Part shown: one piece after another, positions 1-64,000 of the stretch
Layout of the letters: every line of letters starts with the position of its first letter
Position numbering within the stretch: position 1 is the first letter of the stretch
DNA from: Candidatus Zixiibacteriota bacterium
Lineage (GTDB): Bacteria > Zixibacteria > MSB-5A5 > GN15 > FEB-12
NCBI GenBank assembly: GCA_034003725.1
Contig: JAVEYB010000001.1
Location: forward strand, 290,416-354,415
DNA: 64,000 nucleotides
Direction of reading: 5' to 3'
Position numbers and translations under genes: made by a program
The notes under the pieces: model-generated
The model's database searches: none
Told to the model about the DNA's origin: nothing
Seen by the model: the letters and a program-made list of their open reading frames with translations, nothing else

Positions 1-1095
1 GGCCACCAGGAGACCGGGCAGGGCGGTCTGTCCGCTGATGTCGGAAACAACACCACCGCAGGCGTAGTGCGCGGCAGGTACGACGGGGATCGCCCGCTCC
101 GTAATATCAAACCCGTACCGCAAACACTGACGATAAATATTCGGGAATCGCTTCTTGATGAACTCCGGATCGCGGTGGCTGACGTCAAGCAGCACGTACT
201 CCTCGCCCGATCGCTTGAGCTCCTTGTCGATCGCCCGTGCAACGATATCACGCGGGGCCAAATCCTTGAGTTCGTGCGCGTGCTCCATAAAATACTCGCC
301 CGATACCGAGCGAAGGCGGGCTCCCTCGCCCCGCACCGCCTCCGATATCAAAAACGGCCAGCGGCCGGGACTGTAGAGCGTGGTCGGATGAAACTGAACG
401 AACTCGAGATTGCCGACCGGAACCCCGGCTCGGAACGCAAGCGCCACGCCGTCCCCGGTGGCGATCTTCGGATTCGACGTGTGATAGTAAATCTGGCCCA
501 TCCCCCCCGTCGCCAGCAGTGTCACCGGAGCGAGGAAGTTGGTCAGCGATTCGTTTTCCTCGCTCTGCACCGTTGCGCCGATACAACGACGACCTTCGTC
601 GTTGTCGGCAACGATCAGGTCCATAGCCATGTGATTCCGATAGATCGTAACCCGGTCGCTCAACGCCCGACAGGCGCTCAGCAGGGCACGTTCGATCTCC
701 CGTCCGGTAAGATCGGACGCGTGAACGACACGGTTGGCCGAGTGCCCGCCCTCTCTGCCGAGATCCAATGCGCCGTCCCGACGGGTAAACCGAACACCGT
801 AATCCATGAGCTCGGAGATAACCGCCGGTCCCGCTCTCACCACATGCTCGACGACGTCGCGATGGCACAATCCGCAGCCCGCCACGAGGGTATCGCTCAC
901 GTGCGCTTCGAACGAGTCCGTCCCCGCAAGAACTGCGGCGATACCGCCCTGCGCCCGATTGGTGCTCGAGTCCGTCTCCTGCTTCTTGGTAACAATCGTC
1001 ACGCGCGCCCGTGGATCTCCCTGCGCAACCTTGAGGGCGTAAAACAGTCCGGCGATGCCGCTGCCGATAACGAGATAATCGCAGCGTTGCTCCAT
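1..1095 (-). CDS. nadB: L-aspartate oxidase (3' end outside window)
   Basis: This is the first 365 codons of a flavoprotein that oxidises L-aspartate to iminoaspartate, the first step of de novo NAD synthesis, in the cytoplasm. The ATG at 1095 opens an N-terminal FAD-binding GSGIAG motif, followed by the STNRAQGGIA segment and the GREGGHSANR/FHPTTLY blocks typical of the fumarate reductase/NadB family. The early sequence and the absence of a His-flavin linkage motif favour NadB over succinate dehydrogenase SdhA. It begins 2 bp after the lpxK stop and so probably rides on the lipid A operon. It runs off the left edge, so the C-terminal helical domain cannot be judged. Confidence 0.85.
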   Translation of the reverse strand, partial: MEQRCDYLVIGSGIAGLFYALKVAQGDPRARVTIVTKKQETDSSTNRAQGGIAAVLAGTDSFEAHVSDTLVAGCGLCHRDVVEHVVRAGPAVISELMDYGVRFTRRDGALDLGREGGHSANRVVHASDLTGREIERALLSACRALSDRVTIYRNHMAMDLIVADNDEGRRCIGATVQSEENESLTNFLAPVTLLATGGMGQIYYHTSNPKIATGDGVALAFRAGVPVGNLEFVQFHPTTLYSPGRWPFLISEAVRGEGARLRSVSGEYFMEHAHELKDLAPRDIVARAIDKELKRSGEEYVLLDVSHRDPEFIKKRFPNIYRQCLRYGFDITERAIPVVPAAHYACGGVVSDISGQTALPGLLVA

Positions 1096-1097
1096 AG

Positions 1098-2180
1098 TCA
1101 GTCCTTCGTCACCAGATTGAGGCGTTCTATGATGGTCCGCACGAATTTCTCCTCCCCGGGGTCCAAATCGATCGCCAGGTCGATATATGCCAGCTCCCGG
1201 CCGAAATCAAAATCACCCAGCTTTACAAAATCCTTGGCGGTCGTCAGTAGCAGATCGGAGTCATGCGTGTCCGCTTCGGATTTGATGCGCTCCAGCAGAC
1301 GCCTGTCGTAGTGCTGGTGGTCGGCCAGCTCCAGGTAGTGATCGACATCACCCGCCAGCGCCGTCACCTGCCGCAGCAGCGATCGGAAATTGCCCACCCC
1401 GGCAAATAGAAACACGGACTTGTCGCGAAGATACTTCACGGCCAGCTGCTGGCCGCCGAGCGTGAGCTGCGTCGCGTAAAAGTTGGCGTGGTAGAATACC
1501 GCGCTCGGATGGATCTTCTCGAGTCGCTGGCGGAGTCGCTGAATGTCGCGGGCGAAATTCGCCCGCGTGATTACGACGATATCCGCACGCCGAATCGCCG
1601 GCACCGGTTCGCGCAGCACGCCGTTCGGGAATATTCGAAGCCAACGCCGCTTCACCCCCGCATCATACGTGACCAGATTGAGCGTCGGCTTCAAGGCCCA
1701 ATGCTGGAAACCGTCGTCTACCACAATCACATCCACATCGCCGGACTCGGCCAGACGCCGAGCGGCCTCAAGCTTCACCGGATCCACCGAGAACAAGGCA
1801 TTCGGAAGGTCGCCGGCCAGCAGCAGGACTTCGTCACCCGTCTCTTCCACCGGCCGTTTTGAAACCCGGTAGCCCGGCTCGGTGAACGAGACGACCGTGC
1901 GGCGGCCGTACGCCGACGACGCGATGCCGACCCGGAGTCCCTCGGCAAGCAACGAACGGGCGATAAATCCGGTCATGGGAGTCTTTCCCGAGCCTCCCAC
2001 GGTGATATTGCCCACCGATATAACAGGGACCGGAAGTTCTTCGAGGGCCGGGGCGATGCGACGGCTGATGGCGAAGGCTAAGCGGTAAAACAGCGATGCC
2101 ACCCAGAAAACAAATCCGGGCAGTACCAGCCAGGTCACCCCTTTGCGGTCAACCACGCGCCGCCAGAACCGTTCAAGCAT
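1098..2180 (-). CDS. lpxK: Tetraacyldisaccharide 4'-kinase
   Basis: This enzyme phosphorylates the 4' position of the lipid A disaccharide at the inner face of the cytoplasmic membrane, giving lipid IVA. The 360-residue protein has an N-terminal membrane-associated helix, then the SVGNITVGGSGKTP segment holding the Walker A loop, and the VDDGFQHW motif that supplies catalytic Asp/His residues. The ATG at 2180 overlaps the waaA stop by 8 bp; a GTG at 2186 is an alternative start. Its place after lpxB and waaA matches its pathway role. The length is normal for the family. Confidence 0.9.
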   Translation of the reverse strand: MLERFWRRVVDRKGVTWLVLPGFVFWVASLFYRLAFAISRRIAPALEELPVPVISVGNITVGGSGKTPMTGFIARSLLAEGLRVGIASSAYGRRTVVSFTEPGYRVSKRPVEETGDEVLLLAGDLPNALFSVDPVKLEAARRLAESGDVDVIVVDDGFQHWALKPTLNLVTYDAGVKRRWLRIFPNGVLREPVPAIRRADIVVITRANFARDIQRLRQRLEKIHPSAVFYHANFYATQLTLGGQQLAVKYLRDKSVFLFAGVGNFRSLLRQVTALAGDVDHYLELADHQHYDRRLLERIKSEADTHDSDLLLTTAKDFVKLGDFDFGRELAYIDLAIDLDPGEEKFVRTIIERLNLVTKD

Positions 2181-3429
2181 GAACACCCGCTCCCTTCACT
2201 AACGCCGCAATATAATGCACGGCGGCGATAGTCGCACTCGCTTCCAGGTCGCTCTCCGTTTTTCGCGCGAATTCCAATTGGCCCGCCAGATACTGATCGA
2301 GAACGCGCCCCAGCTCATCGGCATCGGTGACCTGACGGCCAAAATTATGCCGAGTAATATACGCCGCGGCCTCGGTGACGTTGTCTATCGATGGTCCGTA
2401 CAGTACCGGCGTACCTGCCCACACCGGTTCCAGCAGATTGTGGCCGCCCAGCTCAACCAGGGTCCCCCCGACGAAAGCGATGTCCGCCGCGGTGTACAAC
2501 TCCGTCAGCACACCCATGCGATCGAGCAAAACCACCTCTTCACCGTCGCTATGCTCTTCGGAACCGTACATTCTGACCTTCATCCCCGCCGCGCTCACCG
2601 TCTGAGCCGCCTCGGCCAGCCGGTCGAGATGTCTCGGCGCCAACAGTAGCCGGATATGCGGGTGCGTGCGGCGCAGCACATCGAACATTCGTACCAGCAG
2701 CGCTTCCTCGCCCGGTCGGGTCGACCCGGCAACCAGCAGCGACTGATCGTCACCCACACCCAGTCGGTGGCGCAATTCGCGGCGACGACCTTCGGACCGC
2801 TGCATCAAAGGCGCATCAAATTTCATGTCACCGGTTATTACGGCCTTGTCCGGACTCACTCCGAAGTACGCGAATCGCTGCAGGTCGTCCTCGGATTTCA
2901 GAAAGAACCGGTCGTATCGGGACAGTAGTTCCGAGAACAATCGTCTCACGATTTTGTAGCGACCGAACGCCCGCGTTGACATCCGCCCGTTCACCAGGAC
3001 GATCGGGATATGCCGCTGCGCGGCCGAGGTAATGAGGTTCGGCCAGATCTCGGTCTCTGCGATCACCAACGCCCGCGGGCGGAGTCGCGTGAACAGCGCT
3101 GTGACGTACCGGTTAACGTCAATCGGAAAATAGGAAACGGTCGCATCGGACGAAACAGCCTCGCATGCCGCCCCGTAACCTGCCGGCGTCATGACCGTCA
3201 CATGTATACGTACGGACGGTTCGATTCGTCGCAAATGTCCGATGAGTATCGCGGCCATACGCGCCTCACCGACCGATGCAGCATGGATCCACAGATCAAC
3301 CGGTCCGTCGGGCTGGTCCATCAGAAGCCGCCCGCGCCATACCGGATCGCCGCGCCGCGCTTTCGCACGCAGAACCGGCGATGCCAGCAGGTACGCCGCA
3401 GCGCTGACCAATCGGTATACACCGATCAT
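2173..3429 (-). CDS. waaA: Kdo transferase (3-deoxy-D-manno-octulosonic acid transferase)
   Basis: This GT30 glycosyltransferase adds Kdo to lipid IVA at the inner membrane. The chosen ATG at 3429 overlaps the lpxB stop as ATGA, and gives 418 residues with an N-terminal membrane anchor (YRLVSAAAYLL). The HAASVGE motif supplies the expected catalytic Glu near residue 55. The C-terminal nucleotide-sugar half contains FVGGTLVELGGHN and EPVWAGTPVL, which are standard for the family. An open upstream extension of 28 codons has no family similarity and lies inside lpxB, so it was dropped. Whether one, two or more Kdo units are added cannot be told from sequence. Confidence 0.92.
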   Translation of the reverse strand: MIGVYRLVSAAAYLLASPVLRAKARRGDPVWRGRLLMDQPDGPVDLWIHAASVGEARMAAILIGHLRRIEPSVRIHVTVMTPAGYGAACEAVSSDATVSYFPIDVNRYVTALFTRLRPRALVIAETEIWPNLITSAAQRHIPIVLVNGRMSTRAFGRYKIVRRLFSELLSRYDRFFLKSEDDLQRFAYFGVSPDKAVITGDMKFDAPLMQRSEGRRRELRHRLGVGDDQSLLVAGSTRPGEEALLVRMFDVLRRTHPHIRLLLAPRHLDRLAEAAQTVSAAGMKVRMYGSEEHSDGEEVVLLDRMGVLTELYTAADIAFVGGTLVELGGHNLLEPVWAGTPVLYGPSIDNVTEAAAYITRHNFGRQVTDADELGRVLDQYLAGQLEFARKTESDLEASATIAAVHYIAALVKGAGVHA

Positions 3430-4532
3430 AGGTAGGACCCCACTGCCGCGGCGGCCCGTTCCGATGCACCTCGTCCCCCCAGAATACCGGCCACCGTCTT
3501 CAATCGTTCGCACACTCTCTGAAAGTAAGGGGCATCGGTGCGATACCGGGCCAACTCCGACGCGATGCGATCGGGTGATGCGTCGTATTGGATCAACTCA
3601 GGCACGACCGTCTCGCCGAGCACGAGATTCACCAGCCCGATCAGCCGCAGAGTCACCAGCCGTCGCGCGATCTGGTAGGTCACGAATCCCGTCTTGTAAA
3701 TGATAACCATGGGACGCCCGATGATCCCCGCCTCCAGCGTTGCAGTGCCCGACGCGGTCACCACAAGGTCGCTCTCGTACAGCACGCGACGGGAATCATC
3801 ATACACGATCTCAATCGGCTCCCCGGCGAACGGCGCCATCGCCTTTTCGTAATCATACACGTTTTTCACACCCGCGACGACGGCTTTGCCGCCGAATGCG
3901 TCGAGATGACGGCGAGCCGCGCCCAGCATCGGCACGAGCATGCGCTCGATTTCCTGTCTGCGCGAGCCGGGAAGCAATGCGATCTGTCCGGCGGCCGGTG
4001 GGTCGCTCGCGATATACTGCGCCGGAATATCCTCGACAAGGTAGTGACCCACCAACTCGTTGGGTATACCGTGCGAGTCATACAATTCCTTCTCAAACGG
4101 CAGAATGAGCAGCATCCGATCGACTAGCTCCTTGATCCGGTGAATCCTCCGACCGGCCCATGCCCAGACCTGAGGCGAAATGTAATAGACGATCGGGATC
4201 CCAAGACGTTTGACGCGCGCGGCGAGCCTGAGATTGAAACCGGGATAGTCCACGAGCAGAATGCAGGCGGGACTCATGTGCTCGATCTCTGCAACGCTCC
4301 GGTTCATCAGGTGTCGAAAGAAGCGGTACCGACGCGCCACTTCCCAGAAACCGAGAACGGCCAGGTCGGCCGGCTCGGCCAGTTGCCGTTGCCCCAGAGC
4401 GGCAAGTCTCGCTCCCCCCAGCCCGAATGTCGTGAGACCGGGCCGAGAGGCCAGCAGACGCTGCAGCAGACGGGCCGATGCAATATCGCCGGAAGGATCG
4501 CCGGCCGAGAGAAACAGCAGCGGTGCGTCCAT
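3426..4532 (-). CDS. lpxB: Lipid-A-disaccharide synthase
   Basis: This GT19 enzyme condenses UDP-2,3-diacylglucosamine with lipid X to give the tetraacyl disaccharide. The 368-residue protein starts with an SAGDPSGDIASA segment (the family AGExSGD motif, here with Asp for Glu), and contains VDYPGFNLRLA, PQVWAWAGRR and the LLPGSRRQEI loop of the family. Its stop overlaps the waaA start, and its start is directly next to the oxidoreductase stop (no gap), so translation is probably coupled. No UDP-diacylglucosamine pyrophosphatase (LpxH/LpxI/LpxG), which supplies lipid X, is found next to it. Confidence 0.92.
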   Translation of the reverse strand: MDAPLLFLSAGDPSGDIASARLLQRLLASRPGLTTFGLGGARLAALGQRQLAEPADLAVLGFWEVARRYRFFRHLMNRSVAEIEHMSPACILLVDYPGFNLRLAARVKRLGIPIVYYISPQVWAWAGRRIHRIKELVDRMLLILPFEKELYDSHGIPNELVGHYLVEDIPAQYIASDPPAAGQIALLPGSRRQEIERMLVPMLGAARRHLDAFGGKAVVAGVKNVYDYEKAMAPFAGEPIEIVYDDSRRVLYESDLVVTASGTATLEAGIIGRPMVIIYKTGFVTYQIARRLVTLRLIGLVNLVLGETVVPELIQYDASPDRIASELARYRTDAPYFQRVCERLKTVAGILGGRGASERAAAAVGSYL

Positions 4533-5522
4533 TCAGTCGTTGGCCATCATCCGTTGTATCGAGTCCAGCCCGATCCGCTGGATATCCAGTGCCACTTTCA
4601 GTGCCGCAGTTGCGTCTTCCAGCGATACGGCGACGGGACGATCGTCGATGACAGCTGTTAGAAAGGTCTCGAGTTCCGTGCCGAGCATGTCCTTGCCCGA
4701 ATCGGAAACCTTCCGATAAAGCAAGTCCTGTCCCGACTTGCCCAGCGGCACCCGGAACCCGTCCCCTCCTTCCCCTTCTCGCGCGAGCTGGTACAGGTCC
4801 GCCTCCTTTTTCGCCAGGTCGAGGGAGTAGTAGCCCGATTTCTGGAATATTCTCAGCTTGCGCATCGCATGCAGCGAAATGCGCGACGCTGTCAGGTTGG
4901 CCACCGCACCGTTGGCGAAAGTCAGCCGTGCGTTCGCGATATCCGCCTGGTCAGACACAACCGCTACCGCCGACGCCTGTATATCGACGAGATCGGATTT
5001 GATCAGGTGCAAAACGAGATCGATGTCGTGGATCATGAGATCAAGTACGACGGCAACGTCTGTTCCGCGTGGATCAAACGGGGCCAAACGATGCGCTTCG
5101 ATAAACGACGGCCGTATGTGTATTCCGGCAAGCGCAATCACCGCCGGATTGAAGCGCTCAATCTGACCGACCGTTACCTTTACTCCCTTGCGCACCGCAA
5201 GATGATGTAATGCTGAGGCTTCGTCGAGATCAGGGGTGATCGGTTTTTCTATGAGACAGTGGATGCCGTGCTCGATCAGGAAACTGCCCACGGAAAAATG
5301 GGCGGTCGTTGGCACCACGACCGAAACCGCATCGACGGCGCCGACCATGTCCTCAAGGCGCTTGTACGCGACCACATGATACTCGTCGGCGTAACGATCA
5401 GCCTTGTCTCTGTCGGTGTCGAACAGCCCCACCAACTGCGATTCAGGGAGTTGACTCAGCCATCGCAAATGATGACGGCCAAGCGCCCCGACTCCCACCA
5501 CTGCCGTCCGCAAACGGGACAT
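4533..5522 (-). CDS. Gfo/Idh/MocA-family oxidoreductase in the lipid A operon
   Basis: This is a 329-residue NAD(P)-dependent sugar oxidoreductase. It has an N-terminal Rossmann motif VGVGALG, the family EKP motif (LIEKPITPD), and a central HDIDLVLHL segment that carries the catalytic-type His/Asp. In some bacteria (Acidithiobacillus, Leptospira) an oxidoreductase of this family, GnnA, oxidises UDP-GlcNAc at C3 next to lpxA so that the aminotransferase GnnB can make the 3-amino sugar of amide-linked lipid A. Here it sits between lpxA and lpxB, but no GnnB follows. The lipid A role is therefore inferred from position; the family assignment itself is secure. Confidence 0.82.
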   Translation of the reverse strand: MSRLRTAVVGVGALGRHHLRWLSQLPESQLVGLFDTDRDKADRYADEYHVVAYKRLEDMVGAVDAVSVVVPTTAHFSVGSFLIEHGIHCLIEKPITPDLDEASALHHLAVRKGVKVTVGQIERFNPAVIALAGIHIRPSFIEAHRLAPFDPRGTDVAVVLDLMIHDIDLVLHLIKSDLVDIQASAVAVVSDQADIANARLTFANGAVANLTASRISLHAMRKLRIFQKSGYYSLDLAKKEADLYQLAREGEGGDGFRVPLGKSGQDLLYRKVSDSGKDMLGTELETFLTAVIDDRPVAVSLEDATAALKVALDIQRIGLDSIQRMMAND

Positions 5523-5628
5523 CTATCGGCCTCGCCTGTTAGCTGATTCAGGATCCTGTTGCGACGAAGGTAACATCAGAGGCAATAGGTGCAAAGCAGA
5601 ATCCGAATGTTGCCGTTGGAGAGCGTAT

Positions 5629-5655
5629 GCCGGCCCGGCGGGTCGCCGGACCGGC
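5629..5655 (-). other. Strong hairpin between lpxA and the oxidoreductase gene
   Basis: GCCGGCCCGGCG and its near-perfect complement CGCCGGACCGGC (one G-U pair as RNA) flank a 3-base loop. There is no T-tract on either side, so it is not a standard terminator. It lies in the 147-bp gap after lpxA and could stabilise or process the lpxA end of the mRNA. The rest of the gap shows nothing else. Confidence 0.5.
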
Positions 5656-5669
5656 CGCCAAATCGCATA

Positions 5670-6443
5670 CTACTTGACGATTCCGCGGTTGGAACGATCG
5701 ATAAAGTCGAGAATCGTCTGCACCTCGGGCAGAATCTCCAACTCGCTTTTGATTCGCTCCACCGCCTGACTCGTATTCAGGTTGGAAAAAAACAGGATCT
5801 TGAACGTTTTTTCGAGCGTCGCAATGGTCTCTTTCGGAAAGCCCCGACGCCGCAAACCGATCGAGTTGATGCCAACCGTCTTCAGCGGATAACCCCCGAC
5901 CAACGCATACGGGCACACGTCCTGCTGAACCCGAAACCCTCCGCCAATCATGCAGTGCGCACCGATCTTCACGAACTGGTGCACCGGCAGTACGCCGCCC
6001 AGAATCGCGTAGTCATCAATCTCGATGTGTCCCGCCAGGTTGACCGAGTTGGCCATAATCACGTTGTTGCCGATGATGCAGTCGTGTGCGACGTGCGCAT
6101 ACGCCATCACGAAGCAGTTCTTCCCTATCGACGTCTCTCCGTGGGCGGCGGTCCCACGATTAATCGTGACGAACTCCCGAATGGCGGTGTCGTCGCCGAT
6201 TATCGCGCGGGTCACCTCCCCGCCGAATTTCAGATCCTGCGGCCTGGTGCCGATCACCGCGGAGTGCGACACCTGCACGCGCTCGCCCAGGCGGGCGCCC
6301 GATGCGAGCAGCACGGACGACGCAATTCGGCACCCCCGGCCGACGACTACGTCATCTTCAACAATACTGTGCGGCCCGATAACCACGTCGTCCGCAATTT
6401 CGGCTTTCTTCGATACAATCGCCGAGGGGTGTATATCGCTCAT
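5670..6443 (-). CDS. lpxA: UDP-N-acetylglucosamine O-acyltransferase
   Basis: This is the cytoplasmic trimeric left-handed beta-helix enzyme that puts the first 3-hydroxyacyl chain on UDP-GlcNAc. The 257 residues show hexapeptide repeats from the N-terminus (IHPSAIVSKKAEIADDVVIG), the VTINRGT motif, and the YAHVAHDCIIG segment with the catalytic His. A C-terminal helical domain ends in an RSNRGIV-type tail. The ATG at 6443 overlaps the lpxC-fabZ stop by 4 bp. Length and motifs fit LpxA rather than LpxD. Confidence 0.95.
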   Translation of the reverse strand: MSDIHPSAIVSKKAEIADDVVIGPHSIVEDDVVVGRGCRIASSVLLASGARLGERVQVSHSAVIGTRPQDLKFGGEVTRAIIGDDTAIREFVTINRGTAAHGETSIGKNCFVMAYAHVAHDCIIGNNVIMANSVNLAGHIEIDDYAILGGVLPVHQFVKIGAHCMIGGGFRVQQDVCPYALVGGYPLKTVGINSIGLRRRGFPKETIATLEKTFKILFFSNLNTSQAVERIKSELEILPEVQTILDFIDRSNRGIVK

Positions 6444-7831
6444 CGATCCACCACCATTGCCATAAAGTCCGCTCCCGCAACTTCCGTCCCGTCTACGAAC
6501 GCCCGTCCGGACATCTTGCAGGCGTTGCGGCGAAAGGCGTGCATTTCCAGTTCGAAGCGAAGCTGGTCGCCCGGCACCACCGGCCTGCGAAACTTGGCGT
6601 TGTCGATGGACATGAAATACACCAGTTTGGTTTCAGGATGTTCAATCGCATTCAGCAGCAGAACGCCCCCGGCCTGCGCCATCGCTTCCAATATCAAAAC
6701 GCCCGGCATCACGGGCTGGCCGGGAAAATGCCCCTGGAAAAACGGCTCATTGATCGTGACGTTCTTGAGTGCGCTGACGCGCTTGCCGGGTTCGAGGTCG
6801 AGCACTCGATCGACCAGAAGAAACGGATACCGATGCGGCATGATTCGCTCGATTGCATTGATATCAAGCAAAACCTTGCTCGAACCCGAGCCGAACTTGG
6901 ACGCGATCTGCTTCTTCTTGTACAGGTCGCGCATTTTCCGGGCAAGCGCCACGTTTGCCTTGTGACCCGACCGCGCCGCCAGTACATGACCTTTAAACGG
7001 CACGCCGATCAGAAACAGGTCGCCTAACAGGTCGAGTGTCTTGTGACGGACCGGCTCATTGTAAAACCGCAATGGAATGTCATTGATAATGCCTGTTTCG
7101 CCGACGAATGCCTCTTCCTTCAGGTCCAGTGCCTTCCGGATCCGATCGACTTCGACCTGTCCCCGGTCCGAATCATAAATCACCACCGCATTCTGTAATC
7201 CACCGCCTTTGATCAGTCCGGCCTCGCGAAGCATTTCGACTTCCGACAAGAAGCAAAACGTGCGGGCGGGCGCGAACTCCTCCACAAACTCCTTTTCGAG
7301 ATCCACGAGCGTGGTGTACTGGGTACCGAGCGCGGGACTCTGATAGTCGATGAGAAAGGTGATGCGAAGGTCGTCCGACGGCGCCACCACCAAATCGACC
7401 CCACGGTCCTTCTCGCTGTACGACATCGGCGTGTCGATCTCGAGATAGAACTTGTCGACGTCCTGATTCTCGATTCCCGCGTCCAACAGACGATCGACGT
7501 ACGGCTTGGCAGAACCGTCTCCGATCGGCGGTTCGTTGTTGTCCAGCTCGACTATCATGTTGTCGATCTGCAGCCCGGCGAACGCCGCAAGAACATGCTC
7601 TACCGTATGGACCCGCGCCTCTCCATCCTGGAGAGTGGTCCCGCGCGAAATGTCGACAACATGATCGATATCGGCGATTACCGACGGCTGCCCGGGAAGG
7701 TCCGCACGGACAAAGCGAATGCCATGATCGGGGGGAGCCGGTTTAAACGTCATGGTGCACGGGTTTCCGGTGTGTAATCCCACCCCTGAGAGCGATATTT
7801 CGTGCCTGATCGTGCGTTGTTTTTGGAACAT
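6440..7831 (-). CDS. lpxC-fabZ: LpxC-FabZ fusion: UDP-3-O-acyl-GlcNAc deacetylase / 3-hydroxyacyl-ACP dehydratase
   Basis: Two enzymes are joined in 463 residues. Roughly residues 1-300 are LpxC, the zinc deacetylase that commits to lipid A, with ligand segments TVEHVLAAF and RHKTLDLLGD and the GHKANVALA loop. Roughly residues 315-463 are FabZ, with HRYPFLLVDR (catalytic His) and MPGVLILEAMAQ (catalytic Glu). This fusion is known in Bacteroidetes, Chlorobi and related FCB bacteria, and is one reason to place the organism there. It is the first gene of the lipid A operon; a sigma-70 promoter ends about 30 bp upstream. Fusion of the two enzymes that compete for 3-hydroxyacyl-ACP may balance lipid A and phospholipid synthesis. 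Confidence 0.95.
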   Translation of the reverse strand: MFQKQRTIRHEISLSGVGLHTGNPCTMTFKPAPPDHGIRFVRADLPGQPSVIADIDHVVDISRGTTLQDGEARVHTVEHVLAAFAGLQIDNMIVELDNNEPPIGDGSAKPYVDRLLDAGIENQDVDKFYLEIDTPMSYSEKDRGVDLVVAPSDDLRITFLIDYQSPALGTQYTTLVDLEKEFVEEFAPARTFCFLSEVEMLREAGLIKGGGLQNAVVIYDSDRGQVEVDRIRKALDLKEEAFVGETGIINDIPLRFYNEPVRHKTLDLLGDLFLIGVPFKGHVLAARSGHKANVALARKMRDLYKKKQIASKFGSGSSKVLLDINAIERIMPHRYPFLLVDRVLDLEPGKRVSALKNVTINEPFFQGHFPGQPVMPGVLILEAMAQAGGVLLLNAIEHPETKLVYFMSIDNAKFRRPVVPGDQLRFELEMHAFRRNACKMSGRAFVDGTEVAGADFMAMVVDR

Positions 7832-7859
7832 AAGCCCTTATTGCTGATAATGTTCACCG

Positions 7860-7888
7860 AGTATACGCCAAAGGGATACGCGGTTCAA
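7860..7888 (-). promoter_or_regulatory. Sigma-70 promoter of the lpxC-fabZ operon
   Basis: On the minus strand TTGAAC (-35, 7883-7888) and TATACT (-10, 7860-7865) are separated by exactly 17 bp. Transcription would start near 7853, giving a short leader of about 22 nt with an AAGGG ribosome site before the ATG at 7831. Confidence 0.7.
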
Positions 7889-7923
7889 GCCCTTTTTTCA
7901 ACCCCGGACAGACCCCACCATCG

Positions 7924-8181
7924 TCAGATATCCTTTAACGTCTTGACCTTACGCAGTCGCCGAAACAGCTCCACGTATTCGCTGACCATGATCTGCTCGG
8001 CCCGCGATAGCCCTTCCAACATCGGAATTCCAATCCTGAGCACGGCCCGCACCATATCGGCAGTCGTGCGGTCGTACTTGGCGGCAAGCTGCCTGATCCG
8101 CTCCTTGAGTTCATACGAAACAAACACGTTCAGGCAGTGTTCCCCCCGAACTTTCTCGACAGTGGTGGTTTCTTCGGACAT
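7924..8181 (-). CDS. Small ribbon-helix-helix-type DNA-binding protein
   Basis: This 85-residue protein contains a segment of the form LNVFVSYELKERIRQLA, followed by YDRTTADMVRAVLR. That is a beta strand plus two helices, as in CopG/Arc-type ribbon-helix-helix repressors. The ATG at 8181 has GGAGG six bases upstream, so it is preferred over the in-frame ATG at 8196. It follows the sigma-region-4-like gene by 16 bp and is presumably cotranscribed. Targets are unknown; it could autoregulate the pair or act on the lipid A operon just downstream. The fold call is by pattern only. Confidence 0.6.
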   Translation of the reverse strand: MSEETTTVEKVRGEHCLNVFVSYELKERIRQLAAKYDRTTADMVRAVLRIGIPMLEGLSRAEQIMVSEYVELFRRLRKVKTLKDI

Positions 8182-8197
8182 GGTTGCCTCCTTCAAT

Positions 8198-8776
8198 CTA
8201 TGAGTGATATTTCAGATGACCAATCAAGGTCTGCGGTGATACAATCTTGATACCGTACCTCTCGTGAATAACCTCAATCGTCCGTCCCCACGTGGACTTC
8301 GGATCGCGGGACCGAATAAGGACATCGATCTCGGCGCGTTCCGGTGAGTCGCACAGCGGACAGGCGGCCCGTTCCGATACTCTGTGCGACCGTACACCGT
8401 ATTGACGCTGTACGAATGCGGCCAGGCGGCGACGGAGCTTGCGAACCGCCCGCAGGTGCAACCCCTCCAATCGATAGATCGCTTTGCCGGTTTCCTCCGC
8501 CTGCTCGCGAAAACCCTCCCCCATGAAATAGAGCCGCTCGATCAAATCACGCTCATCCGGCGCGAGATGACGCAGCGCCACACTCACGGCGTCGGCAACC
8601 TCCCTGGCCCGTCGCTCAGCCCATTCGGCGGACGCAGGTATATCACCGGGCGGCGAATCGCCGCGCCGTAACTGCTCCGCCGACCGCGGAAGCTCAGCCA
8701 GTACAGGCGCTGCGTCCGGATCGCGGCCCAAATCAACTATCCAGTTCCGGCAAATCACTCGCTCTTGGGACATCAT
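8198..8776 (-). CDS. Uncharacterised protein with sigma-70 region-4-like helix-turn-helix and putative metal site
   Basis: This 192-residue protein matches no named family I recognise. Residues about 55-115 (ALRHLAPDERDLIERLYF...) resemble region 4 of sigma factors: an acidic helix, then a helix-turn-helix-like section rich in Arg/Lys. The C-terminal part has CPLC (Cys139, Cys142) and ends in HLKYH (His187, His191), a plausible C2H2 zinc site about 45 residues apart. No sigma region 2 is present, so it is unlikely to be a working sigma factor by itself. It is cotranscribed with the ribbon-helix-helix gene. A DNA-binding regulator is the cautious call. Confidence 0.5.
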   Translation of the reverse strand: MMSQERVICRNWIVDLGRDPDAAPVLAELPRSAEQLRRGDSPPGDIPASAEWAERRAREVADAVSVALRHLAPDERDLIERLYFMGEGFREQAEETGKAIYRLEGLHLRAVRKLRRRLAAFVQRQYGVRSHRVSERAACPLCDSPERAEIDVLIRSRDPKSTWGRTIEVIHERYGIKIVSPQTLIGHLKYHS

Positions 8777-9050
8777 TTACCTCACACTGCTTTCCTTGCG
8801 TCAGTTCTCTTTTTCACGCCGGATGATAGCCGCGCCGCCCGCCTTTGTCGATTACGGGGGAATCACGTTCGCTGCCGGCGCCACGCCCGAGTGATGATCA
8901 TGTGAATCACAACTGAAAGCTGCCGACAAAAGAAATAACACCGCCAGAACTCCCTTACTGCGGCGGCTGTTTTTTCGTATACTGAGGGGACACTCGCTGA
9001 CGGCGTTGCCGGAAAGTTCCGGTGACTGATTTTGACAATACGAGGCAACG

Positions 9051-9272
9051 GTGACAACACACGAGAAGAAGAACAGGAAGCGCCCCATTGTCAGTGGGAT
9101 CATCCTGATCGGGCTTGGACTATTGATGCTGCTGGCGATGCACAATGTGCTCAGTATGGAGCAGGGCTGGCCGCTCATTATTATCGTCGTCGGCCTGGCC
9201 ATTGTCGCCGCGGCCTTCACCCGCGACAAAAAAGCATCGCCCCCCGATACCCCCCCCTCTCGCCAGATGTAA
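9051..9272 (+). CDS. Small two-helix membrane protein (DUF5668/LiaI-like)
   Basis: This 73-residue protein has a basic N-terminus (EKKNRKRP) and two hydrophobic helices: one containing SGIILIGLGLLMLLAM, the other containing WPLIIIVVGLAIVAAAF. This is the two-helix topology of DUF5668/LiaI-LiaF-type membrane proteins. The start is GTG with GAGG just upstream. Its last codons contain a run of eight C bases (9250-9257). A -1 slip there enters the frame of the following CAAX protease, so it may be the N-terminal part of a fused product. A 48-residue relative lies at 27483. Confidence 0.65.
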   Translation: MTTHEKKNRKRPIVSGIILIGLGLLMLLAMHNVLSMEQGWPLIIIVVGLAIVAAAFTRDKKASPPDTPPSRQM

Positions 9273-9283
9273 GCGAGGTCCTT

Positions 9284-10063
9284 CTGGAACCCTATTCCTA
9301 CCAGCGTATCCCGGTCTACGATAATTCGAATGCCGGACTCGAATCGTCCCCGTTTGGCCGGTTCAAGGAGGAGTCCGGCAACACTGATTTCCGCGTCTCC
9401 GCGTTCACTTGGCTCTTCCTGCTCGTAGTGGCAGTAGGTTACCCGGCGATGGCATTCCTGGGCCCCGATCCCCAGGAGTTTCTCAGAGAACTGAATGAAG
9501 GAACGCGCATTTTTCTCTTGGTCACCACCATCGTCTTACAGTGGGCCATTTTCTGCCTCAACTATCTGGCGGCGTTTCTGGAAAACACCGGCCTTCGGGG
9601 GGTCGGCCTCCGACGAATTCGGCTCCTCGACTTCGCCTGGGGAGCTTCGTTCTTCCTGGCCGCCCTGCTGATCCTGAGTGGCTTGGCGTGGGTGATGGCA
9701 CGTGTCGGGCTGGAGTTGCCCGGAGAAACGGCGCTGCTGATTCCCACCGACCCGGTCGGACGCGTCATCTGGGTACTGGTATCATTCACAGCCGGTTTCT
9801 GCGAGGAGATCGCATTCCGCGGATATCTGCTCACCAGGATCAGACTGCTGTTGAAGTCTCAGTCCTGGCTGGTGCCCACCGCCATATCCTCGATTCTCTT
9901 CGGCCTCTGCCACTCCTATCAGGGCATCGCCGGAATGCTGCTGATTACCGTGTACGGCGTCATGTTTGCGTTGCTGTACATCCGCACGGGCACACTCTGG
10001 CCGTGCATCATTGCTCACTTTTTTCAAGACGTCATGTACGCGTTTGTACCGCTCGACGTCTGA
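9284..10063 (+). CDS. CPBP/CAAX-type intramembrane metalloprotease (start uncertain)
   Basis: This is a multi-pass membrane protein of the CPBP (Abi) family. It has the three expected motifs: EEIAFRGYLL (Glu-Glu...Arg), FGLCHSY (His) and HFFQDV (His...Asp). About six to seven hydrophobic helices precede and surround these sites. No ATG or GTG exists in this frame upstream of the first membrane helix; the frame is open back to a TTG at 9032. The given start is a CTG and is only a guess. A -1 frameshift at the C8 tract of the preceding gene would give a fused 337-residue protein, which may be the true product. Substrates are unknown. Confidence 0.7.
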   Translation: MEPYSYQRIPVYDNSNAGLESSPFGRFKEESGNTDFRVSAFTWLFLLVVAVGYPAMAFLGPDPQEFLRELNEGTRIFLLVTTIVLQWAIFCLNYLAAFLENTGLRGVGLRRIRLLDFAWGASFFLAALLILSGLAWVMARVGLELPGETALLIPTDPVGRVIWVLVSFTAGFCEEIAFRGYLLTRIRLLLKSQSWLVPTAISSILFGLCHSYQGIAGMLLITVYGVMFALLYIRTGTLWPCIIAHFFQDVMYAFVPLDV

Positions 10064-10078
10064 GCCGTTGGTGCCATG

Positions 10079-10103
10079 AAAAAAGGCCGCTCAGCGAGCG
10101 GCC
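10079..10103 (-). terminator. Rho-independent terminator of the sorting-domain protein gene
   Basis: On the minus strand GGCCGCTCGCTGAGCGGCC forms an 8-bp stem followed by six T. It lies between the convergent CAAX protease and secreted protein genes and can act on the minus-strand transcript. Confidence 0.85.
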
Positions 10104-10134
10104 CGATAACTCCGACCCGATACGAGTCACAATC

Positions 10135-12882
10135 TTACTTCAGCAAAATCATCTTCTTCTGATCTGTGAAGCCGAGTGACTCGAGGCGATAGAAGTACAC
10201 CCCGCTTGATACCGCGTGCCTGCGCGAGTCGGTTCCGTCCCAGACGACCTCGTGTTCTCCCGCCGGCAAAGACTGATCGACCAATACCCGCACCTCTTGC
10301 CCGAGCGTGTTGAAAATGGCCAGTCTTGCACGACTCGCCGCAGGCAGTGCAAACGATATGGTTGTCGCGGGGTTGAACGGATTGGGGTAATTCTGTGCAA
10401 GGACGAACGAACCCGGTAGCGCCTGTGCGGGCGTATCATCGACATCCGTCGGCAGATACAGCGTCGTCGCCCCATAGACATTGAAGCCGTTTGCCCGGTT
10501 ATCGATCCAGCCGAACCATGCGCGTCCCCGCGCCGACGCGGTCGACGGTGTCTTCATGATCTCGACGGCCGCCGATCCGACCGGTTCGTTGACTCCAACC
10601 GGAGTGCGGGTTTCGTCCAGAACCTGATAATATACGACGGCGCGGCCGTCGCGATAATCTGTCCACGCGAGACTGACGTAATCATTCTCGTCGACAGACA
10701 CCGACGGCGACTCCGCGGCCGCATTATCAGAGTCTGTCACCATATCGGAGGCGCCCCCGAGCAAATTCCCCAGCGAGTCGAATACCGAAAGGTATAAACG
10801 CCTGACGCTGTTCTCCAACCCGCACCAGGCCAGCGCCAGGGTGCCGTCACCGCGACCGTCGATCGAAAAATCACTCAACCCGCCTCCCGCCAGAACCGGC
10901 GCAAAGTCGAACGATCCACCGCGCGATTTGTCGGCTCGATACCACACCGTTTGTACTGTGACAGGGGTCGCGTCTACGTTGAGCCAGCTTGCGAAATACC
11001 GATTGTCGCCGGCGGTGGCGGCCCGGAGCGATCCGGCGGCGATTCCCGCAGACCCATCCGATATCAAAAACTCAGCCCCGTCGAGACTGTGATTCGGGTT
11101 CAACCACCGACCGTAAACTTGAAACGATCCCGATCGCTTGTCCAGCCAAACCACCAGCGCGCGTCGACTGCTGTTGATTGCCGCCTGCGGCGAGCTCTTT
11201 GCGCTCGCCTGTGCCGAGTCCGACACGGTGAATTCAGCGCCGACAAACCTACCCCAGCGGTTGGCATAGCGGGCGAATATCCGCTGCCCGGACTGACCGG
11301 AGACAGACCGGCCGTCAATCCACACCACCAGCGCCTCGTCGTTCAGCACAGCATCGATAGCCGGCTCACTCTGCAGGGCCGTCCCGTTGTCCTGGTTTAC
11401 CCGACGGCTCTCCGACAACGGCTCCAGAGCATGAGTAATCGAACGCAGATAGACATCGCCGTTGTCACGCCTCCGATCTGCATACGCACAGAGCGTATAC
11501 CAGTCACCGGCGATTGCCAGAGCCGGGGATGAAGACTCGGCGCCAATAAGATCGTCATTGACGGTTACTTCCGACGGGTACTGGGGAACTGCCGCCGAAT
11601 CAAACGCCATCAGCGAAATATCGGCCTGCCCCGTCAGGACCTCAGACCAGACAACTGCATAGCGCGCCTGACCGCCGTAGGCGATCGCCGGTGACCATCG
11701 CTGTCCGGCTGCCGCCGAGCTGTGCACTGCCGGGGTGTCGATTGGATTGGCGTCAATATCAAACCGCTGAGCAACAATGTCGGATTCAGCTGCAAACGAC
11801 GCCCACGCCGCTGCAAGGCGACCTGCGAGATCTACCGACATGTCCAGATCCCAATGAGCAGTGACGCCGTCCCCTGCCGAGACCAGCCGGTTAGCACCAA
11901 CCAGACCCGTATTGGTATTGAAGATTTGAACGTAAATGTCCTGACTGAGGCGCAGGTCCACCCATCCGACAGCGTACTGATCGGTAGTTAAGAATGTCAC
12001 CTGGGGAGTGTACTGGTCGGAGACATCGAAGGGCGATGGCACCAGCGAGAATTCGGTCCCCAGCGGCGCTCCGGCGCCATCAAACAAGCGCGTGTAGATG
12101 TCGGCATGTCCGTTCCGATAGTCTTCCCACGCGATCAGAAACCCCGCGTTGGGTTCGACCGCAACCGAGGGGACCCAATGAGAAACTGAACCGACGTCCG
12201 AATTGACCGGGATTGGCGCTGTCACGAACGTCCCGGTGCTGCTGACAATTCGCGCCCGAATACCGGAGCCCGCCGAGACATATTCTTCCCACGTAACAAC
12301 GACCCGCCCGTTCGGGTAGACCGCGATATCGAATGGACCCGCGAAGGCATCCCCCGCAGTGTCGTTTACGAGGTACGTCGGGATGTCGATCGCCAGGCTC
12401 GACGAATACCGAGAGCCGTAGATCAGACCGTTGGTCCGGTCGCGATAAAACAGGTATACTCGCCCCAGCGTGTCGGTTTCAATTCTCGGCTCAACATAAT
12501 CGGCGCCCACAACTGAACCGGCTATAAGTACGTTGGAACCGGAAGGCGCCCCGGACAACGAGTAGCGCTGCCAGAAAATCTTCCGGACACCATCACGGTC
12601 GTCATCCCAGACAACCAGCCATCCGCCGTCGGAAAGACCGACAATGTCGGCGTCGGCTTGATCGAAGCGGGCGGGCGCCACCGATTCAGAAATTGCAATA
12701 TCATCGAGCACGGAAATCGTGGCGGCCGTTCGGGTGAGGTTAGACCCGGACTGGACCGATTGCCGCTCCGGCGGATATAGGTCGAATCGGGCGCGGTGCA
12801 ACGCGGGTCGGTCGAAGTCCGCTGCAATTAGCGCCTCTGCAACCATCAGCGCGACCGCGGCGCCGATACATATGTGCTTCAT
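10135..12882 (-). CDS. Secreted beta-propeller-like repeat protein with C-terminal type IX-like sorting domain
   Basis: This 915-residue exported protein has a signal peptide (MKHICIGAAVALMVAEALIAA). About a dozen repeats of 50-60 residues follow, with a core of the form VVW-x-D-x-R (IAWEDYRNG, VVWIDGR, VVWLDKR, LAWTDYRDG, FGWIDNR), suggesting one or two beta-propellers. The last ~90 residues carry the YPNPFNPATTISF motif, GQEVRVL, DSRRHAVSSGVYFYRL and a basic KKMILLK end. This is the FlgD-like/Por secretion C-terminal domain seen on proteins exported by type IX secretion in FCB bacteria. Role unknown, possibly surface adhesion. It is a single-gene unit with its own terminator. Confidence 0.75.
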   Translation of the reverse strand: MKHICIGAAVALMVAEALIAADFDRPALHRARFDLYPPERQSVQSGSNLTRTAATISVLDDIAISESVAPARFDQADADIVGLSDGGWLVVWDDDRDGVRKIFWQRYSLSGAPSGSNVLIAGSVVGADYVEPRIETDTLGRVYLFYRDRTNGLIYGSRYSSSLAIDIPTYLVNDTAGDAFAGPFDIAVYPNGRVVVTWEEYVSAGSGIRARIVSSTGTFVTAPIPVNSDVGSVSHWVPSVAVEPNAGFLIAWEDYRNGHADIYTRLFDGAGAPLGTEFSLVPSPFDVSDQYTPQVTFLTTDQYAVGWVDLRLSQDIYVQIFNTNTGLVGANRLVSAGDGVTAHWDLDMSVDLAGRLAAAWASFAAESDIVAQRFDIDANPIDTPAVHSSAAAGQRWSPAIAYGGQARYAVVWSEVLTGQADISLMAFDSAAVPQYPSEVTVNDDLIGAESSSPALAIAGDWYTLCAYADRRRDNGDVYLRSITHALEPLSESRRVNQDNGTALQSEPAIDAVLNDEALVVWIDGRSVSGQSGQRIFARYANRWGRFVGAEFTVSDSAQASAKSSPQAAINSSRRALVVWLDKRSGSFQVYGRWLNPNHSLDGAEFLISDGSAGIAAGSLRAATAGDNRYFASWLNVDATPVTVQTVWYRADKSRGGSFDFAPVLAGGGLSDFSIDGRGDGTLALAWCGLENSVRRLYLSVFDSLGNLLGGASDMVTDSDNAAAESPSVSVDENDYVSLAWTDYRDGRAVVYYQVLDETRTPVGVNEPVGSAAVEIMKTPSTASARGRAWFGWIDNRANGFNVYGATTLYLPTDVDDTPAQALPGSFVLAQNYPNPFNPATTISFALPAASRARLAIFNTLGQEVRVLVDQSLPAGEHEVVWDGTDSRRHAVSSGVYFYRLESLGFTDQKKMILLK

Positions 12883-13322
12883 GTAATCCCCTGGCGAAAG
12901 CGATTCTGAGCCCCTTGATGCAAATATAGTGCCTCCTGGTGATTTTTGCGAGGCTTAATCGACTCCGCGCACCATTCTTTGCTGTCCCCTAACTACTTTC
13001 CGGCTAAGTTCTTACGAACAGGGCCACCGCGCTGAGCCGACAGCATCGCGTTGTACCTGCCGGAACCTGCGATTTCGGTTGCAATCACCTTCACAACTTG
13101 CGTTATCTTAGCATCACCTGATACTCGGTGGTCGGCTTAACCTGCCAGAACCAAAACGATTATGGTCCATGGTATTAGGCTGAAACCGGGGCGTACGAAT
13201 ATACGTACTAGTACCGACGGGAAGAAACGCCGGTTCCGCCGGTATACAAGGTGAGGCGGCCCCGGTATGGCGACTTGCGACGCTTTGAGTGTCTGCCCGG
13301 TAAAACCCGGCCGCGCCTGGAG
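12883..13322. other. 440-bp divergent intergenic region
   Basis: This separates two genes for exported proteins. On the minus strand TATATTTG (12921-12928) resembles the Bacteroidetes -7 element TAnnTTTG, about 38 bp from the 12882 start, but no upstream TTG box is clear. No convincing promoter for the plus-strand gene, RNA gene or repeat is visible. Confidence 0.35.
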
Positions 13323-15233
13323 ATGAAGAACGTGCTGAGAAGTTTGCTGACATTCGTGATTGTTACGGCGTCCGCGATAGGTTGCTGGCCCAGTCGACTC
13401 GCCGCTCAGGCGCCGGTCCCCCTTACCGAGGATCGTGACTCTCGCGGCGCCGAGGAACGCTCCATACCACGTGAAGCGCAACTGGCCGCAGAGGAGTACC
13501 TCGACGTTCTTCAGCAACTGGGGGTGGTCCTCGCTGATTACAGCGTGTACCTGCGAGAGCTCGACCCGAAACGAAAAAGCGAAATCACGGCAAAACTACA
13601 GGCCCTCAGCCGCAATATCGAGCGGGGCGAGTACTCCGTTGACGTCAATGCCCTTTCCGACGCATTACGCACCTATGTAGCGGCGCTTCGCGTAGAGGAA
13701 GCGCAGTTGAAGGAGCAACAGGCGCGCGAAGAGGAAGGACTCGCCCGGACGCTTCGAAACCTCCGCGTCGAACTCTCGATGATCGAGGGGCTCGTGCAGA
13801 GTGACATCGCCGAGCAGATGGCAGAACAGGCAAAGTACCGGGATGCCATCCGGCTGTACGTGCGTGAATCCCTTCGCAATTCACAGGTGTCTTCAAAGGG
13901 TATCGCCGTTGCCCCGTTTGTATTCAACGATTCTATCACGGTGGTAATCACGGGCGACAGCCTTGACGAGAGGTATCTGGTCATGGTGCCCCGCGTCCCG
14001 GATGTCCCCGACGTCCCGGACATCCCAAACGTACCGTCTACCCCTCGCGTAATAGTGGTGCCCGATGTCCCGCCCGTGCCCCCCGTTGGCGCTCCATCCA
14101 TGAAAGGACTGCCTCGTGTGATTACACGGTCGCTTTCCGTAGCTTCGCCCGCGGCACCGATCGAGATCGTGCTCGAGGCCGGTGATGTGCAGGTGCTTGG
14201 GTCCGCGGATCCTGCCATCACGGCTACCCTCGAGGTGGAAGTGGCCGCCAAGTCACGCACTCGCGAGAAAGAACTGGTCTCCGCCGTGACCTTGTCGCTG
14301 ACGGGCGATCAGCACGGCTACTCCGTGACAGCAGGATTTCCAGCCATCAGCGACCCAGATACCAAAGTTATCCGAACCGTACTGCGGGTGGAGGTGCCGG
14401 ATGAAAACCCGCTCATCGTCCGCAATACCTTCGGACAGGTCGGGATCAGCGACATGTTGACCTCAATCGACGTTTCGGGAGATCACTCGACGTTCGCGAT
14501 TGCCGATTGCCGTGGCGATATCAAGCTCGTGAACACCATGGGGCCGGTGGGCCTCTCCGATGTTGACGGCGTCGTCCATGTCACAAACTCGTACGGTCCG
14601 ATCGCGCTTGACTTCTGTCGCGGTGAGATAGCCATAGAAAACATGTACGGCGAGGTCTCGCTGCGCGATACCGATGGTGAAATCTCGATCAAAAACAGTG
14701 GGACGATCTGGGTGCGCGAGCACACCGGCCCCCTTCGCGTCGACAACTCAAATGGCGTGGTTGATATCGCCGACGTACGCGGTAATCTGACCGCCTTCAA
14801 TTCATTTCAGCCGTTGCTGATACGGGATATCGACGGTGACGTTCGCGTGGAGAATACCAATGCCACCATTACTCTCACCGACATCAACGGCAAGTCCAGT
14901 GCCGCCAATCGATTCGGCACAATCCAGGCGTCTCAGCTGGCCGGGCCGCTCGACCTGGTTAATGAGAACGGAGCGATCGATCTGACCATCGACCGGGCTC
15001 TGAGCAGCCGGTCAACTGTCCGAGCGCTCTCCGGCCCCGTTACCATCTGGCTCGATGAAAACAGCGACCTGCTCGTCTCCGCAGAAACACTGGAGGGCAC
15101 GATCGCCGGATCGTTTCCGATGGAAATCACGGACGACGGCGAGCGGCGCGAGACACGCCTGAAACTGGGCAGCGGCGCCACGCGGCTTGCCATTACGGGC
15201 ACCAGAAGCGCCATCACGATTAACAAGCGCTGA
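13323..15233 (+). CDS. Exported DUF4097-type putative adhesin with proline-rich linker
   Basis: This 636-residue protein starts at ATG 13323, where a signal peptide (LRSLLTFVIVTASAIG) begins; the 24 codons upstream are not signal-like. Residues about 35-190 are charged and helical, probably coiled coil. A linker with repeated VPDVPDVPDIPNVP units follows at about 225-260. The C-terminal ~370 residues are short beta-strand repeats with G-x-hydrophobic steps (IKLVNTMGPVGLSDVDGVVHV and similar), as in DUF4097 beta-solenoids. It is probably periplasmic or surface-exposed. A terminator follows at 15279. Function unknown. Confidence 0.7.
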   Translation: MKNVLRSLLTFVIVTASAIGCWPSRLAAQAPVPLTEDRDSRGAEERSIPREAQLAAEEYLDVLQQLGVVLADYSVYLRELDPKRKSEITAKLQALSRNIERGEYSVDVNALSDALRTYVAALRVEEAQLKEQQAREEEGLARTLRNLRVELSMIEGLVQSDIAEQMAEQAKYRDAIRLYVRESLRNSQVSSKGIAVAPFVFNDSITVVITGDSLDERYLVMVPRVPDVPDVPDIPNVPSTPRVIVVPDVPPVPPVGAPSMKGLPRVITRSLSVASPAAPIEIVLEAGDVQVLGSADPAITATLEVEVAAKSRTREKELVSAVTLSLTGDQHGYSVTAGFPAISDPDTKVIRTVLRVEVPDENPLIVRNTFGQVGISDMLTSIDVSGDHSTFAIADCRGDIKLVNTMGPVGLSDVDGVVHVTNSYGPIALDFCRGEIAIENMYGEVSLRDTDGEISIKNSGTIWVREHTGPLRVDNSNGVVDIADVRGNLTAFNSFQPLLIRDIDGDVRVENTNATITLTDINGKSSAANRFGTIQASQLAGPLDLVNENGAIDLTIDRALSSRSTVRALSGPVTIWLDENSDLLVSAETLEGTIAGSFPMEITDDGERRETRLKLGSGATRLAITGTRSAITINKR

Positions 15234-15278
15234 AACGAACGGTCCGGATCTCTCTCCCCCGTTTCGTTTCTTCGCCCG

Positions 15279-15308
15279 GCCGGCCCGTCAAACCGGGTCG
15301 GCTTTTTT
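15279..15308 (+). terminator. Rho-independent terminator of the DUF4097 gene
   Basis: GCCGGCCCG and CGGGTCGGC form a 9-bp stem around a 5-base loop, followed by six T. It sits 46 bp after the stop at 15233 and just before the convergent HDOD gene end. Confidence 0.85.
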
Positions 15309-15318
15309 GCGGGGATTG

Positions 15319-16632
15319 TCAGCCGAGCGGGCCCACCGGCTCGTGGAACTCCTGCAGGAGACGAGCCTTGATCTTGTTCTCGATATCGAGAATGTACATC
15401 CCCTCGTGGTATACCGTCGTCTCGAAACTCGCGAGATTCTTCAATTCGTCCATGACCATGGCGATCGTCTCGACCGCGTTGATAATGACCTGCATGGCCA
15501 TGTACATCTGACCGTTCGGATCGGCAATCTGCTTGTTTTTGATGCCTGCCTCGATCAATTGCGCGCGGCCCGAGATAATCGCGGTGGCGTTGTTGATGTA
15601 GTGATTGAACGTAACCGCGATCGTTCGCAGCGACTCCAGGGCCGCTTTCTTGATCTGGTCGCGGGCGATCTGGGTCTGCATCTTGCGATTCTCGCGAAGA
15701 AGCGTCTCAACCGTCAGGTATTGCTCGAACATCATTCGATTCGCCTCGGCGATAATCTCCTCCGGCTTGCCCACCTCTATCTCGAGATACGCCGCCTCCG
15801 TCACCGTGCGCGCGAATAAAGACTCCTCGATGTCCTTGAGCTGGGCCGGAAGCAGCCCGAGATTGGTGAGCAGCCCTTCCTTCTGTTCGATTATCGACTG
15901 CAAATCGCGCGGGCGAGCCTGGATGACCCGGAATCGGGAAATGATGTTCGCCAGTGCGACCACCTGTCCGGCCTTCGTCTCGGGATTGTCGCTGCCCTTC
16001 GGAAAGACGTGGTGATGTCGGCCGACAGCCTCACAGATGACCGCCGGCAGATGCCATTGTTCCAGCAAAAACTGGCCCACCCGGGCGTGGTTCGTGCCCC
16101 AGACTTCCTGCTCCTGGTCCGTGACCGACTCCGTAACCTCGGCTCCGGTCCAGAGCTGCTCGCAGGCGTCCGGATACGAATTCTCCAGGACGAGCATTCC
16201 TATGTCGTGAAGCAATCCCGCGACGAACAGCTCCTCCCAGGCACGGTAGCCGATCGCCTCGGCAATCATGCGCGCGCCGATTGCCACCTCGAGCGAGTGC
16301 CGCCAGAATCGGACCCGATCGATACAGGCGCCCCATTTCGCGGTTATGTTGTAAACCGAACTCGACAGCGCAAGCGCCGTGACCTGCCGCGTGCCCAGTG
16401 TCACCACAGCTTGTGTCATCGACGTAACCTCGCGGCTCATTCCATAAAACGGGGAGTTGACAATTCGAAGGATCTTGGCGGTTAGCGCCGGATCGCGCAT
16501 GAGAACGTCGGCCAGTTGGTTCGCGGAGAAGTCTTCCTTCCGCGTCACCCGAATGACCTCGGCGAGCGTCTGCGGCAGGGACAACAGTTCCTTGTTGTCA
16601 TCCAGAATCTTTGTAATGATGTCTTTGTCCAT
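15319..16632 (-). CDS. HDOD-domain signalling protein with orphan histidine phosphoacceptor domain
   Basis: This 437-residue protein has an HDOD domain at about 15-215, recognised by LADVLMRDPALTAKILRIVNS, LFVAGLLHDIGMLV and HARVGQFLLEQW. A helical linker is followed at about 310-410 by a segment like a histidine-kinase dimerisation/phosphoacceptor domain, with LRTIAVTFNHYINN (His344) and ISGRAQLI. No HATPase domain follows; the protein simply ends. HDOD proteins act as non-catalytic scaffolds in motility and second-messenger signalling. The orphan His may receive phosphate from a separate kinase. It is the last gene of a four-gene minus-strand run. Confidence 0.75.
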   Translation of the reverse strand: MDKDIITKILDDNKELLSLPQTLAEVIRVTRKEDFSANQLADVLMRDPALTAKILRIVNSPFYGMSREVTSMTQAVVTLGTRQVTALALSSSVYNITAKWGACIDRVRFWRHSLEVAIGARMIAEAIGYRAWEELFVAGLLHDIGMLVLENSYPDACEQLWTGAEVTESVTDQEQEVWGTNHARVGQFLLEQWHLPAVICEAVGRHHHVFPKGSDNPETKAGQVVALANIISRFRVIQARPRDLQSIIEQKEGLLTNLGLLPAQLKDIEESLFARTVTEAAYLEIEVGKPEEIIAEANRMMFEQYLTVETLLRENRKMQTQIARDQIKKAALESLRTIAVTFNHYINNATAIISGRAQLIEAGIKNKQIADPNGQMYMAMQVIINAVETIAMVMDELKNLASFETTVYHEGMYILDIENKIKARLLQEFHEPVGPLG

Positions 16633-16693
16633 ACCAGACCCTTATTAGTCTAGTATCGGCCGATTCGCTCCATCGTTTAGAGAGGATAAGCAA

Positions 16694-17944
16694 TTAGCCG
16701 CCCGCCGAAAGCCTCGCCTCGAGACGCCTGAATCGCCGTTCCAGCTCCTGACGGCAATTGGCCGAGTCAGGCGCCAGTTCTGCCGCGCGCCGTGCCAGAC
16801 TCAGCGCCCGGCCGTAGTCTTTCACCCGGTGCTCGTAGTACTTGGCGAGTTCGAGCGCGGCGACAAATGCCTCGCGGCCTCCGTCCCCCACCAACGCCTC
16901 CCAGATGCCAAGGGCATCCTCGATACGGCCGGCGCGCTTCATCGCCATGGCATGGTACAACCGGGCATCAGCCGCCAGTTCTTCGGCCGTACCATCGATC
17001 ACCCGGTAAATGTCCACGACCCGGTCGTGTTGTTTGCGGCGTCCATATATCCGCGACAGCGAATAGATATCATCTGCCCGGCCAAGCGACCGCCCGTCGG
17101 TGACATACGCCTCGTGTATGTACCGGGCCAGAAAGTACAGCGTCAGAACGTCCAGACGATTGTGCTCCAGCACCTGCGCGAGCATCCCGGACGACTCGCT
17201 GTTCAGCCACTCAAAATAAACCGACGGAATCAGGTAGCCGGGGATGTCGTCCTCACGATAAAAAGCGAAAATCTCCCGTTCGATATTGGTCAGCGTGCAG
17301 TCTCCGAGGCGGCGACGGAACAGGCGCCTGGTCGGATGAAGCAGGTCCAGGTGATCGGGCGGGTCAAATCCGCGATCGACACGGTTTATGATCATACGGT
17401 CCCGTACCAGCGGAACATCGAACGCCGTACCGTTGTAACTGACCAGCGTCCTGTGGTCGGCGCATTCAGCCAGGACCGATTCAAGCAAGGCCGCTTCATC
17501 GGAATAGTCCGGCAGAACATACTGACGGATCTCAAATCCGCTTGCGGTGAGGCAGCCCAACCCGATCAAAAACGCAACAGCGCCGGAGCCTCCGAGACCG
17601 GTCGTCTCCGTATCGAAAAAAAGCAAGTCGGCCAGCCGGTGCTCACGGTCACTCTCTTTGATCAGAAAAGCCGAATTCAACAACGTTAAATCCGAGGACG
17701 GAACATCAAGCTTGCAGTTGCCGAACCGGTGTCCATAAGGGTAACACGTGGTCACTAGGCAGAAAGCCCCGGTCTCGCTGGACACCAGCTCGCCGCCGAG
17801 CCGTTCGGCCAACTTCTGATACCGGGGTGGATATGTCCCGACATTCAGGAGCGAGTCGGACTGAGGGGCAGCCGTAGAATTGCCGGGGGTCGTGAAGAAC
17901 CGGCTGAGCCGGTCGAGCTTTTTGTCAAGGTCGTCCGAATTCAT
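16694..17944 (-). CDS. YprB-like RNase H-fold exonuclease with C-terminal TPRs
   Basis: This 416-residue protein has an RNase H-like (DEDD) exonuclease domain at about 100-265. DTETTG (Asp111, Glu113) is motif I, VSYNGTAFDVPLVRDR motif II, and HNRLDVLTLYFLARY motif III. The C-terminal ~150 residues are TPR-like helical repeats (YSLSRIYGRRKQHDRVVDIYRVID). This is the architecture of Firmicutes YprB, a predicted nuclease of unknown substrate. The ATG at 17944 is chosen; it overlaps the HEAT gene end by 20 bp. Confidence 0.75.
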   Translation of the reverse strand: MNSDDLDKKLDRLSRFFTTPGNSTAAPQSDSLLNVGTYPPRYQKLAERLGGELVSSETGAFCLVTTCYPYGHRFGNCKLDVPSSDLTLLNSAFLIKESDREHRLADLLFFDTETTGLGGSGAVAFLIGLGCLTASGFEIRQYVLPDYSDEAALLESVLAECADHRTLVSYNGTAFDVPLVRDRMIINRVDRGFDPPDHLDLLHPTRRLFRRRLGDCTLTNIEREIFAFYREDDIPGYLIPSVYFEWLNSESSGMLAQVLEHNRLDVLTLYFLARYIHEAYVTDGRSLGRADDIYSLSRIYGRRKQHDRVVDIYRVIDGTAEELAADARLYHAMAMKRAGRIEDALGIWEALVGDGGREAFVAALELAKYYEHRVKDYGRALSLARRAAELAPDSANCRQELERRFRRLEARLSAGG

Positions 17945-18872
17945 CAGTGGCGGCAGCAATTGCCGATTCGATTTTTACTCGGGCCAGACGATCGGTGCTG
18001 TCATTCAAGTATAACACCCGAAAGCCGCAGTTGTCCAGCGGGTCGGCCTCCACCATCGCGAGAGCGGCAAACGTGCGTCGCTCGGAATCGCTCGACTGCA
18101 ACTGCTGGTGCAGAATCGCAATCGCCCGGGGCGTGGCAAGGCGCCCCAGCAGGCGACAGGCCAGATGCCCGATTATCGGCGGATCGTCTGACATCGCATC
18201 ACCCAGCGCATCGGTGACAGCCGACGTGTCAAACGATACCAGCGTTTCAAGCGCCATCAGCCGCGCCCCGTAAAACGGGTCAGCCAGCATGCGGATCAGC
18301 GGCTGCACGGCCAGTTGCACGCCGATACCGCCGGCGGCCACGACCGCCGACGTTCTCACCTGACCGATCGTATCCGACAGGGCTGCCAGCACCGCGTCGC
18401 CTCCCCGGGGATCTTTGATCTTGCCGAGCGCCAATACAGCCTGATCGCGAACCGACCAATTGTCGTGGCCGCAGACCTTGACCAGCCCAAGGGTGGCTGC
18501 CGTGTCTTTGATGCTTCCAAGGGCCAACGCGACCCGTTCTACCACAAGCGGCTCCGGCCGCTTGAGAGCGGCCAGCAGATCGGGTACCGCCTCGGAGCCG
18601 ATCCGCTCGAGCGTCCAGATAATCGTCCATCGCTCGCGGGCAGACTTGGTGGTGAACTTGTCGATCAGAATCGGGACCGCGGGCCGACCCAGCGCTGCGA
18701 TTGAATCCATCGCGGGCTCGTTCTGGTCACGAAACCGAACCTCCCCGGACGACGCAATCACAAAGAGTGAATCGACTTTCTTCTTCAGATCAAATTGTGC
18801 CTGCGCCCCTTCAGTGAAAGCACCCGTAACCAATATGGCGGCAATGACGATTGTGGCTATCACTTTTCGCAT
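17925..18872 (-). CDS. Exported HEAT-repeat protein
   Basis: This 315-residue protein has a signal peptide (IATIVIAAILVTGAFTEG) ending at AQAQ. From about residue 50 it consists of HEAT/PBS-lyase-type helical repeats of ~30 residues, e.g. LGRPAVPILIDKF, GSEAVPDLLAALKRPEPLV and RDQAVLALGKIKDPRGGDAVL. Such repeats bind other proteins; no enzymatic site is seen. It starts 1 bp after the repeat-protein gene at 18874 and is translationally linked to it. The predicted location is the periplasm. Confidence 0.75.
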   Translation of the reverse strand: MRKVIATIVIAAILVTGAFTEGAQAQFDLKKKVDSLFVIASSGEVRFRDQNEPAMDSIAALGRPAVPILIDKFTTKSARERWTIIWTLERIGSEAVPDLLAALKRPEPLVVERVALALGSIKDTAATLGLVKVCGHDNWSVRDQAVLALGKIKDPRGGDAVLAALSDTIGQVRTSAVVAAGGIGVQLAVQPLIRMLADPFYGARLMALETLVSFDTSAVTDALGDAMSDDPPIIGHLACRLLGRLATPRAIAILHQQLQSSDSERRTFAALAMVEADPLDNCGFRVLYLNDSTDRLARVKIESAIAAATDEFGRP

Positions 18873-18873
18873 T

Positions 18874-20814
18874 TCAGTTCCCCACAGCGGCGGCCGTGTC
18901 GGGCGGGTGCCGTTCGATATCCATCCCGCCTCCCCACCGTGACTCCGTGCGCCAAAAGGTGTTGTCGCGGCCGTTTCCCTGGTACTGGTCCTGGCCGCCG
19001 AGATCTATGAACAGTCCGATCGAACCGAAGTCTCGCCTCGGATTACCGTACCCCTGCGTATTGTCCGAACGCCGGACCAGGTAACGGTCCTCCCCCTCGT
19101 TGTCGATTAATACGCCGATCCCGTTCGCCGAGCCGGCCGCCTGTGAGAGATCATACGCCGTGTACGTGTCATCGCCGTGGCGGTCGATCAGAATTCCGGC
19201 CGAGTAATCATGGCCGCACCCTTGCATGAGTCCCTTGCCGAAATATACGTCGCTGCCGTACTCGTCCACCAGCAGTCCGAGCGCCATGTGCGTTGCCGCG
19301 CCCTGCCCGTACTGGAAGCAGGAATATGTATCCAGCCCCGATGAGTCATAAATAAGCCCGACCGCATACCAGTAGGCACACGCCTGTGCGAAAATGTCGG
19401 CATGGTACGTATCGTTACCGTCGATATCGATTATGGCGCCGAGACCTCCCGACAAAGTCGGCCTCAGACCATATCCGAATCCCTGCGAAAGCGAAAGGTA
19501 ATGGTCTTCATATCGCAGTACGTCTTTGTACTTGCCGCCGGCGTAATAACTGTCCGATCCCGTTCGATCGTAGATCAGACCGATCCCCTGCACGAACCCA
19601 AACCCCTGCGCGTACAGCGCGGCGTTGTAGATGTCCCGGCCGCCCTCGTCGATCAGCAGACCGATTCCAAACGACCCGGCTCCCTGGCAGTGCGTATCGC
19701 CGTCATAGCGGTCGTTGCCCGCGCCGTCGTACAAAAGACCGAACCCGAAAAATCCCGACCCGAGCCCGAACGACATGCCGTCGTAGTGATCGTCACCGTC
19801 GAAATCGAGCAACATCCCGACCGTCAGACAACCCGAACCTATCGTGAAGTCGGTCTTGGAGCGATAGACGTCGTTTCCCGAGAGATCGATTATAATCGTG
19901 CCGGCCTTATTGCGATTGCCGTGAGACAGATCGTAGATGTCGTCGCCGCCCAAATCGAGAATGAACTTGTATTCCCCGTTGTAGTAGTCATTGCCGGGGC
20001 CGCCGACCTTCCATCCGCTCTGCTTGCCGAGATAGCTTTCCGAATTCGCGTCCGCCGGGAGGTATGCCTCGCCGCGCATGATCTGGTCCGCGGTCACCTG
20101 TCCCCCGGCCAGCATCGATCGCAACGCGTTCACTTCAAGCATGAGTTCACGAAGACACTCGACTCCGGCGCCCACGACCGGATCGATATCGATTTTCGTG
20201 CCAAACGACGCAAACCGGTCGGCGTATATCTCCTCTGCCTTTTCGGCACTGTCAAGCTGCTGGGCCGACATGAACTCCTCGTCCACCGACGTGGTCACCA
20301 GCTCTTTGAACTCGTTCAACAGAAACGAACGCTCCGATACCGACAGGCGGGCCAGCATCATTTCGGTCGAACGCGGGAATATAACGTCAAGATAAGTCGC
20401 GGCCCGGGACAACGTCTGATTCACGTTGAAGTTGGAAAAGGACAGATTGTATCGGGCCTGGATCTCGCCGATATCCGCCCGGTAGGGTCGAGTCCGCGCA
20501 GGAAAGTCCCTGCGCTCGAGATCGGCAAGCAGGATCGCCGCGAGAATCTCCGGTTGCCGGGGAACGTGGGCTTCCCTGAGTCCCTGAAGAAACTCGATCA
20601 TATCCCACGGGCGCTCCATAAAGTCGGCGACAATCTTCAGTCGGAATGAATCCGGTTCGAGGTAGTCGTTCCGGAACGATATGTCCTGCGGAAAAAGGCC
20701 GAGGTACGACGTCAATTCGGACAGACCATACTCCTCCGGCGATGCCTGCCGGTCATCGGCCTGCCCCACAGCGGCGCAGATCAAAAGAAGTGCTGCAATC
20801 AAACAGGTCTTCAT
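18874..20814 (-). CDS. Exported protein with twelve D-x2-G-x-D-x-Y repeats
   Basis: This 646-residue protein has a signal peptide (MKTCLIAALLLICAAVG). The N-terminal ~260 residues are mixed helical with no recognised domain. From about 265 onward a 30-40 residue unit recurs twelve times, each with G-[IL]-G-[LI]-[LI]-x-D then D-x2-G-x-D-x-Y (DLGGDDIY, DLSGNDVY, DFDGDDHY, DGAGNDRY, DEGGRDIY and so on) and often Q-G between units. The spaced Asp/Gly resemble RTX calcium-binding turns but are not the nonapeptide. A calcium-binding beta-solenoid is plausible but not proven. It heads the four-gene operon and has a clear sigma-70 promoter very close to the start. Confidence 0.7.
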   Translation of the reverse strand: MKTCLIAALLLICAAVGQADDRQASPEEYGLSELTSYLGLFPQDISFRNDYLEPDSFRLKIVADFMERPWDMIEFLQGLREAHVPRQPEILAAILLADLERRDFPARTRPYRADIGEIQARYNLSFSNFNVNQTLSRAATYLDVIFPRSTEMMLARLSVSERSFLLNEFKELVTTSVDEEFMSAQQLDSAEKAEEIYADRFASFGTKIDIDPVVGAGVECLRELMLEVNALRSMLAGGQVTADQIMRGEAYLPADANSESYLGKQSGWKVGGPGNDYYNGEYKFILDLGGDDIYDLSHGNRNKAGTIIIDLSGNDVYRSKTDFTIGSGCLTVGMLLDFDGDDHYDGMSFGLGSGFFGFGLLYDGAGNDRYDGDTHCQGAGSFGIGLLIDEGGRDIYNAALYAQGFGFVQGIGLIYDRTGSDSYYAGGKYKDVLRYEDHYLSLSQGFGYGLRPTLSGGLGAIIDIDGNDTYHADIFAQACAYWYAVGLIYDSSGLDTYSCFQYGQGAATHMALGLLVDEYGSDVYFGKGLMQGCGHDYSAGILIDRHGDDTYTAYDLSQAAGSANGIGVLIDNEGEDRYLVRRSDNTQGYGNPRRDFGSIGLFIDLGGQDQYQGNGRDNTFWRTESRWGGGMDIERHPPDTAAAVGN

Positions 20815-20825
20815 AGTAATGGGTC

Positions 20826-20854
20826 AGTATGCCCTTTGCGGTCCTGGAGGTCAA
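20826..20854 (-). promoter_or_regulatory. Sigma-70 promoter of the D-x2-G-x-D-x-Y protein operon
   Basis: On the minus strand TTGACC (20849-20854) and CATACT (20826-20831) are 17 bp apart. The expected transcription start is only about 5 nt before the ATG at 20814, and no Shine-Dalgarno site precedes that ATG, so the mRNA would be nearly leaderless. Confidence 0.65.
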
Positions 20855-21044
20855 CAAGAATAGCATGGTGGTATAGGGAGTTATCGGTCGTGAAAGAGGT
20901 GAAAATGAGGTGGAATTGGGGGGGACAAGTGATTCGTTATCAAACTCTCAGTTGTTCCGTCAGGTGCTAGGCCGCCCGCCGCGGCGGGGGAAGCATCCGA
21001 GAGAACAAGGTCGGGTCAAGTTCGAATCAGGTGAAATTGTACGA

Positions 21045-21076
21045 CAAAAAAAGCGCCCGCCATCCGGCGGGCGCTT
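21045..21076 (-). terminator. Terminator of pilin gene 1
   Basis: On the minus strand AAGCGCCCGCC and GGCGGGCGCTT form an 11-bp stem with a 4-base loop, followed by a T-tract. The stem is identical to that of the terminator behind pilin gene 3 (24052-24081). Confidence 0.9.
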
Positions 21077-21102
21077 CCTCTGACTCGATAATCGACTGTC
21101 TA

Positions 21103-21525
21103 CTAGGTGGTCACGTCGTTGGTGGTGTTCGTGAGCGCACCTGTCTCGTCGATGTTCCAGACGTCGTCTGTCGCGTCATCGTCGAGGTTGGCCGTCGCGG
21201 TCGCGTCAAACGCGTTCACCTGCGGCTGGTAGTCGTAGCTGTAAATCGCGCTCGACATGATTTCAACACCAAGCTGCGGGAACGAACCGCCGGCAACCTG
21301 CGGGCTGGCGTCACCAGTCACGTAGGTGTTGTTGGCCTGGCGATACGTACGGGCCATCGTGTAGATCTGCTTCAGGATCTGCTTGGCCTCGGACTGCTTC
21401 GAGCGCGTGGTAGCCTGCATGAACCGCGGGATAGCCAACGCGGCCAGGATACCGATGATCACAACCACGATCATCAACTCGATGAGGGTGAAACCCTTCT
21501 GGCGATTGTGGAACTTGCTGAACAT
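21103..21525 (-). CDS. Type IV pilin-like protein 1
   Basis: This 140-residue prepilin starts with a short basic leader (MFSKFHNRQKG), then the prepilin peptidase site G|FTLIE with Glu at position +5 and a hydrophobic helix (MIVVVIIGILAALAI). The C-terminal globular part is Ala/Asp/Thr-rich and has no cysteines. It would be inserted in the inner membrane and assembled into a type IV pilus or type II pseudopilus. ATG 21525 is preferred because it matches the start of pilin 3. It differs from pilin 3 at only about ten of ~130 mature residues. A sigma-54 promoter (21589-21604) and a palindrome (21734-21761) lie upstream. Confidence 0.9.
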   Translation of the reverse strand: MFSKFHNRQKGFTLIELMIVVVIIGILAALAIPRFMQATTRSKQSEAKQILKQIYTMARTYRQANNTYVTGDASPQVAGGSFPQLGVEIMSSAIYSYDYQPQVNAFDATATANLDDDATDDVWNIDETGALTNTTNDVTT

Positions 21526-21588
21526 GAATCCCTCCAATACGGGTGTTATTGGTGTTACCGTCTTCTGCGTTCTTACGGCGTCACTAAT

Positions 21589-21604
21589 TGCAAGACCCGT
21601 GCCT
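21589..21604 (-). promoter_or_regulatory. Sigma-54 promoter of pilin gene 1
   Basis: The minus strand reads AGGCACGGGTCTTGCA. GG and GC are separated by 10 bp, and the sequence matches TGGCACG-N4-TTGCA except for the first base. It lies about 65 bp before the ATG. Confidence 0.85.
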
Positions 21605-21733
21605 CGACCGAGGGGATTTTTTGAACACGTTTGACGTCGCTAAGTCGTTATATACTAACACGCACTCGCTCGGGGCTCGGGACCGTAGGAACGGCCCCAT
21701 AAATCCGACCGAAATTCGCCCGGGTGCCTTCGC

Positions 21734-21761
21734 GCAGAATGCAAGACCTCTTGCATTCTGC
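21734..21761 (-). promoter_or_regulatory. Candidate enhancer (activator site) for pilin gene 1
   Basis: GCAGAATGCAAGA and its perfect complement TCTTGCATTCTGC form a 13-bp inverted repeat with a 2-bp spacer, 130-157 bp upstream of the sigma-54 promoter. The half-site GCATTCTGC recurs at the same distance from the pilin 3 promoter. The rest of 21605-21825 shows nothing further. Confidence 0.55.
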
Positions 21762-21825
21762 AAGAGCCTACACCTCGCCCAACTTCCCCGTCAGACTTTC
21801 CGGTCACGGAAGATCCCGGACAAAC

Positions 21826-21852
21826 GAAAGCGGGCGCTCAGAGAGCGCCCGC
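21826..21852 (-). terminator. Terminator of pilin gene 2
   Basis: GCGGGCGCTC and GAGCGCCCGC flank a 3-base loop on the minus strand, followed by TTTCGTTT. It lies 37 bp beyond the pilin 2 stop. Confidence 0.75.
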
Positions 21853-21888
21853 CGGAAGATGGAGCTATGACCTGTCCTGGAAACGAGA

Positions 21889-22317
21889 CTATGTGGTGAC
21901 GTCGTTAACCGTATTCAGAAGCGCACCCTGATCGTTGATCGTCCACGTATCAATCGTCGCGTCCCCGTCGATATCCGCCGTGGCGGTGGCCGTGAACGCC
22001 TGGCCGTTCACCTGAATATCATACGTGTAGATGGCGCTGGGCATGATCTCCACCCAGATTTCACCAAACGTCTGGGGGTTCGCGGCGTTGGCCACGCCGC
22101 CCGGGTTGAAATAAGCGTTTGCTACCGACTGTTGACGGTACGCACGCTGGTTGACGTATATCTGCTTGAGAATGAGCTTGGCTTCGGACTGCTTGGAACG
22201 CATTGACGCGGTCATGAATCGCGGAATAGCCAGCGAAGCCAGAATTCCTATGATGACGACCACGATCATCAATTCGATCAGCGTAAAACCCCGATTGTCG
22301 CTATACTGTCTGCGCAT
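21889..22317 (-). CDS. Type IV pilin-like protein 2
   Basis: This 142-residue prepilin has the leader MRRQYSDNRG, cleavage site G|FTLIE and a hydrophobic N-terminal helix like the other two. Its globular region is more diverged (QSVANAYFNPGG, WVEIMPSAIYTYDI) but ends in the same NTVNDVTT-type tail. ATG 22317 has AGGG eight bases upstream. A sigma-54 promoter lies at 22369-22383, in the gap behind the regulator gene. It may be a minor or alternative pilin. Confidence 0.88.
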   Translation of the reverse strand: MRRQYSDNRGFTLIELMIVVVIIGILASLAIPRFMTASMRSKQSEAKLILKQIYVNQRAYRQQSVANAYFNPGGVANAANPQTFGEIWVEIMPSAIYTYDIQVNGQAFTATATADIDGDATIDTWTINDQGALLNTVNDVTT

Positions 22318-22368
22318 ATCCCTAACCCTCATTGTGCTGAGATTTCGTATTAGTCGACGGTTATATGC

Positions 22369-22383
22369 GCAAGTAGCGTTCCA
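22369..22383 (-). promoter_or_regulatory. Sigma-54 promoter of pilin gene 2
   Basis: The minus strand reads TGGAACGCTACTTGC, matching TGGCACG-N4-TTGC at all but one fixed position, with GG and GC 10 bp apart. It lies in the short gap after the regulator gene. No obvious upstream palindrome like those of pilins 1 and 3 was found; the expected place is inside the regulator coding region. Confidence 0.8.
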
Positions 22384-22403
22384 AGCCGCTGTTCAAAAAA
22401 TTA

Positions 22404-23807
22404 CTAGTCGCCGTCACCGTCTTCAGGCCGGTTCTTCTGTTTACCTGCAAACAGCCCCTTGAGGTTGTAGCGATCGAGCTTGCGGTACAGTGTTGAGCTG
22501 TCAATGCCGAGAATCCGGGCAGCCTCGGCCTTCTTACCGTCAGTCTGTGTCAGAACATAATGGATATATGCCTTTTCGATCGATTCCAGGGTCGGATTGC
22601 TCGGCTGTGCCTGCTGCACAACCCCCGCGGGCTCCGACTTGGCGAGCCGCTCCGGAAAGTCGGCTCGCTCCAGCCGCGGCGCGCGACTGAGCAGGATGGC
22701 CCGCTCGATCGTGTTCTCAAGCTCGCGGACATTCCCCGGCCAGTGATAGCCTCTCAGAAGTTCGAGCGCGTCCGGAGCGATCTCCTTGGCCGGCCGGCCA
22801 GCCTTCTGACAGAACCGGTCGATAAAATGCTCGATCAACAGCGGGATATCCTCCGCGCGTTCGCGAAGCGGCGGAATCGTGATCGGTATGACGTTGAGGC
22901 GGTAAAACAGATCCGGGCGGAACCGCCCGGCTTTTACGTCTTCCTCGAGATCGGCGTTGGTTGCCGCTATCAAACGGACATCGACTTCGATCGGCTGCGT
23001 GTGTCCAACCGGCGTGATTTTCTTCTCTTCCAGCACGCGCAGCAGCTTGACCTGAATGGCCAATGAAGTGTTGCCGACCTCGTCGAGGAAAAACGTACCG
23101 TTGTCGGCAACCTTGAACAAACCGTCCTTGTCCTTGACCGCACCGGTGAACGAACCCTTCTTGTGCCCGAACAGCTCGGACTCGAGCAGTGTCTCCGGAA
23201 GCGCCGCGCAGTTGATCGACACAAACGGTCCGCCGCAGCGGGTGGAATGATGATGAATCGCCTTGGCGATTAGGTCCTTCCCGGTGCCCGACTCCCCACG
23301 AATCAGCACGGTGGAATCCGACGAGGCCACCCGCCGGGCAAGCTTCTTGAGCTGGGCCACCGCTTCCGACGTCCCGATGAAATTGTCGAACGAGTTATCG
23401 CCCTGCAGTTGTTTCTTGAGCTGGACATTCTCCTGAAGCAGGGCGGTCCGGTTTATCGACTTCTCGATAACCAGCTTGATCTCGTCAACCTTGAACGGCT
23501 TGGTGATGTAATCGGCGGCCCCTTCTTTCATCGCCTCGATCGCCGTATCTACCGAAGCAAACGCGGTCATCACGATAAACTCCTGCCCCGCCTTGAACGT
23601 CTTGACCGTCTTGAGCACGTCGATTCCGGTCATCTCCGGCATCTGCAGATCGGCGATCACCAGATCGTAGTTCTTCTGCTTGAGCCACGAAATACCCTCC
23701 GGCGGAGAGGTGGTGGAATCGACACTGTAGCCCTCCTTCGCCAGCATAATCTCCATGAAATTGCACATGGAATCTTCATCATCGATCACAAGAATAGAAG
23801 CCGGCAT
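22404..23807 (-). CDS. NtrC-family sigma-54-dependent response regulator (PilR-like)
   Basis: This 467-residue activator has three parts. A receiver domain (about 1-120) has phosphoacceptor Asp53 in IADLQMP and the switch Lys in ITKPFK. A central AAA+ domain follows, with Walker A GESGTGKD, the ELFGHKKGSFTGA loop that contacts sigma-54, and Walker B TFFLDEVG. A Fis-type helix-turn-helix (KKAEAARILGIDSSTLYRKL) lies at about 435-455. ATG 23807 places the receiver at the N-terminus. It lies between pilins 2 and 3, all three of which have sigma-54 promoters, so it is their likely activator. No partner kinase is next to it. Confidence 0.92.
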   Translation of the reverse strand: MPASILVIDDEDSMCNFMEIMLAKEGYSVDSTTSPPEGISWLKQKNYDLVIADLQMPEMTGIDVLKTVKTFKAGQEFIVMTAFASVDTAIEAMKEGAADYITKPFKVDEIKLVIEKSINRTALLQENVQLKKQLQGDNSFDNFIGTSEAVAQLKKLARRVASSDSTVLIRGESGTGKDLIAKAIHHHSTRCGGPFVSINCAALPETLLESELFGHKKGSFTGAVKDKDGLFKVADNGTFFLDEVGNTSLAIQVKLLRVLEEKKITPVGHTQPIEVDVRLIAATNADLEEDVKAGRFRPDLFYRLNVIPITIPPLRERAEDIPLLIEHFIDRFCQKAGRPAKEIAPDALELLRGYHWPGNVRELENTIERAILLSRAPRLERADFPERLAKSEPAGVVQQAQPSNPTLESIEKAYIHYVLTQTDGKKAEAARILGIDSSTLYRKLDRYNLKGLFAGKQKNRPEDGDGD

Positions 23808-24051
23808 GAACGTCTCCGACAGGTACACAGACCAGGTTATTTACGCCCTTTTGAGACAATTTCGGCAGAGCCGTCGAGACGGATTATGCCGACTTTCCAG
23901 TTTGCTCAGGAATTGGACAGAGACAGCCCCGGACGTCCAGGCGGGTTGTCCCCGCTCCGGACACGCTTCATTCTGACATCAATCTGCTGGATACTTCCAG
24001 CCCGCCGCAGCGGACGGTTACGTCCCGCAGTAATGACATCGGGAACACTCC

Positions 24052-24081
24052 AAAAAAAGCGCCCGCCGAAGGCGGGCGCTT
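24052..24081 (-). terminator. Terminator of pilin gene 3
   Basis: AAGCGCCCGCC and GGCGGGCGCTT pair around a GAA loop; on the minus strand a run of seven T follows. It is 22 bp past the pilin 3 stop. Confidence 0.92.
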
Positions 24082-24103
24082 CGAGTTGAGCGTGGGCTGC
24101 CGA

Positions 24104-24526
24104 TCAGGATACGGCGTCGTTGGTCGTGTTCTGGAGGTTGCCGGTCTCGTCGATGTTCCAGACGTCGTCTGTCGCGTCATCGTCGAGGTTGGCCGTCGCG
24201 GTCGCGTCAAACGCGTTTACCTGCGGCTGGTAGTCGTAGCTGTAAACGGCGCTCGACATTATCTCAACACCTAGCTGCGGAAAGGCGCCGCCGGCTACCT
24301 GCGGGCTGGCGTCACCCGTAACATAGGTGTTATTGGCCTGACGATAGGTACGGGCCATCGTGTAGATCTGCTTCAGAAGCTGCTTCGCCTCCGACTGCTT
24401 CGCCCGCGTGGTAGCCTGCATGAACCGCGGGATCGCCAGCGAGGCCAGGATACCTATGATCACGACCACGATCATCAACTCGATAAGGGTAAAACCCTTC
24501 TGGCGACTGTGGAACTTGCTGAACAT
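24104..24526 (-). CDS. Type IV pilin-like protein 3
   Basis: This 140-residue prepilin is nearly identical to pilin 1: the same leader type (MFSKFHSRQKG), G|FTLIE site, hydrophobic helix and a mature region with about ten substitutions, mostly at the extreme C-terminus (NTTNDAVS instead of NTTNDVTT). The ATG at 24526 has AGAAAGG just upstream. Its own sigma-54 promoter and upstream palindromic site lie in the preceding 250 bp. With pilin 1 it forms a recent duplication flanking pilin 2 and the regulator, so recombination between the two is possible. Confidence 0.9.
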   Translation of the reverse strand: MFSKFHSRQKGFTLIELMIVVVIIGILASLAIPRFMQATTRAKQSEAKQLLKQIYTMARTYRQANNTYVTGDASPQVAGGAFPQLGVEIMSSAVYSYDYQPQVNAFDATATANLDDDATDDVWNIDETGNLQNTTNDAVS

Positions 24527-24594
24527 ACCTTTCTCCGATACGTACATGGTGTGAATGCTCACCGAGAGCTTCGAGAATTACCACCATCATAATC

Positions 24595-24609
24595 GCAAAC
24601 GGCATGCCT
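24595..24609 (-). promoter_or_regulatory. Sigma-54 promoter of pilin gene 3
   Basis: The minus strand reads AGGCATGCCGTTTGC. GG and GC are 10 bp apart, and two positions differ from TGGCACG-N4-TTGC. It lies about 69 bp before the ATG, matching pilin 1. Confidence 0.78.
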
Positions 24610-24740
24610 GATCGCGCAGGCCGATTCCATCAAAAACTGGACTGATTAAGTCAATGAGCGCCATGCACAACCGACCGGAAATCCCGCTGGTTCGACAATC
24701 CGGCCGATTATCGCCGGCGTTTGACACTCACAAAGCGCCG

Positions 24741-24769
24741 CAAATTGCGAGAGCAATCCGCATTCTGCC
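24741..24769 (-). promoter_or_regulatory. Candidate enhancer (activator site) for pilin gene 3
   Basis: ATTGC-GAGA-GCAAT is an inverted repeat, followed at 24761-24769 by GCATTCTGC. That half-site also occurs in the pilin 1 palindrome. Both copies start about 150 bp upstream of their promoter (152 and 149 bp). The remaining sequence up to 24937 shows nothing else. Confidence 0.45.
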
Positions 24770-24937
24770 ATACTTCACCCGCGTGCGACGCGCTGCTGTG
24801 TGATCTCTGACCCTCCGACACCTTACCAAGGTGCATCCCCTTGCCGGAGCATATGATTGGTTGGTACAAGCGTCAGAAGTCAATTCACTGTGCCGGTCGC
24901 CCCGGTTTCGTCCCCGCTGAACTGCCGTGGATCAGTC

Positions 24938-25786
24938 TCATTCCGTCCGACGGTATCTCGAACTCAGCAGTGTGCCGATTATGATCAGGGCGATTCCGGC
25001 CAACGCCAGCGGTTCAATGTGCTCACCGAATATCACCAAACCAAACGTCAGTGCGAACACCACCCCGAGGTAATTGAAGTTCGAGATGTTTGCCGCGCGT
25101 TCCGCCTGATATGCCCTCGTCATGTAGATCTGCGCGATTGTCACACATATCCCGATCATCAGGAGCACCAGCCAGTCGACCGGTGACGGCATCACCCAGT
25201 GGAACGCCGTGTAGGTCCCGATAATCGGCACCGTCACCAGCGGGAAGTAGAACACCACCACGAGGTGGTGATCGTCGGTGCGGACCTTACGGATGATGTT
25301 ATAGGCGACACCCGATGCAGACGCGGCGACCACTCCCAGCCCGACATCGAGCGGCGTCACGCGCGGATCGAAGCCCTTGATCAACAGCACCCCGGCAAAC
25401 GAGACTGCAAAAAACAGCCACTGGATCGGACGGGGAGGTTCGTTGAGCATGACGCCTGCGATAATGACCGTAAAGATCGGCGACAGATACTGAAGTGTGA
25501 CGGCGCTGGCCAGCGGCATGCGCTGGAGAGTGTAGAAAAACAGCGTGAGGGCGACCGTACCGGCCGCGCCGCGCGCGATCAACCACCGCCTGTTGTTGCC
25601 CCAGGGACTGATTCCGGCTCGCCGAAGCAGCGCCCAGCACACGACCAGAGATATGACCGCGCGAAAAGTAACGATTTCATGCGACGGAATATGAGAGAGC
25701 CACTTGACGCCGACCTGCATCAGGGCAAACATGAAAGTGGCGATCAGGATATACCGGACACCGTCACTGACGGCAGGCACTCTCAT
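24938..25786 (-). CDS. EamA/DMT-family membrane transporter
   Basis: This 282-residue protein has about ten hydrophobic helices in two similar halves, as in drug/metabolite transporters (RhaT/EamA). The first half contains FMFALMQVGVKWLS, FRAVISLVVCWALL and ASAVTLQYLSPIFTVI. The second contains AASASGVAYNIIRKV, RAANISNFNYLGVVFALTFGLVIFGE and IALIIIGTLL. ATG 25786 is preferred over 25834. The substrate cannot be predicted; exporters of amino acids, nucleosides and S-adenosylmethionine all occur in this family. It is transcribed away from the UroD-like gene. Confidence 0.8.
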   Translation of the reverse strand: MRVPAVSDGVRYILIATFMFALMQVGVKWLSHIPSHEIVTFRAVISLVVCWALLRRAGISPWGNNRRWLIARGAAGTVALTLFFYTLQRMPLASAVTLQYLSPIFTVIIAGVMLNEPPRPIQWLFFAVSFAGVLLIKGFDPRVTPLDVGLGVVAASASGVAYNIIRKVRTDDHHLVVVFYFPLVTVPIIGTYTAFHWVMPSPVDWLVLLMIGICVTIAQIYMTRAYQAERAANISNFNYLGVVFALTFGLVIFGEHIEPLALAGIALIIIGTLLSSRYRRTE

Positions 25787-25961
25787 AGGCCAACCCGTTG
25801 TCGCCCAGATTTCATGGTCTGGAGTAAGGCCCACTCTGCGGAAAATGTCAAGCGGTTAGTCGGTCCAGCCTCCGCTGAACTTCGCCCCGGTTTCGCTTGT
25901 TTCTCGGACAAGGATCATCCATACTTGCGTCAGTAACCTTGCGACTCGACACGGAAAGCGC

Positions 25962-26963
25962 ATGAAGGACAGGTATTCGCACCGCGACCGCATTCAGATG
26001 ATCATCGCCGGCGAGAAGCCGGACCGGTTCGCCGCATCCTTCTGGCGGCATTTCTTCCACATGGAACACCACGCCGAAGGAACCGCCGAAGCTATGGTCG
26101 GTTTCCAGAAGCGCTTCGACTGGGACTTCATCAAGGTGAACCCCCGCGCCGACTATATGGTTCAGGACTGGGGACTCCAGATCAAGTACTCCCGCGACGA
26201 GTACAAAAAACACGACAAGGTCTCTTTTCCCATCCAGAAGCCGGAAGACTGGATAAAAATCAAACCCCTCTCCCCTTCCGCGCCCGCCCTCGCCGAACAC
26301 CTCAAGGTTGTCTCGATTATCCGCAGGGCGATCGGAAAAGAAACCCCGATCCTCATGACCCTGTTCACCCCGCTGTCCTTGGTCGGGCGGTTGGTCCCCA
26401 CCAAACAGCGACTGATCGATCACCTGCGCACCGAACCCGAATTGGTCGAGAGCGCTCTCCGGGCCATTACCCAGACTTATCGCGCGTACGCGTCGGAACT
26501 TCGAAACGCGGGAGCCGACGGGATCTTTTTCGCGACCACCCACTGGGCCTCATACGACAAGCTGACCTGGGACGAGTACCAGCGGTTTGGTGTTCCCTAT
26601 GATCTGAAAGTCCTCGAAGGGACGGAGTCGGGCGCGATTAACCTCCTGCATGTTTGCGCCAGTAACAACTTTCTGCGCGAACTGACCAAATTTGATTACC
26701 GACCGCAGTTGGTCAACTGGGACTCCAGCGACCCGACCAACCCCCCACTGGACAAGGCCTATGACATATGGCCCAGAGCGGCCCTGGTCGGCGGCGTCGA
26801 CCACACCGGATGGCTCTTGCGGTCGAGGCCGGAGGAAATGCCGTTTTTTGTCGATCAGATAAAAAGGACCCATGACCCGGCGCGGGTCATCATCGGACCC
26901 GGATGCGCCGTGGAACCGGAAACCGACATGAATAACCTCCGCGCTATCAGGGAGAGACTCTAA
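25962..26963 (+). CDS. UroD-fold protein with corrinoid-methyltransferase zinc motif
   Basis: This 333-residue protein belongs to the uroporphyrinogen decarboxylase superfamily (TIM barrel). It lacks the MRQAGR segment that defines HemE; the matching region reads FAASFWRHF. Instead it has LLHVCA (His230, Cys232) and IIGPGC (Cys315), which together fit the H-x-C-xn-C zinc site of MtaA/MtbA-like methyltransferases. A methyl-group transfer role is therefore more likely than heme synthesis, but the methyl donor is unknown. The stop overlaps the next start as TAATG. Confidence 0.65.
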   Translation: MKDRYSHRDRIQMIIAGEKPDRFAASFWRHFFHMEHHAEGTAEAMVGFQKRFDWDFIKVNPRADYMVQDWGLQIKYSRDEYKKHDKVSFPIQKPEDWIKIKPLSPSAPALAEHLKVVSIIRRAIGKETPILMTLFTPLSLVGRLVPTKQRLIDHLRTEPELVESALRAITQTYRAYASELRNAGADGIFFATTHWASYDKLTWDEYQRFGVPYDLKVLEGTESGAINLLHVCASNNFLRELTKFDYRPQLVNWDSSDPTNPPLDKAYDIWPRAALVGGVDHTGWLLRSRPEEMPFFVDQIKRTHDPARVIIGPGCAVEPETDMNNLRAIRERL

Positions 26964-27430
26964 TGGACGCCAACCGGAGACAACTGGTAGACAACGTTCG
27001 TATCGCGATTGCCAACGCCTCGACTCGGGATGACATCCTGCGGACGGCAGCGGAATTGATCGACGGGTTCTCCGACGGTTACAACTGGACCGGCTTCTAC
27101 ATGATGCGCGAAGACGGGAAGCTCGAAGTAGGCCCCTATGTCGGCCCTGCCACCGAGCATACCGTGATTGAGCTGAACCGTGGCATCTGCGGAGCGGCCG
27201 CGTCGCAAAAGCAGACCGTCGTGGTCGACAACGTGCTGGACGACCCCCGCTTCCTCGCCTGTTCCATCACCACCCGTTCGGAAATCGTGGTGCCGCTTCT
27301 TGACGGCGATCGGGTCATCGGTGAAATCGACATCGACTCCGACCACCCCAAGTTCTTTAATGGCGAAGACCGCGCCATGCTGGAAGCCGTGGCAGCCGAA
27401 ATCGTCCGCCGGCTCAGAGATTTAGCCTGA
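26963..27430 (+). CDS. msrC: GAF-domain free methionine-(R)-sulfoxide reductase
   Basis: This 155-residue protein is a single GAF domain of the fRMsr (YebR) type, which reduces free methionine-R-sulfoxide in the cytoplasm. NRGICGAAA (Cys76) and LACSITTRSEIVVPL (Cys100) match E. coli Cys94 and Cys118, including the 24-residue spacing; Cys118 is the catalytic residue. The third E. coli cysteine (Cys84) is replaced by His66. The start overlaps the preceding stop as TAATG, so translation is coupled to the UroD-like gene. Confidence 0.82.
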   Translation: MDANRRQLVDNVRIAIANASTRDDILRTAAELIDGFSDGYNWTGFYMMREDGKLEVGPYVGPATEHTVIELNRGICGAAASQKQTVVVDNVLDDPRFLACSITTRSEIVVPLLDGDRVIGEIDIDSDHPKFFNGEDRAMLEAVAAEIVRRLRDLA

Positions 27431-27482
27431 TAACGATACCTGTGACTACAACCAAATGAAGCTGTCGAGCTGAGGAGCGCTG

Positions 27483-27629
27483 ATGTTTCTGGGCGTGTTA
27501 CTGCTGATCCTGGGCGTACTCCTGTTGTTGCGGGAGATGGGACTCATCTACGGGGATATCTGGGACTACGTCTGGCCGATCGCACTGATTGCGCTGGGCG
27601 TTTCCATGATCTTCAAATCGAAAAAGTGA
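27483..27629 (+). CDS. 48-residue two-helix membrane protein (DUF5668-like)
   Basis: This very short gene has an ATG at 27483 behind a GAGG ribosome site and encodes MFLGVLLLILGVLLLLRE, a polar turn (YGDIWDY), and WPIALIALGVSMIF, ending KSKK. The W-P-x-x-L-I-x-x-G start of the second helix is shared with the protein at 9051. The function of such LiaI/DUF5668-like pieces is unknown; in related proteins they are linked to envelope stress. It sits 52 bp after msrC on the same strand. Confidence 0.6.
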   Translation: MFLGVLLLILGVLLLLREMGLIYGDIWDYVWPIALIALGVSMIFKSKK

Positions 27630-27705
27630 CCCCGGCCGCGCCACGCCGCCCGGCCGGCTCCCATTACGTACTGCTGGTTTTGCCCGCACGGTCGATAACT
27701 AGTCT

Positions 27706-28401
27706 ATGCGACTGTACCTGGGCATCCTGGTCATTGCGGGCGTGTTGCTCCCCGCCTCCGCTCCCGGCGCGGGCTGGACCACCGTTGCGGGCGAGGCCCG
27801 CGTGCCGCTCGCCGAGGGATGGCTTATCGTCGGCGACACAACGGAATACCCGCTCGAACTGCTCCACAAGTCCGGGCAGGCGGAATTGCTCGTCTTCAAG
27901 TCCGACATCGAAGCAGTCGAATCGGTCGATAACCAGCAACAGCTTCGAACGGCCGTCGATCGGGTCATCGACAACGTCATCCTGACGCTGCCTGACGCGC
28001 GCCTGCTCACGAACACCGGCTACCACGAAACCTTCCGGACGGGCTTCATCCTCGAATTCCTCTCGACCGATACGATTTCCGACAGCACCCTCCACCACCG
28101 ACTCAAAACAGTCATCTATCGTTTGCCTGACGATAGTCAAATCATGTTTACCCTCTGGGGCAAAGGACTTCGGTCGGGCTGGCATGACATCGAACCCTCG
28201 GTGGTGTTCATGCAGGATGGATTCGGTTTCCTGGGAGAAGCCGAAGACCGCGTATTTGCTGCGGTCAGCCGTCGATACTACTGGCCCGTGCTGGTAATAG
28301 CGCTCGCCGTGCTGGCCACCGTCCTGCTCATACGAAAGGGTCGCCCCGGCGAACAACCCGCCGAAACGACCCCAAAAGCATATTCCCGACACCTGCAGTG
28401 A
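27706..28401 (+). CDS. Exported, C-terminally anchored hypothetical protein
   Basis: This 231-residue protein has a signal peptide (LYLGILVIAGVLLPASA), a periplasmic region of ~165 residues with no recognised fold, and a C-terminal transmembrane helix (YYWPVLVIALAVLATVLLI). A basic tail (RKGRPGEQ) would place the C-terminus in the cytoplasm. It follows the 48-residue protein and converges with the epimerase gene 15 bp away. No function is proposed. Confidence 0.65.
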   Translation: MRLYLGILVIAGVLLPASAPGAGWTTVAGEARVPLAEGWLIVGDTTEYPLELLHKSGQAELLVFKSDIEAVESVDNQQQLRTAVDRVIDNVILTLPDARLLTNTGYHETFRTGFILEFLSTDTISDSTLHHRLKTVIYRLPDDSQIMFTLWGKGLRSGWHDIEPSVVFMQDGFGFLGEAEDRVFAAVSRRYYWPVLVIALAVLATVLLIRKGRPGEQPAETTPKAYSRHLQ

Positions 28402-28416
28402 TCGCCGGTGTCCGGT

Positions 28417-28833
28417 CTATTTCTTCTCTTCCAGCTCGATCAGAACGCCGCCGCCGGCAGACGGATGAACGAAAGCGATCCTGTTTCCCTCAGCGCCGAT
28501 CCGAGGCACCTCATCGATCAACCGGTAACCGGCCCGCTTCAACTCCGCGAGCCGCGCTACGATGTCTTCAACGTAGATGCAGATATGATGCAGTCCTTCG
28601 CCGCGCTTTTCGATATACTTTGCGATCGGACTGTCGGCCGACGTGGCGGCTACCAGCTCAACTCGGCCGCCGGCGTGCTCGCCTCCCACTGAAAACATCG
28701 CCACCCGGACTTTCTGGTCCGCAACCTCGGTTATCATCGATGGCTCGCGGCCCGTGATGACTCGGTATCGTGCCACCGCGTCTTCGAGCGAGGCTACCGC
28801 TATGCCTGCATGTGAAAGTAACGCGTCACTCAT
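28417..28833 (-). CDS. mce: Methylmalonyl-CoA epimerase
   Basis: This 138-residue glyoxalase/VOC-fold protein interconverts (S)- and (R)-methylmalonyl-CoA, linking propionyl-CoA carboxylase to the mutase. SHAGIAV (His8) and GLHHICIYVEDI supply metal-ligand histidines, GRVELVA and VLIELEEK the acidic ligands, and HPSAGGGVLIEL is typical of the family. It is the last gene of the minus-strand propionate operon. Confidence 0.92.
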   Translation of the reverse strand: MSDALLSHAGIAVASLEDAVARYRVITGREPSMITEVADQKVRVAMFSVGGEHAGGRVELVAATSADSPIAKYIEKRGEGLHHICIYVEDIVARLAELKRAGYRLIDEVPRIGAEGNRIAFVHPSAGGGVLIELEEKK

Positions 28834-28836
28834 TGA

Positions 28837-29418
28837 TTACAGCCCTTCCTCGGCCTCCGCCTTCGCCGCCGAATCGGCGGCACGGATAATGCGTTCATAC
28901 TCGACCTGTTGTACTATGCCCGACGCGTTCGATGTGAACGTGGGGCGGATCCAGCGCCCGTTATGGAAGAAAAACGAATACGTGTCGTAGTCCTTCGAGA
29001 TTTTCCCCGTTGGACCCTCGAACACGACCTCCACGTTGACCAGGCAGGTGTCAGCTTTGAAATTGAATTCGAGCAGATCGATGTGATCGATCGAATCGGG
29101 ATTGAAATACTTGATATGATCAAACTCGAGATACTCGTCGAACGTCGCCCGATCATGCAGGTAGGAAAACTCGCTCTCCCACAGCGGCGCTTTATCGTAG
29201 TACTTGAATCGCTCGATTATCTCGTCGACCAGCGCCTGCATCTGCCGTTTGTCCTCGGCTCGTTCGCCCGTGAATTCGCGACGACCCTCCGCCGCCGGCG
29301 TCGACGAATCCGCCGTGGACGTCTCCTGCGGCTCGGAACCGCAGCCAAACATCACAAGGAACAGCATACACGCAGCGAATGCCGTCGGTACGAGTCTACC
29401 TGCTGTCACGGTATTCAC
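28837..29418 (-). CDS. Lipoprotein of unknown function within the propionate operon
   Basis: This 193-residue lipoprotein is proposed to start at GTG 29418, which has a GAGAGGAG ribosome site and overlaps the mutA end. The signal ([17 protein letters not shown]) ends at a Cys, and a Ser/Thr/Glu-rich stretch follows. The folded part has a calculation-like [19 protein letters not shown] strand region and [20 protein letters not shown], reminiscent of small NTF2-like or DUF4878-type envelope proteins. It has no evident link to propionate metabolism, though it lies between mutA and mce. Confidence 0.65.
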
Positions 29419-30973
29419 CCCACTCCTCTCTGAAAACATCGGAAATCTCACCCACCGTTGCATAGTGTTCGACTGCCGTCAGGATATGCGGCACGACGTT
29501 CTCCGTTGCGCGGGCGGCCGTGCGCAACCCCTCCAGGGCCGCCCGGACAGCGCCGTTATCACGGCTTGCTTTCAACTTTTGTAGCGCGGCCACCTTCTTT
29601 TGTTCCAGCGCAGGATCGATTTTCAGAATCGAAGGCACAGCCAGATCCGCTTCCTGGAACTTGTTGACGCCGACCACCACCATTTCGTTGTGTTCCAACT
29701 GCTGCTGGTACTCCCATGATACCCTCGCAATTTCATCTTTGTAGTAGCCGGTTTCGATACATTGCACCGAGCCGCCCAGCCGCTCGATCTCGCCCATGAG
29801 CTCCCGTATGGCCTCTTCCATGGCGTCGGTTAGATACTCCACGTAGTACGACCCGGCCAGCGGGTCCACGGTGTCGGCGGTACCCGACTCGTAAGCCAGA
29901 ATCTGCTGCGTCCGCAGCGCGATCTCGACCGACTTCTCGGTCGGCAGCGCCAGCGCCTCGTCGAACGAGTTGGTGTGCAGCGACTGCGTTCCGCCGAGCA
30001 CCGCCGCCAGCGCCTGCACCGCTGTTCGAACGATATTGTTCTCCGGCTGCTGTGCCGTCAGCGTTGATCCGCCCGTCTGCGTATGGAAACGAAGCATCAT
30101 TGACTTCGGATCCTTCGCGCCAAAACGATCTTTGACGATCCCCGCCCAGAGCCTGCGCGCCGCCCGGAACTTGGCGACTTCTTCGAACAGGTTGTTGTGC
30201 GAGGCGAAAAAGAAGGACAGCCGCGGCGCGAAATCGTCGATGTCCAGCCCCGCCTTCAACGCCGCCTCCACGTACGCGATCGCATCCGACAGCGTGAACG
30301 CCACCTCCTGAACTGCCGTACTGCCCGCCTCGCGAATGTGGTAACCGGAAATCGATATCGTGTTGAACTTCGGCAGACGATCTTTCGCGAACGAGAAGAT
30401 GTCCGTGATGAGTCGCATCGACGGCTTCGGCGGATAAATATGCGTCCCGCGCGATATGAATTCCTTCAGAATGTCGTTCTGAATCGTCCCCGTGAGCTTC
30501 TCCGAAGCTACGTTTTGCTTTGTGCCGACCGCGATATACATGCACAACAGGACCGCCGCGGTGGCGTTGATTGTCATTGACGTAGAAACCTTGTCGAGCG
30601 GAATGCCGTCGAACAGCACCTCCATGTCCTCGAGCGAATCAATAGCCACCCCGGTGCGGCCCACCTCCCCGGCCGCCATCGGATGATCCGAGTCGTAGCC
30701 GATCTGCGTGGCAAGATCAAACGCAACCGACAAGCCGGTTTGACCCTTCTCCAGCAGATACTTGAACCGCCGGTTTGTCTCTACCGCTGTGCCGAATCCG
30801 GCATACTGCCGCATCGTCCACAACCGCCCGCGGTACATCGTCGGGTAGACGCCGCGCGTGAACGGGTACTCGCCGGGCGTCCCGAGCTTCGCCGTGTCCA
30901 CCGAATGCGTCGTCTCATCGAGCACCGTCGGAATCGGGATGCCCGAACGCGTGTATTTTCTGGTGTCTGCCAT
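29396..30973 (-). CDS. mcmA: Methylmalonyl-CoA mutase large subunit (no B12 domain)
   Basis: This 525-residue TIM-barrel subunit converts (R)-methylmalonyl-CoA to succinyl-CoA with adenosylcobalamin. MRQYAGF (Tyr57) and [11 protein letters not shown] (Arg175) match Tyr89 and Arg207 of the Propionibacterium enzyme, the residues that recognise the methylmalonyl carboxylate. [13 protein letters not shown] and [20 protein letters not shown] are family signatures. It stops before the cobalamin-binding domain, which must come from the separate subunit at 36687. It lies 1 bp after the biotin carrier gene. Confidence 0.93.
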
Positions 30974-31485
30974 TTACTCAAACTCTACGAGTTGTTCACC
31001 CTTTTCGACCGACTGGCCCTTCCGCGCGTGAATCGCTTTCACCGTGCCGTCGGTTCTGGCTTTGAGGATGTTTTCCATTTTCATTGCTTCTATGACTACG
31101 AGGGGCTGGTGGCGTTTCACCGTATCGCCCACGACAACCTTCACATCGACCACCAGGCCCGGCATCGGCGCGCTCAGCACGGACTCCCGCGCACCGCCCG
31201 CCGCCTTGCCTGCCCGCTTGCGCAACTGCGCAAGGTTGTAGTCTTCGATGCGAAGCGGGATATCCGTGCCCTGCAGGAATACGATACGGTCCGTATCGTT
31301 CCCGTTGAACCGAATATCCACCTCGTGGGACTCACCGTCGATCAGCAGCAGCGAGCGACCGCGTTGCATATCCTCGTGGTCCACCTCCACCGCGCGACCA
31401 TTCACGGTCAGGTGATACCGCTCGGAGCGGTACTCGACATGGATGTCGTACTCCCTGTCGTCTATCGTTACGGTGTAACGCGCCA

Positions 31486-31486
<1 letters not shown>
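30974..31486 (-). CDS. Biotin carboxyl carrier protein of propionyl-CoA carboxylase
   Basis: This 170-residue protein has an N-terminal ~85-residue beta domain, seen also in archaeal and bacterial acyl-CoA carboxylase carriers, and a C-terminal biotinyl domain with LSAPMPGLVVDV and EAMKMEN (Lys136 biotinylated). The ATG at 31486 overlaps the biotin carboxylase stop (TGATG). A 54-bp upstream extension falls in that gene and was dropped. Confidence 0.9.
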
Positions 31487-33012
<1,526 letters not shown>

Positions 33013-33038
33013 GCCCTGCCCGATCTCCTGCGTCCTCG

Positions 33039-34589
33039 TTACAACGGGATATTCCCGTGCTTCTTCGGCGGGTTGGAGTCTTTCTTGGTCTCGAGCATCT
33101 CGAACGCCCGGATCAGCCGGGGACGAGTCGTCTTCGGCTCGATAACATCATCGATATACCCACGCGCCGCGGCTTCGAAGGGATTGGCGAACCGCTCGGA
33201 GTACTCGTCCGTCTTCTTCTTCAACTCGGCGTCGGGATCGTCGGCTTCCGATATCTCCCGCTTGAAAATGATCTCCGCCGCCCCTTTGGCCCCCATAACG
33301 GCGATTTCCGCCGTCGGCCACGCATAATTCATGTCGCCGCGAACGTGCTTCGAGTTCATGACGTCGTACGCCCCGCCGTACGCCTTGCGCGTGATGACCG
33401 TCACCTTGGGAACGGTCGCTTCACAATACGCATACAGCAGCTTCGCGCCGTGCTTGATGATACCGCCGTGCTCCTGGTCCGTGCCGGGAAGAAACCCCGG
33501 GACGTCCTCGAATGTGAGGATCGGGATATTAAAACAGTCGCAGAACCGGATGAACCGCGCACCCTTCAGCGACGAGTTGATATCAAGCACTCCGGCCAGC
33601 ACGGCCGGCTGGTTCGCTATGATTCCGATCGACCGCCCCCCCAGTCGCGCGAATCCCACCACGATATTCTGTGCGTAGTCCTCGTGCACTTCAAAAAATG
33701 ACCCGACGTCGACAACATGCCGGATAACCTCTTTGATGTCGTACGGCTGATTCGGGTTCTCCGGAACGATGTGGTTGAGCGCCTTGTCCTCCCGATCGAG
33801 CGGATCATCGGTCTCCTGCACCGGCGGGTCCTCGAGATTGTTCTGCGGAACGTAGCTCAGCAGCTTCTTGAGCCGTGTGATCGCATCGGCCTCGTTCTCG
33901 CACGCAAAATGCGCCACCCCGGACTTGCTGGCATGCGTCAGTGCGCCGCCGAGTTCTTCCGATGTCACTTGTTCGTGCGTTACGGTTTTGACCACGTTCG
34001 GACCCGTGACGAACATGTACGATGTCCCCTTGGTCATCAGCACGAAATCCGTGATGGCCGGCGAGTAAACAGCCCCGCCCGCGCACGGACCGAGGACAAC
34101 CGATATCTGGGGAACTACTCCCGACGCCAGTGTATTGAGCAGAAAGATGTCGGCATAGCCGCCCAGCGACACGACCCCCTCCTGGATCCGCGCTCCCCCG
34201 GAGTCGTTCAGTCCGATAATCGGCGCCCCCACCTTTATCGCCATCTTCATGATCTTGCAGATCTTCTCCGCGTGTGCCTCGGAAAGCGAGCCCCCGAACA
34301 CGGTGAAATCCTGAGAGAAGATATAAACCATGCGGCCGTTCACCCGGCCGCAGCCCGTCACCACACCGTCCCCGAGTATTTTCTGTTTGTCCAGCCCGAA
34401 CGCCGTCGAACGATGGGTGACAAACATGTCAAACTCTTCGAACGAGTTCGCGTCGCACAACAGCTCGATCCGCTCTCGGGCCGTCAGCTTGCCCTTCTCG
34501 TGCTGCGCGTCGATCCGCTTCTGTCCGCCGCCGAGCCGTGCCTCGGCGCGCATCGATTCGAGCTTGTTCAGTTTGTCTTCAAGCGACAC
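33039..34589 (-). CDS. pccB: Propionyl-CoA carboxylase beta (carboxyltransferase) subunit
   Basis: This 516-residue carboxyltransferase transfers CO2 from biotin to an acyl-Co[38 protein letters not shown], and [24 protein letters not shown] are standard signatures of PccB/AccD5/MmdA. With the biotin carboxylase and carrier it completes the enzyme. A sodium-pumping decarboxylase role would need membrane subunits that are not seen here. The epimerase and mutase genes downstream favour propionyl-CoA. Confidence 0.92.
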
Positions 34590-34607
34590 GAGTTCACTCC
34601 GGCTGAA

Positions 34608-35465
34608 TTATTCCTGCTCCATGACAAGTTCCACCGGCGTCACGGAGTACCCGCGGACGGAGCGCTGGATCGTGCCGAATGGAACCGATGGATCGTGATC
34701 GAACGCCACCATGATGTTCTCACGGACAAGTCTCTCGAGCAGCGACCTCTTGACCTCCATCGTCCGGAGCGGATCGATGTCGGTCGCGGGCACGTAGGCG
34801 ACAGGGATGTGATGCTGCGACGGAAACATGTCGGCGTAGTAAAACACCTTCTGCCCCCTGGATTCGATTTCAAGGCCAAAATGCCCCTCGGTGTGCCCGC
34901 CGGTATGCACGGCCCGAATACCGGGAAACAACTCGCAGTCGGGCTCGATCAACTCAAGACGGCCGGAGTCGCGAAGCGCGAAATACCGCTCCGGGACGTA
35001 AACCGCCGACGTGCGTTCGTTGGGATGTGTGGCCGTCTCCCACTCGCGCCGGCTCACGATATAGGTCGCGTTCGGATACCGCGGAACGAGACGCCCGTTC
35101 ACCTGCTGCACTGCGCCGGCCGCGTGGTCCGTATGCAGGTGCGTGAGAATGACATAATCGATCAGGGATTCACTTGTCCCCATGTCCTCGAACTGGAAGG
35201 CGAGATCGGACCCCTCGGCCGCGTCTATTCCGTAAATCTTCACCTCTCTCTCAGAGAGCGTATCGCCGAACCCGGCATCGAACAGGAACGTCTTCCCGTG
35301 CGCCGACAACACGAACAGGTTGGTCACCATCTCGATCCGGTTGCGCTCGTCCGCGGGTACGAGACGCTGCCACAGCGTCTTGGGAACGACACCGAACATA
35401 ACTCCGCCGTCGAGCCTGAATCGTCGCTCGACGACGGAGAATATGTGAAAGTCACCAAAGTACAT
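34608..35465 (-). CDS. MBL-fold metallo-hydrolase
   Basis: This 285-residue metallo-beta-lactamase-fold hydrolase has the dinuclear metal motif THLHTDHAAGA, HTGGHTEGH, FYYADMFPS and AFDHD in the expected order. The ATG at 35465 is preferred over one at 35480. It lies between the carboxyltransferase and acyl-CoA dehydrogenase genes, so a thioesterase or lactonase role on a CoA-linked intermediate is conceivable, but the family is too broad to assign. Confidence 0.78.
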   Translation of the reverse strand: MYFGDFHIFSVVERRFRLDGGVMFGVVPKTLWQRLVPADERNRIEMVTNLFVLSAHGKTFLFDAGFGDTLSEREVKIYGIDAAEGSDLAFQFEDMGTSESLIDYVILTHLHTDHAAGAVQQVNGRLVPRYPNATYIVSRREWETATHPNERTSAVYVPERYFALRDSGRLELIEPDCELFPGIRAVHTGGHTEGHFGLEIESRGQKVFYYADMFPSQHHIPVAYVPATDIDPLRTMEVKRSLLERLVRENIMVAFDHDPSVPFGTIQRSVRGYSVTPVELVMEQE

Positions 35466-35504
35466 ACGATGCGTCGGCACGGCGGCCGTGCGGCCGCCAC
35501 GAAG

Positions 35505-36647
35505 TCATCGCCCGATCACGTTTCCGGCGATCACGAGCCGCTGAACCTCCGAGGTCCCCTCGTAAATCTCCAGCACGCGCTGGTCGCGGTACAACTTCTC
35601 GATCTGAGTAAACTCGCCGATGAATCCGTAGCCGCCGTGAATCTGCATGGCGCGGTCGACACAGAAGTTGGCGACCTCCGACGCGAACAGCTTGGCCATC
35701 GATGCTTCCAGGCCGAACTTTTCGCCGGCGTCCTGCAGCTGCACGGCCTTGTACGTCAGGCTGCGCGCCGCCTCGAGCCGCGTCGCCATATCCGCAATCA
35801 TCCACTGGATAGCCTGCAGCTTCGCGATCGGCTGCCCAAACGCCTGGCGCTTCTTCGCATACGCCACCGACTCGTCGAGCGCCCGCTGCGCGATACCCAC
35901 GCCCTGTGCGGCGACGCCGATTCGCGCCGAGTCCAGCGTCTGCATTGCATACCGGAAGCCCTTGCCGACCTCCCCGAGCAGATTCGCTTTCGGCGTCTTC
36001 ACGTCCTTGAGAACGATCCCGCCCGTCGTCGCGGCGCGCATCCCCATCTTGTTTCTCAGGGTGCGGGCGTTCCAGCCCGGCTGGTTGGTGTCCACCAGCA
36101 TCGCCGACAACTTCGGCTGTCCCTCTATCTTGCAGAACAACACGCCCAGCTCGGCAACGTCGCCGTGCATGATAAAAATCTTCTCGCCGTTGACGACGTA
36201 GTTGTCGCCGTTCTCTACTGCAACCGTCTTCTGGTTGGCCGCATCCGAGCCGGCCTCCGGTTCGGTCAGCACAAACGCCGGAATTACCTCGCCGCTCGCG
36301 CACTTCGGCACCCACTTCTTCTTCTGCTCATCGCTTGCGAAGTGCACGATCGGGTAGGTCGCCAGCTCGGCGACCGCACACAAAAGTCCGATCGCGGCGT
36401 CGTGATAACACAATTCCTCGATAAGCGTTATGTATTCGAGCTTCGACTTGCCCCGGCCGCCCAACTCCTTCGGCATGGCATATCCGATAAACCCGGCGTC
36501 GCCGATCTTCTTGTAAAGATCGCGCGGGAACTTGCGCGGCTCCGGCATTTCGTCAAGCTGGCGCGAAACCGGATACATGTGTTTCTCGGCGAAAGCCTTG
36601 ACTTCGTCGCGGACGGCCTGCTGCCGCGGGTCGATGTTGCGTGACAT
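35505..36647 (-). CDS. Acyl-CoA dehydrogenase
   Basis: This 380-residue flavoprotein oxidises a short or branched acyl-CoA to the 2-enoyl-CoA. FVLTEPEAGSDAANQKT is the flavin/substrate loop, QIHGGYGFIGEF and the LEIYEGTSEVQRLVI motif are family signatures; Glu in YEGTSE is the usual catalytic base of butyryl/glutaryl-type enzymes. Its place behind a B12-binding subunit and an isobutyryl-CoA-mutase-like subunit suggests a C4 substrate (butyryl- or isobutyryl-CoA). Confidence 0.9.
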   Translation of the reverse strand: MSRNIDPRQQAVRDEVKAFAEKHMYPVSRQLDEMPEPRKFPRDLYKKIGDAGFIGYAMPKELGGRGKSKLEYITLIEELCYHDAAIGLLCAVAELATYPIVHFASDEQKKKWVPKCASGEVIPAFVLTEPEAGSDAANQKTVAVENGDNYVVNGEKIFIMHGDVAELGVLFCKIEGQPKLSAMLVDTNQPGWNARTLRNKMGMRAATTGGIVLKDVKTPKANLLGEVGKGFRYAMQTLDSARIGVAAQGVGIAQRALDESVAYAKKRQAFGQPIAKLQAIQWMIADMATRLEAARSLTYKAVQLQDAGEKFGLEASMAKLFASEVANFCVDRAMQIHGGYGFIGEFTQIEKLYRDQRVLEIYEGTSEVQRLVIAGNVIGR

Positions 36648-36686
36648 GTGACTCCTCCAGGAAAGGTGACCTATACACCACTCACA

Positions 36687-37106
36687 TTACATGATCTTCT
36701 CGTCGGATTTCCGTTGCGCGATTGCGTTCTTGAGAAACTCGATCGCCGCTTCTGTGGGCGCGCCCGGCGTGAACACGCGGGAGACTCCCATCTTCTCGAG
36801 TTCCTGCTTGTCGTCCTCGGGAATGATGCCACCCCCGAACAGAATGATGTCGGCGGCGTCTTTCTTCTTCATCTCATCGAGTATCGCCGGGAACAGCGTC
36901 ATGTGCGCTCCCGACAGAATCGACGCGCCGATCGCGTCCACGTCCTCTTCAATGGCGGCCTGCACGATCATCTGCGGGGTCTGGCGAAGACCCGTGTAGA
37001 TGACTTCAAACCCGGCGTCGCGAAACGCCGCGGCGATGACCTTTATCCCCCGGTCGTGACCGTCGAGACCGGGCTTTGCCAACAGTACTCTGATTCTTTT
37101 GTCCAT
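36687..37106 (-). CDS. Cobalamin-binding small subunit of an acyl-CoA mutase
   Basis: This 139-residue B12-binding domain has DGHDRG (Asp15-x-His17-x2-Gly20; His17 would be the lower cobalt ligand), ASILSGAHM and FGGGIIPEDD. It matches IcmB and the C-terminal domain of McmA in size and motifs. Both large subunits in this operon (29396 and 37209) lack such a domain, and only this one is in the window, so it may serve both. Confidence 0.92.
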   Translation of the reverse strand: MDKRIRVLLAKPGLDGHDRGIKVIAAAFRDAGFEVIYTGLRQTPQMIVQAAIEEDVDAIGASILSGAHMTLFPAILDEMKKKDAADIILFGGGIIPEDDKQELEKMGVSRVFTPGAPTEAAIEFLKNAIAQRKSDEKIM

Positions 37107-37208
37107 TGCATCCGTCCATCTGTCACATGACCCGGCATGTGATCGTTGGCTCGTATTCTCCAGCTCTCCGTGACGTGCCGACGTCCCGAAGATACATCAT
37201 CGACTCGC

Positions 37209-38906
37209 TTACGACACCTGCATCGCCGCCGCGCTCTCGGAGTACTCGCCCCAGGCCTCGCGAAGCACGTCGCACATCTCGCCCACCGAGCAGTACGCCC
37301 GGCTGCATTCCAATATCGCTTCGAACGTATTGCCCTGACCCTTGGCGACCGCACGAAGCGTCTCGAGCGCCGCCTGCGCCCTGGTATTGTCGCGCTCCGC
37401 GCGCACCTTCTTCACGAACGCTACCTGCTCCTGCTCGACCTTCCGGTCGATCTTGAGCACCGGTATCTCGATCTCTTCATCCTCGAGCACGAACTTGTTC
37501 ACACCGACAATCACCCGCTCGTTGGTCTCCAGCTCGGTCTGATGCGCGTAGGCTGACTTGGCCAGCTCGCGCTGGAAATACCCCTGCTCGATGCATTCGA
37601 GCACCCCCCCGCGCTCTTCGATCTCGGTGAAGATCTTCTCGCACTCGGCTTCCATCTGGTCGGTCAGGGCCTCGACAAAATACGACCCGGCCAGCGGATC
37701 GACCGTGTTCGCCACTCCGGTTTCATACGCGATTACCTGCTGCGTGCGAAGCGCGATCAGCGCCGCCTTTTCCGACGGCAGCGCCAGTGTCTCATCCATC
37801 GAATTCGTATGCAATGACTGCGTCCCGCCCAGCACCGCCGAGAGCGCCTGGATCGCCGTGCGCGTGATATTGTTCTCCGGCTGCTGCGCGGTCAACGAAC
37901 ACCCGGCCGTCTGCGTGTGGAACCGCAGCAGCCAGCTCTTGGGATCCTTCGCGCCGTACTTGTCCCGCATGCGCTTCGCGAATATCCGGCGGGCCGCACG
38001 GTACTTCGCGATCTCCTCGAAGAAATCCGAGTGCGCGTTGAAGAAAAACGACAGGCGAGGCGCAAACTCGTCCACGTCCTGACCGGCTTCGATCGCCGAT
38101 TCGATATACTGGAAACCGTCCGCCAGCGTGTATGCCAGCTCCTGCACCGCCGTCGCACCCGCCTCGCGAATGTGATACCCCGATATCGAAATGGTATTCC
38201 ACTGCGGTACCCGTTTCGTGCAGTACTCCATCATGTCGGTGATCAAGCGGATCGAAGGTCTCGGTGGGAAGATGAATTCCTTCTGCGCGATGTATTCCTT
38301 CAGGATGTCATTCTGCAGGGTACCGCGAAGTTTCTCCGACGGGATTCCCTTCTTCTCGGCGACGACGATATACATCGCCAGCAGCATCGACGCCGGCGAG
38401 TTGATCGTCATCGATGTCGATACCTCTGCCAGGTCGATACCATCGAAAATAATCTCCATATCGGCCAGCGTATCGACCGCCACCCCGCACTTACCGACTT
38501 CGCCGAGCGAACGGGGATGATCCGAATCATATCCCATCAGCGTCGGCAGATCAAACGCCGTCGAAAGACCGGTGCCGCCCTGTTTCAGGATGTAGTGGAA
38601 ACGCTCGTTGGTTTGCCGGGGAGTACCCATCCCGGCAAACTGGCGCATTGTCCACAACCGCGTGCGGTACATTGTGTGGTGCACCCCGCGCGTGTAGGGA
38701 AACTCGCCGGGCAGTCCAATATGATTCCAGTAGTACGCTTCGTCATCGCTGTTCGTAACATCAAGTGGCGTATATAGTTCGTTGATATCAACCCCGGAAA
38801 CGGTGAAGAAACGGGGCAACGACTTCTTCTGGCGGGTCTTCTCGGCGGTTTTGTTCCACTCGGCCAGCCTGGCCTTGAGCTTGTCGAGAAACTTTGGTGC
38901 AAACAT
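37209..38906 (-). CDS. Acyl-CoA mutase large subunit, isobutyryl-CoA-mutase-like
   Basis: This 565-residue TIM-barrel subunit has all the mutase landmarks ([36 protein letters not shown]). It differs from methylmalonyl-CoA mutase at the two carboxylate-binding positions: MRQFAGM (Phe90) in place of Tyr89, and [11 protein letters not shown] (Gln208) in place of Arg207. Phe and Gln are the published pair of Streptomyces IcmA, whose length (566) is also close. It should act on a neutral C4 substrate, interconverting isobutyryl-CoA and n-butyryl-CoA; a relative with another substrate is possible. It heads the operon and is followed by the B12 subunit after a 102-bp gap. Confidence 0.85.
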
Positions 38907-38933
38907 GCTCTGGTTCTCCGTTTAATTACAGGG

Positions 38934-38949
38934 GTGTATGATAATACAC
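38934..38949. promoter_or_regulatory. Candidate operator upstream of the acyl-CoA operon
   Basis: GTGTAT-GATA-ATACAC is a perfect 6-bp inverted repeat with a 4-bp spacer, 28 bp before the ATG at 38906. It overlaps a possible -10 element (TATTAT on the minus strand); no good -35 is visible. A regulator binding here would control the whole mutase/carboxylase operon. Confidence 0.4.
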
Positions 38950-39049
38950 GTCTCTCCCCGGCGCAAGCCGGATCGGCATCTACTCAGAGACTCTAACACA
39001 ATTGGTACCAGTATCTTGTCGATGATTGCGCGGATCGAAGACGATCCCC

Positions 39050-40738
39050 TCAGCGGAGCACCCGCTCATAGACCCGGTAGGAGCGATTGGCGAATGCCGA
39101 ACGCAGATCCGCGCCCGGCACAAACCCCTGCACCTCTGACAGTACGACGTACTCGTGGGGAAAGATGGAATCGATCGCAGCGCATCGCGCCGAGTCCAGC
39201 GCCCGGTAACCCGCAGCCGCTTCCTCCGGCCCTGATACCGTATCGATTCCCGCGACAATTCGCAGTCGATGGTACCACTCGACCACTTGATCCGGATCGA
39301 CCGGTGTCGACTTGGCGTCGACAACTACGGCCCGACGAGCATTGAAACGGAAGTTCTCGAGACGTGGTGGAATCAGAAACACCGAGGTGTCCGGCGTCTG
39401 TGCCGCCCAGTCGTACAACTCCTGTTCATCGGCTGGCAGTCCGGTGACAAGACTGGAACGCGACACCACCTCGGACGCTGGTATCAACAGGCCGGTCAGC
39501 CACACACCAATAATCAAGGCCACACCCAGGAAAATCCGCCGACGAGTGCACGGCGGTATCAGCTGGGGAACGAATAGAAACGCCGTGGCAAGCGTCCCCA
39601 GCACCCACACCTGCGTCATCCGGAACTCGCCGTAGTGGTAGCGAAACGTCAGTCCTATCAGCAGTGCGGCCACCGCGAAAAGCGCGATCCTTCGCGAAAA
39701 TATCAGCGGGAAATCGTCTTCCAGCAATTGCCGCACCAGTCCGGCAGCAGCAAATATCTGGCAGATGAGCACCACATACGGCGCAAGACGCCAGACGTAC
39801 AACTGCGATGCGACCGGGATAAACACGATTGTCGTCAACAGCGATGCAATCGCGATCAACAGCAGAAAGGACAAACCGACCGCACCTAGCAGTCGCCCGG
39901 GCTCGGACTCTCGCATCACGCGCCATCCGCCCAGCACACCGAGCCCGCACCACGCGCCAAACGTGATGAACTCCGTCAGAAACGTCATCGGCACGTAGTG
40001 CTGCGGCGCCTGAACATGCTGAAAGACATAACGGGCGTAAGCGGCGTTCGGCGACTCCGTCTGCCCCAGCAGAAGCGGCGTCAACAACGCCAACGGGATC
40101 AGCGACGGAACAAGCTGCACCAGAAGCCGCCGAACCAATTGCCGCCGACCGGCAAACAGATGCGCCAATCCGAATGCCGGAAAAGTCAGTACCAGAAAAT
40201 TCGCATGAAACAACCCCGCCGTCGCCGCACACACCCCCGACAACAAATACCGCTTGCATATAAACGCTGCAATCGCACCAAGGTAACCGACTCCCGCTAG
40301 CGTCGACGGCTGAAAGGTTATCGAGAAAATGTACGAGCCGGACACTGAGTACGTCGATCCCACGGCCGTCAGCATCGCGACCGGGAGAAACGTCATGACT
40401 GCGTTTCTTCGCCCCGTCACCGCGCGCACGATCAGGAAGATCACCGCAACACCGACGCCGATACACACGACATTGGCCAGCCCGATCATCCACCCCGATC
40501 CGTCAAGTCCCATCAACAGGGCTGCCAATCGCGTGAACGCCGGGTGATAGTCTGCGTCGATCGTCGCCAGCCAGTCGTGGGTGAGCACCGACGGATCGAC
40601 CAGTCGCAATGCATGCAGAAGGTACGTGTTGTGGTTGCCGATGCCGTAGTTGAATCCGTACCGAAGCGCCACCAGCAGGGCGGATATCACAACGAACGGC
40701 CAGACCGCGCGCGGCTCGATGCGACTCTCACCGCTCAT
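39050..40738 (-). CDS. Multi-pass membrane protein, possibly a lipid-linked glycosyltransferase
   Basis: This 562-residue protein has about twelve to thirteen hydrophobic helices across residues 15-410, then a soluble C-terminal domain (~150 residues). The layout is like GT-C-type glycosyltransferases or large uncharacterised polytopic families. The first loop contains GNHNTYLLHALRLVDPSVLTHDW, with an acidic cluster nearby (ATIDADYHPAF). No named motif confirms GT activity. It overlaps the GT2 gene by 11 bp, which favours a shared role in making or decorating a polyprenyl-linked glycan. Confidence 0.6.
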   Translation of the reverse strand: MSGESRIEPRAVWPFVVISALLVALRYGFNYGIGNHNTYLLHALRLVDPSVLTHDWLATIDADYHPAFTRLAALLMGLDGSGWMIGLANVVCIGVGVAVIFLIVRAVTGRRNAVMTFLPVAMLTAVGSTYSVSGSYIFSITFQPSTLAGVGYLGAIAAFICKRYLLSGVCAATAGLFHANFLVLTFPAFGLAHLFAGRRQLVRRLLVQLVPSLIPLALLTPLLLGQTESPNAAYARYVFQHVQAPQHYVPMTFLTEFITFGAWCGLGVLGGWRVMRESEPGRLLGAVGLSFLLLIAIASLLTTIVFIPVASQLYVWRLAPYVVLICQIFAAAGLVRQLLEDDFPLIFSRRIALFAVAALLIGLTFRYHYGEFRMTQVWVLGTLATAFLFVPQLIPPCTRRRIFLGVALIIGVWLTGLLIPASEVVSRSSLVTGLPADEQELYDWAAQTPDTSVFLIPPRLENFRFNARRAVVVDAKSTPVDPDQVVEWYHRLRIVAGIDTVSGPEEAAAGYRALDSARCAAIDSIFPHEYVVLSEVQGFVPGADLRSAFANRSYRVYERVLR

Positions 40739-41681
40739 CGAAACCGACCGTCTTTTCCACGATATACGGCGGCCTGTTCTTCAGAATCTCAAAAATGCTC
40801 CCGAGATAGGCGCCGACAATCCCTACCAGAATGAACAGCACGCCGAACATAAACGAGATGATACCCGCCAAGGACGCCCACCCCGGAAGGGTCTCCCCCG
40901 CCAGATACCGCAGAAAAATGTAGACCAGTTCAAGGAACGCGAGTCCGCTGGTAATCAGTCCTATCCAGATGCCGATCTTGAGCGGAATCACCGAGAATGA
41001 CAGCACCGCGTTTGCCGCAAATCGAACCATGCGGCCAAGTGAGTACTTCGATGTGCCGCTGTGACGTTCGGCTGCCCGATACTCGATCGTGGTCGACGAG
41101 AAACCCGTCCACTCCGTCAATCCGCGGATGAAACTGTGCGACTCACGCATCCCGGCCAGCGCCCCCAGCACTGAACGGTCGATCAGACGGAAATCGGAAG
41201 TGCCGGCCGACAATGCAATCCCCGACAACGCCGAAAATATGCGGTAGAACAAACGTGACGACAGCCGCTTGAACAGCCCCGTCCCCTCCGCATCGATCCG
41301 CCGCGTGTTGACGACCCGGTACCCCTCTTTCCACGCGGCAATCATGGCCGGAATGACCTCCGGCGGATGCTGCAGATCACCATCCATCGTAACGATCGCC
41401 CAACCCCGCGCGCGGTCCATGCCCGCCACGAGCGCCTTCTGATGACCGAAATTGCGTGTGAATGACAGGCCCCTGACGTTGCCGCTCTGCGATGACACAC
41501 GCTGGATCTCTTCCCATGTGCCGTCGCGCGAACCGTCATCGACCAGAATCAGCTCCCATGTCTCCTGCATCGGCTGAAGTACCGTCCGCAGTGCGCCTTC
41601 CAGCGCGGCAATATTGCCGGCCTCGTTCAAAAGCGGCACCACGATGGAAATGTCGGGATGAGCGGATGTCGGCTGATCCAT
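40728..41681 (-). CDS. GT2 glycosyltransferase, polyprenyl-phosphate type (DPM/GtrB-like)
   Basis: This 317-residue protein has a GT-A domain with VVPLLNEAGN, VDDGSRDGTW and the DGDLQHPPE acidic motif. Two C-terminal transmembrane helices (IGIWIGLITSGLAFLELV, IISFMFGVLFILVGIVGAYL) follow. This is the form of bactoprenyl glucosyltransferases (GtrB) and ArnC-type enzymes, which make an undecaprenyl-phosphate sugar at the inner membrane. The adjacent membrane protein could use the product. Confidence 0.85.
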   Translation of the reverse strand: MDQPTSAHPDISIVVPLLNEAGNIAALEGALRTVLQPMQETWELILVDDGSRDGTWEEIQRVSSQSGNVRGLSFTRNFGHQKALVAGMDRARGWAIVTMDGDLQHPPEVIPAMIAAWKEGYRVVNTRRIDAEGTGLFKRLSSRLFYRIFSALSGIALSAGTSDFRLIDRSVLGALAGMRESHSFIRGLTEWTGFSSTTIEYRAAERHSGTSKYSLGRMVRFAANAVLSFSVIPLKIGIWIGLITSGLAFLELVYIFLRYLAGETLPGWASLAGIISFMFGVLFILVGIVGAYLGSIFEILKNRPPYIVEKTVGFDER

Positions 41682-41748
41682 GCCGCAATGTATCGCGCTG
41701 CGGCAATGATGTCAAAGGCAGTTTACTAACGCGGATTCAACAACCGCT

Positions 41749-42705
41749 TCACATGGCCGAGAAGTGATTGAGTGAGATCTTCAGGATGCGGTCGCTCGCC
41801 GTGAACGGGTCGGTCTTCCCCTCGTAAATATCTTCGATCACCTGTTCGATATTGGTCGACTCCGGCAGACGTTCCTCGACCATTCGGCTGAACCTGACCT
41901 GCAGGATACGCGTGAGTTTCTTGCGAATCTGCCGGCGCCGGCGCTGCTCGAAAGCCCCGACCGCCTGCATGTGCTCGCGGTGCTTCGTGATCGTACCGTG
42001 CAGCTCCTCGATCCCCTCCGTGCTGGTGGCGATCGTCTTTACCACCGGAACCGACCATTGATCCGGCGACAGTTTTCGCATTTTCAGCATCTGTCGCAGC
42101 TCGGAGAGAATGCGGTCGGCGCCGGGACGGTCTGACTTGTTGACGCAGAACAGGTCCGCTATCTCCATCAGCCCCGCCTTCATCGTCTGGACCGAGTCGC
42201 CCGACTCCGGAACGACAATCACGGCAACCGTATCGCAGGAATCGACAATATCCAGTTCCACCTGACCGACGCCTACCGTCTCCAGCAGCGTGACGTCGAA
42301 TCCAAAAGCGTCATAGAGAATCGTGACGTTGTCGGTGGCTCCGGCCAGCCCGCCGCTCGCTCCCCGTGTCGCCATGGAGCGGAAGTAGAAGGACCCATCG
42401 GTGGGGAAGTCGGCCAGACGCACCCGGTCGCCGAGCAGCGCACCGCCCGTGAACGGCGACGTCGGATCGACTGCGATTACGCCGACTTTGAGACCGTCTC
42501 TCAGCAGCCGGTGAGCCAGGCAGTTGACCAGTGTCGACTTCCCCGCCCCGGGAGGCCCGGTGATACCGATTCGTATCGCACCACCGACCTTCTCGTACAG
42601 CCGACTCAGGACGTCGAGATAACCGTCGGTTCGATTCTCGACATGCGACACCAGCCGCGACAGCGCCCGGATGTCTCCCTCGTAAAAACGTTCCAGTACC
42701 GTCAT
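41749..42705 (-). CDS. meaB: MeaB/ArgK GTPase, chaperone of B12-dependent mutases
   Basis: This 318-residue G3E-family GTPase loads and protects adenosylcobalamin-dependent acyl-CoA mutases. GPPGAGKSTL is the Walker A loop, DPTSPFTGGALLGDRVR and ETVGVGQVELDIVD the switch regions, and NKSDRPGAD the base-recognition motif. It lies 4 bp after recJ and about 2.8 kb from the mutase operon, and would serve one or both mutases there. Confidence 0.93.
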   Translation of the reverse strand: MTVLERFYEGDIRALSRLVSHVENRTDGYLDVLSRLYEKVGGAIRIGITGPPGAGKSTLVNCLAHRLLRDGLKVGVIAVDPTSPFTGGALLGDRVRLADFPTDGSFYFRSMATRGASGGLAGATDNVTILYDAFGFDVTLLETVGVGQVELDIVDSCDTVAVIVVPESGDSVQTMKAGLMEIADLFCVNKSDRPGADRILSELRQMLKMRKLSPDQWSVPVVKTIATSTEGIEELHGTITKHREHMQAVGAFEQRRRRQIRKKLTRILQVRFSRMVEERLPESTNIEQVIEDIYEGKTDPFTASDRILKISLNHFSAM

Positions 42706-42708
42706 GGC

Positions 42709-44457
42709 TTACACGTACCCCGGAGACATATCTCCCGCCGTCAGCTTGATATCGCGCAGGCGGATCTGGATATGCGTGTGACCGTTGTACGTGTTGTACT
42801 CCACCGCGTACACGATATCGACCAGACATCCCTTGTCGGAGATAACCTGCGCCTTATCGCCGAACCCGAACCCGATCACATCGAACACCGCGTCTCCCTT
42901 GCGCACCCGCATCTTCAGGTGGTTGTTGCCGACCACGTAGGGCTGACCGAGTACCTCGCAGTTGCGGGTCAGAAACACCGGGCGAAGGTTCTGCGGGCCG
43001 AAGGGCGCAAACGCCTCGATCGCGTGCATGAAGTCGTCGTCGATCTCGCTCAGCTCGATCTCGAGGTCGATATGCAGTTTCGGAACGATATCCTCTTTGG
43101 TCAAATGATCGATCGACACCCGCTTGAACCGCTCGCGGAACGCCGGGATATTCTCCGGCTTGATCGACAACCCGGCCGCATACTTGTGACCGCCGTACTT
43201 GATCAGCAGGTCTTCGCACTCCTTCAGAGCCTCGCACAGGTGAAAACCGGGAATCGAACGCGCCGAACCCTTCCCCTCCGAGTCGGATATCGCGATCATC
43301 ACGGTCGGCAGGTGGTAACGCTCCACCAGTCGGCTCGCGACAATCCCAATCACACCCTGGTGCCAGCCCTCGGCCGCCAGCACGATCGCCTGGTCGTTCT
43401 CGAGATCGCACACCTCATGCATCTGGTCCAGGGCTTCGTGCAGCGTCAGTTCGTCGATCTCCTTGCGGCGTTTGTTTTCCGCGTCCAGTGTGCGGGCGAT
43501 CTCCGCCGCCATTCGCTCGTCTCGTGTCGACAAGAGCCGAATCGCCTGCTTGGCGTCGCCGAGACGCCCCAGGGCGTTGATGCGCGGCGCCAGGATAAAC
43601 ACAACCTGCCCGGTCGAAATGTCCTTGCCCATCAGGCCCGATACGAATGCCAGCGACTTCAAGCCCGGTTTGTTGGTCCGCGAAATCTGCCGCATGCCGA
43701 ACTTCGTAACCACGCGATTCTCGCCCACCAGCGGCACGATGTCGGCCGACGTGCCGAGCGCTACCAGATCGAGGTGATCCTGCAACTCCCGCTCGTCCTG
43801 GTTCAGTCGACGGTACAGTGCCTGCGCGAACTTGAATGCGACCCCTACCCCGGACAACTCCCCGCCGTACTCACAGGCGCTCTGCTTCGGATCGATTATG
43901 GCGTTCGCCGCCGGTATTCGCTCGCCGGGCTCATGATGGTCGGTGATGACCACGTCAAGCCCCTGGCTCTTCGCATACGAAACCTCGTCCACCGCCGTGA
44001 TCCCGGTGTCAACCGTCACGATCAGCGAAACACCCTTTCCCCGCGCCTCGTTAATCCCGTCGATCGAAAGCCCGTACCCTTCGGTAAGCCGGTTCGGCAG
44101 GTAGAAATCGACCTGCGCTCCCAGCTTGTTGAGGACCATGTACAACAGCGCCGTCGCCGTGATTCCGTCGACATCGTAGTCGCCGTAAATCATGATCTTC
44201 TCGTTGTCCATCAACGCCCGCGTGACCCGCTCGATCCCCTCCAGCATGCCGACCATCTCAAACGGATCTTTCAGATCGGCCATCGACGGATTTAAGAAGC
44301 GCTGGATGAGCTCGGGAGTATTGATCTGACGATTGATCAGGATTTTGACAATATTCGCCGGCAGACCCGTCTCGCCGACAATTCGGCCAACCAGGTCATG
44401 ATCAGGCTCCTGGGCAAGAACCCACTTCAGCGGTTTTGATCGATGCGCCCAGGGCAT
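42709..44457 (-). CDS. recJ: Single-stranded-DNA exonuclease RecJ
   Basis: This 582-residue protein is a DHH/DHHA1-family 5'-3' exonuclease used in recombination and mismatch repair. DYDVDGITATALL and VITDHHEPG are catalytic metal motifs, GTSADIVPLVGENR follows, and the C-terminal OB domain ends with YNGHTHIQIRLRDI. The GGAGG ribosome site before ATG 44457 lies within a 7-bp hairpin (44461-44483), so translation may be controlled. rnpB lies upstream on the same strand. Confidence 0.92.
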   Translation of the reverse strand: MPWAHRSKPLKWVLAQEPDHDLVGRIVGETGLPANIVKILINRQINTPELIQRFLNPSMADLKDPFEMVGMLEGIERVTRALMDNEKIMIYGDYDVDGITATALLYMVLNKLGAQVDFYLPNRLTEGYGLSIDGINEARGKGVSLIVTVDTGITAVDEVSYAKSQGLDVVITDHHEPGERIPAANAIIDPKQSACEYGGELSGVGVAFKFAQALYRRLNQDERELQDHLDLVALGTSADIVPLVGENRVVTKFGMRQISRTNKPGLKSLAFVSGLMGKDISTGQVVFILAPRINALGRLGDAKQAIRLLSTRDERMAAEIARTLDAENKRRKEIDELTLHEALDQMHEVCDLENDQAIVLAAEGWHQGVIGIVASRLVERYHLPTVMIAISDSEGKGSARSIPGFHLCEALKECEDLLIKYGGHKYAAGLSIKPENIPAFRERFKRVSIDHLTKEDIVPKLHIDLEIELSEIDDDFMHAIEAFAPFGPQNLRPVFLTRNCEVLGQPYVVGNNHLKMRVRKGDAVFDVIGFGFGDKAQVISDKGCLVDIVYAVEYNTYNGHTHIQIRLRDIKLTAGDMSPGYV

Positions 44458-44460
44458 AAC

Positions 44461-44483
44461 AAGCCTCCATGTGTAAGAGGCTT
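44461..44483 (-). promoter_or_regulatory. Hairpin covering the recJ ribosome-binding site
   Basis: AAGCCTC (44461-44467) and GAGGCTT (44477-44483) form a perfect 7-bp stem on the minus strand. The downstream arm contains GGAGG, the recJ ribosome site, 4 bp before the ATG. It follows the end of rnpB directly and may also mark its 3' boundary. Confidence 0.55.
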
Positions 44484-44484
44484 A

Positions 44485-44866
44485 GGATAGCAGGATCGTA
44501 AGCCGAGTTCGGTTCGCCGACCCGGGCCGAAACCCGATCGGCTGACAGTCATTAATCTGGGCAACCGGTTACCCGGCTGCTCAATGCGGCCCACCCGGGA
44601 ATTATGGCGGGGCGAATCAACCCCTCTTCCCTTATTTGGCCTTGCTCCGGACGGGGTTTACCCCCGCTCTCCATTACTGGAGACGGGCGTGGTCTCTTAC
44701 ACCACGGTTTCACCCTTACCCGCCTGCGGCGGGCGGTCTGGTTTCTGTGGCACTTTCCGTCGGATCTCTCCGCCCCGGTGTTACCGGGCGTCCTGATTCT
44801 GTGGAGCTCGGACTTTCCTCACTCTAAACTGACGTTTAAAGCGCGACTGTTCCTCCTGCTTCCATT
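44485..44866 (-). ncRNA. rnpB: RNase P RNA (bacterial type A)
   Basis: The minus strand carries the diagnostic RNase P RNA segments in order: ACAGTCGC, then GAGGAAAGTCC with GCTCCACAG, ACAGAAACCAGACCGCC, GGTAAGGGTGAAACCGTG, GTAAGAGACCAC, GGGTAAACCCC, and AACTCGGCTTAC near the 3' end. AGCAGGA at the 5' end and TCCTGCT at the 3' end pair as helix P1, giving bounds of about 44866 to 44489. The length of ~380 nt is normal. No convincing -35 box precedes it; guaB ends 54 bp upstream, so cotranscription is possible. Confidence 0.93.
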
Positions 44867-44919
44867 CGCCTATGTTTCTCTATACAACAACAACAACACT
44901 CACATGGAGCCCGGCCGGC

Positions 44920-46389
<1,470 letters not shown>

Positions 46390-46444
46390 CTATACGCTTC
46401 CCTGTTCCGCTGGTCAATCACAGACTATCGGGGCACCCGGCCGC

Positions 46445-47161
46445 TCAGGCGGAAACCGAATCATCCCAGTAAATAATGGCGCCGCAATGATCGCAGGTGA
46501 ACACCCGGTCGCCGCGCTTCACGTCCTGAATCTTCTTGGGCGTCAAGGCCTTGAAACATGCGCCGCACGCCCGTTTTTTGACCACCACGACCGCCTGCCC
46601 GCCCTTGCCGCGCCGAACCCGCTCGTACACCGACAGCGTGCTGCGCGGCATCGAGGAGACTATCGCTCCCCGGTCGCTCTCTTTGCTCGACATCGTCTCG
46701 CCGATCGAGTCGATCTTCTCCTGGAGAATCTGCAGCTGCCTGGTGTTGTTCTCTTCAACCTGCGCGCTCTTCTCGCCCAGTTCGACAATCTCCTTTTCGA
46801 GTGTCTCCGCACGCTCGATCGCCTGAATCAGCTCCGTTTCGCTGTTGGACATGCCCAGTTTGACAGAGTCAATCTCCGCCACCAGCGCATCGTATTCCTT
46901 GTTCGTCTTGATAGACATCATCTGCTGCTGGTACTTCTGCAGATGAGACTCGTGCGTTTTGATTTCGAGTTCGAGCTGCTTCTGACGGACCCGGGTCTCC
47001 TCGAGCGACAATTTCGCTTCGGCCAGCTTCGCCTTTGCTTCCTCGATCTCCCTGTTGAGGTTTTCGATCATGTCGGGAAGGTACTCCTTCGAGCGTTCCA
47101 ATTCCCCGATATCGTAGTCGATCACCTGCAGTCGAAGCAACAATTCGAGATCGTTGTTCAT
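46445..47161 (-). CDS. Coiled-coil protein with C4 zinc ribbon
   Basis: This 238-residue protein has a long coiled coil (about 15-180) with heptad-like Leu/Glu/Lys, followed by a zinc ribbon of CGACFKALTPKK and FTCDHCGAIIYW (Cys-x2-Cys twice). This is the layout of CT398/CdsZ-like proteins (DUF164, zf-RING_7), which in Chlamydia interacts with sigma-54 and type III secretion. Here its partners are unknown. The presence of a sigma-54 regulon in the window makes the comparison interesting. Confidence 0.8.
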   Translation of the reverse strand: MNNDLELLLRLQVIDYDIGELERSKEYLPDMIENLNREIEEAKAKLAEAKLSLEETRVRQKQLELEIKTHESHLQKYQQQMMSIKTNKEYDALVAEIDSVKLGMSNSETELIQAIERAETLEKEIVELGEKSAQVEENNTRQLQILQEKIDSIGETMSSKESDRGAIVSSMPRSTLSVYERVRRGKGGQAVVVVKKRACGACFKALTPKKIQDVKRGDRVFTCDHCGAIIYWDDSVSA

Positions 47162-47196
47162 GCCACCTCCAGAGCGTGCGGATTACCCGTCAAGAC

Positions 47197-47235
47197 AAAA
47201 AAAGCGCATTTCCCGCCTCGGGCGGAAAACGCGCT
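47197..47235 (-). terminator. Terminator of the tRNA transcript
   Basis: On the minus strand AGCGCGTTTTCCGCC and GGCGGGAAATGCGCT pair with few mismatches, followed by seven T. It lies 106 bp beyond tRNA-Val and before the zinc-ribbon gene. Confidence 0.8.
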
Positions 47236-47340
47236 GCTGCGTTTCTCTTCTCGTGAGCCGTGTTTGACCGGATGTCCTCCGTGGTCGGCTCGCATACAAT
47301 ATTCGATCGGTCGACAGTAGATCATTTTCTCTTATCAAAA

Positions 47341-47414
47341 TGGGCAATACTGGACTCGAACCAGTGACCTCTCGGATGTGAACCGAACGCTCTAACCAGC
47401 TGAGCTAATTGCCC
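47341..47414 (-). tRNA. tRNA-Val (CAC)
   Basis: A 74-nt cloverleaf: acceptor GGGCAAT/ATTGCCC, D arm GCTC...GAGC, anticodon loop TTCACAT (anticodon CAC), and T arm ACTGG-TTCGAGT-CCAGT. The CCA end is not encoded, so it depends on a CCA-adding enzyme. Confidence 0.92.
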
Positions 47415-47443
47415 ATTACAGCTTTCTCACCACTCCTTACAAG

Positions 47444-47517
47444 TGGGCCCTGTAGGGCTCGAACCTACGACCCGGTGATTATGAGTCACCTGCTCTAACC
47501 AACTGAGCTAAGGGCCC
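47444..47517 (-). tRNA. tRNA with CAT anticodon (Ile2 likely, elongator Met possible)
   Basis: A 74-nt cloverleaf: acceptor GGGCCCT/AGGGCCC, D arm GCTC...GAGC, anticodon stem GGTGA/TCACC with loop CTCATAA (CAT), and T loop TTCGAGC. The acceptor and overall sequence resemble E. coli ileX, whose CAT is lysidinylated to read AUA, more than elongator Met. Not an initiator (it lacks the three G-C pairs below the anticodon). CCA is not encoded. Confidence 0.85.
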
Positions 47518-47532
47518 TCAGGGTGAACCCGT

Positions 47533-47560
47533 AATATACGACACCAATCCTTCGAGTCAA
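47533..47560 (-). promoter_or_regulatory. Sigma-70 promoter of the tRNA pair
   Basis: TTGACT (47555-47560) and TATATT (47533-47538) on the minus strand, 16 bp apart, with the first tRNA starting at 47517. Confidence 0.75.
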
Positions 47561-47765
47561 GAGCCTACCTGTAAAACTGTGGCCAGATTGCGCCTCGGCC
47601 AACCGCCCCCGCCACGCCCCCTCCACACCCGCAACGATGAAGCTAACGGGCTCATGGGGAAAGACTTGCGGGCGGTTGAGGCCGCCCGAGATCCCACCTG
47701 ACGATCCAGACTCTCCTCCCGTGGTCCAGCCGAAAACCGACCGCACACGACCGGCTCCCCATACC

Positions 47766-48056
47766 TCAGCTCTCTATCAACCGCCCCCAACCCGGATACG
47801 GCTGCAACGGAGCCACCTCAAACTGAATCAGCCCCTTCTGCACAAGCGGCAGGCTGTCGATAGCGCGACGAGCCAAGTCGAGCGAGTCACACTCGAGCAC
47901 GATCACCGCCAGCGGCTTGTCCCCCCGGAAATAGATTTCGCGAAGAATGCCGTCGAGATACAGCTGATGCACCCGCCGCGCCTCATCTTTCAGATGAGGC
48001 TCATAAGCGTTCTCGTCGATACCCGGAAGCTCTATTTCGAGCGCGAGAAATTTCAT
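47766..48056 (-). CDS. Small YCII/muconolactone-isomerase-like protein
   Basis: This 96-residue protein has a beta-alpha-beta pattern (MKFLALEIELPG, HLKDEARRVHQLYLDGIL, PLAVIVLEC, LARRAIDSLPLVQ, QFEVAPLQPYP) like the ferredoxin-like fold of YCII and muconolactone isomerase families. Such proteins usually form dimers or small enzymes of unknown role. A GGAGG site precedes the ATG. It is not obviously linked to its neighbours. Confidence 0.6.
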   Translation of the reverse strand: MKFLALEIELPGIDENAYEPHLKDEARRVHQLYLDGILREIYFRGDKPLAVIVLECDSLDLARRAIDSLPLVQKGLIQFEVAPLQPYPGWGRLIES

Positions 48057-48156
48057 GTCGGAACCTCCTGTGTTGTGGTGCGCCCACCAGTATCACCTGA
48101 CGACCATACCACCGCTCAGGTTTCAAGAAAAACCGCGTAGCGTGCTCTCAACCGAA

Positions 48157-48190
48157 ACGTGGAGTCGGACGATTTCGTCCGACTCCACGT
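48157..48190. repeat. Perfect 16-bp inverted repeat
   Basis: The arms ACGTGGAGTCGGACGA and TCGTCCGACTCCACGT are perfect complements around a TT spacer. A second, smaller hairpin (CCGAACC/GGTTCGG, 48207-48225) follows. Both lie in the 253-bp gap between the YCII-like and dehydratase-family genes; there is no T-tract, so this is not a standard terminator. Confidence 0.75.
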
Positions 48191-48309
48191 CTGTGCACTC
48201 GCAGTCCCGAACCTTGGTGGTTCGGACAACATCGGCGACCCGCACTGGACGACTGCACTCACTCTACCGAGTAGCCCACCCGCCCCGGTGTGGCGCTGTA
48301 AAAGCCCCC

Positions 48310-49770
48310 TCACTTCCCCGATGGGTCCGGCACCTCCTCTTTCACACCCGCCAGCTTGCGCGCGATCTCGACCTTCTTCTCCAGATCGCCCATCAGCCGG
48401 ATCATCAGCTTGGCGCCGTCGGGCGAGCCGCCGCCGTGCATGCACCCCGGCACGCCGCCGCCGATCGTACACCATTCGACCAGACGCGCTGCCCGGCTGC
48501 GCGCCTCGGCCGAATGTCTGGCTTTCATGTATTTCTGTATCAGATGGCCGTACTTTTTGGACTGGAAATCCTTGTACGACGGCATACACCCCGTCTCGGC
48601 GATTCCCCCCGCGATATCCTGCGCGAGCACCGACGTCTGATACGGCAGCGTAGCCACATGCACCTTGTTTACGTTCGACAGAAGCTGGTTGCACTGCCAG
48701 GCCCCCGATGGGTGTTTTTTGCCCAGCGCCGCCGCCGCGATCCCCATCCCAAACGTCGTCTCGTTATTGATATGCATCTGCACAACCTTGTCGGTGAATA
48801 CCTTCGCCGACAAACCGTTAGTGCGCGCAGTCAGAATGGCCGACCCGATCTTGATATCCCCCTGCCCGGCCACACAGCCACCGATCGCGGCCCGGTAGGG
48901 GCCGATAAAGTTCATCACCGCCGGGCCCGAAAACTTCGACTCGCCGCACATAAACACGCGCTCTTTCGGGATAAACACGTCCTCGAACAGCAGGAACGCC
49001 TGCGTGATCCCGCCTTCCGTGATCGGATTGTCGAACCCGTCCTCGTAGTCTCGCTCGTCCGACGGATGCCGGGTCTCGACAATCGTCAGTCCCTTGATAT
49101 CCTTGGGAATGACAAACGACACGCAGTAGTCGGCATCTTCGTCCTTGTAGCCGCTGCCCGGCAGAATGAAGATTTCCTGCGCCGCCGCGATGCCACAGAT
49201 CATCACCTTCGCGCCCCGCACGACGATACCGTCATCGCGCTTCTCGACCACCCGCAGAAACATGTCCGGGTCTTCCTGCTGCGACGGTTTTTTGGTTCGG
49301 TCGCCTTTCGGATCGGTCAGCGCGCCGGACATGGTGATGTCGCGCGCCTGCGCGTCCTTCAGCCATCGAATCAGACGCTGGTGGTAATCTGTCCCCAGCT
49401 CTTTGTCCATGTCATAGGTCGTAACGAACATCGCGTTGAGCGCCGTCCATCCTGCGCACCGACCACCCGTGCATGTCCCGGTCAACTGGAACATCAGCCG
49501 TTTCATACGCGAGTTGGCGTACATGTCCTCGGGAGTCTGAATGATCGACAGATAACGGCTTATCGGCTCCCCGGTCAGGTGTGAGACGGTTGTCACCATG
49601 TCGCGCAGCTCGGGGTCGGCCGCCGCCCGGAATGTCCAGGCATGTCCTTCGACCGTCCGTTTTGTGGCTGGATGGGTGGTGACGTCCTCGATCAATTCGT
49701 CGAACTTGTGGATATTGGGGCGCATCGACTTAAGCGACGCGATGTACTCGTCGTAGGTACGGATAGCCAT
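48310..49770 (-). CDS. 4-hydroxybutyryl-CoA dehydratase / 4-hydroxyphenylacetate 3-hydroxylase-family protein
   Basis: This 486-residue flavoprotein belongs to the AbfD/HpaB family. Like AbfD it has RTYDEYIASLKSMRPNI at the start and the NFIGPYRAAIGGCVAGQGD region near residue 290. In Clostridium AbfD an unusual 4Fe-4S cluster is held by Cys99, Cys103, His292 and Cys299. Here Cys299 is kept, but the position of His292 is Tyr292 and the first pair reads Cys100-x4-Cys105 instead of x3. The enzyme may thus lack or alter the cluster, so the substrate and reaction are open. Some family members are vinylacetyl-CoA isomerases or flavin monooxygenases. Confidence 0.7.
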   Translation of the reverse strand: MAIRTYDEYIASLKSMRPNIHKFDELIEDVTTHPATKRTVEGHAWTFRAAADPELRDMVTTVSHLTGEPISRYLSIIQTPEDMYANSRMKRLMFQLTGTCTGGRCAGWTALNAMFVTTYDMDKELGTDYHQRLIRWLKDAQARDITMSGALTDPKGDRTKKPSQQEDPDMFLRVVEKRDDGIVVRGAKVMICGIAAAQEIFILPGSGYKDEDADYCVSFVIPKDIKGLTIVETRHPSDERDYEDGFDNPITEGGITQAFLLFEDVFIPKERVFMCGESKFSGPAVMNFIGPYRAAIGGCVAGQGDIKIGSAILTARTNGLSAKVFTDKVVQMHINNETTFGMGIAAAALGKKHPSGAWQCNQLLSNVNKVHVATLPYQTSVLAQDIAGGIAETGCMPSYKDFQSKKYGHLIQKYMKARHSAEARSRAARLVEWCTIGGGVPGCMHGGGSPDGAKLMIRLMGDLEKKVEIARKLAGVKEEVPDPSGK

Positions 49771-50362
49771 GTCTGTTTCTCCCAGCAGTTAAGCGACTTG
49801 CTCCAATATAGGATCAGATCGGCCTCGAAACAAGACCAATCGACCCATATTGTGGGAGAAGGAGCCGCCTCTCCAGGGTGATCCGCCCTATCCATCAACC
49901 TCTTGACATACAGGCGAAGACGAGTCTTCCTGGGGGTATCGGTGGGGATCAAAGCGCTATCGGGGCGGGAGAGTGAAAACACGACTTTTTCGTTGTACAA
50001 ATGTGAATCGCTGACGCTTACGGGGAAATAGGTTCGTTTTGTCATTTTTAGGGGGCCCCCATTTTTGGGATTCTTCTTTTTGCGGCACGGCCGCCATGCG
50101 GCGCCGCGGTCTCTACATAGGGGCGGAGCGAAATTTTCACCATCGATGGTGCAGCGAAAGTGCGGAGTGGATCGGTCCGAGGAGGCACGTGCGTCACAAT
50201 GGAGAGGACGAGGGTCAAATCAGAGAACACACTGCAAGTCCCAGACTCGTCAATTTCGTGATGGAGGGGTACCCGTTAAGGTGTCGCTGGTAGGACTACT
50301 GGATGGATCCCCATGGCGAACACGGGCTTCTGACTGGCAGCTATCAATATTGGAGGTGGAGC
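49771..50362. other. 592-bp region without a gene
   Basis: This holds copy 1 of the interspersed repeat (50028-50228). The rest shows a small palindrome GAAGAC-GA-GTCTTC near 49917 and no convincing promoter or RNA. A minus-strand open frame starting ATGACAAAACGAACC at 50045 has no supporting features beyond being present also in copy 2. Confidence 0.5.
50028..50228. repeat. Interspersed ~200-bp repeat, copy 1
   Basis: This matches 62826-63024 over the whole length, roughly three bases in four, with blocks of full identity such as TAGGTTCGTTTTGTCAT, CCGCGGTCTCT and GCGAAAGTGCGG. Internal palindromes include GGGGGCCCCC and ACCATCGATGGT. It begins and ends in non-coding sequence. Confidence 0.8.
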
Positions 50363-50704
50363 ATGTTTTTGACAAAAGTATTTGCTCGGCTGCTATTTGT
50401 CGGTGCCGCTCTTGCACTTTATGGCAGTTGCCAGAGGGAGAGCGTTGATTCCGTGTCCACGGTCCGGGGGACGGTAACCGATTCATTGACCGGTGTACCT
50501 CTTGCCGGGGCCGAGATTTTCCTCAGAGATACGTTAATGGGTGAGCTAATGTATGTTACCGACTCTACGGGAGACTATGACGTTGGAAGTTTCGGCGTGG
50601 CCCAATGGACGATCTATTGTAGAGCCGACGGTTATCGAACGAAGAGTCGCTACGTGCAGGGTGAGGGCACTATAGAAAACGTCGACTTCGAAATGGCGCA
50701 GTAA
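50363..50704 (+). CDS. Lipoprotein with carboxypeptidase-regulatory-like beta-sandwich domain
   Basis: This 113-residue protein has a lipoprotein-type signal (MFLTKVFARLLFVGAALALYGSC, lipidated Cys after YGS). One ~75-residue domain follows with VRGTVTDSLTGVPLAGAEIFL, YVTDSTGDYDVGSFGVAQWTI and KSRYVQGEGTIENVDFEM. This is the CarboxypepD_reg-like Ig fold common in FCB envelope proteins. ATG 50363 is preceded by GGAGGTGG; upstream in-frame codons are not signal-like. A decayed copy lies just after it (50767-50946). Confidence 0.75.
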   Translation: MFLTKVFARLLFVGAALALYGSCQRESVDSVSTVRGTVTDSLTGVPLAGAEIFLRDTLMGELMYVTDSTGDYDVGSFGVAQWTIYCRADGYRTKSRYVQGEGTIENVDFEMAQ

Positions 50705-50766
50705 CGATTCTATGCGGTACGGCGTTGTCGGTTGCATTCACGAACCGGTTACCCAGGAGTTGGAAC

Positions 50767-50946
50767 ATGAAGGATACAGAACTCCTCTCATGCTCACCGC
50801 TGTTCTGCGACCTCGCCGCACGCTGGGCAGGCAGTGAATCTGATCGAGGTGATGTTTGGACGGCGGTTGATGGCACTGCGACAGATTCCGTTTCGGGAGT
50901 CCCGCTCACAGCCGCCGAGATTTTTCCTGAGCTTGTCGAAGCCTGA
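50767..50946 (+). pseudogene. Decayed partial copy of the preceding lipoprotein gene
   Basis: This short 59-codon frame contains VDGTATDSVSGVPLTAAEIF, which parallels VRGTVTDSLTGVPLAGAEIF of the gene at 50363, but the frame then ends after PELVEA. There is no signal peptide. The copy is missing the rest of the domain and seems to be a degraded duplication. Confidence 0.6.
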
Positions 50947-50973
50947 CTTCGCAGGCGAGTGAAGATCCGCCCC

Positions 50974-52725
50974 CTACTCCAGCCGCTTGATAATCATCAA
51001 CGTGAAGTCGTCGAACCGGTGTGATTTGGCCGCGAATCCGCGCACCTCGTTGTAGATTCGATGCTCTATCTGCTCGCACGAACAGTCGCGGCATCCCTTC
51101 ACGATCTCCACCAGCCGCTCGATTCCGAACTCCTCGCCGTCCTCGTTGAACACCTCGGTAACCCCGTCGGTATACAGCACGATCAGGTCGCCGACATTGA
51201 GAAACACGGCCTGCTCTTCGAACACGGCGTGCGCCGTCACGCCCAGCACCGGGCCGCCCTCGCGCAGATACTGCACGGAACCGTCGGCACGAAGCAGAAA
51301 CGGCAGATTATGGCCGCAGTTTGCGTAGGTGAAAATGTTGTTGGCGCTGTCCAGCACGCCGTACACCGCGGTCACGTAGCGCCCCGGATCGAGCGACTCC
51401 ACGAGCAGCGTATTCACTTTCTGGCAAATCGTCCGAATCGAATAGTTGTTCCGTATCTCCGCGATGAGCGACGCCCGAAACGACGCCATGATCAGCGCCG
51501 CGGGCACTCCCTTGCCGGACACATCGGCCACCGTCAGTCCGTGCTGACTGTCGACGATTTTGATATAGTCAAAATAGTCGCCGCCGACCTGCCCCGAGGA
51601 CACGTTGGAGCCGCGAATGTCGTACCCTTTGACCCTGGGCGGCTTGTTCGGCAGAAACGTCTGCTGGATCGTCCGCGCCACGTTGAGCTGCTCTTCGAGC
51701 CTCTTGCCGGCCATCATCGACTCATGCATCCGCGCGCGTTCCAGCGAAATCGCCGCGTGAGCGGCGAAGGCGTTGATCAGCGAAAGTGAGTGTTCATCAT
51801 AAGCGTCGAGCTCATTCGACTCGAGATTGATCACGCCGATCACCCGATCGCCCACCTTGATCGGCACCGCGATTTCGCTGCGCGTTTCATCGTGCACGGA
51901 GATATAGTACGGATCGCGGGTCACATCGGGCACGATCACGCCCAGGCCGGTATTGGCTACATGCCCAACAAGACCCTGCCCGATCTTGAGATTCAGCTTG
52001 TCGTCCACTCCCTGCTCGTAACCGACCGTGTAGATCGACTGGATATCGTTCCGGGCCGCATCGATAAGAAAAATACCACCGACCTCATAGTGCACCACCT
52101 GCTGCATCGACGCCATGATATCTTTCAGCAGCTCGTTGAGTTCGAGCGCGCCCGCCAGACGTATCCCCACGTCGTACAGCAGTTTCCGCTCCAGCGCCTC
52201 GCGCTTGAGCTCGCGAACCAGGTGGGCATTGTCGATCGCCACCGCCATCTGGTTGTTCAGCCCGATCATGATATCGAGGTCGGTGGCGGTGAATATGCCG
52301 TTGACCTTGTTGATGACCTCCACGACGCCGATCATGTGGCCCTTGCCGATCAGCGGTACCGCCATAAGCGACCGGAGCGTGATACCGCTCGCCCCGATAA
52401 TTCCGTGATCCACCCGGGAATCGGCGGCAACATCGTTCACGATCACCGGCTCCTGAAAACGCGCCGCATAGCCGGCCACGCTTTCGCCGATTTCCCGTCG
52501 GTACACCAGCGGCCGGTCGGAATCGGCCTGCAGCAGCCGGATCTTGACATCGGGTTGGTTGTGGTCAACCCGGAAGACCAGCGCCGCCTCACAGTCGACC
52601 GCGGTGATGGCCAGACGAAGCACCGATGCCATCAGGTCCTCGTAGTCCCGCGTCGAATTAAACGTCCGGGCCGCTTCGAGCAGAAGCTTCTCTGTCCGCG
52701 TATAATGCTGCGTGGGTATCGTCAT
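50974..52725 (-). CDS. GAF-GAF-SpoIIE-type serine phosphatase
   Basis: This 583-residue signalling protein has two GAF domains (about 15-170 and 185-330), then a short coiled-coil-like linker (MMAGKRLEEQLNVARTIQQTFLPN). A PP2C-type SpoIIE phosphatase follows at about 370-580 with GGDYFDYI, VADVSGKGVPAALIMASF and LYTDGVTE. Such proteins sense small ligands and dephosphorylate anti-anti-sigma factors of the SpoIIAA type. No partner anti-sigma factor or antagonist is next to it. Metal-binding Asp residues are present, so it is probably active. Confidence 0.85.
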   Translation of the reverse strand: MTIPTQHYTRTEKLLLEAARTFNSTRDYEDLMASVLRLAITAVDCEAALVFRVDHNQPDVKIRLLQADSDRPLVYRREIGESVAGYAARFQEPVIVNDVAADSRVDHGIIGASGITLRSLMAVPLIGKGHMIGVVEVINKVNGIFTATDLDIMIGLNNQMAVAIDNAHLVRELKREALERKLLYDVGIRLAGALELNELLKDIMASMQQVVHYEVGGIFLIDAARNDIQSIYTVGYEQGVDDKLNLKIGQGLVGHVANTGLGVIVPDVTRDPYYISVHDETRSEIAVPIKVGDRVIGVINLESNELDAYDEHSLSLINAFAAHAAISLERARMHESMMAGKRLEEQLNVARTIQQTFLPNKPPRVKGYDIRGSNVSSGQVGGDYFDYIKIVDSQHGLTVADVSGKGVPAALIMASFRASLIAEIRNNYSIRTICQKVNTLLVESLDPGRYVTAVYGVLDSANNIFTYANCGHNLPFLLRADGSVQYLREGGPVLGVTAHAVFEEQAVFLNVGDLIVLYTDGVTEVFNEDGEEFGIERLVEIVKGCRDCSCEQIEHRIYNEVRGFAAKSHRFDDFTLMIIKRLE

Positions 52726-52958
52726 TGCGCCTTAAGGTACTCTGCCGGGATACATTGTCAATTGCTTTGCGCTCATCTCCACCCGGACATAGTCACAAAT
52801 CCCGGCGGTATGGACTTGTATCGACCGGCGCCGGCGGGATCCTGACGGGAATCGGAGCGAAGCGTTTTTTTCGGCGATCGTGCTGAACTTCGGCCCCCTG
52901 CCGATTGTTTGCCGGTAAGACGACTATGGGACAATCGCGTGCAAAGGAGCCTGACACG

Positions 52959-53345
52959 ATGAACATGCTGAATATGACTTTCGGGTACGCCGTCATTCTG
53001 ATCGGCCTCGGGCTGGTGGGGTATTTCGGATTGGGTCGGGAGAGCGTAACCGCCCTCATTCCCGCCTTTTTCGGCGCGGCCGTCCTGCTGGCAGCGCTGG
53101 TGGCGACCCGAGAAACGATGAGGCGTCACGCAATGCACGCTGCGGTTGTCCTGGCCGTTCTCGCTTTTGCAGGGACTGTGTCGGGCGTTCCGAAAGCAAT
53201 CACACTGCTGTCCGGTGGCGAAGTTGCCCGACCCAACGCCGTGATCGTGCAGGCGGTAATGGCGATCCTGTCTTTGGCCTACGTGGCCTTTGCCGTCAGG
53301 TCGTTTACTAACGCCCGGCGGAAGCCGGTTGTCTCAAGCGACTGA
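52959..53345 (+). CDS. Four-helix membrane protein of unknown function
   Basis: This 128-residue protein has four hydrophobic helices (FGYAVILIGLGLVGYFGL, TALIPAFFGAAVLLAALV, AVVLAVLAFAGTV, IVQAVMAILSLAYVAFAV) and a short basic C-terminus. ATG 52959 has AAAGGAGC upstream. No known family is recognised. It is divergent from the phosphatase gene and stands alone. Confidence 0.65.
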   Translation: MNMLNMTFGYAVILIGLGLVGYFGLGRESVTALIPAFFGAAVLLAALVATRETMRRHAMHAAVVLAVLAFAGTVSGVPKAITLLSGGEVARPNAVIVQAVMAILSLAYVAFAVRSFTNARRKPVVSSD

Positions 53346-53442
53346 CCGGAACGATCCTCCTTCTTTGCAGCCTGCGGCGGCGGAGCGTGCGCTGGGGGAG
53401 GGGGTAGGAACCCAGAGGCCGCGCCCGCATCCACCACCGAGG

Positions 53443-54981
53443 CTACAACCAGAGGTGGCGATCCAGCGTGCGATAGTGGATCGCCTCCGCAACATGACCG
53501 GTCTCGATGTCGCCGGAACCCGCCAAATCGGCAATCGTCCGGGCGACCTTCAAAATCCGATCATAGGCCCGTGCCGACAGGCCCTGCTTGTTGATGGCCA
53601 GCGCCAGCAACGATTGCGCCTTGTCATCGATGGGACAAAACCGCCGAATATCGCGCGACTCCATATGCGCATTGCAGAACATCCCCGGCTCGCCGGAAAA
53701 CCGCTCGAGCTGTCGTTTCCGCGCCGCGTTGACCCGCGCACGAATAATCGACGATTCCTCCCCCCGTCGATCCGATGACAATTCCTTGAATTTCACCGAG
53801 GGGACGGTGATATGTATGTCGATCCGGTCCATCAGCGGACCCGAAATGCGCGACATGTAGCGCTGAATCTCGCTGGTGGAGCAGTTGCATTCGTGGTTCG
53901 GGTCGCCGTAATACCCGCACGGGCACGGATTCATCGCGGACACCAGCATGAATGACGCCGGATAGGTCAGCGTGGTGAGCGCCCGCGAAATTGTCACCTG
54001 CTTGTCCTCCATCGGCTGTCGAAGCATCTCCAGAATGTCCTTCTTGAATTCCGGAAGCTCGTCAAGAAACAGGATGCCGTGATGCGCCAGGCTGACCTCC
54101 CCCGGCTTCGGGATCGTCCCTCCGCCAATCAACCCGGCGTATGAAATCGAGTGGTGCGGCGAGCGAAACGGGCGAGTCGCCACCAGCGCGGATCCCGGCG
54201 CCAGCCGCCCCGCCACAGAGTGTATCTTGGTGGTTTCGAGCGCCTCGGATATCGACATATCCGGCAAAATCGTCGGCACGCGCCGCGCAAGCATGGTCTT
54301 CCCGGACCCCGGCGGTCCGATCATCACAATATTGTGCCCACCGGCCGCCGCCACCTCCAGGGCTCGCTTGGCCGATTCCTGCCCCTTGACATCGGCGAAG
54401 TCTACCGGATACTGCCGCGCATCGTTGAACACCGATCCGATATCGACGGAAAACGGCCGGATGGTCGATTCATCTTCGAGGAAGTGAACCGCCTCTTTGA
54501 GCGACTTGACCGGATAGACCGGAACTGAGTCCGCCATTGCCGCTTCACGCGCGTTCTCCGGCGGCACCATGATCCCCTTGATTCCATTGTTCCGGCCGTA
54601 ATTCATCGCCATCGGAAGCACGCCGGGTACTGGACGAAGACTCCCATCGAGAGACAACTCTCCGACCAGCACGAAATCATCGATCGTCTCCCGTAGAATC
54701 TGGCCCGTCGCCGCGAGAATACCAACCGCGATCGGCAGGTCAAAGGCCGACCCCTCCTTCTTGATGTCAGCCGGAGCGAGATTGATCGTAATGCGCTTCG
54801 CCGGAAAAATGAAATCTGAGTTTTTGATGGCGGCGGTAACGCGTTCTTTCGACTCGCGTACCGCGCCATCGGGAAGCCCAACCGTCACGAATGCCGGAAG
54901 TTGTTGTTGTATATCGGCTTCCACTTCCACCTCGTAAGCCTCCACGCCCAGCGTAGCGGCCGAAATTATCCTCGCCAACAT
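53443..54981 (-). CDS. comM: ComM/YifB-family Mg-chelatase-like AAA+ ATPase
   Basis: This 512-residue protein starts at ATG 54981 with LARIISAATLGVEAYEVEVEADI, the usual ComM N-terminus (Lon-protease-like domain). The AAA+ domain has GPPGSGKTMLARR, FRSPHHSISYAGLIGGG and ILFLDELPEF, and a zinc motif MNPCPCGYYGDPNHEC lies further on. ComM is a hexameric helicase that helps branch migration of incoming DNA during natural transformation, though homologs also occur in non-competent species. A 41-codon upstream extension was dropped. Confidence 0.9.
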   Translation of the reverse strand: MLARIISAATLGVEAYEVEVEADIQQQLPAFVTVGLPDGAVRESKERVTAAIKNSDFIFPAKRITINLAPADIKKEGSAFDLPIAVGILAATGQILRETIDDFVLVGELSLDGSLRPVPGVLPMAMNYGRNNGIKGIMVPPENAREAAMADSVPVYPVKSLKEAVHFLEDESTIRPFSVDIGSVFNDARQYPVDFADVKGQESAKRALEVAAAGGHNIVMIGPPGSGKTMLARRVPTILPDMSISEALETTKIHSVAGRLAPGSALVATRPFRSPHHSISYAGLIGGGTIPKPGEVSLAHHGILFLDELPEFKKDILEMLRQPMEDKQVTISRALTTLTYPASFMLVSAMNPCPCGYYGDPNHECNCSTSEIQRYMSRISGPLMDRIDIHITVPSVKFKELSSDRRGEESSIIRARVNAARKRQLERFSGEPGMFCNAHMESRDIRRFCPIDDKAQSLLALAINKQGLSARAYDRILKVARTIADLAGSGDIETGHVAEAIHYRTLDRHLWL

Positions 54982-55087
54982 AGCACGTTCCCCTGTCACC
55001 TCTGGTTTGAACCGGCCAACGGTGCCGGCTTCGCAGGAAGTATCGGGGACCGCACTGACAGGGGACGTCAGTGAAAATGATGGGCGT

Positions 55088-55117
55088 AAAAAAAACCCGG
55101 CCATGGTGGCCGGGTTT
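55088..55117 (-). terminator. Terminator of the lipoprotein gene at 55144
   Basis: AAACCCGGCCA and TGGCCGGGTTT pair around a TGG loop, followed by a T-tract on the minus strand, 27 bp after the stop. Confidence 0.9.
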
Positions 55118-55143
55118 GAAATTATCTACCGGAGCGAATCAGG

Positions 55144-55593
55144 TTAATTCAGCGGACCCTCGAGCCGTATCTCGAACGTGGTGTCGCCCCTCACCTGACG
55201 CATAAACACAACGCCCGCTGTCGACTGATCGAGACCATATACACCCTGGGGAACCAGCGACTGGTCGCACGCCGATCCTGCGATACCACCGTCAAGGTCC
55301 GGATCGAGCACTTCAAGCTCGACATTGTTCGCCAGCGTATAGTTGCCCAGTGAATTGCAGCTGATCGGGTCGTTGCCGTCGACCGTCGTGTCGAACCGCA
55401 TGATATACGAGTCCGCACGGAATTGCCAACGGACGAATTCGATACGGTCCTGCTGACTGGGTACACTCAACGTGTACGTGCCTTCGTAATCGCCCGTCAG
55501 CGAAGGCGGCGGTTCCACAAAAACATCGTCGCGGCATCCCACATACGCGGCGATCAACACCAACAGAAGAGCCACGACCACCAGTCTTCTCAT
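55144..55593 (-). CDS. Small lipoprotein of unknown function
   Basis: This 149-residue protein starts at ATG 55593 with a lipoprotein signal (RRLVVVALLLVLIAAYVGC). The mature part is beta-rich (LTGDYEGTYTLSV, VRWQFRADSYIMRFD, NYTLANNVELEVLDP) and looks like a lipocalin- or META-like small barrel. It is a single-gene unit with a strong terminator. No function is proposed. Confidence 0.65.
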   Translation of the reverse strand: MRRLVVVALLLVLIAAYVGCRDDVFVEPPPSLTGDYEGTYTLSVPSQQDRIEFVRWQFRADSYIMRFDTTVDGNDPISCNSLGNYTLANNVELEVLDPDLDGGIAGSACDQSLVPQGVYGLDQSTAGVVFMRQVRGDTTFEIRLEGPLN

Positions 55594-56010
55594 GTTCCCA
55601 GTCTCCCTATCAAATCTCGAGCACAATAATTCGCCAATATATGCCTGCGGCTCTGCCCGCACAACAGAAAAGTACGCGCAAATTCATCCATAATGACGAG
55701 GACCGGACCGCGACTGTGCAGAACAAAACGCTGCTGAGCGGTACCCGGGCCGACACTATAACACACTATGCGCGAATCGAGTAGCAGGAATCCACAGCTC
55801 CTGCACCGTCAACCTGCGAACATCGGGCCAGACTCCTCCGCCGACGCCACATTGTTCATAACAGAAAGACGACCTTATCCGATTGCTTTCCGGTGATTCG
55901 ACACTCCTGACTACGATCGTCGGCACGGCGCCACAGACTTCACAAGAGCGGCCGCCCGCATCAAATCGGGCGGCCGGAGAGCGCGCGTCATGAGTTTTGT
56001 TCGACCGTCG
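55594..56010. other. 417-bp intergenic region
   Basis: A GC-rich hairpin (CGGCCGCCCG and CGGGCGGCCG around an 8-base loop, 55950-55977) lies just past the end of the gene at 56011 and may end its transcript, though it lacks a T-tract. Nothing else is evident. Confidence 0.45.
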
Positions 56011-56490
56011 TCATTCCAACGCGGGGGCAGACTCGGTCTTGAACGAGTAGACCTTCCACTTTCCGTTGACCTGATGAACGCCGAATTTGGTCAGATAGGC
56101 GATTCCGCGCTCTTTGTCCTGAAAGGTCACCTGAACAGCCGCGGTTTCACCCATAACCTCGGTCTCGTTGATAATACGCTGCATGGAGAACCAGCGTCGC
56201 TTGGTGAGTCCCTCGCCGGTCAGATCATCCAGAATCTGCTGCGGTGAGGTAAACACGCGCGCCGAGTCCGATCCGAGGGCATAGTCCTGCCCGGTGTCGC
56301 GCATCAGTTCCGTGAGGTCGAGCAGATGGGCCAGCGCGGCCTTGTCATCACGCTCCATCGCCCCGAAGACGGCAATCACCGTTTCCTTGGGATTGTCCGG
56401 CGATGAGGCGCCGCCGCATCCGCCCAGCAGTGTCATAGCGCACACCGCCGAGCACAAAACGGCCGCAGAAAGTCGTCTTTGGTATGTCAT
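56011..56490 (-). CDS. Small lipoprotein (NTF2-like envelope protein)
   Basis: This 159-residue lipoprotein has a signal ending MTLLGGC. The mature region (ETVIAVFGAMERDDKAALAHLLD, RIINETEVMGETAAVQVTF, NGKWKVYSFKTES) has the helix-then-sheet form of NTF2-like/DUF4878-type small proteins. The lipoprotein at 28837 looks similar in type. It starts 4 bp after the PorV-like gene and is probably cotranscribed. Confidence 0.65.
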   Translation of the reverse strand: MTYQRRLSAAVLCSAVCAMTLLGGCGGASSPDNPKETVIAVFGAMERDDKAALAHLLDLTELMRDTGQDYALGSDSARVFTSPQQILDDLTGEGLTKRRWFSMQRIINETEVMGETAAVQVTFQDKERGIAYLTKFGVHQVNGKWKVYSFKTESAPALE

Positions 56491-56494
56491 GGTC

Positions 56495-57448
56495 TTAAAA
56501 CCCCCCCGTTAAGGTTATCCGGTGGCTTTCGCCCAGATCCGCGGCCAACGTGACCGCGTAGGCAATATGCATTTTTCTGAGATCAAAACCGGCGCCGAAG
56601 GCGAAACCCGCCCACGTATCTTCCGTTCCGTCGGCCTTGTAGTTTGAACCAAAGCTGTTCCAGCCGGCCCGAATATACAACGGCTTGAACTCGAAGTACT
56701 CGGCTCCGACCGCAAAATCGATATCGTTGTCCACGGGGACAATCACATCGCCGGCAATCGTCATCGGCAGCCCCCTGGGGGTCGCCGAGCCGCCGGCCCG
56801 CACCATCAGCGGAAGGTCATCCTTCTGTTCGCCGAGACTGGAGAGCTGGACACCGAGATTCTGAATGGCCAGGCCGGCTGTATAGCGGCCCCGGAACGTG
56901 TTGTACCTCGCCCCCAGATCGAGCGCGACTCCCGTTGCGGAATAATCTTCAATTGTCTCGTAGATGAACTTCAACGTTGCGCCGAACCGATAGCTTTCGC
57001 CTCGGGTTGTCGCCGCCGACAGTCCCAACACCATATCCCCCCCTCCGAATTCGCCGAGAACGTTGCCCGCTTCGTCGGTGCGGGTGAACTCGCCGTAGTC
57101 GAGATAACTGAGGTATGCTCCGATAACAGTCCCGTACCGGACCTCATGGAGGTAGCCAACCATTCCGTTCTGCAGATCGCTGAAGTAATTATGGTACTCG
57201 GCGAGGTAGTGACGCCCTTCGAGAGAGGCGATTCCCGCGGGGTTATAATAGAGCGCGGTCTCATCGTCGGCGAGTCCGGTGAACGCCCCACCCATACCGG
57301 TGGCGCGCGCCCCGGTGTTGATTTTCAGAAAAGCGAATCCCGATGTCCCGGCGTTGGAGTTGGCTTCGCGGGCGATCAGCGATCCGCACAGCAACAGGAA
57401 CACACCAAGTACCGGTAAGATTGTCCGACGTACACAGGTAACAGTCAT
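56495..57448 (-). CDS. PorV/PorQ-family outer-membrane beta-barrel protein
   Basis: This 317-residue protein has a signal peptide (ILPVLGVFLLLCGSLIA), then SGFAFLKINTGARATGMGGAFTGLADDETALYYNPAGIASL, the diagnostic start of the UPF0164/PorV family. Alternating hydrophobic strands ending in GESHRITLTGGF form a FadL-like barrel. In Bacteroidetes, PorV shuttles type IX cargo at the outer membrane. Together with the sorting-domain protein at 10135 it supports a type IX-like pathway in this organism, but other members of the family have other roles. Confidence 0.82.
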   Translation of the reverse strand: MTVTCVRRTILPVLGVFLLLCGSLIAREANSNAGTSGFAFLKINTGARATGMGGAFTGLADDETALYYNPAGIASLEGRHYLAEYHNYFSDLQNGMVGYLHEVRYGTVIGAYLSYLDYGEFTRTDEAGNVLGEFGGGDMVLGLSAATTRGESYRFGATLKFIYETIEDYSATGVALDLGARYNTFRGRYTAGLAIQNLGVQLSSLGEQKDDLPLMVRAGGSATPRGLPMTIAGDVIVPVDNDIDFAVGAEYFEFKPLYIRAGWNSFGSNYKADGTEDTWAGFAFGAGFDLRKMHIAYAVTLAADLGESHRITLTGGF

Positions 57449-57540
57449 GCGCCAGCCCTTCGATTGGAAACTCTATTCAGCTTCAGCGTTGCCAACGGTT
57501 TCTATATATACCCTTTCGATCGGACTTAACCAAGCACAGT

Positions 57541-58038
57541 TTACCACGCCTTGGTCGTCTTGTTGATTATCGACTCCACCAGTCGCTGCCCGGCCCGCTG
57601 CTGGCCGTCTTCTTCAGTTTCCGAGTCGGCGGCGTAGATCCCTTCCTGGGGCATGCGCTCTTTCCAGATTTCGGATTGGTCCGACGGGTTGATCAGCGAA
57701 ACGTCGAAATCCAGCAAAACCTTATACGTCTGAACGTTGTCGTTTTCATCAAACTGGAACGCCACCCGGCTGTAGCTGGTCAGTGTCGCCACCAGAACGG
57801 CATCGGCGGCCTCGGCGGACACCACCTTGATGTTACCGTCGGCGATGAACGCATCAATCACAATCTCGGTCAACCGGTCGGTCAGACCAAATTGGTCGGT
57901 TTTGTTCTCGAACCGCTGGACCGCTATCGTTCGGATACTCGACGACCCTCGGGGATTAAATGTATACACACCGCAGGAGACGATGAACAAAGTCACGGCC
58001 CCCGACAGGATCGCCAGAACCAACGTTTTTCTCTTCAT
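57541..58038 (-). CDS. lptE: LptE-like LPS-assembly lipoprotein
   Basis: This 165-residue lipoprotein (signal KTLVLAILSGAVTLFIVSC) has GVYTFNPRGSSSIRTIAVQRFENKTDQFGLTDRLTEIVIDAFIADG, the pattern of LptE in FCB bacteria, where it plugs the LptD barrel. The ATG at 58038 gives the best signal. It lies 10 bp after the hutI stop on the same strand. Its presence fits the lipid A genes at the left of the window. Confidence 0.78.
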   Translation of the reverse strand: MKRKTLVLAILSGAVTLFIVSCGVYTFNPRGSSSIRTIAVQRFENKTDQFGLTDRLTEIVIDAFIADGNIKVVSAEAADAVLVATLTSYSRVAFQFDENDNVQTYKVLLDFDVSLINPSDQSEIWKERMPQEGIYAADSETEEDGQQRAGQRLVESIINKTTKAW

Positions 58039-58048
58039 CGCCGCCATC

Positions 58049-59335
58049 TTAATGAACGACTCCCGTCAACTGGTTGTTTACCGCCACCTTGCCCCGTTTG
58101 ATCACCACCCGGGCGGGGTTGATACCATAATGATACGGAAATTCCCGGTAGTCCTGCATATCCCAGATCACCAGGTCGGCTTGTCGGCCGGGAAGCAACT
58201 GCCCGAGACGGTTGCCACGATTGAGCGCAACTGCGGCATTCACGGTAACCGCAGAGATGGCCTCAGCCGCCGTCATTTTCATCCGCAAGGCAGCGATCGA
58301 GATGATCAGTGACAGGTTCTCCGTGTAACTCGAGCCGGGATTACAGTCGGTCGAGAGCGAAACAACCACCCCTTCCTCGATCATGCGCCGTGCCGGTGCG
58401 TATTGGGTATGACCGAGCGCAAACGTCGTCCCCGGAAGCAGTACGGCTACAGTCCCCGACTCAGCCATCGCCCGAATGCCCCTATCCGTGATGTACACCA
58501 GATGGTCCGCCGAAACCGCCCCCATTTCCGCCGCGAGTTCGGCGCCTCCCAGCGGCGTGAGTTCGTCGGCATGGAACTTGAGTCCCAGCCCTGCATCTTT
58601 CGCCGCCTGTTGCACCCTCCGTGACTGCTCAATATCAAACACACCGGTCTCGGTGAAAATATCCGAAAACTCAGCCAGTCGGCCCTGCACAACCCGGGGA
58701 AGCATCTCATGGTTGATAAGATCGATGTACTCATCGGTCCGTCCCCGGTATTCATCCGGAACTTCATGTGCCCCGAGGAAGGTCGGTATGAGGTCGAGCG
58801 GATGCGACCGGTTGAGCTCCCGTATGATTTCAAGCGTCATGATCTCCGACTCGGTCGACAGCCCATACCCGGACTTGGCCTCTATTGTCGTCACGCCGTG
58901 GGCGAGGATTCGGTCAAGCCGCTTGCGGCTTTTCTCAACGATAACGTCGCGCGGTGTGGTACGAAGATCCCGCACGGATGATCGGATGCCGCCTCCCGCT
59001 TCGGCTATCTCCATGTAGGATTTCCCCAGAATCCGCATCTCGAATTCCATCTCACGGGTTTTCGCAAACACCGGGTGCGTGTGCGGATCTATAAGGCCCG
59101 GCGTCACCACCGCGCCATCGGCGTCGATAACGACACAGTCGGCCGCAGGCGAGATAGAGCGCTCCACCTCGTCGCAGGGTCCGGCCGCGGTAACGACTTC
59201 ATTGGACAGGGCAACCGCACCATTGCGGACCAGGCCAAGCTCGCGCAGATCAGCGCCGAGGCGCGGCACCGGCCCCGCCATCGTAATCAACTGACCGATA
59301 TTCCGCACGAGCACTGTTGTTGTCGTTTCGGACAT
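58049..59335 (-). CDS. hutI: Imidazolonepropionase
   Basis: This 428-residue amidohydrolase opens 4-imidazolone-5-propanoate to N-formimino-L-glutamate, step 3 of histidine breakdown. DPHTHPVFA supplies the metal His pair, LKFHADELTPLGGAELAAEMGAVSADHL further ligands, and STDCNPGSSYTENL the Asp. It follows hutU by 17 bp. hutH and the last step's enzyme are not in the window. Confidence 0.93.
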   Translation of the reverse strand: MSETTTTVLVRNIGQLITMAGPVPRLGADLRELGLVRNGAVALSNEVVTAAGPCDEVERSISPAADCVVIDADGAVVTPGLIDPHTHPVFAKTREMEFEMRILGKSYMEIAEAGGGIRSSVRDLRTTPRDVIVEKSRKRLDRILAHGVTTIEAKSGYGLSTESEIMTLEIIRELNRSHPLDLIPTFLGAHEVPDEYRGRTDEYIDLINHEMLPRVVQGRLAEFSDIFTETGVFDIEQSRRVQQAAKDAGLGLKFHADELTPLGGAELAAEMGAVSADHLVYITDRGIRAMAESGTVAVLLPGTTFALGHTQYAPARRMIEEGVVVSLSTDCNPGSSYTENLSLIISIAALRMKMTAAEAISAVTVNAAVALNRGNRLGQLLPGRQADLVIWDMQDYREFPYHYGINPARVVIKRGKVAVNNQLTGVVH

Positions 59336-59352
59336 AGGCTACCTTCGGGCCG

Positions 59353-61011
59353 TTACTTCAGCATGGGGATCTTCACCCCTGCCTTTTTGGCGAACGTCTT
59401 CGCTTCTTTATACCCGGCGTCGACGTGCCGCATGATCCCCGTGCCGGGATCGTTGGTCAGCACACGGTTGAGCCGTTTGGCCATCTCCTTCGTCCCGTCC
59501 GCGACAATCACGATCCCCGCGTGAATGGCATTTCCCATGCCGACTCCGCCGCCGTGGTGAATGGAGACCCAGCTCGCTCCGGACACCGCGTTGAGCAGTC
59601 CGTTGAGCAGCGGCCAGTCGGCCACCGCGTCGGAGCCGTCGCGCATGGCCTCGGTTTCCCGGTACGGCGACGCCACGGAACCGCAATCGAGGTGATCGCG
59701 ACCGATCACGATCGGCGCGGAGATCTTCCCTTTTTTGACGTACGTGTTCATGATATCCGCGAATCTCGCTCGCTCGCCATAGCCGAGCCAGCACACCCGG
59801 GCGGGCAGCCCCTGAAACGGAATCCGCTCCGATGCCAGGTCGATCCACCGCATCAACATCTTGTTATAGGAGAAGTTCTTCCGCACGATATCATCGGTCA
59901 CGTGAATATCTCTCGGATCGCCCGACAGCGCCACCCAGCGGAACGGTCCGCGACCTTCGCAGAACAACGGCCGCACGTAGGCCGGCACGAATCCGGGATA
60001 CGAAAATGCCTTCGTGAACCCGCCGGTTTCGGCCTGACCGCGGAGATTGTTGCCGTAATCGAACACCACCGCCCCGGCCTTCTGGAAATTGACCATCGCC
60101 TCGCAGTGTTTCACCATCGACTCGTACGCCAGCGTGATGTATTGCCGGGGATTCTGTTTGCGAAGCCGCGTCGCCTCCGCGACGCTGTAGCCCGATGGTA
60201 CGTAGCCGTTGAGTTCGTCGTGAGCCGATGTCTGATCGGTTACGATATCGGGAACGATTCCCCGGCGATAGATTTCCGGGAAAACGTCGGCGCAGTTGCC
60301 GACCAGGCCGACCGAGATCGGCGCCTTTTTCGCCGTGTGTTCGCGTATGACCTTCAGGGCGTCGTCGAGCGAACGTACTTTCTTGTCGCAGTAACCGATT
60401 TTGACCCGGCGATTGATCCGAGCCTCGTCGACTTCCACGCAGAGCACCGACGCACCGGCCATCGTCCCGGCCAGCGGCTGGGCGCCGCCCATCCCGCCCA
60501 TTCCACCGGTCAGAATCCACTTCCCGTGCAAATCGCCTTTGAAGTGCTGATCCGCAATAGCCGCAAATGTCTCGAACGTCCCCTGGATAATCCCCTGTGT
60601 GCCGATATAGATCCACGACCCGGCGGTCATCTGACCGAACATCATCAGGCCCCACTTGTCGAGTTCCCGGAAATGCTCCCACGTGGCCCATTTCGGCACG
60701 AGGTTGGAATTGGCGATCAGAACGCGAGGGGCGTACTCGTGAGTGCGGAAGATCCCGACCGGCTTGCCGGACTGGACCAGCAGCGTTTCATCGTTTTCCA
60801 GCGCTTTGAGCGACTTCACAATCGCATGGTAGCAGTCCCAATTGCGGGCGGCTTTGCCCAGACCGCCGTAGATGATCAACTCTTTGGGTTTCTCTGCGAC
60901 TTCCGGATCGAGGTTGTTGTTTATCATGCGAAGCGCGGCCTCCTGGTGCCAGCTCTTGCAGGATAATCTGACACCCCGAGGGGCTCGACAGACCTGTGCT
61001 TTGGTGGCCAT
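59353..61011 (-). CDS. hutU: Urocanate hydratase
   Basis: This 552-residue NAD-dependent enzyme hydrates urocanate to imidazolonepropionate. It contains [39 protein letters not shown] (the NAD-binding region), [11 protein letters not shown] and [10 protein letters not shown] with the conserved Cys region just before it, and [17 protein letters not shown]. It is nearly full length compared with E. coli-type HutU. A weak upstream promoter was not resolved; the GNAT gene is divergent. Confidence 0.95.
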
Positions 61012-61152
61012 ACCACATACTCCCTGAAATCAATGCGTTCGTGCGCCGAATATAGGCCGCGGTGCGCCCCAAGTCAATCGGACAACAAGACTTGTTTGCG
61101 TGGGCAGAAGATTCTATATTCCGACATTGACCCGAAGTTGGGGGATAGTACT

Positions 61153-61728
61153 ATGCCGATGCTGCCCACTCTCGACGGCGATAACATCCGCCTTCGCCAA
61201 CTGAAGCGCTCCGATGCCGAGTCGCTGCGCGCGAACGCCAACGCCCGAAACGTTTCCCGCTACCTCTTTCTACCCTATCCATACCGACTTGAGGATGCCT
61301 TCAGCTACATCGCCTTCACACAGCGTATGGCACGGCGGAAACAGACGTACCTCTACGGCGTCGAACTCCTTGAAACCGGTCAGATCATTGGCTGCATTGG
61401 TCTGCACCATATCGAACGCGCTCACCGCCACTGCGAGGTCGGCTACTGGCTCGGCCGCAAACACTGGCGCAAGGGGTACGGCTCCGAAGCGCTCCGGCTG
61501 ATCCTGAAGTTCGCTTTCACCGAACTGAAAATGATTCGGGTACAGGCTCGCACATCAACGGCCAACCAACCGTCATACTCTATGCTGGAGAAGAATGGTT
61601 TCACACGCGAAGGCTGTTTCCGGCACGTTCAATATCTCAAGGGTCACTGGCACGACTATTTCTGGTATGGGATACTGAAGAAGGAATTTCGTGGACTGGA
61701 CAATTCCGGGCACAGACCACACAAGTAA
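61153..61728 (+). CDS. GNAT-family N-acetyltransferase (RimJ/RimL-like)
   Basis: This 191-residue protein is of the RimJ/RimL type: LPTLDGDNIRLRQLKRSDAESL at the start, the acetyl-CoA loop GYWLGRKHWRKGYGSEALRLIL, and NQPSYSMLEKNGFTREG. ATG 61153 is chosen because it starts the domain; 40 upstream codons are not conserved in form. The substrate, either a protein N-terminus or a small molecule, is unknown. Confidence 0.82.
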   Translation: MPMLPTLDGDNIRLRQLKRSDAESLRANANARNVSRYLFLPYPYRLEDAFSYIAFTQRMARRKQTYLYGVELLETGQIIGCIGLHHIERAHRHCEVGYWLGRKHWRKGYGSEALRLILKFAFTELKMIRVQARTSTANQPSYSMLEKNGFTREGCFRHVQYLKGHWHDYFWYGILKKEFRGLDNSGHRPHK

Positions 61729-61743
61729 AGGGATACGGGAAGT

Positions 61744-62337
61744 ATGGGACATCACCTCAATTCGATCGGGCGCGCGATTGCAATCGCATGGCTGCTCCTA
61801 ACCTTGGCGGGCATTTCGTTCGCACAGGACCACCCACACAAGTCGGCCGCTACCGGTCGATTGATCTCACTGGGGACGACGGTTACCCCCCTGATTATCG
61901 GCAGCGTGCTGATCGGCAGCGGCGACGAAAACGACGATGACGGCACGCTGGCGGCAGGATGGATCATCAACCTGTCGGCCATGACGTTCGGTCCGGGTGC
62001 GGGACACCTTTACGCGGACCAATCCGGACGGTTCGTGGGCGGCTCGGCGATCCGCGCCCTGTGCATCACCGCCAGTCTTACGGCGGCCGCGGTCGGAATT
62101 GCATCGACGTTTGATTTCGACGACGATGAGGATGATGACGACATCGGAGCGGCCTCGGCCGTCGTCATGGTCGGCGGGGCGCTGGCATGGCTGGGCTATT
62201 CGATCTACGACATTGCGCGGATCGGCAAGTCGGTGGACGAATACAACGCCCGTCAGGACCAGGTGCTGTTCTCCGCATCGCCGTATTACCAGCCGCAGGA
62301 CAAAGCTGTCGGCCTGGCGTTGTCGATACGATTCTGA
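61744..62337 (+). CDS. Exported membrane protein of unknown function
   Basis: This 197-residue protein has a signal peptide (AIAWLLLTLAGISFAQ), then three to four Gly/Ala-rich hydrophobic segments separated by acidic loops (GSGDENDDDG, DFDDDEDDDD). It ends in VGLALSIRF, a terminal aromatic as in outer-membrane proteins. It lies 15 bp after the GNAT gene and may be cotranscribed. Confidence 0.6.
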   Translation: MGHHLNSIGRAIAIAWLLLTLAGISFAQDHPHKSAATGRLISLGTTVTPLIIGSVLIGSGDENDDDGTLAAGWIINLSAMTFGPGAGHLYADQSGRFVGGSAIRALCITASLTAAAVGIASTFDFDDDEDDDDIGAASAVVMVGGALAWLGYSIYDIARIGKSVDEYNARQDQVLFSASPYYQPQDKAVGLALSIRF

Positions 62338-62464
62338 GCAGTTCGGAGTTCATGCGGGAAGCAGCCGCGGTGGCGGGCGCTTCCCACTGCCGAACAGCGT
62401 CGGAACCTGAACGCGCCAGGCGCCATGGGGAACCTGAATCATTACGCAACGAAGGACACGCCGT

Positions 62465-62791
62465 ATGCCACGCACAGCATTCGTGACGCCGCTCCCGAAG
62501 GACGCCGACAAATATGTCCGGCTGATCAAGCCGGATGACAGTGTACGGTTTCACTCCGGCTACGTGACGCTGCAGCCGGGAGAGTCGGTCGGCGAGCACA
62601 GCACACAAGGCAATGAGGAGATCATTGTCGTCCTGCAGGGCGAAGGTGAAGCGCGGGCGGAGTCGATACCGTCGCCGCTGTCGTTCCGAGCGCCGGCGAT
62701 TGTCTACATGCCGCCGCACACGATTCACAACATGACGAATACCGGGGCCGAGCCGCTTCGGTACGTTTTCACAGTGGCCCCCGTCGAGTGA
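62465..62791 (+). CDS. Cupin-domain protein
   Basis: This 108-residue single cupin has the two motifs PGESVGEHSTQGNEEIIVVLQGEGEA and APAIVYMPPHTIHNMTNTGAEPLRYV. The His/Glu ligands are present, although the first motif has one His rather than two. Small stand-alone cupins include epimerases, dioxygenases and sensors; none is favoured here. Confidence 0.78.
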   Translation: MPRTAFVTPLPKDADKYVRLIKPDDSVRFHSGYVTLQPGESVGEHSTQGNEEIIVVLQGEGEARAESIPSPLSFRAPAIVYMPPHTIHNMTNTGAEPLRYVFTVAPVE

Positions 62792-62825
62792 AGTGGGGAC
62801 ACGATCGGTATCGGAACCGACCCAC

Positions 62826-63024
62826 ATAGGTTCGTTTTGTCATATTATGGGGGTCCCCATTTCTTGTTTGCCTCTTTTGGGGGCGTGGCGACCATGCGGC
62901 ACCGCGGTCTCTGCACAGGAGGAGGCGCCGTTTCTACCGTCGATGGTGTAGCGAAAGTGCGGGGGGATTGAGTCGAGGAGACGCGTGCGTCACGACGGAG
63001 AGAACGAGCGTCAAATCAGGGAAC
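62826..63024. repeat. Interspersed ~200-bp repeat, copy 2
   Basis: Diverged copy of 50028-50228, in the same orientation. The ATGACAAAACGAACCTAT stretch on the minus strand is kept in both. Confidence 0.8.
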
Positions 63025-63074
63025 CCATAGCAGGCCGTGGGCGACCCCGGCTGGTGATAGTTCTGTGCGGTATT

Positions 63075-63253
63075 GGGGACAGTTGATCCCACCCCGGAGC
63101 GGTGGGCTACTCGGTTGCGGGATGGTGGGGCCAGTTGATCCCACCCCGGAGCGGTGGGCGACTCGGTTGCGGGATGGTGGGGACAGTTGACCCCACCCCG
63201 GAGCGGTGGGCTACTCGGTTGCGGGATGGTGGGGACAGTTGATCCCACCCGGG
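63075..63253. repeat. 52-bp tandem repeat, about 3.4 copies
   Basis: Units begin at 63075, 63127, 63179 and 63231; the last is incomplete. Each starts GGGGACAGTTGATCCC (small variants) and carries CCCACC...GGTGGG, a 6-bp hairpin. The unit is not a multiple of three. Copies differ at only one to two positions, so the array is recent. Confidence 0.9.
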
Positions 63254-63432
63254 ACGGGCGGGAAGGTCGGTTCGTAATGATACTGTAGCGGCGGGCTCAA
63301 AGACGGACCCGCCCTGCTACGCTGTGCACGACGACGTACACCACGCACGCAAGGACGGTTGGCGGGATAGGAAAAGCCCGCAGGTCCCCGCTTTTTGTTG
63401 ACACTCTGTTCTCCCGTGTGCAGACTCCCTGC

Positions 63433-63990
63433 ATGGGACGATTTGTAACTCCACCTCCGGGGCGGCTGATTATCTCGGTCGCATACTGCCATATCGATGC
63501 GCTCGCCGACTGTCTCACCCGGCTCGAGAAGGAATTCGGCGACGTACAGTTTGAGACGGTCGATATTCCGTTCACCGGCGAGCCGCGCCATACCGAAGAG
63601 ATGGGCGACCCGCTGTCGAGACGTTTTTTCTCCTTTCATCGTATGGTCGACCGGGAGAAGCTGGTCGATCTCAAACGAGCCTGCTACAAGATCGAAGCGG
63701 CGTTTGCGGACCATGTGGGCGAACACTTGTTCCGGGCGGTCAATGTCGACCCCGGGATCATGAGTTCGGAAAAAGTAGTGATGGCCTCGTCGCACGAGTA
63801 CAATTACCGGCTCTACCTCGGACGGGGGGTGTTCGCCCAGATCGAGCTGATCTATGCGCGGGGTCGCTATGTCGGTCTACCCTGGACCAACCCGGACTTT
63901 TGTCACCCGGAGTCGCTGGAATTTTTCGCGCGGGTACGCAATGCGTTCGATATGGTCAGGGACACGGCCGCCGAAGCGATCAACCGGTAG
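63433..63990 (+). CDS. DUF4416-family protein
   Basis: This 185-residue protein begins FVTPPPGRLIISVAY, typical of DUF4416, and holds TVDIPFTGE, YEIEMGDPLSRRFFSFHRMVDREKLVD-like blocks, VNVDPGIMSSEKVVMAS and GRYVGLPWTNPDF. Members are found in diverse anaerobes and have no known function. A GTG at 63418 in frame is an alternative start; no clear ribosome site decides. Confidence 0.78.
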   Translation: MGRFVTPPPGRLIISVAYCHIDALADCLTRLEKEFGDVQFETVDIPFTGEPRHTEEMGDPLSRRFFSFHRMVDREKLVDLKRACYKIEAAFADHVGEHLFRAVNVDPGIMSSEKVVMASSHEYNYRLYLGRGVFAQIELIYARGRYVGLPWTNPDFCHPESLEFFARVRNAFDMVRDTAAEAINR

Positions 63991-64000
63991 TTTTCCCCGG

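Follow-up and report, generated by a model that had tools for sequence, protein, structure and literature searches.

Introduction

In Pseudomonas aeruginosa, the two-component pair PilR/PilS controls pilin synthesis, with the NtrC-type response regulator PilR activating the pilin promoter pilA together with sigma-54 (PMC6058289). In Geobacter sulfurreducens pilA directly follows pilR, and its promoter is of the RpoN type (PMC2725144). For the PilR of this species a wide regulon, comprising 54 candidate loci, has been predicted (cited in PMC6058289). Two further regulators are comparable in their binding sites. Myxococcus xanthus NmpR, an NtrC-like protein, uses two tandem dyads, GCGCA-N5-TGCGC, with 14-15 bp between the sites (PMC11841059), and Escherichia coli AtoC uses a pair of sites with TGCA letters, located upstream at about 145-185 bp (PMC3118216). 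A literature search found no publications dealing with sigma-54 or with the control of pilins in Zixibacteria.

The window, i.e., the whole stretch of 64,000 nucleotides analyzed here, comprises positions 290416-354415 of contig C1 in a 3.73-Mb genome of 35 contigs; relatives are Candidatus Zixiibacteriota / GN15. It carries three pilin genes and a regulator gene (Table 1). The locus has in common with P. aeruginosa PilR the combination of an NtrC-type regulator and a sigma-54 pilin promoter, here a predicted one, and it is like the G. sulfurreducens PilR-pilA arrangement in having a pilin gene directly 3' of the regulator and a sigma-54 promoter. In P. aeruginosa, however, PilR is partnered by PilS, a six-TM kinase, whereas a regex search of the fetched flanks around the Zixibacterial loci, which are short in some cases, found no ORF with a histidine-kinase motif. 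PilR sites are composed of C/G-TGTC repeats, and the predicted Zixibacterial operator is unlike them. While 54 candidate loci are predicted for G. sulfurreducens, the operator described here stands at two pilin promoters only. With NmpR it shares the tandem dyads, a GCA-Nx-TGC core and a preferred dyad spacing, but the Zixibacterial dyads read TTGCA-N3-TGCAA and are 6-7 bp apart; in addition, NmpR targets pilR and oxygen-use genes and not pilin directly. AtoC resembles our system in its paired upstream sites with TGCA letters and gave the regulator its best NCBIfam score. This score was 466 against a cut-off of 714, none of the NCBIfam equivalogs among the matches shown passed its cut-off, and AtoC differs further by 20-bp elements, wider internal spacing and a metabolic target. 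With its own N3 spacing, the predicted Zixibacterial operator appears distinct from both NmpR and AtoC sites.

Our main reading, to which we assign a probability of roughly 0.8, is a dedicated sigma-54 pilin switch, in which the regulator would act from tandem dyads by looping and pilin 2 would share the operator of pilin 1. For surface pili in the uncultured phylum Zixibacteria, it offers a regulatory circuit that can be tested and is specified down to the base.

Pilin Genes, Regulator and Sigma-54 Promoters

All three pilins contain the prepilin methylation motif (PF07963, TIGR02532). They were regarded as type IV pilins on the basis of the GFTLIE N-methylation motif, a hydrophobic N-terminus, and the presence in the same genome of PilB, which scored above cut-off and is encoded elsewhere. 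The -24/-12 elements that a preliminary description of this DNA had placed before each pilin gene were all confirmed, with the consensus matches listed in Table 1. In random 115-bp stretches of the window, matches of at least 9/12 occurred in 2.4% and of at least 10/12 in 0.4%. Across the Zixibacterial loci the distance from the sigma-54 element to the ATG is about 60-70 and 70-90 bp. At the position of the pilin 3 element, the pilin 3 of locus L040 carries CGGCATGTCCGTTGCC. The genome contains one rpoN gene (a single RpoN/sigma-54 DNA-binding domain) and about 23 sigma-54 activators. A genome-wide scan for -24/-12 elements gave 59 matches versus 50 in the control and does not stand out, and for this reason no further genes were added to the regulon on promoter matches only.

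Table 1. Coordinates of the pilin locus features in the window.
Feature	Position	Strand	Description
Pilin 1	21103..21525	-	140 aa, MFSKFHNRQKGFTLIELM; PF07963 2.3e-11, TIGR02532 above cut-off; candidate major type IV pilin
-24/-12 element, pilin 1	21589..21604	-	AGGCACGGGTCTTGCA; 11/12 consensus letters; same place in orthologues
TGTTCA-A-tract element, pilin 1	21617..21627	-	23 bp before -24 element
Predicted tandem-dyad operator (UAS), pilin 1	21732..21763	-	TTGCAGAATGCAA-GAGGTC-TTGCATTCTGCGC; 159 bp before -24 element
Terminator-like hairpin	21829..21853	-	3' of pilin 2, before pilin 1 operator
Pilin 2	21889..22332	-	147 aa; PF07963 4.6e-10
-24/-12 element, pilin 2	22368..22383	-	TGGAACGCTACTTGCG; 10/12 consensus letters; conserved in orthologues
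TGTTCA-A-tract element, pilin 2	22390..22400	+	Inverted relative to pilin 1
NtrC-type response regulator	22404..23807	-	467 aa; PF00072, PF00158, PF25601, PF02954 matches
Terminator-like hairpin	24060..24074	-	3' of pilin 3, separates pilin 3 from regulator
Pilin 3	24104..24526	-	140 aa; in window species and L040
-24/-12 element, pilin 3	24594..24609	-	AGGCATGCCGTTTGCG; 9/12 consensus letters
Predicted degenerate tandem-dyad operator, pilin 3	24738..24770	-	TGGCAGAATGCGG-ATTGCTC-TCGCAATTTGCGG; 161 bp before -24 element

The NtrC-type activator with GSFTGA, reported between pilins 2 and 3, was found intact. The matches to the receiver (PF00072), the sigma-54 AAA+ domain (PF00158) and the Fis-type HTH (PF02954) all scored above cut-off, and D53, K103, GESGTGK at 171, GSFTGA at 218-223 and FLDEVG at 240 are in place; orthologues have either GSFTGA or GAFTGA as the sigma-54 contact loop. 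Among proteins of solved structure, the closest by sequence is 4l4u, a regulator of the NtrC family. The assignment to the NtrC type takes together the domain plan, the loop, Walker and receiver residues, a distant predicted operator combined with a -24/-12 promoter, and rpoN. The protein had also been called PilR-like. The sequence architecture would fit a PilR role, with activation of the major pilin through sigma-54, but the motif search found no PilS-like kinase nearby and none of the family models shown was past its cut-off. An unlinked PilS may exist. We speak of a PilR-like way of working, as the sequence suggests it, and not of established membership in the PilS-PilR system.

Orthologues of the regulator were found on about 35 Zixibacterial contigs. 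The gene order regulator - pilin 2 - pilin 1, together with constantly spaced sigma-54 elements, occurs in about 30 genomes, and the module is conserved in four families (f1-f4) of the order.

A second short element accompanies the promoters of pilin 1 and pilin 2. In 27 of 49 pilin-1-type promoters TGTKCA with an A-tract stands at -23/-22 from the -24 element, and in 19 of 43 pilin-2-type promoters its reverse complement stands at exactly -12; both promoters thus have the A/T-tract at an equal distance from the -24 element. The element is found mostly in family f1. Among the 14 loci that have it at both promoters, its variable letter agrees between the two in 13 and is mostly simply T. TGTKCAAAAAA has exactly two copies in the genome, at the promoters of pilin 1 and pilin 2. 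Since about one copy of TGTTCAAAAAA per genome is expected by chance according to our estimate, its rarity is weak in itself, and the argument is carried by positional conservation. A general UP-like element of all sigma-54 promoters is an unlikely role for TGTTCAAAAAA, which is present at two promoters only. With considerable doubt, we suggest that the TGTKCA-A-tract could be a putative site of a second pilin-specific factor tuning both pilin promoters differently, in which case the remote operator and the paired element would set the ratio of the two pilins.

Conservation of the Predicted Operator

The predicted operator consists of two tandem 13-bp dyads, TTGCA-N3-TGCAA / TKGCA-N3-TGC, typically with N6-7 between them. 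In footprinting we searched for two tandem TKGCA-N3-TGCMA dyads with at most 4 mismatches, anchored on the -24 element. Regions were kept only if the sigma-54 match was at least 7, so that the sample is no test of the promoters themselves; L013 and L020 were assigned to the pilin-1 group by hand. Tandem dyads 157-167 bp before the -24 element were found, in all four families, at 37 of 49 pilin-1-type promoters, which include related genomes and are not independent of one another. Shuffled regions gave an expectation of 0.12 (mononucleotide) to 0.28 (dinucleotide). The other 12 regions miss the 4-mismatch limit: four have a site with 5 mismatches, including pilin 3 of the window, and eight have no site, some of these coming from distant families and some from near relatives (L012, L023).

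The spacing within the dyads is N3. GCA-N3-TGC was observed 63 times in the pilin-1-type upstream regions versus 1.9 expected, while spacings N0-2 and N4-7 were near or below expectation. Spacings N8-10 were slightly above it (5, 6, and 5 versus 1.8, 2.3, and 1.4, respectively), which probably reflects the distance between neighbouring dyads. The gap between dyads was 6 bp in 24 cases, 7 in 10, 8 in two and 5 in one.

At pilin 1 of the window the dyads are TTGCA-GAA-TGCAA and TTGCA-TTC-TGCGC. The preliminary description had put forward the half-site GCATTCTGC upstream of pilins 1 and 3. On the plus strand the window does have just two copies of it, 21753-21761 and 24760-24768, which stand 149 bp and 151 bp away from their promoters, but the conserved unit is the tandem TTGCA-N3-TGCAA, of which GCATTCTGC is just the dyad core. 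The perfect 13-bp palindrome noticed at the same place is real (13+2+13 at 21734-21761) but arises by chance from the N3 letters of the window species, where the triplets of the two dyads are complementary and make the pair resemble a palindrome. TGCAAGA/TCTTGCA was rejected as a half-site and binding motif, since the long palindrome is not conserved and the N3-spaced tandem dyads are; the copy at 21589 is merely the -12 element.

In the 3.73-Mb genome the operator was found only at pilin 1 (0 mismatches, the sole such copy) and at pilin 3. There, 5 mismatches are counted against the stricter 13-bp dyads and 1 against the core with an N7 gap, of which it is the best copy in the genome. The remaining genome matches have 2 mismatches and are at control level. 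In 133 Zixibacterial genomes the stringent pattern gave 22 matches versus 0 for the backwards control. By script, 17 of the 22 were examined; 10 adjoin pilin genes, including every match with 0-1 mismatches, and the seven away from pilin genes all have 2 mismatches. In L152 (G110), from a different family of the class, a 2-mismatch tandem dyad is located 5' of a pilin gene, which suggests that the operator is older than the order. In L143 (G080) the tandem dyad and the pilin gene downstream of it are on opposite strands, which suggests that the orientation of the dyad is free.

Proposed Mechanism and Alternatives

We propose that the regulator would be phosphorylated, probably by an unlinked kinase, and would bind, in the form of two dimers, the tandem dyads situated about 160 bp ahead of the pilin 1 promoter; it would also bind the weaker operator copy before pilin 3. 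It would then assemble into an AAA+ hexamer and, as we infer, reach by DNA looping the sigma-54 polymerase waiting at the -24/-12 elements and remodel it. Pilin 2 would most likely be activated from the operator of pilin 1, which is the nearest one and lies about 600 bp downstream. The locus would thereby be a candidate for a single operator that serves two sigma-54 promoters lying on either side of it, downstream and upstream. Hairpins resembling terminators separate the units (Table 1), which is in keeping with such a switch.

The preliminary description had spoken of a full regulon, which was overstated, pilin 2 being without a site of its own. Indeed, no operator is present within 300 bp of the pilin-2 promoters in 41 of 43 loci, and GCA-N3-TGC upstream of them is at chance level (2 observed versus 1.6 expected). 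As there is usually one tandem site per locus, pilin 2 might not be driven by the pilin 1 operator but by another activator, by the regulator acting from solution, or by partial read-through from the regulator gene, which lies 72 bp upstream, the operator and the sigma-54 promoters otherwise being the same. No terminator-like hairpin is listed from the regulator stop to pilin 2, which agrees with the read-through variant. We take this as a serious alternative, although not the one we would expect. The sigma-54 element of pilin 2 is conserved as well as that of pilin 1, the TGTKCA element occurs on both promoters and nowhere else in the genome, and in L072/L073 the sole operator is located before pilin 2, while pilin 1 there is without a good sigma-54 element, so the regulator is plausibly able to serve pilin 2. 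Sigma-54 activators are able to act from downstream, and the shared operator is for this reason our best guess: pilin 2 probably shares the operator of pilin 1, this being the least certain part of the proposed switch.

Neighbourhood alone is no proof of a target, and several activators have the same domain plan; the operator could accordingly belong to another of the approximately 23 sigma-54 activators, with the adjoining regulator controlling something else. We find this improbable. The recognition-helix core STLYRK is kept in all Zixibacterial orthologues with the C-terminus in the alignment. It is absent from 6/6 readable near paralogues (the seven closest were fetched, L005 was not recovered), which have TTLFDK, RRLYSR, HVLVYR, HVLIYR, NTLRSK, and NTLRDR, a comparison covering only the nearest paralogues among the sigma-54 activators of the genome. 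We pair the two on the grounds of this helix, of the gene order shared by about 30 genomes, and of how rare the site is, confined as it is to the pilin locus; the upstream operator very probably belongs to the adjoining regulator.

A reading of the inverted repeats as pilin 2 hairpins or terminators and not as protein sites, which the perfect 13-bp repeat with a 2-base gap in the window species may suggest, is scarcely credible. The spacing statistics rule it out as the main explanation: only the N3 within dyads is conserved, the inter-dyad gap varies from 5 to 8 and the long palindrome is not conserved. Moreover, pilin 2 has a separate terminator-like hairpin (Table 1).

Duplicated Pilin and Other Observations

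In our reading, pilin 3 is a duplicate of pilin 1 and has kept the promoter and the operator while the remaining upstream region has diverged. The two genes are 93% identical in protein and 89% in DNA, whereas the upstream region of pilin 3 gives 57% in global alignment, with the promoter and the degenerate operator retained. The counterpart pair in L040 is 75% identical. This difference between 89% and 75% makes it possible that the duplication dates from near the base of the genus and that the copies were later homogenised, or underwent gene conversion, in the window species. Between the two reading frames (21103-21525 versus 24104-24526), 46-47 of 47 bases are identical in blocks near the 3' part.

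Elsewhere in the window, a 646-aa ORF (18874-20814, minus strand) with many aspartate/glycine-rich repeats is without a Pfam match. A 915-aa protein (10135-12882) has a C-terminal FlgD_ig / secretion-tail-like domain, and shortly 5' of its ATG a sigma-54-like element, AGGCACTATATTTGCA, with 10/12 consensus letters is located at 12919-12934 on the minus strand.
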